Assembly: GCA_030386295.1 (NCBI GenBank)
Contig: JANQAO010000005.1
Coordinates: 1-52,627, forward strand
Reading direction: 5' to 3'
DNA: 52,627 nucleotides
Source of the DNA: Candidatus Persebacteraceae bacterium Df01
GTDB lineage: Bacteria; Pseudomonadota; Gammaproteobacteria; Tethybacterales; Persebacteraceae
A program made the position numbers and the translations under genes. The first letter of the stretch is position 1. Each line of letters begins with the position of its first letter. Below the pieces are notes generated by a model that searched no databases, was not told where the DNA came from, and was given only the letters and a program-made list of their open reading frames with translations. Below, piece after piece: positions 1 through 52,627 of the stretch.

Positions 1-3000
1 TCACATCGTCAAACGGGATCGGTAGGCTTTGCGTCAATCAGCGGTGGAGAATTAGGATCAAACCAACTGACAGTAGATAGTCCTCTGTTTACGGTAGCTG
101 CAGATGGAGAGATATTGCTGACGATTGCGGTAGCAGGACCAGCGACACTAACGGGAACGATAGAAGTATTCTTACCTTCAGATGTTTTGGGAGATGACAG
201 TGCGTCTTATGAATTTTTGGTAACGGTATTGGATAACGTTGACATTGGTGGAAATTCAGCTGAGTTGACGGTTGGTAACAGTTATGAAGGAGAGTTGACG
301 GTATTGACTGCATCAGGTGGTGCAGGAAATTATTCGGTGTTGCTATCTGATGAAACGAATTTTGCCGGAACGGTAGTCGGTGAAGATGTATTACTAACGA
401 TATTGAGTGTAGGAACATCATCGCCGAGTACGTTAGCGTTGACGATTGAGGTTTTAGACGGAGCGATACCGCCAGTGACGGCGACATCAGAGATAACCAT
501 TTATGTATTGCCAACAGTAAGTTTTTCTCAACCAATTAATTTAGTGCAATTGCGACACCAATACACGGGTGCAGTACTGACGTTGACAGCGACGGGAGGA
601 AACGAAATATATCAACACACTGTGTTGAATTCATTATTTACTGCCGGGACTGTGCAGATGAGTTTAGTGACTATATCCTTAACGGGAACTGTATCTGGAC
701 CAACGACGCTGATAGTGACGGTACAAACGGAAGATACATTTTCGTTTCCGGTAACTGCGGTAGCGGCGGTGACGATAGAAATATTCTCGCAATTGACGCA
801 CACAGTGGCTACGGTACCGGTGGTGGAGAACGAGGTCTCAGTGGTAGTGACACTTTCGGCCATTGGTGGCAGTGGTAATTATGAACACGAGGTAGTGTCA
901 ACAACGCTCTTTACGGTGATAGATGCTCAAAGTCAATTGGCGAAGGTATCATTAACAGTAGGACAATCGCCACAGACACTGACGGTGACAGTGCAAACTA
1001 AAGATACGCAGACTGATGTGACGGTAACAAGTGAAGTATTTATTACCGTGTTGGGACGACCAGACCTGCCAGCACACACTCTGACGGCGACAATATTGGG
1101 TGATGTGAATGTGATAGCAGCGTCATTGTCACCGATTGGCGGTAGCGGTAACTACAGCGTGTCGGGTGTACATTCACAATTCACAATAAACGCAACTACC
1201 GGCGTGGTAGAAGTAACGGTCGCACAATCGTTGGTGCTTACGCACGATATTGTGCTTACGTTGGCGGATCTGGCTTATTCGAGTGATGCTTTAAAAAGGA
1301 CAATCACTTTGAAATTGGAGGTGCCGGACAGAGATCGGATGTTAATCATTGGCGGCGATATAGACGGCATAAGAGATAACGTGCGTTGGTCAACGAATGG
1401 CAGCGTGTGGTTGTCGTCTAATGTGCTGACTGATAATAAAGCGCGCCCGGCGGCACTTAGCAGTGGCGGGACAGTATTCGTTATTGGCGGCTGGACAAAC
1501 ACTAGGAACTCGGGGTGGCTAGATTATTTTTCAGGCGACAACGACTGGATCCAGCAGGCGACACAATACGATGAAACTGACCCGGTAACGCGGCACGGTC
1601 ACGAGGGGTGGGTGTTAAATGGGACGATGTACATTGCGGGTGGAGAGGACTCGTCGGATGCAAACGTGGCCTTTTCCACAGACGGTCTGACGTGGACAAT
1701 ACTGACGGCTGCGGCAGATGGAGTGTCGGGTTCATCGTCGGCAGTGTCATTAAGTTTCTTGGAGCGTGAGAACTATGGCGCGGCGACGCACAATGGAACG
1801 ATGTTCCTTTTTGGTGGCAATGCTAGTACTGGCTCAGCGGCGGTGTATGAGGATATGTGGGCATCAACAAACGGTGCGGTGTGGAGGCAGATAGCAACAA
1901 GCATCCCCGCTGGGACAGGGGCGAATTCTCAATTGGTATCTCACAATGGTTTGTTATATCTGATTGGCGGCAGTAGCAGTGATATCGACGAGGCTAACGA
2001 CATGGTGTGGAGTTCATCTGACGGAGTGAGCTGGACAGAGAGTCCGGCAATGGTTGATAGCTTGTATGCTCACAGTGCGCTGTCATTCAATGGAACACTG
2101 TATGCGATGGGGCGTGACAGCAATACAGTGGCAAGAGTGAACGCCATGGCAGCAGATGGCAGTTGGATTAGGGTAACGGCAGTGGCGGGATACGAATTGT
2201 CGGATGTTGCTTTTGGCAATGAAGCGGTGTATTTACTAAATGAGCAAGAAGCAACACTGACTTCTCCGTCAGCGGTTACGGTGGCGAATAGCCTGTTTAT
2301 CGTGCCGCTAAGTGGTGAGGTAGTGTTGACGCTATCAGTGAGTGGTGGCCGTGGTGGCCCGTATGTGCAGACGGGTGCAACTGTGCAGAGTTTGATTGGT
2401 AGCGAGGGAGTACTGACAATAGCAGTGACACCGTCTGCGCTTACGCAAACACTAATGCTGACGATAGCGGATGCAAACCATGCAAATACAGAGACGACAG
2501 TGGAGGTTAACTTATTGCCTCTAGTGTCACTGATAAGCGATAACGGCATTATGATTTCACTTGAAGGACTAAATAATGTTGCCATATTGACGCTAACGCT
2601 CGGCGGCGGCGGCGGCGGTCCTTATAGTGTGTCGGGCGAACATCCGCAATTCGACATTGGCAGCGACGGAGTTATTTCTGTAGTAATGATGCAAACAGGG
2701 AGTGAGACTCACAGTATTGTGTTGACACTTGTGGATAATAATTTTGTCACGTCGCCGGCTACGGTGACTTTGATTTTGAATCCGCAACAACTGGCAGTTC
2801 TCAATGCAAATGATTTGTTAGTAGCAGTGGAGGCAAATATATTAGGTGAGACGGAAGGTCTTTTTGTAACGGTGTCAGTAATTGGCGGCAGTGGTGATTA
2901 TGCAATCTCCGAAGATAGTTCGCTTTTTGGTGTTGACAATAACGGTGTGATGTCATTGACGGCGTTGGTAACAATAACGGGAACGCATACGGCAGTGCTA

Positions 3001-5187
3001 ACTGTACAAGATACGAAAATTCCTGGCGATATTATCGTTTCGGTATTTTTTGAGATACCGGATGAGGTGCGGATGATTTTGGTGGGATCTGATATATCTG
3101 AAAGCCAAAGAGATGTACGCTGGTCTACCAATGGTAGCATTTGGATAAAGCAGGATGAAGCGTTAGATACCGGTGAGTCAGCTGCCCGAGACGGCGCTGG
3201 TTTTGTTCTTAACGACACGTTGTTTATTGCGTCGTATTTGGATGATGTGGGTAAATACCAATATTCTTCTGACAGCGGTGTTTCATGGACGAGCGGCTCA
3301 CTTCCTGGTGCTCTGGATACAAGCTCTGGATTTGAGGCCGAGGTTATTAATAATGTGGCATACCTGTTTGGTTCTACTTCTAATGACAGTGGAGTATATC
3401 GTTCTACCAACGGCACCGATTGGACAAAATTGACTGTAAGTGGCATTACCGATGCAGCATTTGATCGCCAATATCATGCGGTCGCCGTACACAACGGCAG
3501 TATTTATATGATTGGGGGAGTAGACAGTGGCAATCGTAATGTATGGCGTTCTAGTGATGGGATCAACTGGGTTCAAGTAGCGACTTCGTTGCCATCTGGT
3601 ACGGGGATAAACATGGATGTGGTGTCATACGCCGATAGTTTGTATTTGATAGGGGGTGATGACAGTGACCATGAAAATGAAACGTCACAGGTGTGGGTTT
3701 CAAATGATGGAGCGTCTTGGTCTTCATATTCGGCACTACCCTCTGATATAACATCGCCGCATGGTTATGTACGCGGCGGTAGTTTGTATGTAGTGGGTAC
3801 TGATGGGAGTACAAACAGCGGCCATGTATTTGTACTAGAGGCTAATGATGAGTGGAGAGAATTAACAATATCTTCGGTACCATCAGGCACAGATGATTTG
3901 GGCGATTTGGGTGATTTGGGTATACCAATAATATACGATCCTTACGTTACCAAATCGGGACCGTTGTTTTCGTCAACGCCGCCAGTGAATTTGGAAAGCT
4001 CCAATATTGTTACTGCACACATTTTGGGTGAAGAAGATGGTGCTGCGTTTACACTGGAGTTGAGCGGCGGCAGCACCCGTGGAAATTATCGAGTTTTGGG
4101 TTCACACTCGCAATTTGCTATGAGTGGCGTTGTGATTTCGGTTACGGCGTTACAAACCATTACGACAACGCACACGTTAGTGCTGACGTTGCAAGATGCG
4201 GGGCATCCGGATACTGTTTTGGATAGTATTGTCACGGTGACAGTAGATGTGCCCGACAGGGCGCGAATGTTATTGCATGGCGGCGCGAAGAGCTCAGGTC
4301 GTAATCGTTGGTCAGCCAATGGCAAGGTTTGGGTGGAACGACATCTTGCTTTTTCGGGTATGCGGGCAGGAGTTGGCTTTCATCATGAGGGAAGCGTGAT
4401 TCTTGTGGGCGGTTTGGTCGAAGGTTCAAGTGATGCTTATATCAACAGCATTGCTCGTTCTCCAGATTCCTTCGGCACGAACTGGATACAAACTCCCGAT
4501 ACTGCTGTGGCATCTCGCGCAGGTATGAAAGGCGCGATACTTAACGGAACACTATATTTTTCTGGTGGTGAATTGAACAGTGATAACAATAATATAAAAT
4601 CTTCGACTGACGGAGTTAATTGGACGACTCTGACAGTAGAGGCTTATGAGCAAGGTGCAACAACCCCCACAACGGGAATAAATCAAGACTTCCTTGAACG
4701 GGGCTACCATGCCATGGTGGAACACAACAACACTTTATTCATTATTGGCGGGGATCAGAACCAAGATGTGTGGTCATCCACTAACGGCACTGTGTGGAAT
4801 CAAGTTACGACAGCGCTACCGGCAGAAACGGGTTACTACCCGGCTGTGGCATCGCACAACGGCTTTTTGTATATGATGGCAGGGGATCCAAGTAGTAATA
4901 GCGGTGCTAGTAATAAGGCATGGCGCTCAGATGACGGAGCGGAATGGGAAGAGCTGGGTGATTTAGGTACTGATGGGGTGAGATGGGCGTCGGCATTTTC
5001 ACTTGCTGGCTCATTGTACGTGGTTGCGGCGATTAGTGAGAGCAGCCGCGGGATTGTTTTTGTTTTGAATGAAGATGGCACTACGTGGAGAGAACTAACT
5101 TCAACAGCGTTTAATTTAGAAACTGGCGTTGCTACTTTTAACAAAATAGGACTTGATATGATACCGGTGTTGTATGATCCCTACTAG
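1..5187 (+). CDS. Giant mosaic surface/secreted protein with cadherin-like and kelch repeats (5' end outside window)
   Basis: The reading frame is open from the first base, so the start and any signal peptide lie upstream; about 1,728 residues are visible. Two kinds of unit alternate. Beta-sandwich units of about 85-90 residues carry a GGSGNY-like turn, then a LFTV-like strand and a TLTVxVxD strand, and look cadherin/Ig-like. Five lie before the first kelch block, three before the second and one before the third. Three kelch-type beta-propeller blocks begin at a PDRxRM or PDEVRM motif (near 1321, 3058 and 4249) and repeat LYxxGG and VWxSxDGxxW motifs. No catalytic residues are evident. Such architecture is typical of adhesins or extracellular binding proteins; that role is inferred. 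The TAG at 5185-5187 follows a DPY motif that in module 2 continues into a linker, so this stop may be a secondary truncation. Confidence 0.85.
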   Translation, partial: SHRQTGSVGFASISGGELGSNQLTVDSPLFTVAADGEILLTIAVAGPATLTGTIEVFLPSDVLGDDSASYEFLVTVLDNVDIGGNSAELTVGNSYEGELTVLTASGGAGNYSVLLSDETNFAGTVVGEDVLLTILSVGTSSPSTLALTIEVLDGAIPPVTATSEITIYVLPTVSFSQPINLVQLRHQYTGAVLTLTATGGNEIYQHTVLNSLFTAGTVQMSLVTISLTGTVSGPTTLIVTVQTEDTFSFPVTAVAAVTIEIFSQLTHTVATVPVVENEVSVVVTLSAIGGSGNYEHEVVSTTLFTVIDAQSQLAKVSLTVGQSPQTLTVTVQTKDTQTDVTVTSEVFITVLGRPDLPAHTLTATILGDVNVIAASLSPIGGSGNYSVSGVHSQFTINATTGVVEVTVAQSLVLTHDIVLTLADLAYSSDALKRTITLKLEVPDRDRMLIIGGDIDGIRDNVRWSTNGSVWLSSNVLTDNKARPAALSSGGTVFVIGGWTNTRNSGWLDYFSGDNDWIQQATQYDETDPVTRHGHEGWVLNGTMYIAGGEDSSDANVAFSTDGLTWTILTAAADGVSGSSSAVSLSFLERENYGAATHNGTMFLFGGNASTGSAAVYEDMWASTNGAVWRQIATSIPAGTGANSQLVSHNGLLYLIGGSSSDIDEANDMVWSSSDGVSWTESPAMVDSLYAHSALSFNGTLYAMGRDSNTVARVNAMAADGSWIRVTAVAGYELSDVAFGNEAVYLLNEQEATLTSPSAVTVANSLFIVPLSGEVVLTLSVSGGRGGPYVQTGATVQSLIGSEGVLTIAVTPSALTQTLMLTIADANHANTETTVEVNLLPLVSLISDNGIMISLEGLNNVAILTLTLGGGGGGPYSVSGEHPQFDIGSDGVISVVMMQTGSETHSIVLTLVDNNFVTSPATVTLILNPQQLAVLNANDLLVAVEANILGETEGLFVTVSVIGGSGDYAISEDSSLFGVDNNGVMSLTALVTITGTHTAVLTVQDTKIPGDIIVSVFFEIPDEVRMILVGSDISESQRDVRWSTNGSIWIKQDEALDTGESAARDGAGFVLNDTLFIASYLDDVGKYQYSSDSGVSWTSGSLPGALDTSSGFEAEVINNVAYLFGSTSNDSGVYRSTNGTDWTKLTVSGITDAAFDRQYHAVAVHNGSIYMIGGVDSGNRNVWRSSDGINWVQVATSLPSGTGINMDVVSYADSLYLIGGDDSDHENETSQVWVSNDGASWSSYSALPSDITSPHGYVRGGSLYVVGTDGSTNSGHVFVLEANDEWRELTISSVPSGTDDLGDLGDLGIPIIYDPYVTKSGPLFSSTPPVNLESSNIVTAHILGEEDGAAFTLELSGGSTRGNYRVLGSHSQFAMSGVVISVTALQTITTTHTLVLTLQDAGHPDTVLDSIVTVTVDVPDRARMLLHGGAKSSGRNRWSANGKVWVERHLAFSGMRAGVGFHHEGSVILVGGLVEGSSDAYINSIARSPDSFGTNWIQTPDTAVASRAGMKGAILNGTLYFSGGELNSDNNNIKSSTDGVNWTTLTVEAYEQGATTPTTGINQDFLERGYHAMVEHNNTLFIIGGDQNQDVWSSTNGTVWNQVTTALPAETGYYPAVASHNGFLYMMAGDPSSNSGASNKAWRSDDGAEWEELGDLGTDGVRWASAFSLAGSLYVVAAISESSRGIVFVLNEDGTTWRELTSTAFNLETGVATFNKIGLDMIPVLYDPY
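2601..2618 (+). repeat. CGG trinucleotide tract (six units)
   Basis: Six consecutive CGG triplets inside the surface gene encode a glycine run in the turn of a cadherin-like unit, where related units have GGSGNY. Unit length is three, so copy-number changes would keep the frame. Confidence 0.9.
3895..3921 (+). repeat. Three tandem 9-base units in surface gene
   Basis: Three copies of GATTTGGGY encode (Asp-Leu-Gly)x3 at the end of the second kelch block. The equivalent position in the third block has a single LGDLG, so the copy number differs between modules. The frame is preserved. Confidence 0.85.
4111..4556 (+). repeat. Long direct repeat, copy A (module 3)
   Basis: This stretch of the third cadherin-kelch module is highly similar at DNA level to 5352-5800, offset by about 1,244 bases. 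It includes long identical runs, for example around the PDRARM codons and around the ASRAGM codons. Similarity at DNA level, not only protein level, points to a recent duplication or ongoing gene conversion. Confidence 0.85.
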
Positions 5188-6460
5188 CCGGGAGCTCCTT
5201 TGGCTGTGGGTACACTATCAATGGTGAAGCTGGATAATATGCTTCTTCAACGATAAGGGAATCTATTTTGGGCAACAGAGACGGTGCCGTGCTGACACTG
5301 ACTCTGAAAGGTGGTAGCAACGATTCATATTTAGTGCGTGGCTCACACCCGCAATTTGCTGTTGGTAGTGGCGGTGTGATTTCGGTTACGGCGTTACAAA
5401 CCATTCCGACAACACACACATTGGTGCTGACTTTGGATGATGGGCGTTATCCGAATTCCGGTTCGTACAATGTTGTTACGGTGATGATAGATGTGCCCGA
5501 CAGGGCGCGAATGTTATTGCTTGGCGGCGCGAGTAGCCCAGGACGTAATCGTTGGTCAACCAATGGCACGATTTGGGTGGAACAAGATAATGCTTTTTCG
5601 AGTTTTCGGGCAGGAGCTAGCTTTTATCATGAGGGAAGCGTGGTTGTTGTGGGCGGTTTGTCCGGCAATTCAGGTAATGATTATATCGACAGAATTACTC
5701 GTTCTTCAGATGCCTTAGGCACGAACTGGATACAAACTTCCGATACTGCTGTGGCATCTCGCGCAGGTATGGAAGGCGCGGTACTTAACGGAACACTATA
5801 ATTATGCGTCCAGCGGACGGAATTAATCGGCAAGCGCAGGGCCACTGGCGTGACGGAAACAGCAATGAGTCATGAGTTTTTGCGCCGAGGGAATTTTGGT
5901 GCGGTATTTCTTAACGGCACGATGTACATTATGGGCGGGATAAAGTACGCAAGCAATGGAGCTTTCTCCGGTGCTGCGGATAATGATTTTGATATGGTAA
6001 TCGGTGCTTTGGTAGATGACTTGTGGTGGTCAACTGATGGTAGAACTTGGACACAGGTAGACCAAAGTGAATTGATTGCTGAGCAACCTGACGATTTCGG
6101 TCGTGAAAATGGCTTTCGTTTGGGTCCCCCAAGACTTGTAGCAGCCCATGGGGCGGATTGTATTTTATTCAAGGTGTGCAAGGTGGAACGGATATCGTAT
6201 GGCGTTCAGCGGGCGGGGGAGCAAGCTGGGTAAGTGTGGCCGCTCACATGCCATACATTATTAACCCGCCGATGAATGTCCTATCATTTGGCGGCAATCT
6301 GTATATTATGGGAGGAGATGGTTTCGGTTCGACAGATTTTATAGATATTACACAAACAGGTGACAGTTGGAGTAGTTAAATTTATGTAAATACGCAATCG
6401 CTTTCTGATTTGCTGGACAGGCAGCGCAGCAGCGAAATTGTGTTTGATATAGACCCTTAA
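5188..6460 (+). pseudogene. Decayed fourth cadherin-kelch module of the surface gene
   Basis: Downstream of the TAG, coding similarity to the preceding modules continues but is broken. A linker and cadherin-like unit resume in another frame (from about 5190, with a TAA at 5235), then a kelch block with PDRARM near 5494. Further damage is a TAA at 5799-5801, apparent frame jumping and loss of about 15 codons near 5800-5870, a frameshift near 6150-6160, and a TAA at 6377-6379 before a last in-frame tail ending VFDIDP at 6458-6460. That tail resembles the IPVLYDPY end of module 3 and may be the original C-terminus. The three longest open pieces are 5268-5801, 5850-6233 and 6158-6379. I read the whole as one decayed module, not three genes. 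An alternative is a silent cassette that recombines with the intact gene. Confidence 0.8.
5352..5800 (+). repeat. Long direct repeat, copy B (decayed module 4)
   Basis: Partner of the repeat at 4111-4556. The similarity stops abruptly at the TATA following the GGAACAC shared by both copies, exactly where the reading frame meets a TAA. This suggests a deletion breakpoint at that position. Confidence 0.8.
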
Positions 6461-6604
6461 AAAAAGTTGGCCGTGATGTTTCTGTAAAATTTGATTTGAA
6501 TAGATTATGAGCAATTGGCATTGTGCTTGCTAAACCTTACTAAGACAAAATTTGCTAACTCAGCATTGAAGTATTTTTTCGTCACCAGATGGCAAGGCTA
6601 TTTT
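6461..6604. other. Intergenic gap between surface pseudogene and znuB
   Basis: This 144-base convergent spacer is AT-rich. I see no ORF, RNA gene or convincing hairpin terminator for either side. Confidence 0.6.
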
Positions 6605-7396
6605 TTATTGACTTCGTTGTGATAGAGGAAAGGTAACGGCGAACATTAGCGCCGCAGCACTCACAATAGAAGGACCCGCGGGAGTGTCAATGTGCAGCGA
6701 CATGGTTAAACCGCCAATAACTGCTAGCACTCCTACCGCCGCTGCTATCGCAGCCATGCTTGTTGGCGATTTTGCGAATTGTCGTGCCGTTGCCGCTGGA
6801 ATGATTAACAACGAAGTAATAAGTAAAGCGCCGACAATGCGAATGGAAATTGCCACTACTATCGTCATCAGCAGCATTAATAATAAATTAGCGTGTAGCG
6901 GGTTTATTCCTTCGGATGCAGCTAAATCTTCGTGAATAGCGGTCAGAGTAAGCATTTGCCAGTTGGCAATGAGCAATGTAAGAACGGCGATGCCGCCTGC
7001 ATACACCCACAACAGTTGGTTGTTGCTGACAACAAGAATGTCACCAAAAAGATAGCCGTATAAGCGTACAGGTGGACCGTCAAAAAAACTGAATGCCATG
7101 ATTCCTGCAGCCAGTGCTGAATGCGCTAGGACGCCAAGTAGCGTGTCGGCGGCTAGTGTGCGCTGTTGGCGCAACCACACCAGTAGCCCAGAAAAAATTG
7201 CGCATACTGCTACCACACCGATTGTGCTGCCCACACCGGTTATCAATCCCAGAGCTACACCGAGTAAGGCGCTGTGTGAGAGAGAGTCGCCAAAATATGC
7301 CATGCGACGCCAGACCACAAAGCAGCCGAGTACCCCAGCGATTACTGCTACTCCGATACCTGCGGCTAGTGCACGAAGAATGAAAGCTTCTGTCAT
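6605..7396 (-). CDS. znuB: Zinc ABC transporter, inner-membrane permease
   Basis: Forms the membrane channel of the high-affinity Zn(II) importer, energised by ZnuC and fed by the periplasmic binding protein ZnuA. The 263-residue product is a chain of hydrophobic helices of the ABC-3 family, of the usual length. It begins with a periplasm-facing helix followed by GCFVVWRRMAYFGDSLSHSA, the family hallmark in the second helix. Its ATG overlaps the znuC stop in an ATGA, which indicates translational coupling in the leftward zur-znuC-znuB unit. No Shine-Dalgarno sequence is visible. The family also transports Mn or Fe in some bacteria; the adjacent Zur regulator and His-rich ZnuA argue for zinc. 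Confidence 0.93.
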   Translation of the reverse strand: MTEAFILRALAAGIGVAVIAGVLGCFVVWRRMAYFGDSLSHSALLGVALGLITGVGSTIGVVAVCAIFSGLLVWLRQQRTLAADTLLGVLAHSALAAGIMAFSFFDGPPVRLYGYLFGDILVVSNNQLLWVYAGGIAVLTLLIANWQMLTLTAIHEDLAASEGINPLHANLLLMLLMTIVVAISIRIVGALLITSLLIIPAATARQFAKSPTSMAAIAAAVGVLAVIGGLTMSLHIDTPAGPSIVSAAALMFAVTFPLSQRSQ

Positions 7397-8133
7397 GTGG
7401 ACGGATGATTATCGTGGCGATGGTTGTGTGTGTGATGATAAACGGCCATCATGTGTGCCATGTCAGCGCCAAAGAGTGAGACAAATTCTGGGTCTTGAGT
7501 TATGGTTTGCGGCTCGCCGCTGCAGCAGACGTGATGATACAAACACAGTACTCGCCGAGTACAAGACATTACCAAATGTAAATCATGCGATACCATGAGA
7601 ATAGCAATATGCCAGTCGTGATAGATTTTTTCTAACAGTTTGTAAAAAGCCAACTGGCCGGCGACATCCAAGTTTTGTGCTGGTTCATCCAATATTAACA
7701 AGTCAGGTGTGTTGAGTAGAGCTCGCGTCATCAGTGCTCGCTGCAGTTCGCCGCTGGACAAAGATTGTAGCGGCTGATTCAAAATATGTTGAATGCCGGT
7801 TTCCATCGTTGTGCGCTCAATATCATCTGCTGTTGCGCGTTTGTGTAGAGTGATGAAATGCCGCGTGGTAATCGGCATAGCTCTGTCTACCATCAGCCGT
7901 TGTGGTACATAGCCGATTTTGAGCGGTTTTATTCGGTTAACGGTTCCTGAGTTAGGATTAGTGAGACCGGCCAAACATTTTAATAATGTGGATTTTCCGG
8001 CGCCGTTGGGTCCTATTATGGTGATGAAATCATGTCGATTAACGGTGACTGATACATGATTGAGAATATTAACGCCGCCGCGACTAAATGAAATATTATC
8101 AGCGCAAATAAGTGTATCGGGTGGTGGCAACAT
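7393..8133 (-). CDS. znuC: Zinc ABC transporter, ATP-binding subunit
   Basis: ATPase that drives ZnuB. The Walker A motif GPNGAGKST, the ABC signature LSSGELQRA and the Walker B LLILDEP are all present, and the C-terminal end is His-rich (YHHTHNHRHDNH), as in several zinc ABC proteins. I chose the ATG at 8131-8133, giving 246 residues; a TTG at 8158-8160 in the same frame would add nine residues and overlap zur. With the ATG choice the gene starts 8 bases after the zur stop. It sits between zur and znuB in a leftward operon that is probably Zur-repressed. Confidence 0.93.
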   Translation of the reverse strand: MLPPPDTLICADNISFSRGGVNILNHVSVTVNRHDFITIIGPNGAGKSTLLKCLAGLTNPNSGTVNRIKPLKIGYVPQRLMVDRAMPITTRHFITLHKRATADDIERTTMETGIQHILNQPLQSLSSGELQRALMTRALLNTPDLLILDEPAQNLDVAGQLAFYKLLEKIYHDWHIAILMVSHDLHLVMSCTRRVLCLYHHVCCSGEPQTITQDPEFVSLFGADMAHMMAVYHHTHNHRHDNHPST

Positions 8134-8141
8134 CAAAATTA

Positions 8142-8591
8142 TCAGGTACAACGGGCGCAAACGCCTTCAATTTCTATGGTGGTTTGGATTTGTGAAAAAT
8201 TGTTTTTGTCGGTGACGCGCCTGATTGCACGTGTGAGTGCGGAATCGCAGCATTCGGCATACTGTCCGCATTTAGTGCAGATAAGAAAGTGACAGCAGTG
8301 TGGTTTGGTTAATGGGTGTGAGCAACCGACATAGGTTTTTTGGCTGTTGAGTTTGTGAGCGAGTCCAGCAGTTTGCAAAAAATTCAGCGCCCTATAGACG
8401 GTTGGCGGTTTGGCATTGCCGCTGATTTTTTTTAGAATGTCATAAGCTTTTTGTGGGCGGTGGCTTTCCCACACAATTTTGAGCACTTGTCGCCGTAGAG
8501 CGGTGAATTGTAGCGCTTGACGATGGCATAGCGTTTCCGCTTCTTGTAACGCTCGATTGATGCATTGTTTGTGATTATGACGAGGATTCAT
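8142..8591 (-). CDS. zur: Fur-family zinc uptake regulator Zur
   Basis: Zinc-sensing repressor. The 149-residue product has an N-terminal winged helix (TALRRQVLKIVWES, then PPTVYRALNFL, the Fur-family recognition region) and a C-terminal dimerisation/metal domain with HCCHFLICTKCG and a terminal CARC, the two CxxC pairs that hold the structural zinc. The start is the ATG giving MNPRHNHKQ; the frame is open further upstream but that extension is hydrophobic and unlike the family. The gene heads the leftward zur-znuC-znuB unit and is divergent to znuA, the arrangement known from Pseudomonas. A Zur-box-like palindrome lies 25 bases upstream, so autoregulation is likely. Confidence 0.93.
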   Translation of the reverse strand: MNPRHNHKQCINRALQEAETLCHRQALQFTALRRQVLKIVWESHRPQKAYDILKKISGNAKPPTVYRALNFLQTAGLAHKLNSQKTYVGCSHPLTKPHCCHFLICTKCGQYAECCDSALTRAIRRVTDKNNFSQIQTTIEIEGVCARCT

Positions 8592-8615
8592 TAAGGACGT
8601 AATTAAATTCACAAT

Positions 8616-8630
8616 AGTTACATTATAACA
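8616..8630 (-). promoter_or_regulatory. Candidate Zur box overlapping the zur -10 element
   Basis: AGTTACATTATAACA matches the gammaproteobacterial Zur core TGTTATANTATAACA at 12 of 14 defined positions. Read on the minus strand, it contains TATAAT (8622-8627), a good -10 hexamer for zur-znuCB. Zn-loaded Zur bound here would block RNA polymerase. The match is by eye; the consensus is established knowledge. Confidence 0.7.
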
Positions 8631-8681
8631 TATTAATAATAACCAGTTATAGATGATGGCGCTTTTGTTTTTGAGTATAAT

Positions 8682-8696
8682 TGATACTTTATAACA
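8682..8696 (+). promoter_or_regulatory. Candidate Zur box in the znuA promoter
   Basis: TGATACTTTATAACA matches the Zur core at 11 of 14 defined positions. It follows directly after a TATAAT at 8676-8681, so it would cover the znuA transcription start. It lies 17 bases before the znuA ATG. No good -35 hexamer is visible. Confidence 0.6.
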
Positions 8697-8713
8697 TAAC
8701 ATAAACAATAAAT

Positions 8714-9748
8714 ATGATGAATAGTTTTTTATATTTCTTTACTAACAGCAGGCGAATATTGGCGTTGTTTGCTTTTCGAATTGTGTTTGTCTGCGCGGTA
8801 TTATTTTTTGTCGGTAAGACTTGGGCATCACCGCCAATCAAAGCCGTAGCTTCCATTGCGCCGTTGCATTCGTTGTTGCAGGGAGTCATGGGTGATGTGG
8901 GTAAGGCGAGCCTTCTGCTACCGGCATCGGCATCACCACATCATGCATCATTACGGCCGTCGGATTTGTCCATTATGCGTGAGGCGACAGTTGTATTTTA
9001 TATAGATGCGGAAAACTTTGAAACTTTTCTGCCAGCGATACTCAACGTAATGCCGAAGTCTATGCGCACGGTTGCAGTGGTTCAAGAGGCCGAAATTTCT
9101 TTATTGTCTATGCGTAAAACGAGTAATAACGAGCATGAACACAATACCCATGATAAACATGATCACGAGGTAGATGAACATGATGCCCATGATGAACATA
9201 GTGAAAATATGCATGATGATCATGGTAAATATGATTGGCACATTTGGTTAGATACAGAAAACGCGAAGCAGATTGTTCGCTTGATGGCACGAGAGCTGTC
9301 AATTATTGACTCACCTAACGCTACCGTTTATGCAGCTAATGCACGCCGTTTGGAAGCGCGATTGACGTCGTTAGACTCACTGTTGGCGGATATGCTTGTG
9401 GGGGCGCAAGGACGGCCTTTTGTGGTGTTTCACGATGCTTATCAATACTTTGAGCGGCGCTATGGATTGCACAATATCGGTGCTATTACCGCTGAAGGAC
9501 AGACGCCTTCAGTTAAACAGATGAGTAAATTGCGACACAGTATTCAAAAAAATGAGGTAGTGTGTGTGTTTGGTGAGGCTCAATTTTCCAATGCTTTGAT
9601 AAGTGTAGCTGGCGAGGGGGAGAGGATGAAATTTGGCGTATTAGATCCGTTGGGAGCGCAATTGGAAATTGGTAAGGCACTATATTTTGAATTGTTATTA
9701 CAAATGGGAAAAACGTTTGTTGATTGTCTACATCACGCTAAAAACTAG
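8714..9748 (+). CDS. znuA: Periplasmic zinc-binding protein of the ABC importer
   Basis: Captures Zn(II) in the periplasm and delivers it to ZnuB. Residues about 14-38 form a signal peptide with a likely cleavage after TWA. The mature part starts IKAVASIAPLHSL, as in cluster 9 metal-binding proteins. A loop at residues 141-172 is packed with His, Asp and Glu; such loops are typical of zinc-specific ZnuA proteins. Candidate metal ligands are His76/77 (SPHHASLRPSD), His176 (DWHIWLD) and His240 (FHDAYQYF). Length of 344 residues is slightly above usual because of the loop. Two ATGs are adjacent at the start, and neither has a Shine-Dalgarno sequence. Transcribed alone, divergent from zur, and probably Zur-repressed. 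Confidence 0.94.
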   Translation: MMNSFLYFFTNSRRILALFAFRIVFVCAVLFFVGKTWASPPIKAVASIAPLHSLLQGVMGDVGKASLLLPASASPHHASLRPSDLSIMREATVVFYIDAENFETFLPAILNVMPKSMRTVAVVQEAEISLLSMRKTSNNEHEHNTHDKHDHEVDEHDAHDEHSENMHDDHGKYDWHIWLDTENAKQIVRLMARELSIIDSPNATVYAANARRLEARLTSLDSLLADMLVGAQGRPFVVFHDAYQYFERRYGLHNIGAITAEGQTPSVKQMSKLRHSIQKNEVVCVFGEAQFSNALISVAGEGERMKFGVLDPLGAQLEIGKALYFELLLQMGKTFVDCLHHAKN

Positions 9749-9925
9749 CTGTCTTATTCATGCTATGTCGTAGGTCGTAGTTGTCCGATGATAAGTAACT
9801 TAGAAACAGTTCTAAAAATTGCAATTTTGGATTATGCTCATAGCAAGTATGGCAAGGACAATATTAGATAATTTTATAAATGATGAGTTGACACACAAAT
9901 ATTTTCTTCTTACAATTCGAACATT

Positions 9926-10696
9926 GTGGTTGAGCAAAAAGTTGTCGTTTCAAATATTTGGCGTTATCCAATCAAAGGATTAGCTGGAGAATCACTGACA
10001 ACAACGATACTATCGTCGGGGCGAGGTATCGTATATGATCGTCGCTGGCTGTTAGCAACTGCGGATACGGCGCCGTTGTTGAATGGCAACGACAAGTGGC
10101 GACCTTGGAATTATGGGTTGACGCTCAAAAAAGCTGAACGCATGGCGTTACTACGCTGCAGTGTGGTTGATGATAATGGTGCGCCGCTGCTGTCCATTTA
10201 TGAAAAGAATGAAATGCGAGTGTGCGGGCATCCGCAAGTGCCAGATGAACGCGCCAATATTGATGGTTTTTTGCAGGACTTCTTATTTGAGCCTGCATTG
10301 CAATTAACGGATTACCAAAATTGGTCGATATGGGATAAAAAAGATGTTGTCTTAACCCTGCTCAACGAATCCAGCGTTGCAGATTTTTCTACTAAACAGG
10401 GTGTGCCAGTGTCATGTCAGCGTTTTCGTGCCAATATTGAAGTGCGTGGCATGACGGCATGGAAAGAAATGGGAGGTGGTGTCATGCATGTTGGTGATGT
10501 GCAGCTACAGTTAGGAGACGGTGTGGAGCGGTGTGCGGCAACACGGGTTAACCCGCAAACGGCGGAACGTGACATGAATGTTCCGGCACAATTATTACAA
10601 GAATACGGACGCAATGAAATGGGAGTGGAGGCGGCGGTGCTCACCGGCGGCGAAATCGCTACTAGTATGGAAGTGGTACGATCGCAAACCAGCTAG
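9926..10696 (+). CDS. MOSC domain-containing protein
   Basis: Family of proteins related to the C-terminal sulfurase domain of molybdenum cofactor sulfurases and to YcbX/mARC. The N-terminal beta-barrel motif IWRYPIKGLAGESL is followed by YDRRWLLA, both standard for the MOSC_N domain. The MOSC core includes CQRFRANIEV and GDGVERCAATRVNP with the conserved cysteine. At 256 residues it is complete, without the C-terminal ferredoxin domain of YcbX. The start is a GTG; no better upstream codon is seen. Its 3' end overlaps the likely start of the next gene, so the two may be co-translated. The substrate is unknown; detoxification of N-hydroxylated compounds is known only for relatives. Confidence 0.85.
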   Translation: MVEQKVVVSNIWRYPIKGLAGESLTTTILSSGRGIVYDRRWLLATADTAPLLNGNDKWRPWNYGLTLKKAERMALLRCSVVDDNGAPLLSIYEKNEMRVCGHPQVPDERANIDGFLQDFLFEPALQLTDYQNWSIWDKKDVVLTLLNESSVADFSTKQGVPVSCQRFRANIEVRGMTAWKEMGGGVMHVGDVQLQLGDGVERCAATRVNPQTAERDMNVPAQLLQEYGRNEMGVEAAVLTGGEIATSMEVVRSQTS

Positions 10697-12714
10697 CCAG
10701 CGCCCTCAGTCCATATTTGCGGCAGCATGCGGATAATCCGGTGCATTGGCAGCCTTGGAATAATGAGGCACTGGTATTGGCGCGGAATGAGGATAAGCCA
10801 ATTTTGTTGTCGGTAGGTTATGCAGCCTGCCACTGGTGTCACGTGATGGCGCACGAGTCTTTTGAAGATGAGGAAACGGCGGCATTGATGAACAGGTATT
10901 TCATCAATATTAAAGTGGACCGAGAGGAGCGTCCCGATATTGATCGCATTTATCAAGCAGCGCATTATGTGTTTACCCGTCGTGCCGGTGGCTGGCCGCT
11001 TACGATATTTTTGGCGCCTACTGGCGAGCCATTTTTTGGTGGTACTTATTTTCCGAAAAACAGTGGGCGTGGTCTACCATCATTTACCGAGGTTATGCAA
11101 AAAGTGAGCGTGGCTTGGCGTGATAGGCGTGATGATATTAATAAACAAAATGCACAAGTTCTGCCTTTATTGCGAAATATAGACTCGCATCCACCGGTGG
11201 ATGGTGAAATGAGTGCGCGACCGTTGGCTGCGGCTGCCGCGGCATTTTCCGATATGTTTGACCGTGACAATGGTGGGTTTAAAGGTGCACCAAAGTTTCC
11301 GCATCCAGTTGAGTTGGCATTTTGTTTAGAGGAGGGTATCAGAACCGGAGACGAGTTTGTGCTGTCCGGTGTTCGATTGTCATTGGAGAAAATTGCAGCA
11401 GGCGGTATGTGCGATCATCTTGGCGGTGGTTTTTTTCGGTATAGTGTAGACGATTGCTGGGCGATACCGCATTTTGAAAAAATGCTATACGACAACGGAT
11501 TGCTGTTGGCATTGTTTGCTGATGGCGCCCGTGCTTTTTCTTTACCCGCATTGGCCACAGCGGCGACGGGAGTGGCGCAGTGGGTGTTACGTGAAATGCA
11601 ACACCGTGGTGGCGGGTTTTATTCATCACTGGATGCGGACTCGGAAGGTGGTGAGGGAACGTTTTATGCTTGGGAACTAACGGATATTGAAAAGCGTTTG
11701 ACCGCGGCGGAATATGCTGCTTTTTCATCACACTTTGGTTTGGCAGCAGGAGCGAATTTTGAAGGACTGTGGCACTTGGCGCGGCGGCAGACGGTGGCGC
11801 AAACGGCAGCGGCGTTGAAAATAGCATCCATTGCCTGTGACATGCAAATTGAATCGGCGATGCGTAAATTATTTGAAGCGCGCACTTTGCGAGTGCGCCC
11901 AGCGACGGATGACAAAATTCTGGCAGCATGGAATGGGTTGCTTATTCGCGGGCTGGCACGTGCCGGACGGTTAATGCAGCGACCAGATTGGATTTTGGCG
12001 GCAAGTGAGGCGTTGGCGTTTATCCACCGAGAAATGATGGTAAATGGACGGCTGCGAGCAGTCTGGCGGGAAGGGCAGTGTGGCGACTCTGTATTTTTGG
12101 ACGACTGTGTGTTTTTGTTGGATGCGGCATTGGAGTTGTTGCGGGCGGAATTTTCTCCGGCGGTGTTGACGTTTGCCTGCGATATGGCGGCAGAATTGCA
12201 AACGCATTTTGAAGATGTGGATGTGGGCGGTTTTTTCTTTACGCCGGTAGATGGTGAAATACTAATTCGTCGCCTCAAGCCAGTGGATGACAACGCCATT
12301 CCCTGCGGCAATGGCGTGGCAGTACGTGCACTGTCAATATTGTCATGGTTGACTGGCGAGCCGCAATGGGCAACAATGGGAGAGCGCGCACTGTTGGCAT
12401 TTTATGGTGCTATGGAACGACAACCTGCGGGATGTGCTTCTTTGTTAACGGCTTTGCGAATGTATTTAACGCCACCTACAGTGGTGTTTTTAACTGGCGA
12501 AGCCGCCGTTTGTGCGCGTTGGCGTAACGAATTAGAAAATGAATACAATCCCGACTTGATTATTTTTATTTTGCCGCTATCAACAGACGGCTTGCCGAAA
12601 TGCTTGCATAAGCCAGTACCGGAAATCGGCGTGCGTGCTTATGTGTGCGAACAATTTGCCTGTCGTCTGCCAGTTGATGATTGGGATGAATTAAAGACTC
12701 TGTTGAACGAGTGA
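10681..12714 (+). CDS. DUF255 thioredoxin-fold/six-hairpin protein (YyaL type), apparent ATC start
   Basis: Two-domain protein: an N-terminal thioredoxin-like domain with CHWCHVM (a CxxC pair) followed by an (alpha/alpha)6-barrel region, as in YyaL and human SPATA20. Cellular role is poorly known. The first ordinary start codon, a TTG at 10717, would begin inside the conserved N-terminal motif. The same frame upstream reads NQLASALSPYL, matching the family's NRL..E.SPYLLQHA, and is open only back to a TAG at 10663-10665. No ATG, GTG or TTG lies in between. An ATC at 10681, seven bases after a GGAAG (10669-10673), would give MANQLASALSPYL and 677 residues. With that start it overlaps the MOSC gene by 16 bases. 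A sequencing error (ATG read as ATC) is the main alternative. Confidence 0.85.
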   Translation: MANQLASALSPYLRQHADNPVHWQPWNNEALVLARNEDKPILLSVGYAACHWCHVMAHESFEDEETAALMNRYFINIKVDREERPDIDRIYQAAHYVFTRRAGGWPLTIFLAPTGEPFFGGTYFPKNSGRGLPSFTEVMQKVSVAWRDRRDDINKQNAQVLPLLRNIDSHPPVDGEMSARPLAAAAAAFSDMFDRDNGGFKGAPKFPHPVELAFCLEEGIRTGDEFVLSGVRLSLEKIAAGGMCDHLGGGFFRYSVDDCWAIPHFEKMLYDNGLLLALFADGARAFSLPALATAATGVAQWVLREMQHRGGGFYSSLDADSEGGEGTFYAWELTDIEKRLTAAEYAAFSSHFGLAAGANFEGLWHLARRQTVAQTAAALKIASIACDMQIESAMRKLFEARTLRVRPATDDKILAAWNGLLIRGLARAGRLMQRPDWILAASEALAFIHREMMVNGRLRAVWREGQCGDSVFLDDCVFLLDAALELLRAEFSPAVLTFACDMAAELQTHFEDVDVGGFFFTPVDGEILIRRLKPVDDNAIPCGNGVAVRALSILSWLTGEPQWATMGERALLAFYGAMERQPAGCASLLTALRMYLTPPTVVFLTGEAAVCARWRNELENEYNPDLIIFILPLSTDGLPKCLHKPVPEIGVRAYVCEQFACRLPVDDWDELKTLLNE

Positions 12715-12758
12715 ATTAAATTTAATAAAGAGCGTAATAAAACCCAATAAAATCGTAT

Positions 12759-15533
12759 TTAATTGACGCGCGATAGTTGGAAATTAACAATGCCGACCCC
12801 CAAATGAGCAAAACCGTCGCCGGCATTGTATTTAGATGGATTGAACGGTGTTTGTACCCCGATGGAAAAAGAATTAAGTGTATTGGCGTTGAGCAATCGG
12901 CCGGGAATGCGAACACCAATGTCGTTATATTTTTTTTCGTTATATGTCTGTTGTCCTAGCCGCTTTTGATTGACAAAAAATGTTAGTGTTTGAGAATCTA
13001 AAATAGGCGGGTTGACATATGGCGAAAATTTGATACGCATCTCGTATTCGGCATCGGTATCCACGTCGCCAAGTTTGACAACTAATGCCGGCTTTTCGCC
13101 ATTTGACCAAATGCCCCACGGCTCCGGATACAGCCAATCGGTGGCGAGGGCGAGTCGGTGATGCCAAGGACCATTGTTGGAAAAGTCCAGCTGCTCACCA
13201 AAATAATATTTTGGCGCGATAAAGGAGTCACCCTTGGTGCTGCTTTGATGTGTGGCAATAAGATACGGATTAGTGGAGTTGGCGTTGCTGGAAACAGTGT
13301 TTTTGGAAAAAATATCTCGTCCTTTGTCATCCTCTTGTTTCTTATGAGACCACAAAGAAAAGTGCGATACGTCAAACGATTCATTATTTGATGGTAACGA
13401 TTGCACTTTAATTTGGCGCAGATTAGCTTGAGTTTTCTTTTTGTGAGGCAGTCCGATTAATCCCAATAATATATTACGCGCGTTGGCGTTATAAAAACTG
13501 TAATTAAGTGAAATGCCGGATGCGGCGGGTACAGGTGGTAATCGTACGTCCGGCATTTTTATCGGGATGTTGCCGTTTTCTAGCCAGAACGTATAAAAAT
13601 GCGCGGGTGCACTACCGGTATTTTCAACTTCCAACGCAACATTCACTCGCGTTTTGGCAGGTAACTGTAATTGCCATGTTTGATTTTGTTGCTTGACGAG
13701 AGGTAAATTAATATTTTCCTCAAACACTAAGACAGAATTTTCTCCACGTCCGTAAAATAATCCTGCCCTCGCAAACAGAGCTCGCTTTTTGGCTACAAAC
13801 GGATCAGCGGCGGTACTTGACAGTGCGGATAATTGATAACTACTTGCAAAGAGGTTATCGCCGGATGATTGATAGCGGTCACAATAATCGGCGGCACAGA
13901 AATATATTCGTCGTGACGAATCGGAAAAAAACTTGCCAAACAACATTGGGCGTGGTGTTGGGTTTTCTCTGAACACGCTACGTCCTAAAAAAACGAATTC
14001 GGTTTTTGTCAATTGTAAATAATCCAGAACCGACAACGCAATATCAACCTGGCCAAAAACGCCGCTTTGCGTATGACCAGAAATTCCAGCGCCTAATGCT
14101 GCAAAAAGCCCCCAATTACCACCAAAGGGATGGCCTGGAACGCCGTGCGATTCGTCTGAAGTAAAAATGACCAAGGTGTCATCTAATACGCCACGGGTTT
14201 GCAATTCAGCGACAAACGACGCGATAATATCATCAAGATATTGGATGGAGGCAGCTTTGCGGTCGCCATTAGCAGCAGTTATATAAGAATCTGGCGCAAT
14301 ATAGGGATGGTGTGTGCCAACAGTGAGCATAGACATAAACCACGGTCGTTTGCCAGCGTGCAACCGGTTAATTTCATCCAGTGCGGCGGCAAACAGGCCG
14401 CCATCATCGGATCCCCAAAAATTGCCATCACCATCGGGAAAATCGCCCTTGCCGGCAACGTGCTCAAAACCGGTCAGAGGCAAGAAAGTGTTTTTTTTCA
14501 TGTAAAGCAAATCGGCAGCTTGCAAATATGATGTTGCGTAACCTGCTTGCTTCAAAATTTCTGGTAGACAAACAGGGCGTGCCTCCTGTGTCATTTCTTG
14601 AAAGAGAAACGGCTTGATGCTTTCTGTATTGCCGGGTGTTTGGCTGTAGTCGCCGCAATAAATAGCATACAGTCCGCCAATAGTGCCGGCGCCGTGTGTA
14701 ACAAAATTAGGTACGGTAATGGCATCATCGGCAATATTGCTAAATTGAGACATTAAATGTGGTGAGGTGAACTCCGTGCTTTTGCGGCTTTGTGCTAGAT
14801 AAGCGCCAGTCAAGCCTTCCATAATTATTAGTAAGACGTTGCGCGGTTTGCTGGCAGTAGTGACCAGTGATTTGCCGGATAAATCACGACGAAAAAAATC
14901 TTCTATATTGGTGTCAGTGTTGGGCGCTGTAGCTGTGGGCTGCTGCCAGCCGGCGGCAGTATTGGCAAGCATAAACGCCATTGGACTACTGTGTCGCCAC
15001 TCGGTGGCGCGTAGTGCCAATGGTGTGCTTATTGCCGCTGAAGAGAAAGCTACCAGTACACACAATACTAATGTTAATGGTCGAAATGACGCTTGCCGTA
15101 AACTCCACCACAGCCACCAGCCACCGCATCCGGAAATAATAATGAATGGCCACGTTTGCGGTGCCAGCAGTGAACCGCGGACAAAATTGGCATCTAGCGC
15201 CAAACGGAAGTTTCCCAGCCTTAGGGCATCATTTAATGCATAAATATGTTCCACATTGGCCACGGACAAAAGTAGCCACAGCAATAACCAGGTAGCTGCT
15301 ATCGGAGGCGATACGGCGCGCAATAGGCATAACACGGCAGCTGCAAACGCCGCTGCTAATAAATCGGCAGTAACACCCGATACCGACAGCATCCAGTCTG
15401 GAAACAACATTTTGATTACCAACAACCGTCCGGCCAGTGCCACCAGAAAAAAAATTATTGTTAAATTCGCTAATGGTGCCAATGCTCGCAATTGACGGGC
15501 GCCACCCGCAATTATTGAAGAAAGAAACGACAT
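12759..15533 (-). CDS. LtaS-like sulfatase-fold membrane phosphotransferase
   Basis: Integral membrane enzyme of the alkaline-phosphatase/sulfatase superfamily, related to LtaS and OpgB, which transfer phosphoglycerol or phosphoethanolamine groups. The first ~175 residues hold about five membrane helices. The extracytoplasmic domain shows NVLLIIMEG (metal ligand Glu239), GAGTIGGL with the probable nucleophile Thr284, THHPY (407-411) and TSDESHG (metal ligands Asp460 and His463). After the catalytic domain, residues from about 600 to 924 form a beta-rich C-terminal extension that is not part of the basic LtaS enzyme. A Gram-negative envelope suggests action on periplasmic glucans or surface glycans rather than teichoic acid; the substrate is not determined. 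The gene is convergent with the DUF255 gene across a 44-base gap with no visible terminator. Confidence 0.85.
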   Translation of the reverse strand: MSFLSSIIAGGARQLRALAPLANLTIIFFLVALAGRLLVIKMLFPDWMLSVSGVTADLLAAAFAAAVLCLLRAVSPPIAATWLLLWLLLSVANVEHIYALNDALRLGNFRLALDANFVRGSLLAPQTWPFIIISGCGGWWLWWSLRQASFRPLTLVLCVLVAFSSAAISTPLALRATEWRHSSPMAFMLANTAAGWQQPTATAPNTDTNIEDFFRRDLSGKSLVTTASKPRNVLLIIMEGLTGAYLAQSRKSTEFTSPHLMSQFSNIADDAITVPNFVTHGAGTIGGLYAIYCGDYSQTPGNTESIKPFLFQEMTQEARPVCLPEILKQAGYATSYLQAADLLYMKKNTFLPLTGFEHVAGKGDFPDGDGNFWGSDDGGLFAAALDEINRLHAGKRPWFMSMLTVGTHHPYIAPDSYITAANGDRKAASIQYLDDIIASFVAELQTRGVLDDTLVIFTSDESHGVPGHPFGGNWGLFAALGAGISGHTQSGVFGQVDIALSVLDYLQLTKTEFVFLGRSVFRENPTPRPMLFGKFFSDSSRRIYFCAADYCDRYQSSGDNLFASSYQLSALSSTAADPFVAKKRALFARAGLFYGRGENSVLVFEENINLPLVKQQNQTWQLQLPAKTRVNVALEVENTGSAPAHFYTFWLENGNIPIKMPDVRLPPVPAASGISLNYSFYNANARNILLGLIGLPHKKKTQANLRQIKVQSLPSNNESFDVSHFSLWSHKKQEDDKGRDIFSKNTVSSNANSTNPYLIATHQSSTKGDSFIAPKYYFGEQLDFSNNGPWHHRLALATDWLYPEPWGIWSNGEKPALVVKLGDVDTDAEYEMRIKFSPYVNPPILDSQTLTFFVNQKRLGQQTYNEKKYNDIGVRIPGRLLNANTLNSFSIGVQTPFNPSKYNAGDGFAHLGVGIVNFQLSRVN

Positions 15534-15687
15534 AAAAGTGTATTATAAGCACCCACTGAAATGATGTTGATATGTCCCATGAGGTGTTTATTTCTTGGTG
15601 GAGCATGGTGTAGCGGTTACGAGAAGAAACGTCAGTTAGGTTTTTCCGACATCGTGCGATACAGAAATGATGTTTCGTAGTTATGCA
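15534..15687. other. Intergenic region upstream of the LtaS-like gene
   Basis: No ORF, RNA gene or strong promoter hexamers could be recognised in this 154-base spacer; it must carry the leader of the LtaS-like gene unless that is transcribed from further upstream. Confidence 0.5.
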
Positions 15688-15717
15688 ATAAAAATGACGG
15701 TAGCAGTAATGCCGTCA
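15688..15717 (-). terminator. Rho-independent terminator of the CsaA-like gene
   Basis: On the minus strand TGACGG (containing the gene's own TGA stop) pairs with CCGTCA across an 11-base loop, followed by TTTTTATT. The stem is only six pairs, but the position directly at the stop codon and the T-run fit a factor-independent terminator. Confidence 0.65.
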
Positions 15718-16044
15718 GGATAGTTTCTCCCCCAGCGGTACCTTGCATTCCGGTATGGCAAGCACAATATTGCCGTCGGCATCATAAAAGCCGGTGAGCA
15801 AAAATTCCGACATGAAATCAGCAATTTGTTTGGGCGGGAAATTCACCACGCCAATTATTTGTTTGCCGATTAACGATTCTTTGTTGTAAATGCCGGTAAT
15901 CTGGGCGCTGGATTTTTTAATGCCGATAGTGTCACCAAAATCAGCCCATACTTTGCACGCTGGTTTTTGTGCCTTTGGAAAATCTTCTGCTCGCACGATG
16001 CACTCGACGCGTAATTCTATTGCAGTAAACTCATTCCATGAGAT
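15715..16044 (-). CDS. CsaA-like tRNA-binding (EMAP/OB-fold) protein, apparent ATC start
   Basis: Small OB-fold protein of the tRNA-binding family found in CsaA and the C-terminus of methionyl-tRNA synthetase. The sequence contains AEDFPKAQKPACKVWADFG, then KKSSAQIT, IGKQIIGVVNFPPKQI and a FMSEFLL motif, all hallmarks. The first ordinary start (GTG at 15994-15996) falls inside the conserved region. The frame upstream reads SWNEFTAIELRVECIV, the normal family N-terminus, and is open back to a TAG at 16048-16050. Only an ATC at 16042-16044 fits as a start, giving 109 residues, the usual length. It lies 8 bases after the GFA-family stop, so re-initiation by the same ribosomes is plausible. Known relatives act as tRNA-binding or export chaperones; the role here is inferred. 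Confidence 0.85.
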   Translation of the reverse strand: MSWNEFTAIELRVECIVRAEDFPKAQKPACKVWADFGDTIGIKKSSAQITGIYNKESLIGKQIIGVVNFPPKQIADFMSEFLLTGFYDADGNIVLAIPECKVPLGEKLS

Positions 16045-16052
16045 TTGCTACA

Positions 16053-16469
16053 TTACCGCGTGTCCGGTGGCGAGCTTTGTGGATATTTAGGCAGGTCGTC
16101 CTCAATATTATAATAAGCTCCTTTGTCCGCCGTGAAAATATGTTGTCGCGCAGTCAGTGTGCCGGTGTCATCCATTGTTCCCGCCATGACTGATGGAGAG
16201 CCGCCGCCATCCCAAAATAAGGAAGAGCCACATTGCCCGCAAAATCCACGTTTTGCTGTTGGAGACGATTGATACCATTTCAACATGCCCTGCGGATCAT
16301 TAATGTCAATTCCTTCGGCGGGGCGGGTGGCGGAGACATAGTGTCCGCTCCATTGCCGGCATTGCTTGCAATGGCAGTTACTGATAGGGCGTAGCGCGCC
16401 ATTGAGTGTATAACGGACTGCACCGCAGAGACAACCTCCATAATGAATATTATTATTTGAGTCGGACAT
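16053..16469 (-). CDS. GFA-family zinc-binding protein
   Basis: Member of the GFA/CENP-V family (named after glutathione-dependent formaldehyde-activating enzyme), whose real substrates are mostly unknown. Zinc-binding cysteines are visible as GGCLCGAVRY, CHCKQCRQWSG and CGQCGSSLFW, in the canonical order. The start is the ATG at 16467-16469, since a GGAGA (16475-16479) precedes it by five bases; a TTG 12 bases upstream is inside that signal. This gives 138 residues, normal for the family. It is followed 8 bases downstream by the CsaA-like gene and probably forms a two-gene unit with it. This is one of the few genes here with a clear Shine-Dalgarno sequence. Confidence 0.85.
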   Translation of the reverse strand: MSDSNNNIHYGGCLCGAVRYTLNGALRPISNCHCKQCRQWSGHYVSATRPAEGIDINDPQGMLKWYQSSPTAKRGFCGQCGSSLFWDGGGSPSVMAGTMDDTGTLTARQHIFTADKGAYYNIEDDLPKYPQSSPPDTR

Positions 16470-16579
16470 AGTATTCTCCAATTGATAATGTTAGTTATTG
16501 TATGTTGTGTGCTTATTGTTGCCAAATTTTTTGTCGCAATCGTAAAGTACTTGGAGTAACGGTTGCTACATTGATGATG

Positions 16580-18043
16580 TTAGTGTGCGAGTTTTCGCCA
16601 AATTGCTGCGGCAAGCCATCCTAATATTAATAATAGTACCGGCCAATCGCCAAATTGTACATAAGGTGTGGTGCCAGTTCTTTGCATTATTGTCGCATTG
16701 AGCGTTCCTTGTTTTTGTAGTGGTAGTGTGGCGGCAATATGTCCGTTGTGGTCAATAACGGCGGTAGAGCCGGTGTTAGTTGCGCGTGCCAACCAGCGAC
16801 CAAATTCCACCGCACGCGCCTGCGACAACTGTCGGTGTTGAGCGAGCATTGCCGAACCATCAAACCAGCCGTCGTTTGTAATATTAATTAAAAATCGCGC
16901 CTCCGGCAGTTGGTGGCGCCATTCATCACCAAAGGCGTCTTCGTAACAAATGGAAATGCCAGCGTGAGTATTAAGAAAAGATAAGGAGGATTTTTGGTTG
17001 CCTGCCTGTAAAGACATGTAAGGAATATCGGCGGCTAGTAATATGGGTGCTAACAAAGAAGCAAACGGTAAATATTCACCGTATGGTGTGAGGTGGCGTT
17101 TACGATAGTCATTGCCGATTCCGGTAGGTTCAATCGCTACGGCGGCGTTGTGCAGCCCACCGTCGTCTACAAACATGCCGGACAGCACCACGCCGTTTCG
17201 CGTTGCCGCGATTTGCCGTAACGCTTCCAAATAATCTACTGGAATATCGCGTTGCCGCATCGGAATGGCGGTTTCTGGAAGTATAACGAGTTGTCCATCC
17301 GATTCCTTAGCCAAACGCAAATAATCCATCATGGCACGCTTTATTTCACCGTCCCGCCATTTCAATGTTTGCGCTACATTACCCTGCAATAAAGAAATGC
17401 GTATTTCGCCTGCCGGTTGTGTCCATTTTATGGATCTGGAAAATTGCCCGCCACCAAAGATGACGATAATAATAAATATTGTTGCTATTTGATGGCGGCG
17501 TAATAGCGTCGGTAGTGTTGCTAGCAATGCGGCGGTGAGCGTTAGTAGTACGTTGACGCCATTTATGCCTATGACAGGCAACCAGCCGGTTAGCGGGCTA
17601 ATCGGAACTTGGGAATAACCGATTGCCAGCCACGGGAAACCGGTGAATAGCTGTCCGCGTAGCCACTCACCTAGTCCCCAGCAGGTAGACAATGTAAGCG
17701 CGCCTATCATGCCACCTGTACCGATGCGTCGCGCCGCATAAACCGCCGTTGCCGGATACAGCGCGAGTGCCAGACAGAGCAATATCATTATTGCCGTCGC
17801 TGCTGGTAGTGGCAGCTGGATATAGCCGTTGAGCGCTTCAAAAATCCACGATAAGCCGGTGGCAAAAAAAGCAAAACCAAATGCTAATCCACTAACAGCG
17901 GCGGCATATGCAGAGTTACTTTTTTTTACTAGATAAAACAATGTACCCAGCGCTGGCGGCATTAGCCACCAATGCATGTTTGGTGCAAAAGAAAACGCAC
18001 CAGCAATGCCGGCGGTAGCGGCTGTTGCTATTTTGACCAGCAA
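16580..18043 (-). CDS. lnt: Apolipoprotein N-acyltransferase
   Basis: Adds the third acyl chain to the N-terminal cysteine of lipoproteins at the periplasmic face of the inner membrane. Several N-terminal membrane helices (residues 1-200) precede a nitrilase-fold domain. The catalytic triad is visible as Glu257 (LPETAIP), Lys315 (YRKRHLTPYGEYLPF) and Cys366 (SICYEDAFG). A last membrane helix lies near the C-terminus. Length of 487 is slightly short of the usual ~510. The start is a TTG three bases after the corC stop, without a Shine-Dalgarno sequence, so translation is probably coupled to corC. It ends a leftward miaB-phoH-ybeY-corC-lnt cluster, which is common in beta- and gammaproteobacteria. 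Confidence 0.95.
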   Translation of the reverse strand: MLVKIATAATAGIAGAFSFAPNMHWWLMPPALGTLFYLVKKSNSAYAAAVSGLAFGFAFFATGLSWIFEALNGYIQLPLPAATAIMILLCLALALYPATAVYAARRIGTGGMIGALTLSTCWGLGEWLRGQLFTGFPWLAIGYSQVPISPLTGWLPVIGINGVNVLLTLTAALLATLPTLLRRHQIATIFIIIVIFGGGQFSRSIKWTQPAGEIRISLLQGNVAQTLKWRDGEIKRAMMDYLRLAKESDGQLVILPETAIPMRQRDIPVDYLEALRQIAATRNGVVLSGMFVDDGGLHNAAVAIEPTGIGNDYRKRHLTPYGEYLPFASLLAPILLAADIPYMSLQAGNQKSSLSFLNTHAGISICYEDAFGDEWRHQLPEARFLINITNDGWFDGSAMLAQHRQLSQARAVEFGRWLARATNTGSTAVIDHNGHIAATLPLQKQGTLNATIMQRTGTTPYVQFGDWPVLLLILGWLAAAIWRKLAH

Positions 18044-18046
18044 GGC

Positions 18047-18877
18047 TTATTCGTTGCGCACGTCGGCGGAGATGACTTTGAGTGTATAAATACGGCGGTC
18101 GTCAGCTTCTATTACTTCAAACAGCCAGCCGTGTGTGGTATGGCGATATCCTGCTGCTGGTAAGTGTCCTAACTCGGCGGCTAGCCAGCCGGCGATTGTG
18201 TCGGCACCGTCTTCGGGAAAATCTGCATTTAGTTGCGCATTAAATTCTTCTACTGACATGGCGCCTTTAATAATTATGGCGCCGTCGGGAGTGGAAGTTG
18301 CCGGCTCGTCATCTTCATCATCAAATTCGTCTTGAATTTCACCGACAATTTTTTCTAATACATCTTCAATGGTGACAATACCCGCCGGCAATTCATGTTC
18401 GTCAATGGCTACCACCATGTGTAATTGTCGTTTCAAAAATACTTCTAAGAGTGTGTCTAGACGTCGGCTGACAGACTCAAATACCGGTTTGCGCATGGTA
18501 CGACGCAAAGAAAAATTTTCAGGTGCGCCGATATAACGAATTAAATCTTTGGCTAGAAAAATGCCGCATACATGATCGCCGTCATTTTCAAATACTGGGT
18601 AGCGTGAGTGTGCGTTTTTGCGCACTACATCTACCGCCCGTTCGTAAGTGTCATTAACCGACAGACCAACGATATCGTTTTTGGCAATCATTACGTCGCG
18701 AATTTCCCATTTGTCCATGGAGAGTACGCCCTCTATCATTTCCATTTCGCGTTCGTCAAAAAAATTGTTGGTGTGTTGCAAATTACGCAGATGTTCCAAT
18801 AGTGCCTGCTTACTTTCGAGATTGGTACCAAACAGCCGTAGTAGCTGCTTTCGCCAAACTGGGGCGTTTTCGTTCAT
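18047..18877 (-). CDS. corC: CBS-domain protein of the CorC/HlyC family
   Basis: Cytoplasmic protein associated with Mg/Co efflux and, by conserved linkage with lnt and ybeY, with envelope or ribosome functions. Two CBS domains (roughly residues 60-185) contain RDVMIAKNDIVGL and VVAIDEHELPAGIVTIEDVL with EIVGEIQDEFD, and the C-terminal CorC_HlyC domain follows a short acidic linker. 276 residues is the normal length. The gene starts 4 bases inside the end of ybeY (ATGA-like overlap) and no Shine-Dalgarno is apparent. A role in magnesium homeostasis is family knowledge only. Confidence 0.92.
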   Translation of the reverse strand: MNENAPVWRKQLLRLFGTNLESKQALLEHLRNLQHTNNFFDEREMEMIEGVLSMDKWEIRDVMIAKNDIVGLSVNDTYERAVDVVRKNAHSRYPVFENDGDHVCGIFLAKDLIRYIGAPENFSLRRTMRKPVFESVSRRLDTLLEVFLKRQLHMVVAIDEHELPAGIVTIEDVLEKIVGEIQDEFDDEDDEPATSTPDGAIIIKGAMSVEEFNAQLNADFPEDGADTIAGWLAAELGHLPAAGYRHTTHGWLFEVIEADDRRIYTLKVISADVRNE

Positions 18878-19323
18878 GGCAATAGATAGGGGTCGGCGAT
18901 GTTAAAGCGTTGTAAAATCGTTCGTTCAGCCGCTTCCATTTTTGCCGCTGTTGTCGCCGTGTCATGGCGGTAACCGGCTAAATGTAAAACACCGTGTACG
19001 ATAAGGTGGGCTAAATGATGCGCCGGCGGTTTTTGATATTGAACAGCATCACGCGTGGCGATTTGCGGACAAATCACAATGTCACCACGCACAATGTTGT
19101 CGGCAACGCTTGGATAGGCAAAAGATAGAATATTGGTAGCTCCCGTTTTGCCGCGTGTTTGATGATTGAGGGTAGCCATTTCTGTTTGTCTGACAAAGCG
19201 CACCACCACTTCGCCACCGTCGGGTAATGCGGCGCGTACGAGTGAACGCACGCGCGAGCGAGGTTGAGGCTCGCTGTCGTCGGCATACTGTACCGACACT
19301 GACAGGCTAGTTCCTTTCTTCAT
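18874..19323 (-). CDS. ybeY: Endoribonuclease YbeY, 16S rRNA maturation
   Basis: Zinc-dependent single-strand endoribonuclease needed for processing the 3' end of 16S rRNA and for ribosome quality control. The metal-binding signature HGVLHLAGYRHD with its three histidines is intact near residues 109-120, preceded by TNILSFAYP. Length (149 residues) fits. The start overlaps the end of phoH by 17 bases, and the 3' end overlaps corC by four bases, so the block is tightly coupled. No unusual features. Confidence 0.94.
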   Translation of the reverse strand: MKKGTSLSVSVQYADDSEPQPRSRVRSLVRAALPDGGEVVVRFVRQTEMATLNHQTRGKTGATNILSFAYPSVADNIVRGDIVICPQIATRDAVQYQKPPAHHLAHLIVHGVLHLAGYRHDTATTAAKMEAAERTILQRFNIADPYLLP

Positions 19324-20230
19324 AAGCGCGTAGAATTTTTCGCACTAACGGATGTCGCACTACATCTGATTCTTCAAAACGGTGCATGGCGATACCCGAA
19401 ATATTATTTAATCGCTTCATGGCATCGGCTAACCCGCTACCGCAGCCCGTTGGCAAATCACTTTGGGAAATGTCGCCGGTAATCACCATGCGACCGTTAT
19501 TTCCTAAACGGGTGAGTGCCATTTTGAGCTGGGCTGCAGTGGTATTTTGTGCTTCGTCTAAAATAATGATAGCGTTGTCAATAGTGAGACCGCGCATAAA
19601 TGCCAGCGGGATAATTTCAATGCGCCCACGCGCTATGTGTCGTTCGGTTTCCTGATAGCCTAGTAAGCAGTGCAAAATATCAATGAGCGGGCGCAGATAA
19701 GGATTAACTTTTTGTTCCATGTCACCGGGTAAAAAGCCGATGCGCTCGCCCCCGGCTTCAACCGCTGGGCGGGTGAGCACCAGTTTGGTGTCTGGGGTGT
19801 CAGATAGCCGCTGCAATGCCGCTGCAACGGCGACATGCGTTTTTCCTGTACCGGCAGGACCAGCGCATAGTGTCACGTTGTGATTCAATATTTTGTCCAT
19901 AAATACGGCTTGGCTCGCCGTTTTTGGTGCTAGTCGCCGAGTACTTTTTTTGAAAGTAGGAGTAGTGGGCACAAGTCCGTTTTCTTGCGCCATATGAATC
20001 TGTACGTCAACTAAGTCAAGATGGCGTTCGGCTTGTGTGTACAACTGTTGCAGGGTATCGGCAGCTTGCTGCGCTGATTTTCCACGAACGTTAAATTGTT
20101 CACCACGTCGCCGAATTGCCACTTCAAAGGCGCGCGCGATGTGTTCTATGTTGCCGTCCATGACGCCGCATAAGTTGGTTAGCCGTCTATTATCGGCGGG
20201 CGAAAAAGAAATATTAACTGTTTCGCTCAT
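19307..20230 (-). CDS. phoH: PhoH-family ATPase
   Basis: Cytoplasmic P-loop ATPase, PhoH/YbeZ type, probably acting with YbeY on RNA. An N-terminal KH-like segment is followed by Walker A GPAGTGKTHVAV near residue 140, Walker B IIILDEAQNTT and a sensor motif MVITGDISQSDLP. At 307 residues it is a little short of the usual 330-350. The ATG shares its last base region with the miaB stop (TAATG), which indicates coupled translation. Neighbouring ybeY supports the ribosome-linked role. Confidence 0.93.
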   Translation of the reverse strand: MSETVNISFSPADNRRLTNLCGVMDGNIEHIARAFEVAIRRRGEQFNVRGKSAQQAADTLQQLYTQAERHLDLVDVQIHMAQENGLVPTTPTFKKSTRRLAPKTASQAVFMDKILNHNVTLCAGPAGTGKTHVAVAAALQRLSDTPDTKLVLTRPAVEAGGERIGFLPGDMEQKVNPYLRPLIDILHCLLGYQETERHIARGRIEIIPLAFMRGLTIDNAIIILDEAQNTTAAQLKMALTRLGNNGRMVITGDISQSDLPTGCGSGLADAMKRLNNISGIAMHRFEESDVVRHPLVRKILRAYEERN

Positions 20231-21558
20231 TAATTAGTTGTGGCAAGTTCTCCGCGCAGGGCGTGTGGCGTAGCTGCGGTAATGCGTACTGGTACAAACT
20301 GACCAACGCAGTCGGCGTCGGAAGTGAAATTAACCGTGCGATTATTGGCAGTGCGGCCTTGCATATCACCGTGGTGTTTTTTAGCAGAGCCTTCCACTAG
20401 TACAGTTTCTACGTTACCGACCATGGCGTCACTGATGCGCCGTCCGCTGGCTTCTAAAATCTCTTGCAGACGATGCAAGCGCGCTTTCTTTTCACTCATA
20501 GGAGTGTCATCGGTCATATTTGCCGCCAGCGTTCCTGGACGTGAGCTAAATATAAAACTGAAACTAAAATCAAAACCGATGTCTTCAACCAGCGCTATCG
20601 TTTTTTCAAAATCGGCGGCGGTTTCACCCGGGAAACCGACAATAAAATCGCTAGAGATGGCGATGTTGGGTCGTACCTGACGTACCTTGCGGATGATGCT
20701 TTTATATTCTAGAGCCGTGTAGCCGCGTTTCATCGCTGCCAGTATGCGATCAGAACCGGATTGCACGGGTAAATGTAAATAATTGGGAAGCTTGTCTAAG
20801 TGAGCAAAGGCGTCAATCAGGCGGTCGGAAAATTCTACTGGGTGCGAGGTGGTAAAGCGCACCCGTTCAATGCCATCAATTGCAGCAACGCACTCCAGCA
20901 AAGCAGCAAAATCCACTATGCTGCCATCTTCGTCTGCTGCTCGGTAGGCGTTAACATTTTGCCCTAGTAGGGTAACTTCTCGGACACCGGCAAGAGCCAA
21001 CAGAGATACTTCTTCTAATACCGAATCCAGCGGGCGGGAGACTTCTTCGCCGCGAGTGTATGGCACCACACAAAAAGTGCAATATTTACTACAACCTTCC
21101 ATGACAGAAACAAAGGCGGTTGGGCCATGGGCTTCCGGTGCTGGCAGGTTGTCAAATTTTTCAATTTCAGGGAAAGACACATCCACCTGCGCTTTACCAC
21201 TACGGCGACGTTCAGCGATGAGATGCGGTAGCCGATGAATGGTCTGTGGGCCAAATACCATGTCCACAAACGGTGCGCGCCGTACGATATTGTCACCTTC
21301 TTGGCTGGCGACACAACCGCCAACGCCGATGAGTAAATTCGGGTTTTTCTTTTTAAGTGCGGACACGCGTCCCAAGTCGGAAAACACCTTTTCTTGTGCT
21401 TTATCACGTACCGAGCAAGTATTAAACAAAATAATATCGGCTTCTTCTGCCGTTGCTACCGTTGCCTCTTTACCGCCTAGGGCGTCGGTCATGCGACTGG
21501 AATCGTATGCGTTCATCTGGCAGCCAAAAGTTCGGACAAAGATTTTTCCTGTTGACAT
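20230..21558 (-). CDS. miaB: tRNA-2-methylthio-N6-dimethylallyladenosine synthase
   Basis: Radical-SAM methylthiotransferase that converts i6A37 to ms2i6A37 in tRNAs reading UNN codons. Domains in order: an N-terminal MTTase domain starting [12 protein letters not shown] with three cluster cysteines (also FNTCSVR and GGCVAS), the radical-SAM core [15 protein letters not shown], and a C-terminal TRAM domain. I use the ATG giving [13 protein letters not shown] (442 residues); the frame extends ten codons upstream only to a TTG. No Shine-Dalgarno sequence is seen. First gene of the leftward miaB-phoH-ybeY-corC-lnt block. The gene encoding the i6A partner MiaA is not in the window. Confidence 0.95.
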
Positions 21559-21629
21559 AGTTATAAATATACCAAATTCCGGCGACAATTGTGGTGTCGG
21601 TGTTTAGTCATTGTGTGTGGCGGAAGAAA

Positions 21630-22313
21630 TTAAGCAAAAAATTCTGGTACGACAATCGTGGCAGAACCATAATGAGCATGGTCAAAATAATCACTGCCGG
21701 CAGAGCGCTCCAAGTTTAGCTCTACGCATTCCGCGCCCGCCCGCCGTGCTAATTGCACAAATCCTGCCGCCGGATACACGTTTCCAGAGGTGCCGATGGA
21801 AACAAACAGTGCGCATTCCGCGAGTGCTGATTCTATGCGCGCCATATGATAAGGCATTTCACCAAACCATACGATGTCGGGGCGCAATCCGGAGCTGCGT
21901 TGACAGTTGAGACAAATGCTCGTTACATTTAAATCATCGGTAATTTCAAAGTGACTATCACAATGAAGGCAAAACATTTTGAGCAGTTCTCCGTGCATGT
22001 GTACCAGTTGACGACTTCCGGCACGTTCATGCAGGTCGTCTATATTTTGTGTGACCAACAGAAAATTGCCTTTGCAACGAGCTTCAAATTCAGCCAAAGC
22101 CGTATGGGCGGCGTTGGGTTTTACTTCAGTTAGTTTGCGTCGTCTATCGTTGTAAAACTGGTGCACTAAATTTGGCCCGCGTACAAAACCTTCGGGTGTG
22201 GCGATGTCCTCAATGTGGCACTCCTCCCACAAGCCGTCGCTGGCGCTAAAAGTACGCAAGCCAGACTCCGCCGAAATGCCAGCACCAGTGAGGACTACAG
22301 TGTTACGATTCAT
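21630..22313 (-). CDS. cobB: Sirtuin NAD-dependent deacylase
   Basis: NAD-dependent lysine deacylase. Rossmann motif [17 protein letters not shown], the [12 protein letters not shown] motif and the catalytic histidine in HMHGEL are intact. Two Cys pairs (CLHC and CLNC) bind the structural zinc. The segment FYNDRRRKL has the Tyr and Arg (Y..R) of class III sirtuins such as CobB and SIRT5, which remove succinyl as well as acetyl groups; that specificity is inferred from family knowledge. 227 residues is normal for the short bacterial form. It is separated from miaB by about 70 bases and from the next upstream gene by an AT-rich gap. Confidence 0.92.
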
Positions 22314-22509
22314 TGTATGCCGAATATTAATATCATTTTATTATGAAAAAAAGTAATAGTTAAAAATAATTAATTTGAACAAAAAATTAAAGGAATAAAT
22401 AAGAAATCGCTAACATAAAAAACAAGAAAAAACAAAGGAAAACTTAACAAAAATAATTGAGTATTTGTGAAAGGTAAAAAAACGGTTGTTTATTAATTTG
22501 TGAAGGTTG
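22314..22509. other. Very AT-rich, A/T strand-biased spacer
   Basis: This 196-base gap between cobB and the LysE-type gene has few G or C bases, and on the plus strand A strongly exceeds T in its central part. No ORF or paired hairpin is recognised. It must hold the cobB promoter; several weak -10-like hexamers are present but none is convincing. Confidence 0.6.
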
Positions 22510-23124
22510 CTACAATAAAAAAATCGGAACGATTGATAGTGCTAATAATAGGCCCATCACGCCATTGAAAATAGCAAGTGCTTTTGCTGTTTTGAGTAAG
22601 CGGCCAATGCCAGCACCGAATAACGTCCACGTTAGGGTGGCACTTATGCTAACGAGAGTGGTGATAAACATTAAATAGGTAATGTCCGCAAACAATGCCG
22701 GTGCAGGGCGGGTGTAAGTGGCAATAAGGCTGAAGGCAATGGCTATCGCTTTGGGATTAATCCATTGAAAAAAGAAGGCCTGCCAAAAGCCCAGTAGTTG
22801 AGGTGCTGTTTTTTTAATTGGAGCACGGGCACGGGCGATTTTCCACGCTAGATGTAACAAAAATAATGCTCCGATGATTTTAATAACCAAATGCAAGGAA
22901 GGATGTGCAATTAGCACTCCGCCGAGACCAAATCCTACTGCCGCTAGCATGAATGGGAACCCGACAGTTACTCCCCAAGCAAACGGTAAGGTGCGAAAGA
23001 CGCCCACCGAGGCACTAGAAACCATGCAGATTGTATTGTTTGGACCAGGAGTGAAGCCGGCGACAGATGCAGCAATGAAAGCAAAAGTGAGTAAATTCCA
23101 ATCTGGCGGCACCAATATCGGCAC
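22510..23124 (-). CDS. LysE/RhtB-family amino acid exporter
   Basis: Inner-membrane efflux protein with six predicted helices. The family signature GFTPGPNNTICM is at residues about 23-34, and FFFQWINPKAIAIAF marks the fourth helix. Length of 204 residues is typical of the RhtB/LeuE branch. The start used is a GTG that follows the stop of the gamma-glutamyltransferase fragment almost directly, suggesting coupled translation. The exported substrate (an amino acid or derivative) cannot be told from the sequence. It forms the last gene of a leftward EamA-ggt'-LysE string. Confidence 0.88.
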   Translation of the reverse strand: MPILVPPDWNLLTFAFIAASVAGFTPGPNNTICMVSSASVGVFRTLPFAWGVTVGFPFMLAAVGFGLGGVLIAHPSLHLVIKIIGALFLLHLAWKIARARAPIKKTAPQLLGFWQAFFFQWINPKAIAIAFSLIATYTRPAPALFADITYLMFITTLVSISATLTWTLFGAGIGRLLKTAKALAIFNGVMGLLLALSIVPIFLL

Positions 23125-23125
23125 T

Positions 23126-23488
23126 TTAATATCCCGCTATACCGTTTTTGCGGCAGTCGGAAGCAACGACCAGCAAGCTGCCGGCTTGACGTACCTGTTG
23201 TAATGATAATCGGTGCGGTGTCCAGTTGCTGCCGTTTAGTGCTACGGAGGTGGGTTTTGGTGTTTTGGCCAAGGAAAAGCAATCGCCGTTAATGCCGGTC
23301 ATGTATGGCTCAACTACGCATTGCACAGCACCGACTGTAATAGCGGCATCAGCTGCGCTCCTGCCGCTTTGTAAAATATTGATGGCTTCCATTGTTGCCA
23401 GCGGATGGGATGTTGCACAGGCATCGTTACGGGCGTGCACGGGTGAGAAAAATGGTCGTTCCCCACCGATGTTAATAGCGGTGCTCAT
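23126..23488 (-). pseudogene. Gamma-glutamyltransferase, N-terminal fragment
   Basis: The 120-residue ORF matches only the beginning of gamma-glutamyltransferase, an enzyme of about 530 residues. HPLATMEAINIL, GRSAADAAITVGAVQCVVEPYMTGINGDCF and VALNGSNWTP correspond to the conserved early part of the large subunit. The central region, the autoprocessing Thr and the whole small subunit are absent. After about residue 100 the similarity is lost (tail CRKNGIAGY, then stop). The ATG overlaps the stop of the EamA gene in an ATGA, so the remnant retains an operon-like position. It is best read as a deletion remnant; a functional short protein cannot be excluded. Confidence 0.75.
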
Positions 23489-24345
23489 TTCGCTTTGTCA
23501 GTTGCTTTGAGTGTGGCGATAAAGTGCGCAAGTAGTACAGCGATAATAAAGACTCCGGCTGTTGTAGTAGTTGCTGGTGGTTTTTCTCCGAGAGCCAGCC
23601 ATACCCATAACGGAGCCAGCGCGGTTTCTAATAAAAATAATAAATTGATTTCCGGTGGTGATAAGCGGCGTGATGCAGCAATGATGAGCATAAAAGATAC
23701 GGGTATAGTAAAACCTCCGTCCACTGCCAAAATAATAAAATCACGGGAAGATAGCTCCCAGTTAGCAAAAGGAGCGGTAATAATAGCCGAAAGGATGGCG
23801 CCGAAAAACAGTCCGGGAAACATCATGGTGTGTGGATGGCGGCGGATGACAATGGCACAACCAGCCAATGACAATGCAACTCCCAGTGCTAGGATATCGC
23901 CGAGTAATCCGCCGCTTTTTGTTTGTGGAATAAAAATAACGGCGATGCCAACAGTGGTGGCAATGCACGCCAACCAAGTACGCCGTGCTACTGGCTCATG
24001 TAAAAAAATGCGGGCGCCGATAGCTGCAAAAAGTGGTGCGATTGTCATAATAACGAGTGTATTGGCCACGTGTGTATGGCGGATGGACATCGGAAAAGCA
24101 AACATGCCGATAGCATAAATGACGCTGTACAGTAGCACGGGGCTCCACTGAAATCCTGCACGCAAAGAGGGAAAAAAAAGCAGTAACGCACCGATACTGA
24201 TTGCCATAAAAGCAGAACGACCGGTAGTGAGAGTTAAATCTTCACCATCAAATAGCCGTAGCAAAAGTGCATCTGGTGACAATATTAATATGCCAGCAAC
24301 GCCTATAAATAACCCGATGCGAGTATCGGATGTTTGTTTTTTCAT
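23485..24345 (-). CDS. EamA/DMT-family transporter
   Basis: Inner-membrane permease of the drug/metabolite transporter superfamily. About ten hydrophobic helices arranged as two EamA repeats are visible; the first ends ...IGARIFLHEPVARRTW and the second ...LLETALAPLWVWLALGEKP, the two conserved helix-4/5 junctions. 286 residues is typical. The start is an ATG without a Shine-Dalgarno sequence. It heads the short leftward string with the ggt fragment and the LysE-type exporter, so the group may have handled peptides or amino acids, but the substrate is unknown. Confidence 0.87.
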   Translation of the reverse strand: MKKQTSDTRIGLFIGVAGILILSPDALLLRLFDGEDLTLTTGRSAFMAISIGALLLFFPSLRAGFQWSPVLLYSVIYAIGMFAFPMSIRHTHVANTLVIMTIAPLFAAIGARIFLHEPVARRTWLACIATTVGIAVIFIPQTKSGGLLGDILALGVALSLAGCAIVIRRHPHTMMFPGLFFGAILSAIITAPFANWELSSRDFIILAVDGGFTIPVSFMLIIAASRRLSPPEINLLFLLETALAPLWVWLALGEKPPATTTTAGVFIIAVLLAHFIATLKATDKAK

Positions 24346-24397
24346 GGTGATACTTTAATGGAAATGGTGCAGCGGGTTAAGTTGCCGCTTATTAGCT

Positions 24398-25450
24398 TTA
24401 ACTAGAAAAATCGTACATTCGTCCGCGATTTAAAATATCATGTGGGTCAAATGCCTTTTTGAGATTGCGGTGAATTTTGGCAATAGGTGGAGCTAACGGT
24501 GGAAAACGTTCGGTTGTCTCTGATTGGGTGGTGCGAAATAATGTTGCCGAACCGCCGGCCTTTGCTGCCGCTTCCTGCGCTGATTTTGCGCTTCCTCGTT
24601 GCCAACGCACTGCACCGTGCCACTCAATTAATTCATCGCCTGCTGCAACCGGCATCGTTGCGGGCACCATGGTTCGCCACAAATTGTTATTGCCAACAAA
24701 AAATGGATGTGTCTGTTCGCGTACTGATTGCCAAAATGCGGTTGCTTTATCTTCTATATCACCGCCAACCTCGGACACTGCACGCTGTACCGCCTCAGTG
24801 CCGCCGGCAAAGCGGCGCCACAACAAGTTATCGTGCCAGACACTGGCGGTAATAGGTGAACCCTGCGCAAGTAGACGGTTGGTACTGTCAATGGCTATCA
24901 TTTCATCGCATTCCATCACCGTGGTTAATTCTGCTTCCGGTTTCGGCGTTACTCTAAAAGTCACATCGGTGATGATGCCGAGCGTCCCTAAGGAGCCTGC
25001 CATCAATCGTGAAACGTCAAATCCGGCGACATTTTTTAGAACGGTACCACCAAATCGCAAAACTTCTCCCGCACCATTAATCATACCGACACCCAGTACA
25101 TGGTCGCGTAATGCTCCGGCAGCTGGGCGTCGAGGGCCAGAAAAACCGCACGCCAACGTGCCTCCTATTGTTGCCGTTTCACCAAAATGCGGTGGTTCAA
25201 AAGCCAGCATCTGCTGATTTTCGGCGAGTAACGTTTCTATTTCTGCCAGCGGCGTTGCAGCACCAGCGGTGATATATAGCTCGCTAGCTTCGTAGGAACT
25301 TACGCCCGATAGCGACGATATGTCCAGCGTTTCACCCATTGCGGGGTTGCCATAAAAATCTTTGCTACCGCCGCAGCGCAAAGACAATGGTTGCTTTGTA
25401 GAGGCAGCGGCGGTAACGCGTTCGGCAATGTGTGAAATGGTTTCTTTCAT
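24398..25450 (-). CDS. glcE: Glycolate oxidase, FAD-binding subunit GlcE
   Basis: Second subunit of glycolate dehydrogenase, which oxidises glycolate to glyoxylate. The FAD-binding (PCMH-type) domain shows LRCGGSKDF, ATIGGTLACGFSGPRRP, GALRDHVLGVGMINGAGE and GTLGIITDVTFRV. Residues near the C-terminus (IAKIHRNLKKAFDPHDILN) match the usual GlcE end. I chose the ATG giving MKETISHIAER (350 residues, the family length); the longer frame overlaps glcD and is unlike GlcE. It begins seven bases after the glcD stop, without a Shine-Dalgarno sequence. No glcF, encoding the iron-sulfur subunit, follows. Confidence 0.92.
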   Translation of the reverse strand: MKETISHIAERVTAAASTKQPLSLRCGGSKDFYGNPAMGETLDISSLSGVSSYEASELYITAGAATPLAEIETLLAENQQMLAFEPPHFGETATIGGTLACGFSGPRRPAAGALRDHVLGVGMINGAGEVLRFGGTVLKNVAGFDVSRLMAGSLGTLGIITDVTFRVTPKPEAELTTVMECDEMIAIDSTNRLLAQGSPITASVWHDNLLWRRFAGGTEAVQRAVSEVGGDIEDKATAFWQSVREQTHPFFVGNNNLWRTMVPATMPVAAGDELIEWHGAVRWQRGSAKSAQEAAAKAGGSATLFRTTQSETTERFPPLAPPIAKIHRNLKKAFDPHDILNRGRMYDFSS

Positions 25451-25457
25451 GGGTAAA

Positions 25458-26906
25458 TTAAAATCTTGGCAAAGTAGAAAACTTTTCCTCACCGCTTTTA
25501 ACATGCATGTGACCGAATTCAGCGCATCGGTTGAGTGTGGGAACCGTTTTGCCCGGATTGAGAAAAGCAAGTGGGTCAAAAGCGTGCTTGATGTCGTGAA
25601 AGGTTTGCAATTCTGGTGGCGTAAACTGTGTACACATGCCGTCTATTTTTTCCACACCCACGCCGTGTTCGCCGGTGATTGTGCCGCCGACATCTAAACA
25701 CAAATTCATAATGTCGGTGCCAAATTGGCAAGCTTTTTCGGCCTCGCCGCTGACATCGTCATCATACATAATAAGCGGATGCAGATTGCCGTCGCCGGCG
25801 TGAAAAACATTAGCGCACGGTAATCCATACTGTGTCGACAAGGCAGCAATATTATTTAACACATCTCCGAGTCGCTTACGCGGAATAGTGCCGTCCATGC
25901 AATAGTAGTTGGGGCGAATGCTTCCCATTGCAGGAAATGCCGATTTTCTACCTTTCCAAAATAATTGGCGTTCGGTTTCGTCGCGTGCTGCTCGAATGGG
26001 AGTGGCACCATGCGTAGTTAACACCTTGCGCAAATTTTCCATGTCACGCTCGGCATCTTCTCGCCGACCGTCGGTTTCTGCGATGAGTAAAGCGGCGCAG
26101 TCGGTGGGATATCCAGCTGCGGCAAAATCTTCCGCCGCACGGGTGGCCAGTTGGTCCATCATTTCCAGACCAGATGGCGTGATGCCGGAGGAGATAATGC
26201 CAGCAACGGCATCTCCTGCCGCCTTGACCGACGGGAAACCCGCTAACACGGTACAAGTCGTTTCCGGCAATGGTGATAGTCGCAGCCACACTTCGGTGAC
26301 AACTGCGAGCAAGCCTTCACTACCGTGTAGTAACGCCAACAAATCAAATCCTTGTTCGGTGTTGTCAATTTCCACCGCTTCTCCGTCAGCGGTAACCACT
26401 CGAACTTTGATTACACAATGAACGGTGAGTCCATATTTGAGACAACGCACGCCACCGGAGTTTTCGCTGACGTTGCCGCCGATTGAACACGCCAACTGTG
26501 ATGAGGGGTCGGGGGCATAAAACAATCCGAATGGGTAAGTAGCCTCGCTGACGGCCAAATTGCGTACTCCAGGTTGCACCCGCGCCACTCGTGCCAATGG
26601 GTCTATTGACAAAATACGGTTAAGTCGCGAAAGCACTAATAACACGCCATCGGCATGCGGTAGCGCACCGCCTGATAGCCCCGTTCCAGCACCGCGCGTC
26701 ACCAGTGGGACACCGGCTTCACGGCAGCAATTCACAACGCGGATAACCTCTGCTTCATTACTAGGCAATGCCACTGCCGCCGGTAGACAGCGAAACATTA
26801 ATAATCCATCGGCTTCAAAAGGCTTACAATCTTCGGGGTTTAGCAATACTTGTCCGGCTGGCAGACAGTGTTGCAATTTTTTAGAAAATCCGGCGGGTAG
26901 CGCCAT
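25458..26906 (-). CDS. glcD: Glycolate oxidase, FAD-linked subunit GlcD
   Basis: FAD-dependent 2-hydroxyacid dehydrogenase subunit. The FAD-binding domain has VTRGAGTGLSGGALP and GGNVSENSGGVRCLKYG; the C-terminal FAD-oxidase domain contains NVFHAGDGNLHPLI, a metal-binding His motif, and GGTITGEHGVGVEK followed by FDPLAFLNPGK. 482 residues is close to the normal ~495. It overlaps nothing but starts only five bases after the folE2 stop, so transcription with folE2 is likely. D-lactate dehydrogenases share the fold; adjacency to glcE supports the glycolate assignment. Confidence 0.92.
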   Translation of the reverse strand: MALPAGFSKKLQHCLPAGQVLLNPEDCKPFEADGLLMFRCLPAAVALPSNEAEVIRVVNCCREAGVPLVTRGAGTGLSGGALPHADGVLLVLSRLNRILSIDPLARVARVQPGVRNLAVSEATYPFGLFYAPDPSSQLACSIGGNVSENSGGVRCLKYGLTVHCVIKVRVVTADGEAVEIDNTEQGFDLLALLHGSEGLLAVVTEVWLRLSPLPETTCTVLAGFPSVKAAGDAVAGIISSGITPSGLEMMDQLATRAAEDFAAAGYPTDCAALLIAETDGRREDAERDMENLRKVLTTHGATPIRAARDETERQLFWKGRKSAFPAMGSIRPNYYCMDGTIPRKRLGDVLNNIAALSTQYGLPCANVFHAGDGNLHPLIMYDDDVSGEAEKACQFGTDIMNLCLDVGGTITGEHGVGVEKIDGMCTQFTPPELQTFHDIKHAFDPLAFLNPGKTVPTLNRCAEFGHMHVKSGEEKFSTLPRF

Positions 26907-26911
26907 AGGGA

Positions 26912-27736
26912 CTAGGTGAGAATATGAGTAGGAAATTCTGGTGATTGAATCATCGCGTACGCGGAATGATTGTGAATGGATTCAAAATTTTCTGCTGCCA
27001 CACGATAATTGCTTACTTCTGGCAGCCGTGCTACCGCTACCGCTAAGTCGCGCACCATGTCTTCTACGAATTTAGGATTATCATAAGCGCGTTCGGTCAC
27101 GTGCCGTTCATCTGGGCGCTTTAATATTGAATACAACTCGCATGATGCGGCTTCTTCGATTAGTGATACCACATCCGACAAACGAGTCGTATCAGGTGCT
27201 TCCAATACACATTCTACCCGTGAGCGCTGATTGTGGGCTCCATATTGCGAAATGGCCTTGGAGCAGGGGCACAAGCTGGTAACCGGCACAGCGGCTGATA
27301 ATAGCCGCCGCAAGCGACCATTGCGTTGCCATACATAAAATGCGGCTTCAAAATCTAAATAACCATGTTCTTTAGAGATTGGTGCCGCTTTGTTGATGAA
27401 GCCTTGAAATTTTAATGACAAAAAACAATCATCAGCATCTGGTAAAGCTTCCAGTATGGCTTCTGGAATCGCACAAAAACGGGAAAAATTCATCGTTGCG
27501 CCGGCATCGTGAATGACGCGTACCAACCTCGACATGTGGGTGCCACGTACTGCCGCCGGCAAATTGGTATAGCATGCCCAGCGACCGACAGTAGGCGTTT
27601 GAGAGCCGCCGTCCGCTAGCACCATTGGCAGGCGAATGTCGCAAATGCCTACATGGTTAATGGAAATAGCGCGCGAGTCGTCGCTACCTTGAATGTCTTT
27701 AATGACAGGTTTAGTATTAGCTGTTTTTGTATTCAT
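26912..27736 (-). CDS. folE2: GTP cyclohydrolase IB (FolE2), zinc-independent type
   Basis: Converts GTP to dihydroneopterin triphosphate, the first step of tetrahydrofolate and queuosine-precursor synthesis, with a metal requirement met by Mn or Fe rather than strictly by zinc. The motif VTSLCPCSKAIS with its metal-binding cysteine and GAHNQRSRVECVLE are diagnostic, as are VGICDIRLPM near the start and PRFCAIPEAIL-like FSRFCAIPEAI. 274 residues is the family length. In many bacteria folE2 belongs to the Zur regulon and replaces FolE when zinc is scarce. I see no Zur box in the 50 bases before its ATG. glcD follows five bases downstream. Confidence 0.93.
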   Translation of the reverse strand: MNTKTANTKPVIKDIQGSDDSRAISINHVGICDIRLPMVLADGGSQTPTVGRWACYTNLPAAVRGTHMSRLVRVIHDAGATMNFSRFCAIPEAILEALPDADDCFLSLKFQGFINKAAPISKEHGYLDFEAAFYVWQRNGRLRRLLSAAVPVTSLCPCSKAISQYGAHNQRSRVECVLEAPDTTRLSDVVSLIEEAASCELYSILKRPDERHVTERAYDNPKFVEDMVRDLAVAVARLPEVSNYRVAAENFESIHNHSAYAMIQSPEFPTHILT

Positions 27737-27786
27737 CGGAAAAAAATCACTTAATCGTAAAGCAATGTACGCAAGCTACAACTATA

Positions 27787-28518
27787 TCAGGTTCGCAAGT
27801 TTTTTACATGAGAACGACTGAAAAACGCCGCTAACCAGTTGGCAAAGAGCGCATTATCATTAGCTACTATTTTGCTTTCTGCGATCTGTTGCCACAAGTG
27901 AGGCGGTAATAAGTCGGGTTCATGAGCGCGTTTTATGTCCCATAGCGCACACAAAAAGTCTGCTGAAAATTCAGGATGTCCCTGTGTGCAAAAAATATGT
28001 TCATCAATGCAAAACAATGCTTCAGGGCAAAAATCACTGCCGGCCAGCCGCCGCGCTATGGGCGGTAAAGTGACAATTTGGTCTTGATGGCTACATAATA
28101 GGTTAATGGTTGGCGGTAGAGGGCGCATCCATGGTGCATCGGCGTGGATTTGCCAAGTATGTAAGCCTACTCCCCAGCCCTTGTTCGATGGCGATACTTT
28201 GCCGCCTAGCGCTTGTGCCACTGCCTGATGACCAAAACATATTCCTACTAACGGTTGGCGTGCGTTGTGCAAGCGGCGGATAAATTCTAATAACGGCGCC
28301 ACCCACGGTAAATTATCACCAACCCCGTGACGACTGCCGGTAATAAAATAACCATCACATTGACCCACTGTTGCCGGATATTCTCCGGCGCGCACATCAA
28401 ATACTTGCCAATCGTAATCGTTACCGTGCAGCATTTCTTGAAACATAGGAGAATAGCCGCCAAAACGGGGAACCAGTGTGTCACGTAAATCATCCGCTAG
28501 CAAAATGCCGATTTTCAT
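27787..28518 (-). CDS. Class I glutamine amidotransferase-like protein
   Basis: Stand-alone GATase1 domain like the glutaminase half of GMP synthase. The nucleophile elbow GICFGHQAVAQALGG carries the catalytic cysteine and TQGHPEF carries the His-Glu pair. The N-terminus KIGILLADDL and the SRHGVGDNLPW turn match the GMP-synthase-like amidotransferase group (COG0518), of which several members act on gamma-glutamyl compounds. 243 residues is normal. No synthetase partner is adjacent. It is divergent from argS across 84 bases, and its ATG has no visible Shine-Dalgarno sequence. Confidence 0.87.
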   Translation of the reverse strand: MKIGILLADDLRDTLVPRFGGYSPMFQEMLHGNDYDWQVFDVRAGEYPATVGQCDGYFITGSRHGVGDNLPWVAPLLEFIRRLHNARQPLVGICFGHQAVAQALGGKVSPSNKGWGVGLHTWQIHADAPWMRPLPPTINLLCSHQDQIVTLPPIARRLAGSDFCPEALFCIDEHIFCTQGHPEFSADFLCALWDIKRAHEPDLLPPHLWQQIAESKIVANDNALFANWLAAFFSRSHVKNLRT

Positions 28519-28588
28519 TGTTGTGCAGGTATTGTCATTAAATATCTCATATTTCTATTTTATAGCAAAGCCAAACCGTGCTGCCTAG

Positions 28589-28594
28589 TATAAT
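28589..28594 (+). promoter_or_regulatory. -10 element (TATAAT) of argS; leaderless transcript likely
   Basis: A perfect TATAAT ends eight bases before the argS ATG. Transcription normally begins about seven bases after this element, so the mRNA would start at or next to the A of ATG. No Shine-Dalgarno sequence and no strong -35 hexamer are visible. Confidence 0.55.
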
Positions 28595-28602
28595 TTAATT
28601 TT

Positions 28603-30366
28603 ATGCTAGCCGAACAACACAAAGCTCTTTTGCAAGACGCACTTAATGGTGCTTGTGCTATCGTTGCTGGTAAACCGGTTACTGTTGCTTGGCAAAAGCC
28701 TCGTGACACCGCCCACGGTGATTATGCTACTCCTATAGCCATGCAATTGGCGCGCCAACTCAAGCGCCCACCACGCGATATTGCTGACGAGATTTTGCGT
28801 GAACTATCCTTGCCTGACTGTATTGAATCTGCCAATGTTGCTGGGAGCGGTTATATCAACATATGCCTGAAAAAAAGCGCTAAAACTGCCGTTATTGGTG
28901 AGATCTTTCGGTTAGGCGCGGCATATGGGCGTAGTTCCGCCCAAAATGAAACAATCATTTTAGAATTTGTTTCGGCCAATCCTACTGGACCCTTGCATGT
29001 TGGTCATGGTCGTGCCGCTGCTTTTGGCGATTCGCTGGCAAATATTTTAACCTTTGCAGGTTATGAAGTGCGGCGGGAATATTATTTAAATGACACAGGA
29101 CGGCAAGCCGCTATTTTAGCTGCTTCTGTGTGGTTGCGTTTTTGGCTACAACACGAAAAAAACGATTCGGAAATGCCTCAAGGGAGCTATCGGGGAGATT
29201 ATTTGCAAATTATTGTTACCGATGTAGCAGAACACTTGACAGCGCAAACGCCACCAGAATTGTCCAAATTATTAAAATCACTAGCGGATGCTGCCGATGC
29301 CGATGCCGCGGCGGATAAGTTGGTTGCCGCGATGCACGACTCGGTTTCTTGTGCAGAAGTGGATACATTTACCAGTGCTGTGGTGCAAGCCGTCACCACA
29401 AAAAATATTCGTAAAGATTTGGAAGCACTCGGAGTAAAACCGTTTGACCGCTGGTTTAGCGAAAAATCTTTGCACACAGATGACAAACTGCGTGTTGGCA
29501 TTGAGGCACTGCGCAATGCTAGTGCCGACAATTTATACGAACAAGACGGCGCGTTGTGGTTTCGTGCTACGGCTTTTGGCGATGACAAAGATCGCGTGCT
29601 GCGTCGTGCCAACGGTCAATTCACCTATTTTGCCGCGGATATTGCTTATCATCACGACAAACTTACGCGTTCAGTTACTGCTGGCCATCGGTTACAGCTT
29701 ATTAATGTGTTGGGTGCTGATCACCATGGTTATGTGCCGCGTTTGTGTGCTGCTGTTACCGCTTTGGGGCACGCAGCCAATGCGATAGAAACTCGTCTGA
29801 TTCAATTTGTTGCGTTGATGGAAGAAGGTAAGCGTCTTAAAATGTCCACTCGTGCTGGTGAATTTATTCCGCTAACGACATTGGTAGATAAAGTCGGTTG
29901 TGACGCAGCACGTTATTTTTATGTCAGTCGCAAAAACGATCAGCATTTAGATTTTGATTTGCAGTTGGCAGTAGAAAAAAGCGGTAGCAATCCAGTGTAT
30001 TATGCCCAGTATGCCCATGCTCGTGCCGATAGTATTTTGCGTAAATGGGGTGGGACACCAACGGTGCTGACAAGTGCCGATGCTTCTTTGTTGGCAGACG
30101 ATGCGGCAGCGGTAATGTTGTGTGAACAGTTAGCGGCTTTTCCCGGTGTGGTGGCACACGCTGCCCGCGAACGTGTAACGCATTTGTTGACGGTATTTAT
30201 TCAAGATCTCGCTACTGCTATGCACAATTATTATGAAAAAACGCGTATTTTATCCGGTACTGAAGATGACCTCATGCGGTCGCGATTGGCACTGGTTGAT
30301 GCCGCGCGGCAAGTGTTGGCAAGTGCGCTTGGTCTACTCGGCGTTTCGGCGCCGACACGCATGTAA
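28603..30366 (+). CDS. argS: Arginyl-tRNA synthetase
   Basis: Class I aminoacyl-tRNA synthetase charging tRNA-Arg. Domains in order: N-terminal Add-1 domain for the tRNA D-loop (residues 1-110), the Rossmann catalytic core with ANPTGPLHVGHGRAAAFGD (HIGH motif as HVGH), the KMSKS-equivalent KMSTRAGEFI, and a helical anticodon-binding domain with the DALRY-like YAQYAHARADSIL. 587 residues is standard. The stop shares its last A with the start of the SPOR gene (TAATG). It leads the rightward unit argS-SPOR-dsbA-hydrolase; argS-SPOR-dsbA is a known betaproteobacterial order. Confidence 0.96.
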   Translation: MLAEQHKALLQDALNGACAIVAGKPVTVAWQKPRDTAHGDYATPIAMQLARQLKRPPRDIADEILRELSLPDCIESANVAGSGYINICLKKSAKTAVIGEIFRLGAAYGRSSAQNETIILEFVSANPTGPLHVGHGRAAAFGDSLANILTFAGYEVRREYYLNDTGRQAAILAASVWLRFWLQHEKNDSEMPQGSYRGDYLQIIVTDVAEHLTAQTPPELSKLLKSLADAADADAAADKLVAAMHDSVSCAEVDTFTSAVVQAVTTKNIRKDLEALGVKPFDRWFSEKSLHTDDKLRVGIEALRNASADNLYEQDGALWFRATAFGDDKDRVLRRANGQFTYFAADIAYHHDKLTRSVTAGHRLQLINVLGADHHGYVPRLCAAVTALGHAANAIETRLIQFVALMEEGKRLKMSTRAGEFIPLTTLVDKVGCDAARYFYVSRKNDQHLDFDLQLAVEKSGSNPVYYAQYAHARADSILRKWGGTPTVLTSADASLLADDAAAVMLCEQLAAFPGVVAHAARERVTHLLTVFIQDLATAMHNYYEKTRILSGTEDDLMRSRLALVDAARQVLASALGLLGVSAPTRM

Positions 30367-30917
30367 TGGCACCGCGTACTGCCGGCGCGCGACGCGCGCG
30401 CAATAATGCCCCTAAAGGTTATTTTTGGCGCGGGTTGTTTTTGCTAATTTTTGGGTTTACCTGTGGCGTTGGCTCGGCGGCGTACTTAGCTGCTTATGTT
30501 AATAAGTTACCGTTGCCGTTTATCACTCCGCCGACGCGTGATACCTTGCCAGAAAACGGGCAGAGCGGTACTAAACGGGAGACGCTAGAATTTCATGATG
30601 TTTTGCGGCAGCAACAACAAGTTGCGCCAATCGTTGAAGAAGAAACACCTACTACCGTCCCGCGAAAATTTGTATACTATTTACAAATGGGCGCTTTTGA
30701 TAATAAAAATACAGCAGAACAGTTGCGCGGTGAAATTGCATTATTGGGGCGGCAAACTTCTATTAATCCTGGCCGAACCGCCGCTGGCGGCACGATTTTT
30801 CGCGTTTGGATAGGCCCTTATGATTCTGAAAACACAGCCGAAGAAACACGTGCGCAGCTTGTCTTGCAAGGTTATAATTCGGTGCAATTACTAAAACTGG
30901 TGAACAATGAAAACTAA
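30366..30917 (+). CDS. SPOR-domain membrane protein (FtsN-like)
   Basis: Bitopic inner-membrane protein predicted to bind denuded septal peptidoglycan. A positively charged N-terminal tail is followed by one membrane helix (residues about 22-45), a Pro/Glu-rich periplasmic linker, and a C-terminal SPOR domain (about residues 104-180) with YYLQMGAFDNKNTAEQLR and FRVWIGPYDSENTAEETR, two copies of the beta-alpha repeat. 183 residues; shorter than E. coli FtsN and without a recognisable FtsA- or FtsI-activating segment, so the FtsN name would be unsafe. It overlaps argS by one base and dsbA by eleven, which indicates coupled translation. Confidence 0.88.
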   Translation: MAPRTAGARRARNNAPKGYFWRGLFLLIFGFTCGVGSAAYLAAYVNKLPLPFITPPTRDTLPENGQSGTKRETLEFHDVLRQQQQVAPIVEEETPTTVPRKFVYYLQMGAFDNKNTAEQLRGEIALLGRQTSINPGRTAAGGTIFRVWIGPYDSENTAEETRAQLVLQGYNSVQLLKLVNNEN

Positions 30918-31572
30918 TTTTCTCAAATCTTTTTTTATTCTGCCGGCACTTTTTTTGTTGGTGTCATTCTCAATCGCCCATGCTGAAGAAGATGACGGGC
31001 TTGTCGCTGGACGAGACTATATTGTCATTGATCCACCATTGCCTACGCGCAGTGGTGATGATATTGAAGTGTTGGAATTTTTTAATTTTTCTTGCCCGCA
31101 CTGTTTTCGCTTTCAAGGTGTACTCAATCAGTGGCAAGATCAAAATGACTTATCAGATGTCCAGCTGATTCACCAGCCGGTTGTTTTTCAGCGTTATAAC
31201 GGTCATTTTGCACGCGTTTTTCACACGATTGAAGCGATGCAATTGGTAGACGAATATTACGGCAAAGTGTTTGAGGCTATCCATAGTGATAAAAAGTTAA
31301 TCAATAGTAAGGGGCGTTTTTTCGACTGGCTTGAAGACAACGGTATTGACGAAGAAAAAGCTGCTGCCATTTACGATTCATTTTCCGTCAATGCAAAAAT
31401 TAAGCGTGATGCTATTATCGCTCAAGAGTACGGTATTAGTAGCACACCACAAATTGCCGTCGCTGGTAAATATGTTTTAACCCCGGGGCAGAGTGCCTCT
31501 CAGAGCGATATGATGCGCGTTGTCTCTTTGCTCATTGAGCGTGAACGGAGTGCCATTAAAAAAGAAGAATAA
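30907..31572 (+). CDS. dsbA: Thiol:disulfide interchange protein DsbA
   Basis: Periplasmic oxidase that forms disulfide bonds in exported proteins. A signal peptide (residues 1-26, ending AHA) precedes a thioredoxin-fold domain interrupted by a helical insert. The active site is FSCPHCF with Cys63 and Cys66, and the cis-proline loop reads SSTPQIAV. The CPHC dipeptide PH is characteristic of strongly oxidising DsbA. 221 residues is normal. It overlaps the SPOR gene by eleven bases, and the next gene starts directly after its stop. DsbB, its re-oxidation partner, is not in the window. Confidence 0.94.
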   Translation: MKTNFLKSFFILPALFLLVSFSIAHAEEDDGLVAGRDYIVIDPPLPTRSGDDIEVLEFFNFSCPHCFRFQGVLNQWQDQNDLSDVQLIHQPVVFQRYNGHFARVFHTIEAMQLVDEYYGKVFEAIHSDKKLINSKGRFFDWLEDNGIDEEKAAAIYDSFSVNAKIKRDAIIAQEYGISSTPQIAVAGKYVLTPGQSASQSDMMRVVSLLIERERSAIKKEE

Positions 31573-32790
31573 ATGTCGCAGAAAAAAATTCAATTTTCCG
31601 GCTCCCAAGGACAGCTCGCCGCTGTTTTAGAATTTCCCAGCGATGCAGCACCACGTGGTTACGCGCTTTTTGCTCATTGCTTCACATGTACTAAAGATAT
31701 TTTTTCTGCTCGCTATTTGACAACTGGTTTGGTAGCGCGCGGCTTTGCTGTATTGCGGTTTGATTTTACTGGGTTGGGTGCTTCTGAAGGCGACTTTGCT
31801 AACACCAATTTTTCTTCTAATGTGCAAGACCTCATTTGTGCCGCCGATTATCTACGCAATGAACATCAGGCGCCAACGTTGATTGTTGGTCATAGCTTGG
31901 GCGGAGCTGCGGTATTGGCCGCTGCTGGTGATATTCCTGAAACGCGCGCTGTAGCGACTGTTGGCGCACCGGCAGAACCAGCACATGTACAACATTTGTT
32001 TTCTGATGTTAGAGAGTCTATTGAACGCGACGGTGAAGCTCAGGTGCAATTGGGTGGGTATCCGTTTCGCATCAAAAAACAGTTTTTGGAAGATATAGAA
32101 GGTGTTCGCTTGGCTGAACGCATTAGTACGCTCAACAAAGCGCTATTAATTTTGCATTCAGTGGTAGATACAACGGTAGATATTGATAATGCACGAAAAA
32201 TATACGCTGCGGCCAAACATCCTAAAAGTTTTGTTAGTTTAGACACGGCCGATCATTTGTTGTCAGATAAGCGGGATGCCACATACGCTGCTGATGTTCT
32301 TGCCACTTGGGCAGAACGTTATCTGCCGGCGCCAATAACGGCAGCGACGGACGAAGTAACCGAGGATGCGCAAACGGTTATTGTCACCGAATCCGGTGCT
32401 GGATTAGCGCAGCGCATATACAACGGTAAGCACGAGTTGGTTGCTGATGAGCCGTCTTCACTGGGTGGAGCTAACACCGGTCCAACGCCGTATGGTTATT
32501 TGTTGGGTGCTTTGGGTGCTTGTTCCACGATAACGTTGCGTATGTATGCACAACGCAAAAATATACCGCTGGCAAAAGTAACGGTTACATTACAGCACCA
32601 AAAAATTCACGCGAGCGATTGTGAGCATTGCGATAGCAAGGAAAAAATTGATTCTATCGAACGGGTGTTTACTTTAGAGGGGCAATTAACTGACGAACAG
32701 CGTGCGACGTTGTTGGCTATCGCCGATAAATGCCCGGTACACAAAACATTGCAAGGCACAATCAACATCAACACCACTTTGAAAAAATGA
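31573..32790 (+). CDS. Alpha/beta-hydrolase fused to an OsmC-like domain
   Basis: Two-domain fusion of 405 residues. The first ~250 form an alpha/beta-hydrolase with the oxyanion segment FAHCFTCTKD and nucleophile elbow VGHSLGGAAV (Ser108); an Asp/His pair in the remaining strands (DTADHLL) completes the triad. From about residue 265 the sequence is OsmC-like: TPYGYLLGALGACSTITL and ADKCPVHKTL carry the two conserved cysteines used by OsmC/Ohr peroxidases against organic hydroperoxides. The same fusion is known in several proteobacteria and might hydrolyse an ester and reduce a peroxide product; that link is inferred. It begins directly after the dsbA stop. Confidence 0.9.
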   Translation: MSQKKIQFSGSQGQLAAVLEFPSDAAPRGYALFAHCFTCTKDIFSARYLTTGLVARGFAVLRFDFTGLGASEGDFANTNFSSNVQDLICAADYLRNEHQAPTLIVGHSLGGAAVLAAAGDIPETRAVATVGAPAEPAHVQHLFSDVRESIERDGEAQVQLGGYPFRIKKQFLEDIEGVRLAERISTLNKALLILHSVVDTTVDIDNARKIYAAAKHPKSFVSLDTADHLLSDKRDATYAADVLATWAERYLPAPITAATDEVTEDAQTVIVTESGAGLAQRIYNGKHELVADEPSSLGGANTGPTPYGYLLGALGACSTITLRMYAQRKNIPLAKVTVTLQHQKIHASDCEHCDSKEKIDSIERVFTLEGQLTDEQRATLLAIADKCPVHKTLQGTININTTLKK

Positions 32791-32874
32791 AATATTTTGG
32801 TGTAGATGGAGTTTTGTCTGCTATCAGCATTGTTTTGATGGATGTTTTTGGGGTTAGAACAAACCAAATAAATA

Positions 32875-32982
32875 ATGGAAGGGTTTCAGTTTCCTGCTGA
32901 GGTCGTGCGGTCTAATCGTAAAAAGTCAGTATCCCTTCATATTCAAGCCAATCGCGTAAAAAACTCAGAAATTACGTTATAG
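32875..32982 (+). pseudogene. 5' remnant of a second YgjP/DUF45 metallopeptidase gene
   Basis: The 35-codon frame begins MEGFQFPAEVVRSNRKKSVS, closely matching the start of the complete DUF45 gene on the opposite strand (MEGFEFQVEVKRTDRKKSAS), including the RKKS motif. Similarity ends after about 29 codons (near 32960), followed by KNSEITL and a TAG. At DNA level the two are clearly diverged, so this is a homologue and not a fresh copy. The metal-binding HExxH part is absent. It marks the left edge of the restriction-modification island and overlaps the intact gene by six bases. Confidence 0.75.
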
Positions 32983-33669
32983 ATTTGACATCAAACTTTG
33001 ACCTTTTAACCACTCCCTGCAATCTCTCCAATCTGGAACATGATATTCAACATGTCTCCAATATCGAGGTGAGTGATTATGTTCTAATAAATGACAGAGT
33101 TCATGCACCACCACATAATCTACGATGCGATGTGGTGCGAGGACAATGCGCCAGTTATATGTCAGTGCGCCAGTGCTTGAACATGATCCCCAACGAGACT
33201 TATAACTTTTTACGGAAACAGATGTTGGACTGATGCCAACTATTTTAGAGAGACGCTCTGTCTTCTCCTTTAACCGCCGTTTTGCCTGTCTTTGATACCA
33301 GTCCTCTAACAGATACCTTACTGCATCTTGTCTATTCTTTTCACAATTAAGAACAGTCGCAACCAGATACCCACTAACCATTTTAATGGATGGGATTTCT
33401 CCTTCGATAACCTTCAAACGATAGTTTTTACCCAAATAAGGTACAGTCTCACCGCTAACAAATTCCTTTGGTTTAGATGACGGTCTTAAGGATTGTTCCT
33501 TTAGTTTGGTTTTAATCCATGGAGATCGCTTGTTGATTAAATCCCTAATACGATTATTTGAGAGAGACCTTGGGACAGTGACTTTCACAAGATCCCCATC
33601 AAGAGAGAGCGATGCAGACTTCTTACGATCTGTTCTTTTCACCTCAACCTGAAACTCAAAACCTTCCAT
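32977..33669 (-). CDS. YgjP/DUF45-type metallopeptidase associated with a type I R-M locus
   Basis: Predicted zinc metallopeptidase of the YgjP/SprT-like group. The active-site motif VVHELCHLLEHNHSPRYW gives the HExxH core (HELCH) plus a further His, and the preceding RWGSCSSTGALTYNWRI is the family signature. 230 residues. The start is the ATG overlapping the hsdR stop (TGATG), preferred over an upstream TTG. Members of this family often accompany hsdR in type I restriction loci, but their contribution is not established. Last gene of the leftward hsdM-hsdS-hsdR-DUF45 operon. Confidence 0.9.
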   Translation of the reverse strand: MEGFEFQVEVKRTDRKKSASLSLDGDLVKVTVPRSLSNNRIRDLINKRSPWIKTKLKEQSLRPSSKPKEFVSGETVPYLGKNYRLKVIEGEIPSIKMVSGYLVATVLNCEKNRQDAVRYLLEDWYQRQAKRRLKEKTERLSKIVGISPTSVSVKSYKSRWGSCSSTGALTYNWRIVLAPHRIVDYVVVHELCHLLEHNHSPRYWRHVEYHVPDWRDCREWLKGQSLMSNL

Positions 33670-36629
33670 CAACCAAACTTCACCTTTGCCAGTTCCATGA
33701 AACGCTCACTCACAGGTTTCACCATAGACTCATCGAAGTTCGCAATGATAATCCGTTTAATGTCTCGCCTCACTCGTTTTTGTTCATCCCACTTATTGAA
33801 GAAATCAACTATCTGTGTTGCCTCATCCAACATATGAACGAGGGACTGAACGACATCTTTTACTTTCGCCTCATCGATGGTTTTCTCACCTTCTAATTCC
33901 GCTAAAAGAATATTAAAGAATGCATATTCTGTCTCAGTCAGACCTGCTTCTTTTGCACCCTGCTTACGTTCTTTTTCTATATCGTTTCTGAAATCCAAAA
34001 GAAGTTGAACTAACTCATCCCACTTCTCTCCATGTTTTCGGATGATATCCTTCAAACGCTCTGATAGTTTTTTGTAATATTCAGGGTCTTCATCGATATT
34101 GATCTTAATATGTTGCTTAATTGCATTTTCAATTTCAGATGCTTTTGACCGAGAGGACTTATGCTGATTTAGAACTTCTTCATAGTTACCTGCTAACAGG
34201 TCAGCTGGAGGGATCTTAGGATCTACACCCGTTGAGTAGACATGCTCTTCAATCAGTTCCCTGACCTTTTCGCCTGCGCCTGCGATATCCAGTTGTTCGT
34301 CCCTGAATAGGTTCCTTGCGCCCACTGAAATCCTACCTAGTCTTCTGAGGTCTTTGATGAAAGGAGTTGCCGCTGGGTCTGGAAGAATAATATCCATCTG
34401 CTTTGAGAAGATTTGAAAGTCAGTTTGGAATGTCTGTCGTTTAACCTCTTCCTCAAGGGATAAAATACACGCATCTAAATCATTCAAATCCAAACCATCA
34501 AAGTGTTTAAGAACACGGGTATGTGCGTTCTTTAGTTTAGGTAACTCATCGATCAACTTAACCAATGCACCTTTGATATCATCAGAAGAGAACATCTCTA
34601 ACGCTTCGGTTAGGTAATCTGACAATCCAAAGTAATCGACAATATATCCTCTGAACTTGTTCTTATTGGTTCGGTTAACTCTCGCAATTGCCTGAAGAAG
34701 GGTGTGGTCGGTGAGTTTTCTGTCTAGATACATCACCTGTGCAACAGGTGCATCAAACCCTGTTAATAGCATGTCTTTAACCACAAGAATAGATAACTCA
34801 GACTGTCCTTCACCAACGCCTAGAGGTTTCTTGAAATCCTCAATTTGTTTTTTATGTTTGGTGCCGTCCGTATAGTCCCAAAACCGCTTCTCATCATTGT
34901 GGTCGCTAGAAATGATTGCCGCTGATTGAGGTGCGCCTAATTTATCCAGTTGTTCTTTATAGATAATCGCTGCATTTCTTGATGAGGTAACAATCATCGC
35001 CTTGAATCCATTGGGTTGGATGTGTTCTCGATAATGTTTAATGATATCAATACACACTCTACGGATACGTTGCGGCGCTTCTAGAACTGCCTTTTGTGTT
35101 CCATATTTCTTCTTGATTGCCGCCTTCTCGTCCTCGCTGCGGTCTGCAAAGTATTCGTCAAACAGACCGTCTAAAGAGTCACCCGTAACCCTAAGCATTG
35201 CCTCTCGACCTTCATAGAGTATTTGCACCGTTGCGCCGTCTTTAACCGCCTGTTCAATGGTATAGGTATCGATATAGGTACCAAAGGTGTTGGTCGTCTT
35301 CTGTGACTTGATTAAGGGAGTTCCTGTAAACGCAATACGAGGTGCATTGGGAAGTGCGGTGTTTATCGCCGCCCCAAGGGTTCCGTATTGGGTGCGATGC
35401 GCCTCATCTGCCAGAACAATGATTTTGTCTGATTCGTTCAAAACAGGAAATTCCAAATCATCTGCGTTTTCCTGAAACTTCTGCACCATTGCGGTAACGA
35501 TGTCAGACGAGTCTTTTGCAAGGAATTCTTTTAAGTCTTTAACAGAGTTTGCATGATGAATTGTCTCACCCTGCGTATTGGTGAATGTGCTGGTTAATTG
35601 GTTATCCAACTGTGTGCGGTCAGTCAGGAATACCAGTTTATAATCTCTTAGATTTGCATCCCTGCGCATCTTGATACTCAGAAACACCATCGTCAGGGAC
35701 TTACCCGAACCTTGTGTGTGCCAGATGACACCTGACTTATCTTTTGCAGTAGTTCCTGTCCTCAGACGTTCAATCGTTTTATGCACTGCACGGAACTGTT
35801 GGTAACGCGGTATCTTTTTAATCACACGCCCATCAACAGGTTCAAACACAGTAAAGTTTTGCAAGATGTCGAGGAAGTTTGCCTTGGTGAATAATCCCGC
35901 AATCAAAACATCCTGACTTCCCTCTGCTGAACCCACCTGTTCAACCGTCAGAGGATAAGGGTCTTTCCATTCCAGATAATGTTCCATGCGGGAAGTGATG
36001 GTGCCAACACGTGCCTTATCACGGTGGGTTGATACCATCATCAAGTTGTAGTGAAAGAGTTTTTCAGCGCCCTCATCATTTTCAGGTGCTCTACGGTTTG
36101 CATATCGCAGCAGTTGATTAATCCCCGCTTCCATTGGATTGGTAATGTAAGGGGATTTACACTCAAGCACCGCAAGGGGAAGTCCATTCACAAACAGGAT
36201 GATGTCGGGAATGATATTTTGGTTAACCCCTGACACTTTGAACTGATTGGTACAAAGAAACTCATTGTTCTCAGGATGCTCGAAATCAATGATATGAACA
36301 GTCTGACCTTTGTTACCTTTGCCCAAGTCCTGCATCACTGAGATGCACTGATTGATGTGAGTCCATATTCCTTGGTTTGCTTCAACGAGGTTTGAGTAAA
36401 GGGTCTTGGTTAATTCACGAATGACTTTACGAAGGTTCTCATCGTTAATCCAAGGATTGATGCGTTTGAGACTTGTCGTTAGTCGCTTCTCAAGAACCAC
36501 ATCCTTTAGAGAACTGCGTTCATCTGATTCATCAGGTGAGAGTTTTGAACCCTCAATATAAGTCCACCTCAACGACTGGAGTTGTTCCAGTGCGGGGAGT
36601 TCTACCTTATCGAGTTCGTCAGATGCCAT
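33669..36629 (-). CDS. hsdR: Type I restriction endonuclease subunit R
   Basis: Motor and nuclease subunit of the type I restriction enzyme; cleaves unmodified DNA away from the recognition site after ATP-driven translocation. The N-terminal nuclease domain shows the PD-(D/E)xK pattern ending in LAVLECKSP. Superfamily 2 helicase motifs follow: HTQGSGKSLTM (Walker A), LADEAHR (DEAH-type Walker B), AFTGTPL (motif III), and the RecA2 part with MLLTGFDAP and QAIARVNRTNKNK (motif VI). 986 residues is normal. It starts in an ATGA overlap with hsdS. A C-terminal helical region completes the protein; no frame disruption is visible. Confidence 0.95.
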   Translation of the reverse strand: MASDELDKVELPALEQLQSLRWTYIEGSKLSPDESDERSSLKDVVLEKRLTTSLKRINPWINDENLRKVIRELTKTLYSNLVEANQGIWTHINQCISVMQDLGKGNKGQTVHIIDFEHPENNEFLCTNQFKVSGVNQNIIPDIILFVNGLPLAVLECKSPYITNPMEAGINQLLRYANRRAPENDEGAEKLFHYNLMMVSTHRDKARVGTITSRMEHYLEWKDPYPLTVEQVGSAEGSQDVLIAGLFTKANFLDILQNFTVFEPVDGRVIKKIPRYQQFRAVHKTIERLRTGTTAKDKSGVIWHTQGSGKSLTMVFLSIKMRRDANLRDYKLVFLTDRTQLDNQLTSTFTNTQGETIHHANSVKDLKEFLAKDSSDIVTAMVQKFQENADDLEFPVLNESDKIIVLADEAHRTQYGTLGAAINTALPNAPRIAFTGTPLIKSQKTTNTFGTYIDTYTIEQAVKDGATVQILYEGREAMLRVTGDSLDGLFDEYFADRSEDEKAAIKKKYGTQKAVLEAPQRIRRVCIDIIKHYREHIQPNGFKAMIVTSSRNAAIIYKEQLDKLGAPQSAAIISSDHNDEKRFWDYTDGTKHKKQIEDFKKPLGVGEGQSELSILVVKDMLLTGFDAPVAQVMYLDRKLTDHTLLQAIARVNRTNKNKFRGYIVDYFGLSDYLTEALEMFSSDDIKGALVKLIDELPKLKNAHTRVLKHFDGLDLNDLDACILSLEEEVKRQTFQTDFQIFSKQMDIILPDPAATPFIKDLRRLGRISVGARNLFRDEQLDIAGAGEKVRELIEEHVYSTGVDPKIPPADLLAGNYEEVLNQHKSSRSKASEIENAIKQHIKINIDEDPEYYKKLSERLKDIIRKHGEKWDELVQLLLDFRNDIEKERKQGAKEAGLTETEYAFFNILLAELEGEKTIDEAKVKDVVQSLVHMLDEATQIVDFFNKWDEQKRVRRDIKRIIIANFDESMVKPVSERFMELAKVKFG

Positions 36630-37834
36630 CAGTTCACCGTCACTCGGACTTTGCCTGTTAGGAGGTCTTGCATGAGGGATTTCTTGAGGGATTTAAGTTT
36701 ATTATTATTTTTTTGTTTTTTATCAATCGCTTCATCGAAAGAAATAAAAATAGATGCAATTTTCTTTTGTTCAATTAGTGAGGAGGTAGAAATCTTAAGT
36801 CTTCGTAACTCAACTAGACCTATTCGTTTTCTTGTTGAACCAGTGCTGCTTATTTCTGCCTGATTTCTGAAAGTATGATGGTTTATAGAGTCTAATATGA
36901 ATTTTGAGTCATATTTTTCATCATCTACGGATAATCGAATACCATCAGATGCCATTAAATATCGAGCGTTAAAATCTGGTATCAACGTTGCTCTTGCTAC
37001 AGGGTCACCCATTTTAGATAGAATGATATCGCCCGGGTAAATATTGCATGAAAGCAACTCATCTGCTTTCTCCCCTGAAGTATAAATCTTGTACTTATTA
37101 AAAAATTGTCCATCGCCAATATTTTGCAACTGAATTATGCGAATCCCTTTTTCAGTATAATTTTCTCTCTTCAGATTGGAACCGAATGGGCCCCCAGTAA
37201 AACTATATTTATCTGTAATATCCCTAATATCTGATAATTTTATTATATTCCAACTCTTCGGAATCCGCCCCAACTCACTGTCCTTGAACTCTGTGTGACC
37301 GATGCCGTTGGTCAACAACTCGTTCATGGTTGCCTTCTTGAGGTCTTGGAGTTTGTTGATTTGTTTCTGGGTGTTCTCAATCACCTCATCCACAGAAGTG
37401 AGGATGGATGCGATTTTCTTTTGTTCGGGGAGGGAGGGAAGTGAGAATGTAAATCTTTGAATGAACCCCTTATCGAGATGCTTAATCCCGGAACCCTGGA
37501 ATCCAGCATAGTTTATTTGTTTCAGGTTTTTTTCAAGGACACGAAAAGCATATTCATTACAAATTTCACCTGTAAATTCAGTTGCCCAAACATCAGTAGA
37601 ATAAGAGTAATTTCCAGCAGCAAAATGGACTGATGCCTCACCACCAGTAGAAAAAAGCACTGCTGGTGAAGACATTTCTCTATGAAAATACTTTAGGACT
37701 TTTTTACTACAGACATAAAAGTCATAATAACCTAACTTATCGGCAACACCTGATGGAAGTGTCGATTTTGGAAGTGAGATTAGAAAGTCTCCGAAACTTT
37801 TTATTTTCCACCCTTCAGGAACTCTCTCATTCAT
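36629..37834 (-). CDS. hsdS: Type I restriction-modification specificity subunit
   Basis: Determines the bipartite DNA target of the complex. Two target-recognition domains (residues about 5-150 and 205-350) are each followed by a helical spacer. The spacers are alike: [20 protein letters not shown] and [20 protein letters not shown], ending MNELLTNG and MQDLLTGKV. This internal repeat is the usual HsdS half-subunit symmetry. I chose the ATG at 37832-37834 (401 residues): a clear AAGGAA lies seven bases upstream, and the start overlaps the hsdM end by eight bases. The recognition sequence cannot be read from the protein. Confidence 0.93.
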
Positions 37835-39548
37835 AACCAAGTTCCTTCAGATATCCCCACATCACCTCTTCAGACTCTTTTACCTGTGCATCTATATCAT
37901 GCAGTGACACTTGATACTTATCCCACCATCGTTCGAACTGGGTAATCACTGCTTGTTCTGCATTACCAAGGTGTTCTCGTATCTGTTCCTTCGTCTCTAT
38001 CTCAGGTTTGAAGTCGTAGTACTCATTGTCTCTGCGTACAAACACACAGGACACATCCATGCCATCCAAAGTCTCTTGAATATATTCGTCTTCCACCTCG
38101 GAAACTGGAACGCCACCTCTTAGGATTGCCTTTACATCAAACGGTTCAGGTGGTGGTGAAGTGTCTGCGTATCTGCGGATATTGAGGTTGTAGTCGTTCT
38201 CACGAATCTCATCCATCTCAACAACTTTGGAGTACCGTCTTTCATCCTCATAGGCATCGTAGACATCAATAATGTGCTGAATGTCGGTGTCTCTAAGTTT
38301 GTTTTGGTTCTTACCCTCCTGATACTCCAGCTCACTATTGATGAAGAGAACCTTACCCTTACGCGGGGCAGGTTTGTTCTTATTGATAATCAACAGTGCC
38401 GCAGGAATACCTGTGCCATAGAATAATGCGGATGGAAGACCAATCACTGCTTCTAATAGGTCATCCTCAAGGATGCCTTTACGAATATCTTTCTCGCTTG
38501 AACCTCTAAACAACACACCATGTGGGACAACGACACCCATCTTGCCCTCTGCATTAAGAGACGCAATCATGTGCTGAATAAACGCAAGGTCTCCTGCATC
38601 CTTGGGAGGTGTGCCATAGGGATAACGGCCATAGGGGTCACTATCTGCAACATCCTTACCCCACTTCTTTAGTGAGAACGGAGGATTGGCAATCACTCGG
38701 TCAAAGGACATCAACTCACCGCCACGGGTATGCTGAGGGTCTCCTAACGTGTCGCCTTTGCGGATGTCTGCGTTAAACACACCGTGCAAGAACATACTCA
38801 TCTTGCAGATTGCCCATGTGTTCAGATTCATCTCCTGACCATACAAAGACAGGTTTTGTGCATTGTCGCCTTTTTCAATGAGATAGTTGCGGGTTTGTAT
38901 CAACATACCGCCTGACCCTGCGGTGGGGTCATATATCTTCATACCTGCTGTGGGTTTCAACAGAGACACCAGTAACCAAACCACTTCGCTAGGCGTATAG
39001 AACTCTCCGCCTTTCTTACCTGCAGAGTCCGCAAACTGCTTGATTAGGTACTCGTAGGCATCACCCAGTAAGTCAGGAGACTCAAAGTCTTCAGTGCGAA
39101 GACGATGCTTTGAGAAGTGAGATAGGAGGTCTTGGAGTTTCTTATCCGAGAGTTTATTCTTGATATTGAAGTCGATGGAGACCAATACACCTTCAAGAGA
39201 AGAGTTGTGCTCCTCTATTGATTCGGTTGCCTTGTTGAGTTCAGAACCGATGTCATGTTTCAAATCTTTAAGGTTTGACCATCTGGAACGCTCAGGAACA
39301 AAGAAGGTTTTGTCATACTCATCCTCATCAGATGCCAGCCTCTCCGCATCAGCCTGAGACTTTCCTGATGATAGATAATGCTGAACAACTTGTTCCTGCG
39401 CTTCCTCAAATGCATCAGACAGACGCTTAAGGAACAACATGCCAAAGATGTAGTCTTTGAATTCTGATGCATCCATATTTCCTCTGAGGATGTCTGCGGT
39501 ATCCCAGAGGAAAGATTCTAACTGTTGTAAGGTTATTTTTTTTGGCAT
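37827..39548 (-). CDS. hsdM: Type I restriction-modification methyltransferase
   Basis: N6-adenine DNA methyltransferase, protecting the host target and forming the core of the restriction complex. An N-terminal helical domain ([18 protein letters not shown]) is followed by the SAM-binding motif [10 protein letters not shown] and catalytic NPPF within [16 protein letters not shown]. The start is the ATG giving [10 protein letters not shown] (573 residues); eleven codons of upstream frame have a hydrophobic character foreign to HsdM. It is the first gene of the operon, and codon choice in this block appears unlike the neighbouring host genes, in keeping with acquisition by transfer. Confidence 0.94.
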
Positions 39549-39685
39549 TCTGAATTCCAAGAAAAAAAACAATATAATCATTACCTTAATGAGAAATCAT
39601 TTTCTTTCAACTAAAAGTCGTCTGATTAAGTTTCTTAATGATTATTCGCCTGCATCGTATCCAACTAAGCCTCTCCGTCTCTCAA
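39549..39685. other. Upstream region of hsdM
   Basis: AT-rich spacer that must include the promoter of the leftward R-M operon. No clear promoter pair, operator palindrome or controller-protein gene is visible. Confidence 0.5.
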
Positions 39686-39919
39686 TCAAACCAATTCCAT
39701 TTTACTATACTCAATTTCTGATCCTTGCTTTTCAACATCCAATCTGTTCAACCATTCCTTATTTCTTTTCAGAACAGAATAAACATTGTTACTATCCCAT
39801 TCGTTTCCACGAATGGTTCTGATTCCTAATGCGTTGAGATATTTTGCAATTCGTCTGTATTCCATTCCAGAATCTTGGAGGGATTTAATTTGGTCATGAA
39901 CCTCTTGTTGGGATTCTGT
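39686..39919 (-). pseudogene. Recombinase-like ORF fragment (C-terminal part)
   Basis: A 77-codon frame too short for a normal gene and without an early start: it is entered from a TGA at 39920-39922, and the first ATG is internal. The text QIKSLQDSGMEYRRIAKYLN, then GIRTIRGNEWDSNNVYSVLKR resembles the helix-turn-helix segment that follows the catalytic domain in serine-recombinase-family proteins (pattern G.SYR.IA..LN..GI.T.RG..W....V...LKR). The catalytic Ser domain is missing, so it is a 5'-truncated remnant. Its place at the border of the R-M island suggests a relic of the mobile element or of a small accessory protein. Confidence 0.6.
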
Positions 39920-40023
39920 TCAAACGTGACGGTTGCGAGAATAGATCAGACTATTTGTAGAGAATTGTACTGAAAAACAGAGATACTGTTGCCAATTCTC
40001 AGAAAAATAATCACCGTTCGAAA

Positions 40024-41835
40024 TTATTCAACCGTCACTGATTTAGCGAGATTGCGCGGTTTGTCAATATCGGTGCCCTTTTGTAGGGCGGTATGGTAGG
40101 CGAGCAGTTGTAGCGGAACGGCATATATCAAGGGCGACAGAAAATTACCACCATCTTGTAAGCGCAATGTATCGGTTGCTGGCATGTCAAACTTTTCACC
40201 AGCCAACACAAACAGTCGTCCGTCTCGTGCCGCAACTTCAGCTAAATTAGAAGTGATTTTGGGTAACAATTCATTATCTGGTGCCAGCCCAACTATTGGT
40301 ACGCGTTTGTCAACTAATGCCAGTGTGCCGTGTTTGAGCTCACCAGCAGCGCACCCTTCGGCGTGAATGTAGGAAATTTCTTTTAACTTGAGAGCTCCCT
40401 CCAGTGCCAGCGGATAGTGGGTGTGGCGACCAATAAATAAAGCGCTATCGGCGCCGGCAAAAACACGTGCCCAGCGGCGAATATCGTCTTCTATGAGTAA
40501 CGCCCGTCGCATTAGATAAGGCAACTGGCGCAATTGCATAAGAGTATCTTCTTCTTGTGCTGGTGCTAAAACATTGCGCGCTTTGGTCAGTGCCAGCGTT
40601 AATATTAAAAGTTGTGTCAATTGGGCAGTAAAACTTTTGGTGGCGGCGACACCGATTTCGGTACCAGCGCAAGCGAGCATAAGTAAGTCGGCTTCGCGTG
40701 CCATAGCGCTGTGTGGAACGTTGACCAAAGCAACTGTGGTGGCCCCGGCGGATTTTGCGGTGCGCATGGCTGACAGTGTATCTGCGGTTTCTCCTGATTG
40801 GGAGACGCCTACCGCCAGCACGCCGGCTGCTAGTTTATCGGGGCAATAACGGTACTCGCTGGCAATGGCTGCGCGGCAGGGTATGCCAAAGTTGCGTAGC
40901 CAATAAGTTGCAATGAGTGCAGCATGATAGCTGGTGCCACAAGCGATGATAACGACTTGTCGCGTGCGCTTGAATAATGAAGTTGCACCGTTGCCAAAAT
41001 GGCGCAACGACAGCTGGTGTTTGGGAAGATGATGTTGCAAGGCAGCGGCAATGGCGTCTGGCTGTTCAAAAATTTCTTTTTCCATAAAGTGGCGATGTTC
41101 ACCCAGCAAAACCGTTTCGGAGCCTGATGGCAATGGCTGCCAGTTTTGTGCGGCGGTTTCTCCATCAGTGGTAACTAGCGTTATTCCTGCGGTAGAAATC
41201 AAACCACAATGGCGATCTTCTACATACAGAGCACGGTGGGCAATACCATTTAGTGCTTGCGCATCGGAAGCCACAAAAAATCCGTTTTTGTTATCCGTTC
41301 CCGCCATGAGTGGCGAACCGTCCCGCGCAAAAGCGATGCTGTTGTTTCCTGCTGCCACTGCTACTAACGCATAGGCACCGTGCAATTTTGCCGCTGTGCG
41401 TCTCATGGCAGTGAGAAAATCATCGCCATCAGCTAATGCCATATCTAGTAGATGTGCCGCTACTTCACTATCGGTGTCGGTGTGAAAAACGCGTCCGGCA
41501 TCGGTAAGCTCACGCCGCAATTCAGCATGATTTTCAATAATACCGTTGTGTGCCAATGCAACTTGTCCAACAGCAATAGGGTGTGCATTATGCTCATCTG
41601 GTGCGCCATGAGTTGCCCAGCGGGTGTGACCGATGCCAGTGCTGCCATCGGTGATTTTGGTGATCTGTCGTAGTTTTGCCACGCGTCCGGCAACCGCTAA
41701 TCGTTGCACATTCTTGTCACCGACAAAAGCGAGACCGGCGGAATCATAACCGCGATATTCCAGCGTAGTTAATCCGCGCAACAATATCTGCCGTACTCCG
41801 TTATCCGCTCTGCAGGCGCCGACAATGCCGCACAT
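40024..41835 (-). CDS. glmS: Glutamine-fructose-6-phosphate aminotransferase
   Basis: Makes glucosamine-6-phosphate from fructose-6-phosphate and glutamine, the first committed step to UDP-GlcNAc. The N-terminal glutaminase domain begins MCGIVGACRAD with the catalytic Cys2, and two SIS domains follow, with CGTSYHAA, SQSGETADTL and the terminal KSVTVE. 603 residues is standard. The start shares its first base with the glmU stop (TAATG). A GAGGGA lies eight bases upstream, one of the clear ribosome sites in the window. No glmS ribozyme is expected or seen. Confidence 0.96.
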   Translation of the reverse strand: MCGIVGACRADNGVRQILLRGLTTLEYRGYDSAGLAFVGDKNVQRLAVAGRVAKLRQITKITDGSTGIGHTRWATHGAPDEHNAHPIAVGQVALAHNGIIENHAELRRELTDAGRVFHTDTDSEVAAHLLDMALADGDDFLTAMRRTAAKLHGAYALVAVAAGNNSIAFARDGSPLMAGTDNKNGFFVASDAQALNGIAHRALYVEDRHCGLISTAGITLVTTDGETAAQNWQPLPSGSETVLLGEHRHFMEKEIFEQPDAIAAALQHHLPKHQLSLRHFGNGATSLFKRTRQVVIIACGTSYHAALIATYWLRNFGIPCRAAIASEYRYCPDKLAAGVLAVGVSQSGETADTLSAMRTAKSAGATTVALVNVPHSAMAREADLLMLACAGTEIGVAATKSFTAQLTQLLILTLALTKARNVLAPAQEEDTLMQLRQLPYLMRRALLIEDDIRRWARVFAGADSALFIGRHTHYPLALEGALKLKEISYIHAEGCAAGELKHGTLALVDKRVPIVGLAPDNELLPKITSNLAEVAARDGRLFVLAGEKFDMPATDTLRLQDGGNFLSPLIYAVPLQLLAYHTALQKGTDIDKPRNLAKSVTVE

Positions 41836-43235
41836 TAGTTGTGTCCCTCAGTGAATTGTTTTTTCTTCTTTGACTTTTTTACGGTCTGTGTTTTTCTCAA
41901 AGGACGACTTTGCTGTGGAAGGCGAGCCATGGTGAGATGATTGGTCGGCGCATCTTTGGTAACTGTGGTGCCAGCGGCAACAAAAGCCCCTTTGCCAATC
42001 CGTACTGGTGCAATTAATTGCGTATCTGAACCAATAAAAGCATTGTTGCCGATAACAGTGCGGTGTTTACGTTTACCGTCATAGTTGCAGGTAATCACGC
42101 CAGCACCAATATTTACCTCATTTCCAATATCGCTGTCACCCAAATAGGATAGGTGACCAGCTTTGGTGCCAGCGGCCAGATGGCTGTTCTTTATTTCAAC
42201 AAAATTGCCAACGTGAACTTTTGTTGCTAGTGCAGTGTTGGGACGAATGCGGGCATAAGGACCGATAGTACAATTGGTGCCGATGCGGGCGCCATGAAGG
42301 TGGCAAAAAGGTTCAATAACAGTGCCAGCCCCGATAGCGCAATCGGTAAGTACACTGTGAGCGCCGATATAACAACCGTGACCGAGTGTGATTTTTCCTA
42401 TCAACACCACATTGACATCTATGATGGTGCCAGCAGCAGCACGTACTTGACCACGCACGTCCACACGCAAAGGATCAATTAAAAGTGCGCCACGCGTTAG
42501 TAATGCCGTTGTGCGTCGTTGCCGTAACATGGTTTCTGCTGCTGCCAAATCCATTGCTGTATTTACCCCTGCTGCTTCATATTCATTAGTCGGCACAGCG
42601 GTAATCGGTAGCGTTTGTTTGGCTGCCAACGCTGCTAGATCAGTTAAATAGCGTTCTCCGGCGGCATTGTTATCCCTTACACGGCGCAATGTTTGTTTTA
42701 GCCAGATAGTTGGCGCAGCCAGCGCACCGGCAAATACTTCCGTAATTTTGCGCACTGTCGGTGAAGCATCTTTTTCTTCAACAATGCCGATAATGTTGCC
42801 GTTTTTCCTCAAAACCCTTCCATACCCTTGCGGATTGTGTGCATGAAAAGCCATTAACGCCAGTCCCGATGCTTTAGTATGCAGTTTACGTAATGTCGCT
42901 GCTTCTAGTAGCGGTGTGTCGGCACACAAGATTAGCGTTGCACCATCATCATCTAGCGTGTTAATGCCGCAACGAGCGGCATCGGCAGTACCGTGTGGCG
43001 GATGTTGAGTAACAAATTCTGCTTGTGGGCAGACGGTTTGAGCAAAAGCTTTGAGCGCATCGGATTTTGCCGCAGTAACTATTACTGTACGGCGTGGTCT
43101 GAGTGTGGCGGCGGCGCGAAGCACATGACCGATAAGAGGTTCTCCTGCCAATGGAAGCAGTGGTTTGGGAACGTCACCCGGTAGGCGGCTGCCGCGTCCG
43201 GCGGCAAGAATAACAATGTCACAAGGCAGCGACAT
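41835..43235 (-). CDS. glmU: Bifunctional GlcNAc-1-P uridyltransferase / glucosamine-1-P acetyltransferase
   Basis: Catalyses the last two steps of UDP-GlcNAc synthesis for peptidoglycan and LPS. The N-terminal pyrophosphorylase domain opens VILAAGRGSRLPGDVPKPLL; the C-terminal left-handed beta-helix contains hexapeptide repeats (IGAHSVLTDCAIGAGTVIEP) and the acetyl-transfer region NYDGKRKHRTVIG. 466 residues is typical, ending in a lysine-rich tail. Operon with glmS, translation coupled. A TAAAAT at 43242-43247 on the minus strand, six bases before the ATG, is a possible -10 element. Confidence 0.95.
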   Translation of the reverse strand: MSLPCDIVILAAGRGSRLPGDVPKPLLPLAGEPLIGHVLRAAATLRPRRTVIVTAAKSDALKAFAQTVCPQAEFVTQHPPHGTADAARCGINTLDDDGATLILCADTPLLEAATLRKLHTKASGLALMAFHAHNPQGYGRVLRKNGNIIGIVEEKDASPTVRKITEVFAGALAAPTIWLKQTLRRVRDNNAAGERYLTDLAALAAKQTLPITAVPTNEYEAAGVNTAMDLAAAETMLRQRRTTALLTRGALLIDPLRVDVRGQVRAAAGTIIDVNVVLIGKITLGHGCYIGAHSVLTDCAIGAGTVIEPFCHLHGARIGTNCTIGPYARIRPNTALATKVHVGNFVEIKNSHLAAGTKAGHLSYLGDSDIGNEVNIGAGVITCNYDGKRKHRTVIGNNAFIGSDTQLIAPVRIGKGAFVAAGTTVTKDAPTNHLTMARLPQQSRPLRKTQTVKKSKKKKQFTEGHN

Positions 43236-43251
43236 ATGTGCATTTTACCCG

Positions 43252-43260
43252 TGTTATAAA
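43252..43260 (+). promoter_or_regulatory. Extended -10 element of patB-like gene; leaderless transcript likely
   Basis: TGTTATAAA fits an extended -10 (TGn plus TATAAA) and ends eight bases before the ATG, the same spacing as in argS. No Shine-Dalgarno sequence exists between them, which suggests a leaderless mRNA. Based on position only. Confidence 0.5.
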
Positions 43261-43268
43261 ATACGGCA

Positions 43269-44432
43269 ATGAAAACTGACAATGTAATTTCCTCAACCGA
43301 TTTTGAATCGCTTCCACCACGGCAAGATAGCGACAGTCATAAATGGCGGAGATACGAAGGTCAAGATATTATTCCAGCTTGGGTGGCCGATATGGATTAT
43401 CCTGCTGCGCCGGCTATTTTGGAAGCATTAGCTGTGCGCTTACGGCACGGAGTCTTTGGTTATGCTGATGTTCTTCCTCAATTGAGGCGTACTGCTGCAG
43501 ATTATTTTGCTTTTCGCTGGCAGTGGGAGGTGCGTCCTGAATGGTTGGTGTGTTTACCTGGTTTGGGTGCGGCAATTCACGCTGTTTGCCGTTTGGCAGC
43601 AGATGAAGGACCGGCTGATATTTTGACGCCTTCACCGATTTATCATGTATTTCGCCGCGCACCGGCTATGGCTGGTGCCACACGAGTGGACGTGGCGATG
43701 GAATGGGATGGCACTGCTTGGCGCCTGCCGGTAGCTAAACTAGAAGCGGCACTTACACCGCAGACAAAATTGGTGCAATTGTGCAATCCACACAACCCCA
43801 ACGGTAAAGTCTATGAGACCAGTGAATTGGAGGCATTAGGTGAGTTTTGTTTGCGCCGTAACCTGTTGTTGTGCGCGGATGAAGTGCATGCCGATTTAAT
43901 TTTGGATGAAGATAAAAAGCATGTGTGTGTGGCGTCTCTTTCTCCTGACATTGCTCGCATGGCCATCACGTTACAAAGTCCGAGTAAAGCATTTAACATA
44001 GCGGGTCTGAATTTTGCTGTGGCGGTTATTCCTGATGATAATTTGCGAGCGAGATTTTGCCACGCACTGGCGGGGAAGGTTATCGGGCATTTAAATCCTT
44101 TTGGATTGGCTGCGGCGGAGGCAGCGTGGAGTGAATGCGGTGATTGGCTGTCTGCCGTTATCAAACAGTTACGCACCAACCGAGATCAATTAGCTAATGC
44201 TATTGCTGATATGCCAAATATTCACATGAAACATTTAGCGTCTACTTATTTAGCATGGCTAAATGTAAGCGAGTTGGGCTCAAGCAATCCGCCTACCCAT
44301 TTTGAATCGGCAGGGATCGGCATGTCAGCCGGCGCCGACTTTGGTGATAGCGATTATATGCGGCTTAATTTTGGTTGTTCGCAGGCATTGCTGGAGAAAA
44401 TGATACACCGCCTAACAGTAGCGCAACGGTAA
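43269..44432 (+). CDS. PatB/MalY-type cystathionine beta-lyase (PLP aminotransferase fold)
   Basis: PLP-dependent fold-type I enzyme related to PatB/MalY, which cleave C-S bonds in cystathionine or cysteine conjugates. Signs are the N-terminal HKWRRY and IPAWVADMDYPA (the family's MPMWVADMDF motif), the NPHNPNGKV loop, the cofactor-binding DEVHADLIL aspartate, and SPSKAFNIAGL with the PLP lysine. 387 residues is normal. Transcribed away from glmU; convergent with mnmE across 60 bases in which I see no strong terminator. Whether it makes homocysteine or degrades thiol conjugates cannot be decided. Confidence 0.9.
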   Translation: MKTDNVISSTDFESLPPRQDSDSHKWRRYEGQDIIPAWVADMDYPAAPAILEALAVRLRHGVFGYADVLPQLRRTAADYFAFRWQWEVRPEWLVCLPGLGAAIHAVCRLAADEGPADILTPSPIYHVFRRAPAMAGATRVDVAMEWDGTAWRLPVAKLEAALTPQTKLVQLCNPHNPNGKVYETSELEALGEFCLRRNLLLCADEVHADLILDEDKKHVCVASLSPDIARMAITLQSPSKAFNIAGLNFAVAVIPDDNLRARFCHALAGKVIGHLNPFGLAAAEAAWSECGDWLSAVIKQLRTNRDQLANAIADMPNIHMKHLASTYLAWLNVSELGSSNPPTHFESAGIGMSAGADFGDSDYMRLNFGCSQALLEKMIHRLTVAQR

Positions 44433-44492
44433 AAAAACATCTCTCTGAATGCGATATGAAACGATAGCGGTTATAGTTGGTTTTCTGCTAGG

Positions 44493-45794
44493 TTATTTCC
44501 CCACGCAAAAGCGAGAAAAAATTTCTCCTAACAAATCTTCATCATCAAAAGCACCAGTGAGTGATTCAAGCGTTCGCTGGGCACTTGCCAACCATGCGGC
44601 GGCGACTTCCATTTGTGCGGCATTGGCATGTGATTGTCGTAAATGAGCGACCGATTGCCGTAAGGCATCAACGTGGCGAATGCGTGCTGAAAAAGGCGCT
44701 GAAACTTCAGTTATGCTGCCAATGCGAGCAATTTCGGTGCGCAATGCCTCAATACCGGTGCCGGTTTTTGCTGACAGATAAACAACACCGTCACGCACAC
44801 CGGGAAGCATTTCATCCAAATCAATTTTGTTGCGTACCCTCAGCAATGTGCCTGAAACAGTGATTTCTGGCACGCCCTTGCCGTCATCTATCAGTAGCAC
44901 TAAATCGGCTTTTTCCGCTTCTGCATGGGCGCGGGTAATACCTTCTCGTTCAATAACGTTAGTGCTATCGCGCAATCCAGCAGTATCTACTATACGTAAC
45001 GTCAGGCCGTTGGCCTCAATGTCACGAAAAACAGGATCGCGTGTGGTGCCAGGTATAGAAGTAACAATCGCCGCGTTTTCTCTGCATAGCTGGTTGAGCA
45101 AGGATGACTTACCTGCATTCGGATGTCCGATAATCGCTGCCGTCATACCTGTAGATAAGCGTGTGCCTTGCTCGCACTGCTCAAGAAAATTGCTTGCATC
45201 TTCCAATAATTCAGCTAAACGATGTGTAGGCGCTTCGTTTGTACTGATTTCTTCATCAGCAAAATCCATTAGTGCCTCCATGTCAGCGCGTAATTTTGCC
45301 AATTTTTCAGATAGTCCCTGTGCTCGCTTTGAAAAGTCGCCACTCAATGAGTGAACTGCGGCACGAGCGGCAGCGGCGCTGTTAGCGTTGATTAAATCGG
45401 CCAGTGCTTCTGCTTGTGCCAAATCAAGCTTGCCGTTTAAATGTGCGCGCAAAGTAAATTCACCGGGTTCAGCTAATCGCGCGCCCAACTCTAGGCAGCG
45501 CGTTAACACACTGCGTACCACCGCTGATCCACCGTGTCCGTGTAGTTCTAATACATCTTGACCCGTGAAAGAGTGCGGTGCTTGGAAATATAGGCAAATA
45601 CCGTCATCCAATGGCTGATGGTTGCTGTTAACAAATGCCGTCCGCGTTGCGACTCTGGGTGGTGGTAGGGTACTAATAGAGAGAATTTTTTTTGCGAAAG
45701 CGGCCATGTCGCTACCACTGATTCGAATCACGCTTACTCCACCAATACCCGGCGGAGTGGCTGTTGCCGCGATTAATTCATTTGTTGCCTGCAC
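44493..45794 (-). CDS. mnmE: tRNA uridine-5-carboxymethylaminomethyl modification GTPase
   Basis: GTPase that acts with MnmG to modify U34 of several tRNAs. The N-terminal folate-binding domain begins NELIAATATPPGIGGVSVIRISG. The G domain shows GHPNAGKSSLLN (G1), IPGTTRD (G2), DTAGLRD (G3) and NKIDL (G4), and the C-terminus ends FCVGK, the FCIGK motif with catalytic-loop cysteine. The start is taken as the GTG at 45792-45794 (MQATNELIAAT, 433 residues), which fits family N-termini; a TTG at 45831-45833 would add 13 residues of non-conserved sequence. With the GTG the gene overlaps the yidC end by 17 bases. Confidence 0.93.
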   Translation of the reverse strand: MQATNELIAATATPPGIGGVSVIRISGSDMAAFAKKILSISTLPPPRVATRTAFVNSNHQPLDDGICLYFQAPHSFTGQDVLELHGHGGSAVVRSVLTRCLELGARLAEPGEFTLRAHLNGKLDLAQAEALADLINANSAAAARAAVHSLSGDFSKRAQGLSEKLAKLRADMEALMDFADEEISTNEAPTHRLAELLEDASNFLEQCEQGTRLSTGMTAAIIGHPNAGKSSLLNQLCRENAAIVTSIPGTTRDPVFRDIEANGLTLRIVDTAGLRDSTNVIEREGITRAHAEAEKADLVLLIDDGKGVPEITVSGTLLRVRNKIDLDEMLPGVRDGVVYLSAKTGTGIEALRTEIARIGSITEVSAPFSARIRHVDALRQSVAHLRQSHANAAQMEVAAAWLASAQRTLESLTGAFDDEDLLGEIFSRFCVGK

Positions 45795-47457
45795 CGCCGG
45801 TAGTAGAGCGGGTAATGTGCCACTGCTGGGCAATGGACAGCAGATTGTTGACCAGCCAGTACAGCACTAACCCAGACGGAAAGAATAAACTAAATATAGT
45901 AAAGAAAATCGGCATGACTTTAATTATCATGGCCTGTGTTGGATCGGGAGGTGTCGGTGACATGCGCATTTGCAGAAACATTGAGCCGCCCATCAGCAGC
46001 GGAAAAATGAAATAAGGGTCGGCCTTTGATAGGTCATCAATCCACAAAATAAACGGAGCTTGACGCAGTTCTACACTGCCAAGAATCACCCAGTATAGCG
46101 CGATAAAAACTGGGATTTGCATCAAAATAGGAAGGCAACCACCGAAGGGATTGATTTTTTTCTCTCGGTAAAGCGCCATCATCGCTTGTTGTTGCTGTTG
46201 TTTGTCGTCTTTATAACGTTCTTGTAAATTTTTAATGCGCGGCGATAGTTCCTTCATCCGTGCAATGGAGCGATAAGATACTGAGGACAGTGGATAAAAC
46301 ATCAGCTTGATAAAAAATGTGAGTAAAATAATTGCCACTCCCCAATTGCCGACAAAATTCTCAATTAACGTTAATAATTTAAATAACAATACGGCAATAA
46401 AAGTAAGCCAGCCATAATCTACTACCAAATGTAGCCCCGGTGCAGAACTGTTTTCGTCCAGTGCGTTCAGTATGTCTTGCTCCTGTGCGCCGGCAAATAG
46501 ACGCGCTCCAACTGTTTTACTTTCTCCTGCTGCTAGGGCACCAAAGGGAGCGATGACGCCCACACGGCGTACACCGTTATCAGTATTGGCACTCATAAAG
46601 TACTCGCGCTCACCAGCGTCAGGCAGCCAGACGGCGGCAAAATAATGTTGTATTATGCCAATCCAACCGTCGGTACTTTTCTTTGGAAAGGTGTCTGAAC
46701 CAATATCTTCAAAGGAAATTTTGTCAAACTTGGTGGCGTCGGTATAGATGGCAGCACCAAAAAATGTCGGTAGCAATGATGACTGTTTGGTATTGAGTTG
46801 ACCGTTGTGAGCAATTTGAAAATAGCCGTATGGAGATACAGTTTCTGCGCCTGTGTTGTGCGCCTCTAAAGCGACACTGATTAAGTAGTCGCTACGACTG
46901 AATATGTATTTTTTAATCAATTGTAAATTACCGCTTTGTGCGACTAAGCTTACGGTTAGTTTCTCGGCGCCGTCGGCTAGCGTGAAGTTGTCACCGCCGA
47001 TAACCGTGTAGGTGGAATAGTGATTGGGGGCGTTTTCAACACCGATTAATCCATTTTGCGCAATTTGTCGGCGGGTGCCGTCTTCTAGTAACGGATAAAA
47101 GCCACCATTGTCGTTCAAATGTTTTTTGAGGTGGAGGCTTACAAGGGCACCGCCATTTTCGCTGATGTCGGCTTCTAACCAGTCGGTTTGCACACGAATG
47201 ATATTGCCGGTTTGCGCTTTTACTACCACCTCTGGTAAAGATTCATTATCGTTGTTGGTCAGCGATTGGGTTGGAGTTGGTAATGCGTTATCAGCACCTG
47301 TTGAATTGCTGGGAACGTCGGTTTGCTGTAGCGGTGCGGAAGATGTTTGAAGTGATCCGTCAGTAGCGTTTTGTGGCCATTCTTGCCACCGCTGAAAGAG
47401 TACGAATATAGAAAAAAAGAGTAGCCCGATGCAAGCCAGGCGAAAGGCATCATTCAT
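45778..47457 (-). CDS. yidC: Membrane protein insertase YidC
   Basis: Inserts proteins into the inner membrane alone or with SecYEG. An N-terminal helix (residues 5-22) is followed by a large periplasmic beta-domain (about 60-340) and a cluster of five C-terminal helices, with the cytoplasmic coiled-coil loop SPRIKNLQERYKDDKQQQQQ between. The conserved Arg in the groove is within YRSIARM-type context, and GGCLPILMQIPVFIALY is the hallmark. 559 residues matches the Gram-negative form. It overlaps rnpA by eight bases at its start. The small hemolytic-type yidD ORF often found between rnpA and yidC is absent. Confidence 0.95.
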   Translation of the reverse strand: MNDAFRLACIGLLFFSIFVLFQRWQEWPQNATDGSLQTSSAPLQQTDVPSNSTGADNALPTPTQSLTNNDNESLPEVVVKAQTGNIIRVQTDWLEADISENGGALVSLHLKKHLNDNGGFYPLLEDGTRRQIAQNGLIGVENAPNHYSTYTVIGGDNFTLADGAEKLTVSLVAQSGNLQLIKKYIFSRSDYLISVALEAHNTGAETVSPYGYFQIAHNGQLNTKQSSLLPTFFGAAIYTDATKFDKISFEDIGSDTFPKKSTDGWIGIIQHYFAAVWLPDAGEREYFMSANTDNGVRRVGVIAPFGALAAGESKTVGARLFAGAQEQDILNALDENSSAPGLHLVVDYGWLTFIAVLLFKLLTLIENFVGNWGVAIILLTFFIKLMFYPLSSVSYRSIARMKELSPRIKNLQERYKDDKQQQQQAMMALYREKKINPFGGCLPILMQIPVFIALYWVILGSVELRQAPFILWIDDLSKADPYFIFPLLMGGSMFLQMRMSPTPPDPTQAMIIKVMPIFFTIFSLFFPSGLVLYWLVNNLLSIAQQWHITRSTTGGAGNK

Positions 47458-47815
47458 GTTTTTGTGTTATCTTGGCAAGTAATTGAAAAAACTCATCGCG
47501 TGCTAGTGTGTCATCGGTGAGAGAAAGTGTTGCGGGTTTGTGTTTGGAGATTAATTGAGCAAAAATATCTATTGATGGTAGGGTTGATTGCCAACGTTGG
47601 CGAAACCCTTCTCGTACAGTACGGCGTAGACGATTACGGCGGGTGGCAAGATTGATATGGCGTTTGCCGATGACAACTCCAAGGCGTGCTGCAGGGGCAT
47701 TATTGACGATAAAACGGAGAAGCCAGAAATTTCCGGTGATTTTTTTGCCTCTATACGCGGTTCGCTTAAACTGCGCCCGATGCGAAAGAAAAGCGCCGCT
47801 AGCGGGCAAGGTCAA
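47450..47815 (-). CDS. rnpA: Ribonuclease P protein component
   Basis: Basic protein cofactor of RNase P, which removes 5' leaders from tRNA precursors. The conserved RNA-binding motif is present as [23 protein letters not shown], here quoted only in part (RRNRLRR), and the N-terminus carries the usual LP....F.H....FK pattern. 121 residues. The TTG start overlaps the rpmH stop by four bases (TTGA), an efficient coupling arrangement. Order rpmH-rnpA-yidC-mnmE is conserved across proteobacteria. Confidence 0.93.
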
Positions 47816-47946
47816 GCTGCCAGTCGTTTGCGCCCTTTGCTGCGGCGGGCGTTTATGATGGCGCGACCACTACGGGTTGCCATACGGGCGCGAAAGCCAT
47901 GGGTGCGCTTGCGGCGAATAATAGACGGCTGAAAAGTTCGTTTCAT
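47812..47946 (-). CDS. rpmH: 50S ribosomal protein L34
   Basis: Reading from an ATG at 47944-47946, the frame gives 44 residues: [20 protein letters not shown], then [15 protein letters not shown] and KGRKRLAA, the complete L34 sequence. It is shorter than most gene finders report. It leads the leftward ribosome/RNase P/YidC group and has no clear Shine-Dalgarno sequence. In many bacteria dnaA lies directly upstream; here ligA does, so the classical dnaA-rpmH origin arrangement is not kept. Confidence 0.96.
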
Positions 47947-47973
47947 GAGGAATTAATCGAAAAGTCGGATTCT

Positions 47974-48001
47974 AGCATAATTTATTTAAGTGGGTACATA
48001 A
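47974..48001 (-). promoter_or_regulatory. Candidate rpmH promoter
   Basis: On the minus strand TTATGT (47996-48001) and TATGCT (47974-47979) are spaced by 16 bases, and the -10 element ends 27 bases before the rpmH ATG. Each hexamer has mismatches to the sigma-70 consensus, so this is tentative. Confidence 0.4.
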
Positions 48002-48088
48002 GGGAGTGTCTATTGGTAGGAGAGAGGATTGCTATTTGGAGTTAGAGCTAGAAAGCTGAATTAATAAAATTTATCAAGTATTTTAAAC

Positions 48089-51485
<3,397 letters not shown>

Positions 51486-51489
<4 letters not shown>

Positions 51490-52627
51490 ATTGCGTGCCT
51501 CAGCGCTTCATCCAATTGAACTGACACAACTTTGGAAACGCCTTTTTCTTCTTGTGTTACGCCGATAAGCGCATCCATCGCTTCAATGGTATTTTTGTTG
51601 TGAGTAATGACTATGCATTGAAAATCGGCGGATAATTCACGCAACAGTGACACAAATGATTCTACGCGCGAGTCATCCAATGCTGCGTCTACTTCATCCA
51701 TAATACAAAACGGAGGTAGCGTTTTTTGCATCAACGCAAATACGAATGCGAGTGCCGTTGCCGATTTTTCGCCGCCAGATAGCATGCGTACTGGAAATAA
51801 ACGTTTGCCGGGAAGACGAGCGCGAATTTCAAAACCGGCGTCCAGAATAGAATCTCCCTCCATCGCTAGCATTGCTTCGCCGCCGCCAATTAAATTTTGA
51901 AACAGTGCCGCAAAACGCTGATTAACTGAATCATACATGTCGCGCAGGCGAGTGCGCGTTTCAGAATCCAAGCGGCGAATGATGGTTTGTAATTCGGTCA
52001 TGGCGGTTTCCACATCTTCTCGTTCGTGCTGTAGTTTATCTAATTGTTCAGAGGTTTCTGATAATTCGTTGTCAGCCGCGAAATTAATTGCCCCTAAGCG
52101 TTTGCGTTTATTAAGCAGTTGCTCAATTTCAGCACGATGCTCAGCGGCATCAACTTTTTTCTCACGTAATGCTTCTAACCGTTCTTCGTTTACCGAAAAT
52201 TCTTCCAATGCATTATTTAGTCCTTCCATCTGTATGGCGGCTTCTTTTTCTGCTACCTGCAAAGCGGCGTGATTTTCTTGTAATTTTTGTAAATCAGTAA
52301 AGTGTTGTTCGCGCTTGTTCGTGGCAGTGGTGATACGTTGCTCCCACTCTGCGACTTCTGTGTTTACCTGTTGCCTTGCTTTTTCTGCCGCTACCGCTTG
52401 TGCTTCCCGCTGCTGTGCTGTTGAAGCTAGCGTTGTTTCATCCATGCCAGCAATGTCATTCTCATTTTGTCGTCCCCGAACTTGCAATGTATCGCGGCGG
52501 CGACGCCATTCCTCTTCTCGTAGTTCCAATGCCGTTCCTCGTTGTTTAAGATTTTCTTCGCGCACGTGTAGTTCGCGTCGTGCTACGGCAAGATGATGAA
52601 AATCACTGCGGCATTTTTCTAATGCTG
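51486..52627 (-). CDS. smc: Chromosome segregation protein SMC, C-terminal part (5' end outside window)
   Basis: Structural maintenance of chromosomes ATPase; the frame is open to the last base, so about 379 C-terminal residues are present. A long coiled coil rich in Glu, Gln, Lys and Arg (first ~200 residues) leads into the ATPase head half with the signature VRMLSGGEKSATALAF, Walker B FCIMDEVDAALDD and the ITHNKNTIEAMD D-loop/His switch. These residues pair with the N-terminal Walker A half, which lies beyond the window. The stop overlaps the zipA start by four bases. Confidence 0.93.

Follow-up and report, generated by a model that had tools for sequence, protein, structure and literature searches.

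A large bacterial gene ends with a TAG at 5185-5187, and the DNA beyond this stop resembles a further module of the same protein. This arrangement raises the question whether the downstream region is the remnant of a longer gene, a displaced alternative end, a silent donor of sequence, or a product of faulty assembly. The window (i.e., the whole stretch of DNA analysed) is an entire contig of 52,627 bases from a 1.53 Mb genome assembled in five contigs and 98% complete.

The gene and its intact modules

The left end of the contig falls inside the gene. A search of the ends of the other four contigs did not reveal its missing 5′ part, which therefore lies in an assembly gap. The translated features are as follows.

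1..5187, + strand: large gene, open 3′ part of 1728 codons plus TAG, with its 5′ end off the contig
1066..2238, + strand: module 1, cadherin-like repeat and kelch propeller
2806..3948, + strand: module 2, cadherin-like repeat and kelch propeller
3949..5187, + strand: module 3, the last translated, with DPY and then TAG at its end

The gene is made up of cadherin-like repeats and three modules, in each of which a cadherin-like repeat is followed by a kelch beta-propeller; the term "cadherin-like" is a reading from the sequence, as Pfam gave no cadherin match. The product is a large, repetitive, probably surface-exposed protein. Modules 1 to 3 score above the curated cut-offs for kelch (Pfam PF01344 and PF24681), and the predicted model of module 3 (mean pLDDT 66, middling) resembles kelch domains whose structures have been solved (E near 1e-12). 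On these motifs and this predicted fold, modules 1 to 3 qualify as kelch beta-propellers, which differ from kelch domains in general in that a single, very long bacterial polypeptide carries them in tandem with cadherin-like repeats. Close to its end, module 2 contains a few successive 9-base repeats (3895-3921, encoding DLGDLGDLG), a place where the in-frame length could vary.

The boundary of module 3 is exactly where the surviving protein stops. The next gene, at 7396-6605 on the − strand, is convergent and encodes an ABC transporter permease, of the ZnuB type as judged by its sequence and its neighbours. No RNA family and no tRNA was found in the window.

No orthologue was found in named genomes or viral contigs, and the three genomes of the family contain no close one. 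One of these three (G002) carries giant kelch/cadherin-like genes with low similarity to the gene discussed here, among them a reading frame at least about 5970 codons long that extends over contigs C39, C114, and C21 (L115, L113, and L116), which overlap by 129 and 141 identical bases. This frame is still open at the 5′ contig end and is followed by genes resembling accB and accC. Among 369 genomes of the class, a search at E below 1e-10 returned one distant match besides the window's own genome. In a genome of another family of the same class (G051, loci L006-L030), many short kelch genes are present, with 27 matches that are mostly about 350-400 codons long. A search of the literature for kelch/cadherin proteins or giant genes in bacteria yielded nothing.

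A probable decayed module beyond the stop

The region downstream of the TAG can be divided as follows.

5188..5240, + strand: possible remains of an inter-module linker, homology marginal
5241..5801, + strand: front half of module 4, containing the cadherin-like part and blades 1-3; frame 3 stays open until TAA 5799-5801
5802..5850, + strand: rest of blade 3, shortened and frame-broken
5850..6150, + strand: blade 4 and start of blade 5, frame 3, weak kelch motif
6151..6379, + strand: blades 5-6, frame 2, ended by TAA 6377-6379
6380..6460, + strand: possible former C-terminal tail, homology not established

The original prediction held that homology to the module continues past the TAG in shifting frames and is interrupted by TAA codons at 5235, 5799, and 6377. 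The three stops are present at these positions, and the homology is clear. With the gene product as query against 5188-6620, tblastn matched 5241-6059 in frame 3 (E 3e-77) and gave a single frame 2 match at 6152-6376 (E 1.7e-12), while blastn aligned 5340-5803 with 4099-4559 of module 3 (84.7% identity, E 6e-149). In a frameshift-aware alignment, the module 3 protein covers 5241-6370 with a score of 625, compared with 475-565 for pairs of intact modules. Alignment with the protein of either module 3 or module 1 requires a stop, TAA 5799, and one change of frame, at about 6151-6157. When the module 2 protein is used, the stop is replaced by frame changes around 5796-5828, and another falls at 6154. 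Intact modules aligned with each other in the same way need neither a stop nor a frame change.

The remnant is nearly full-length, comprising the cadherin-like part and some of each of the six blades, and it lies directly downstream of module 3 in the strand and order of the other modules. Its best kelch motif, a single one with E 0.003, is below the cut-off. The stretch 5241-5798 has no internal stop or frameshift and counts against decay, though weakly, the probability of finding no stop there being 0.13-0.38. The region thus combines clear homology with a frame broken by lesions that are absent from its intact homologues, as is the case for a pseudogene remnant. A terminator scan gave two weak + strand matches within module 4; the total of matches was somewhat above chance and is not interpretable.

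These features resemble those of truncated modular genes followed by a pseudogene of their last domain, in which a homologous domain with stops and frame changes lies past the stop in the original strand and order. Here, however, the remnant also bears a sharply bounded tract in common with the preceding module (see below). Of the two origins proposed in the original prediction, a truncated ancestral protein is the best reading, given a near-complete module directly downstream with matching strand and order. Module loss is favoured because the homology is in the right order and on the right strand, the lesions are absent from alignments between intact modules, and the genome has no other module copy. 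We consider it likely that the gene formerly ran through a fourth, C-terminal cadherin-like/kelch module, of which 5241-6376, and perhaps the DNA up to 6460, remains. Very probably the gene was once longer.

The two ends of the remnant are less distinct. A damaged copy of the inter-module linker had been proposed to follow the stop. As DNA its likeness is marginal (p=0.08 alone, p=0.0085 with the DPY codons included), and as protein it is unrecognisable, scoring 16 against a mean of 16.2 for shuffled sequences (p=0.52). A linker so faintly recognisable weakens the case for a single frame once crossing 5187. The proposed resemblance of the tail to the end of the preceding module is poorly supported: as DNA, 6377-6460 does not resemble the end of module 2 or of module 3 (p=0.64-0.72), and as protein it reaches p=0.03 at best. 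Since the tail does not reliably match the end of a module, TAA 6377 may be module 4's own old stop instead of a lesion.

With respect to the age of the decay, a profile built from modules 1 and 2 scores the front half of module 4 at 106.6 bits and module 3 at 104.6. A front half that fits the family as well as module 3 does is not one that decayed long ago, and on this comparison the decay of module 4 looks recent.

A tract shared by modules 3 and 4

Within the remnant, one further feature was absent from the original prediction.

5340..5803, + strand: sharply delimited tract with 85% identity to module 3 (4099-4559), a sign of past exchange

Between modules 3 and 4, dS is 0.10 inside the tract, 1.9 just before it, and saturated or near 1.3 after it, the values for the flanks coming from short stretches of 31-74 codons. 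At the right edge, sliding identity drops from 0.96 to about 0.35. A dS of 0.10 between near-saturated flanks, together with the abrupt edges, indicates that modules 3 and 4 copied or exchanged sequence well after they had arisen. Giant genes in a genome of the same family show comparable patchy similarity between modules. Moreover, only a few bases separate the right edge from TAA 5799, and directly beyond this edge blade 3 has lost part of its length; in this one sequence, the position of the edge suggests that the exchange may itself have broken module 4.

The differences that have accumulated in the tract are mostly amino acid changing. First codon positions change most between 4099-4559 and 5340-5803, and 7 of the 57 changed codons are synonymous, compared with 14.1 +/- 3.4 in a neutral simulation (P=0.019). 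The dN/dS ratio is 1.7, with bootstrap limits of 1.01-3.6. Purifying selection, on these counts, is not what kept the two tracts alike. Mild diversifying selection on the tract is possible, a suggestion that comes from one pair of sequences and one of several tests made.

The tract also gives rise to a different account of the locus, in which module 4 is a displaced C-terminus. Recombination across the shared front-half tract would have set a new back half before the old one, the orphaned end would then have decayed, and the new end would have brought the TAG at 5185 with it as its stop. There is precedent in the rhs genes, in which displaced C-terminal tips with dissociated ends are found (PMC2935791). 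As in that system, an expressed gene is followed by a loose, presumably untranslated end whose front part is common to the present end: copies of one front half (4099-4559 and 5340-5803) are followed by two different back halves, module 3 ends cleanly, and homology of the linker across the TAG is marginal. In contrast to rhs, only one loose end is present here, both ends are halves of one propeller module and homologous to each other, and homology extends to both sides of the shared part. This homology persists at the ordinary divergence between modules, as expected for tandem modules, and the genome has no other loose ends or copies. Displacement of this kind is therefore unlikely. A broader version, in which the tract of about 460 bases serves as the recombination arm by which the giant kelch/cadherin-like family swaps its C-terminal half-propeller, with the remnant as an alternative end that was discarded and with diversifying selection on the exchanged part, is conceivable and would have to be called decidedly speculative.

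Because the stretch is repetitive and the genome comes from a metagenome, a sequencing or assembly error deserves consideration, the more so as the contig begins within the gene and one of the frame changes in module 4 sits at a run of four Gs. However, the stops, the frame changes, and the shortened blade 3 are packed into about 1.2 kb, whereas the reading frame stays open over the gene's 1728 codons and in the contig's other long genes. Moreover, a difference of 15% across the tract is too large for a chimera of near-identical repeats. An artefact is accordingly unlikely as the source of the broken module.

That the remnant is a silent cassette from which gene conversion copies sequence into the expressed module, as happens in antigenic variation (the second origin in the original prediction), would fit the indicated exchange between modules 3 and 4 and the predominance of amino acid changes in the tract, but it is hardly credible as a working system: instead of several near-identical donor copies, the whole genome holds four module copies only (modules 1-3 and the remnant) with no silent copies elsewhere, the one candidate donor is itself broken, and its best stretch is still 15% away from module 3, which argues against recent transfer. 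Diversification by a diversity-generating retroelement was considered as well and rejected, as the genome has no reverse transcriptase and the differences are not adenine-biased.

Probable loss of a C-terminal module

Under the favoured reading, loss of the fourth module, modules 3 and 4 would have exchanged the stretch of roughly 460 bases before or during the death of module 4, and the right edge of this stretch may be the event that broke it. A stop just past module 3 would end translation at a clean domain boundary, and the remainder, no longer translated, would collect damage. The present protein, short of one propeller, would most likely act as a long binding protein that is secreted or sits on the surface; its location and binding are suggested by the domain types alone.

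By itself the case is an unremarkable one of gene decay, in which neighbouring units may have swapped sequence before the last one died. The locus would be a case in which a giant modular gene of a bacterium has lost a complete domain at a clean boundary, and it retains a trace of exchange between tandem modules, the process that alters the length and content of such genes.
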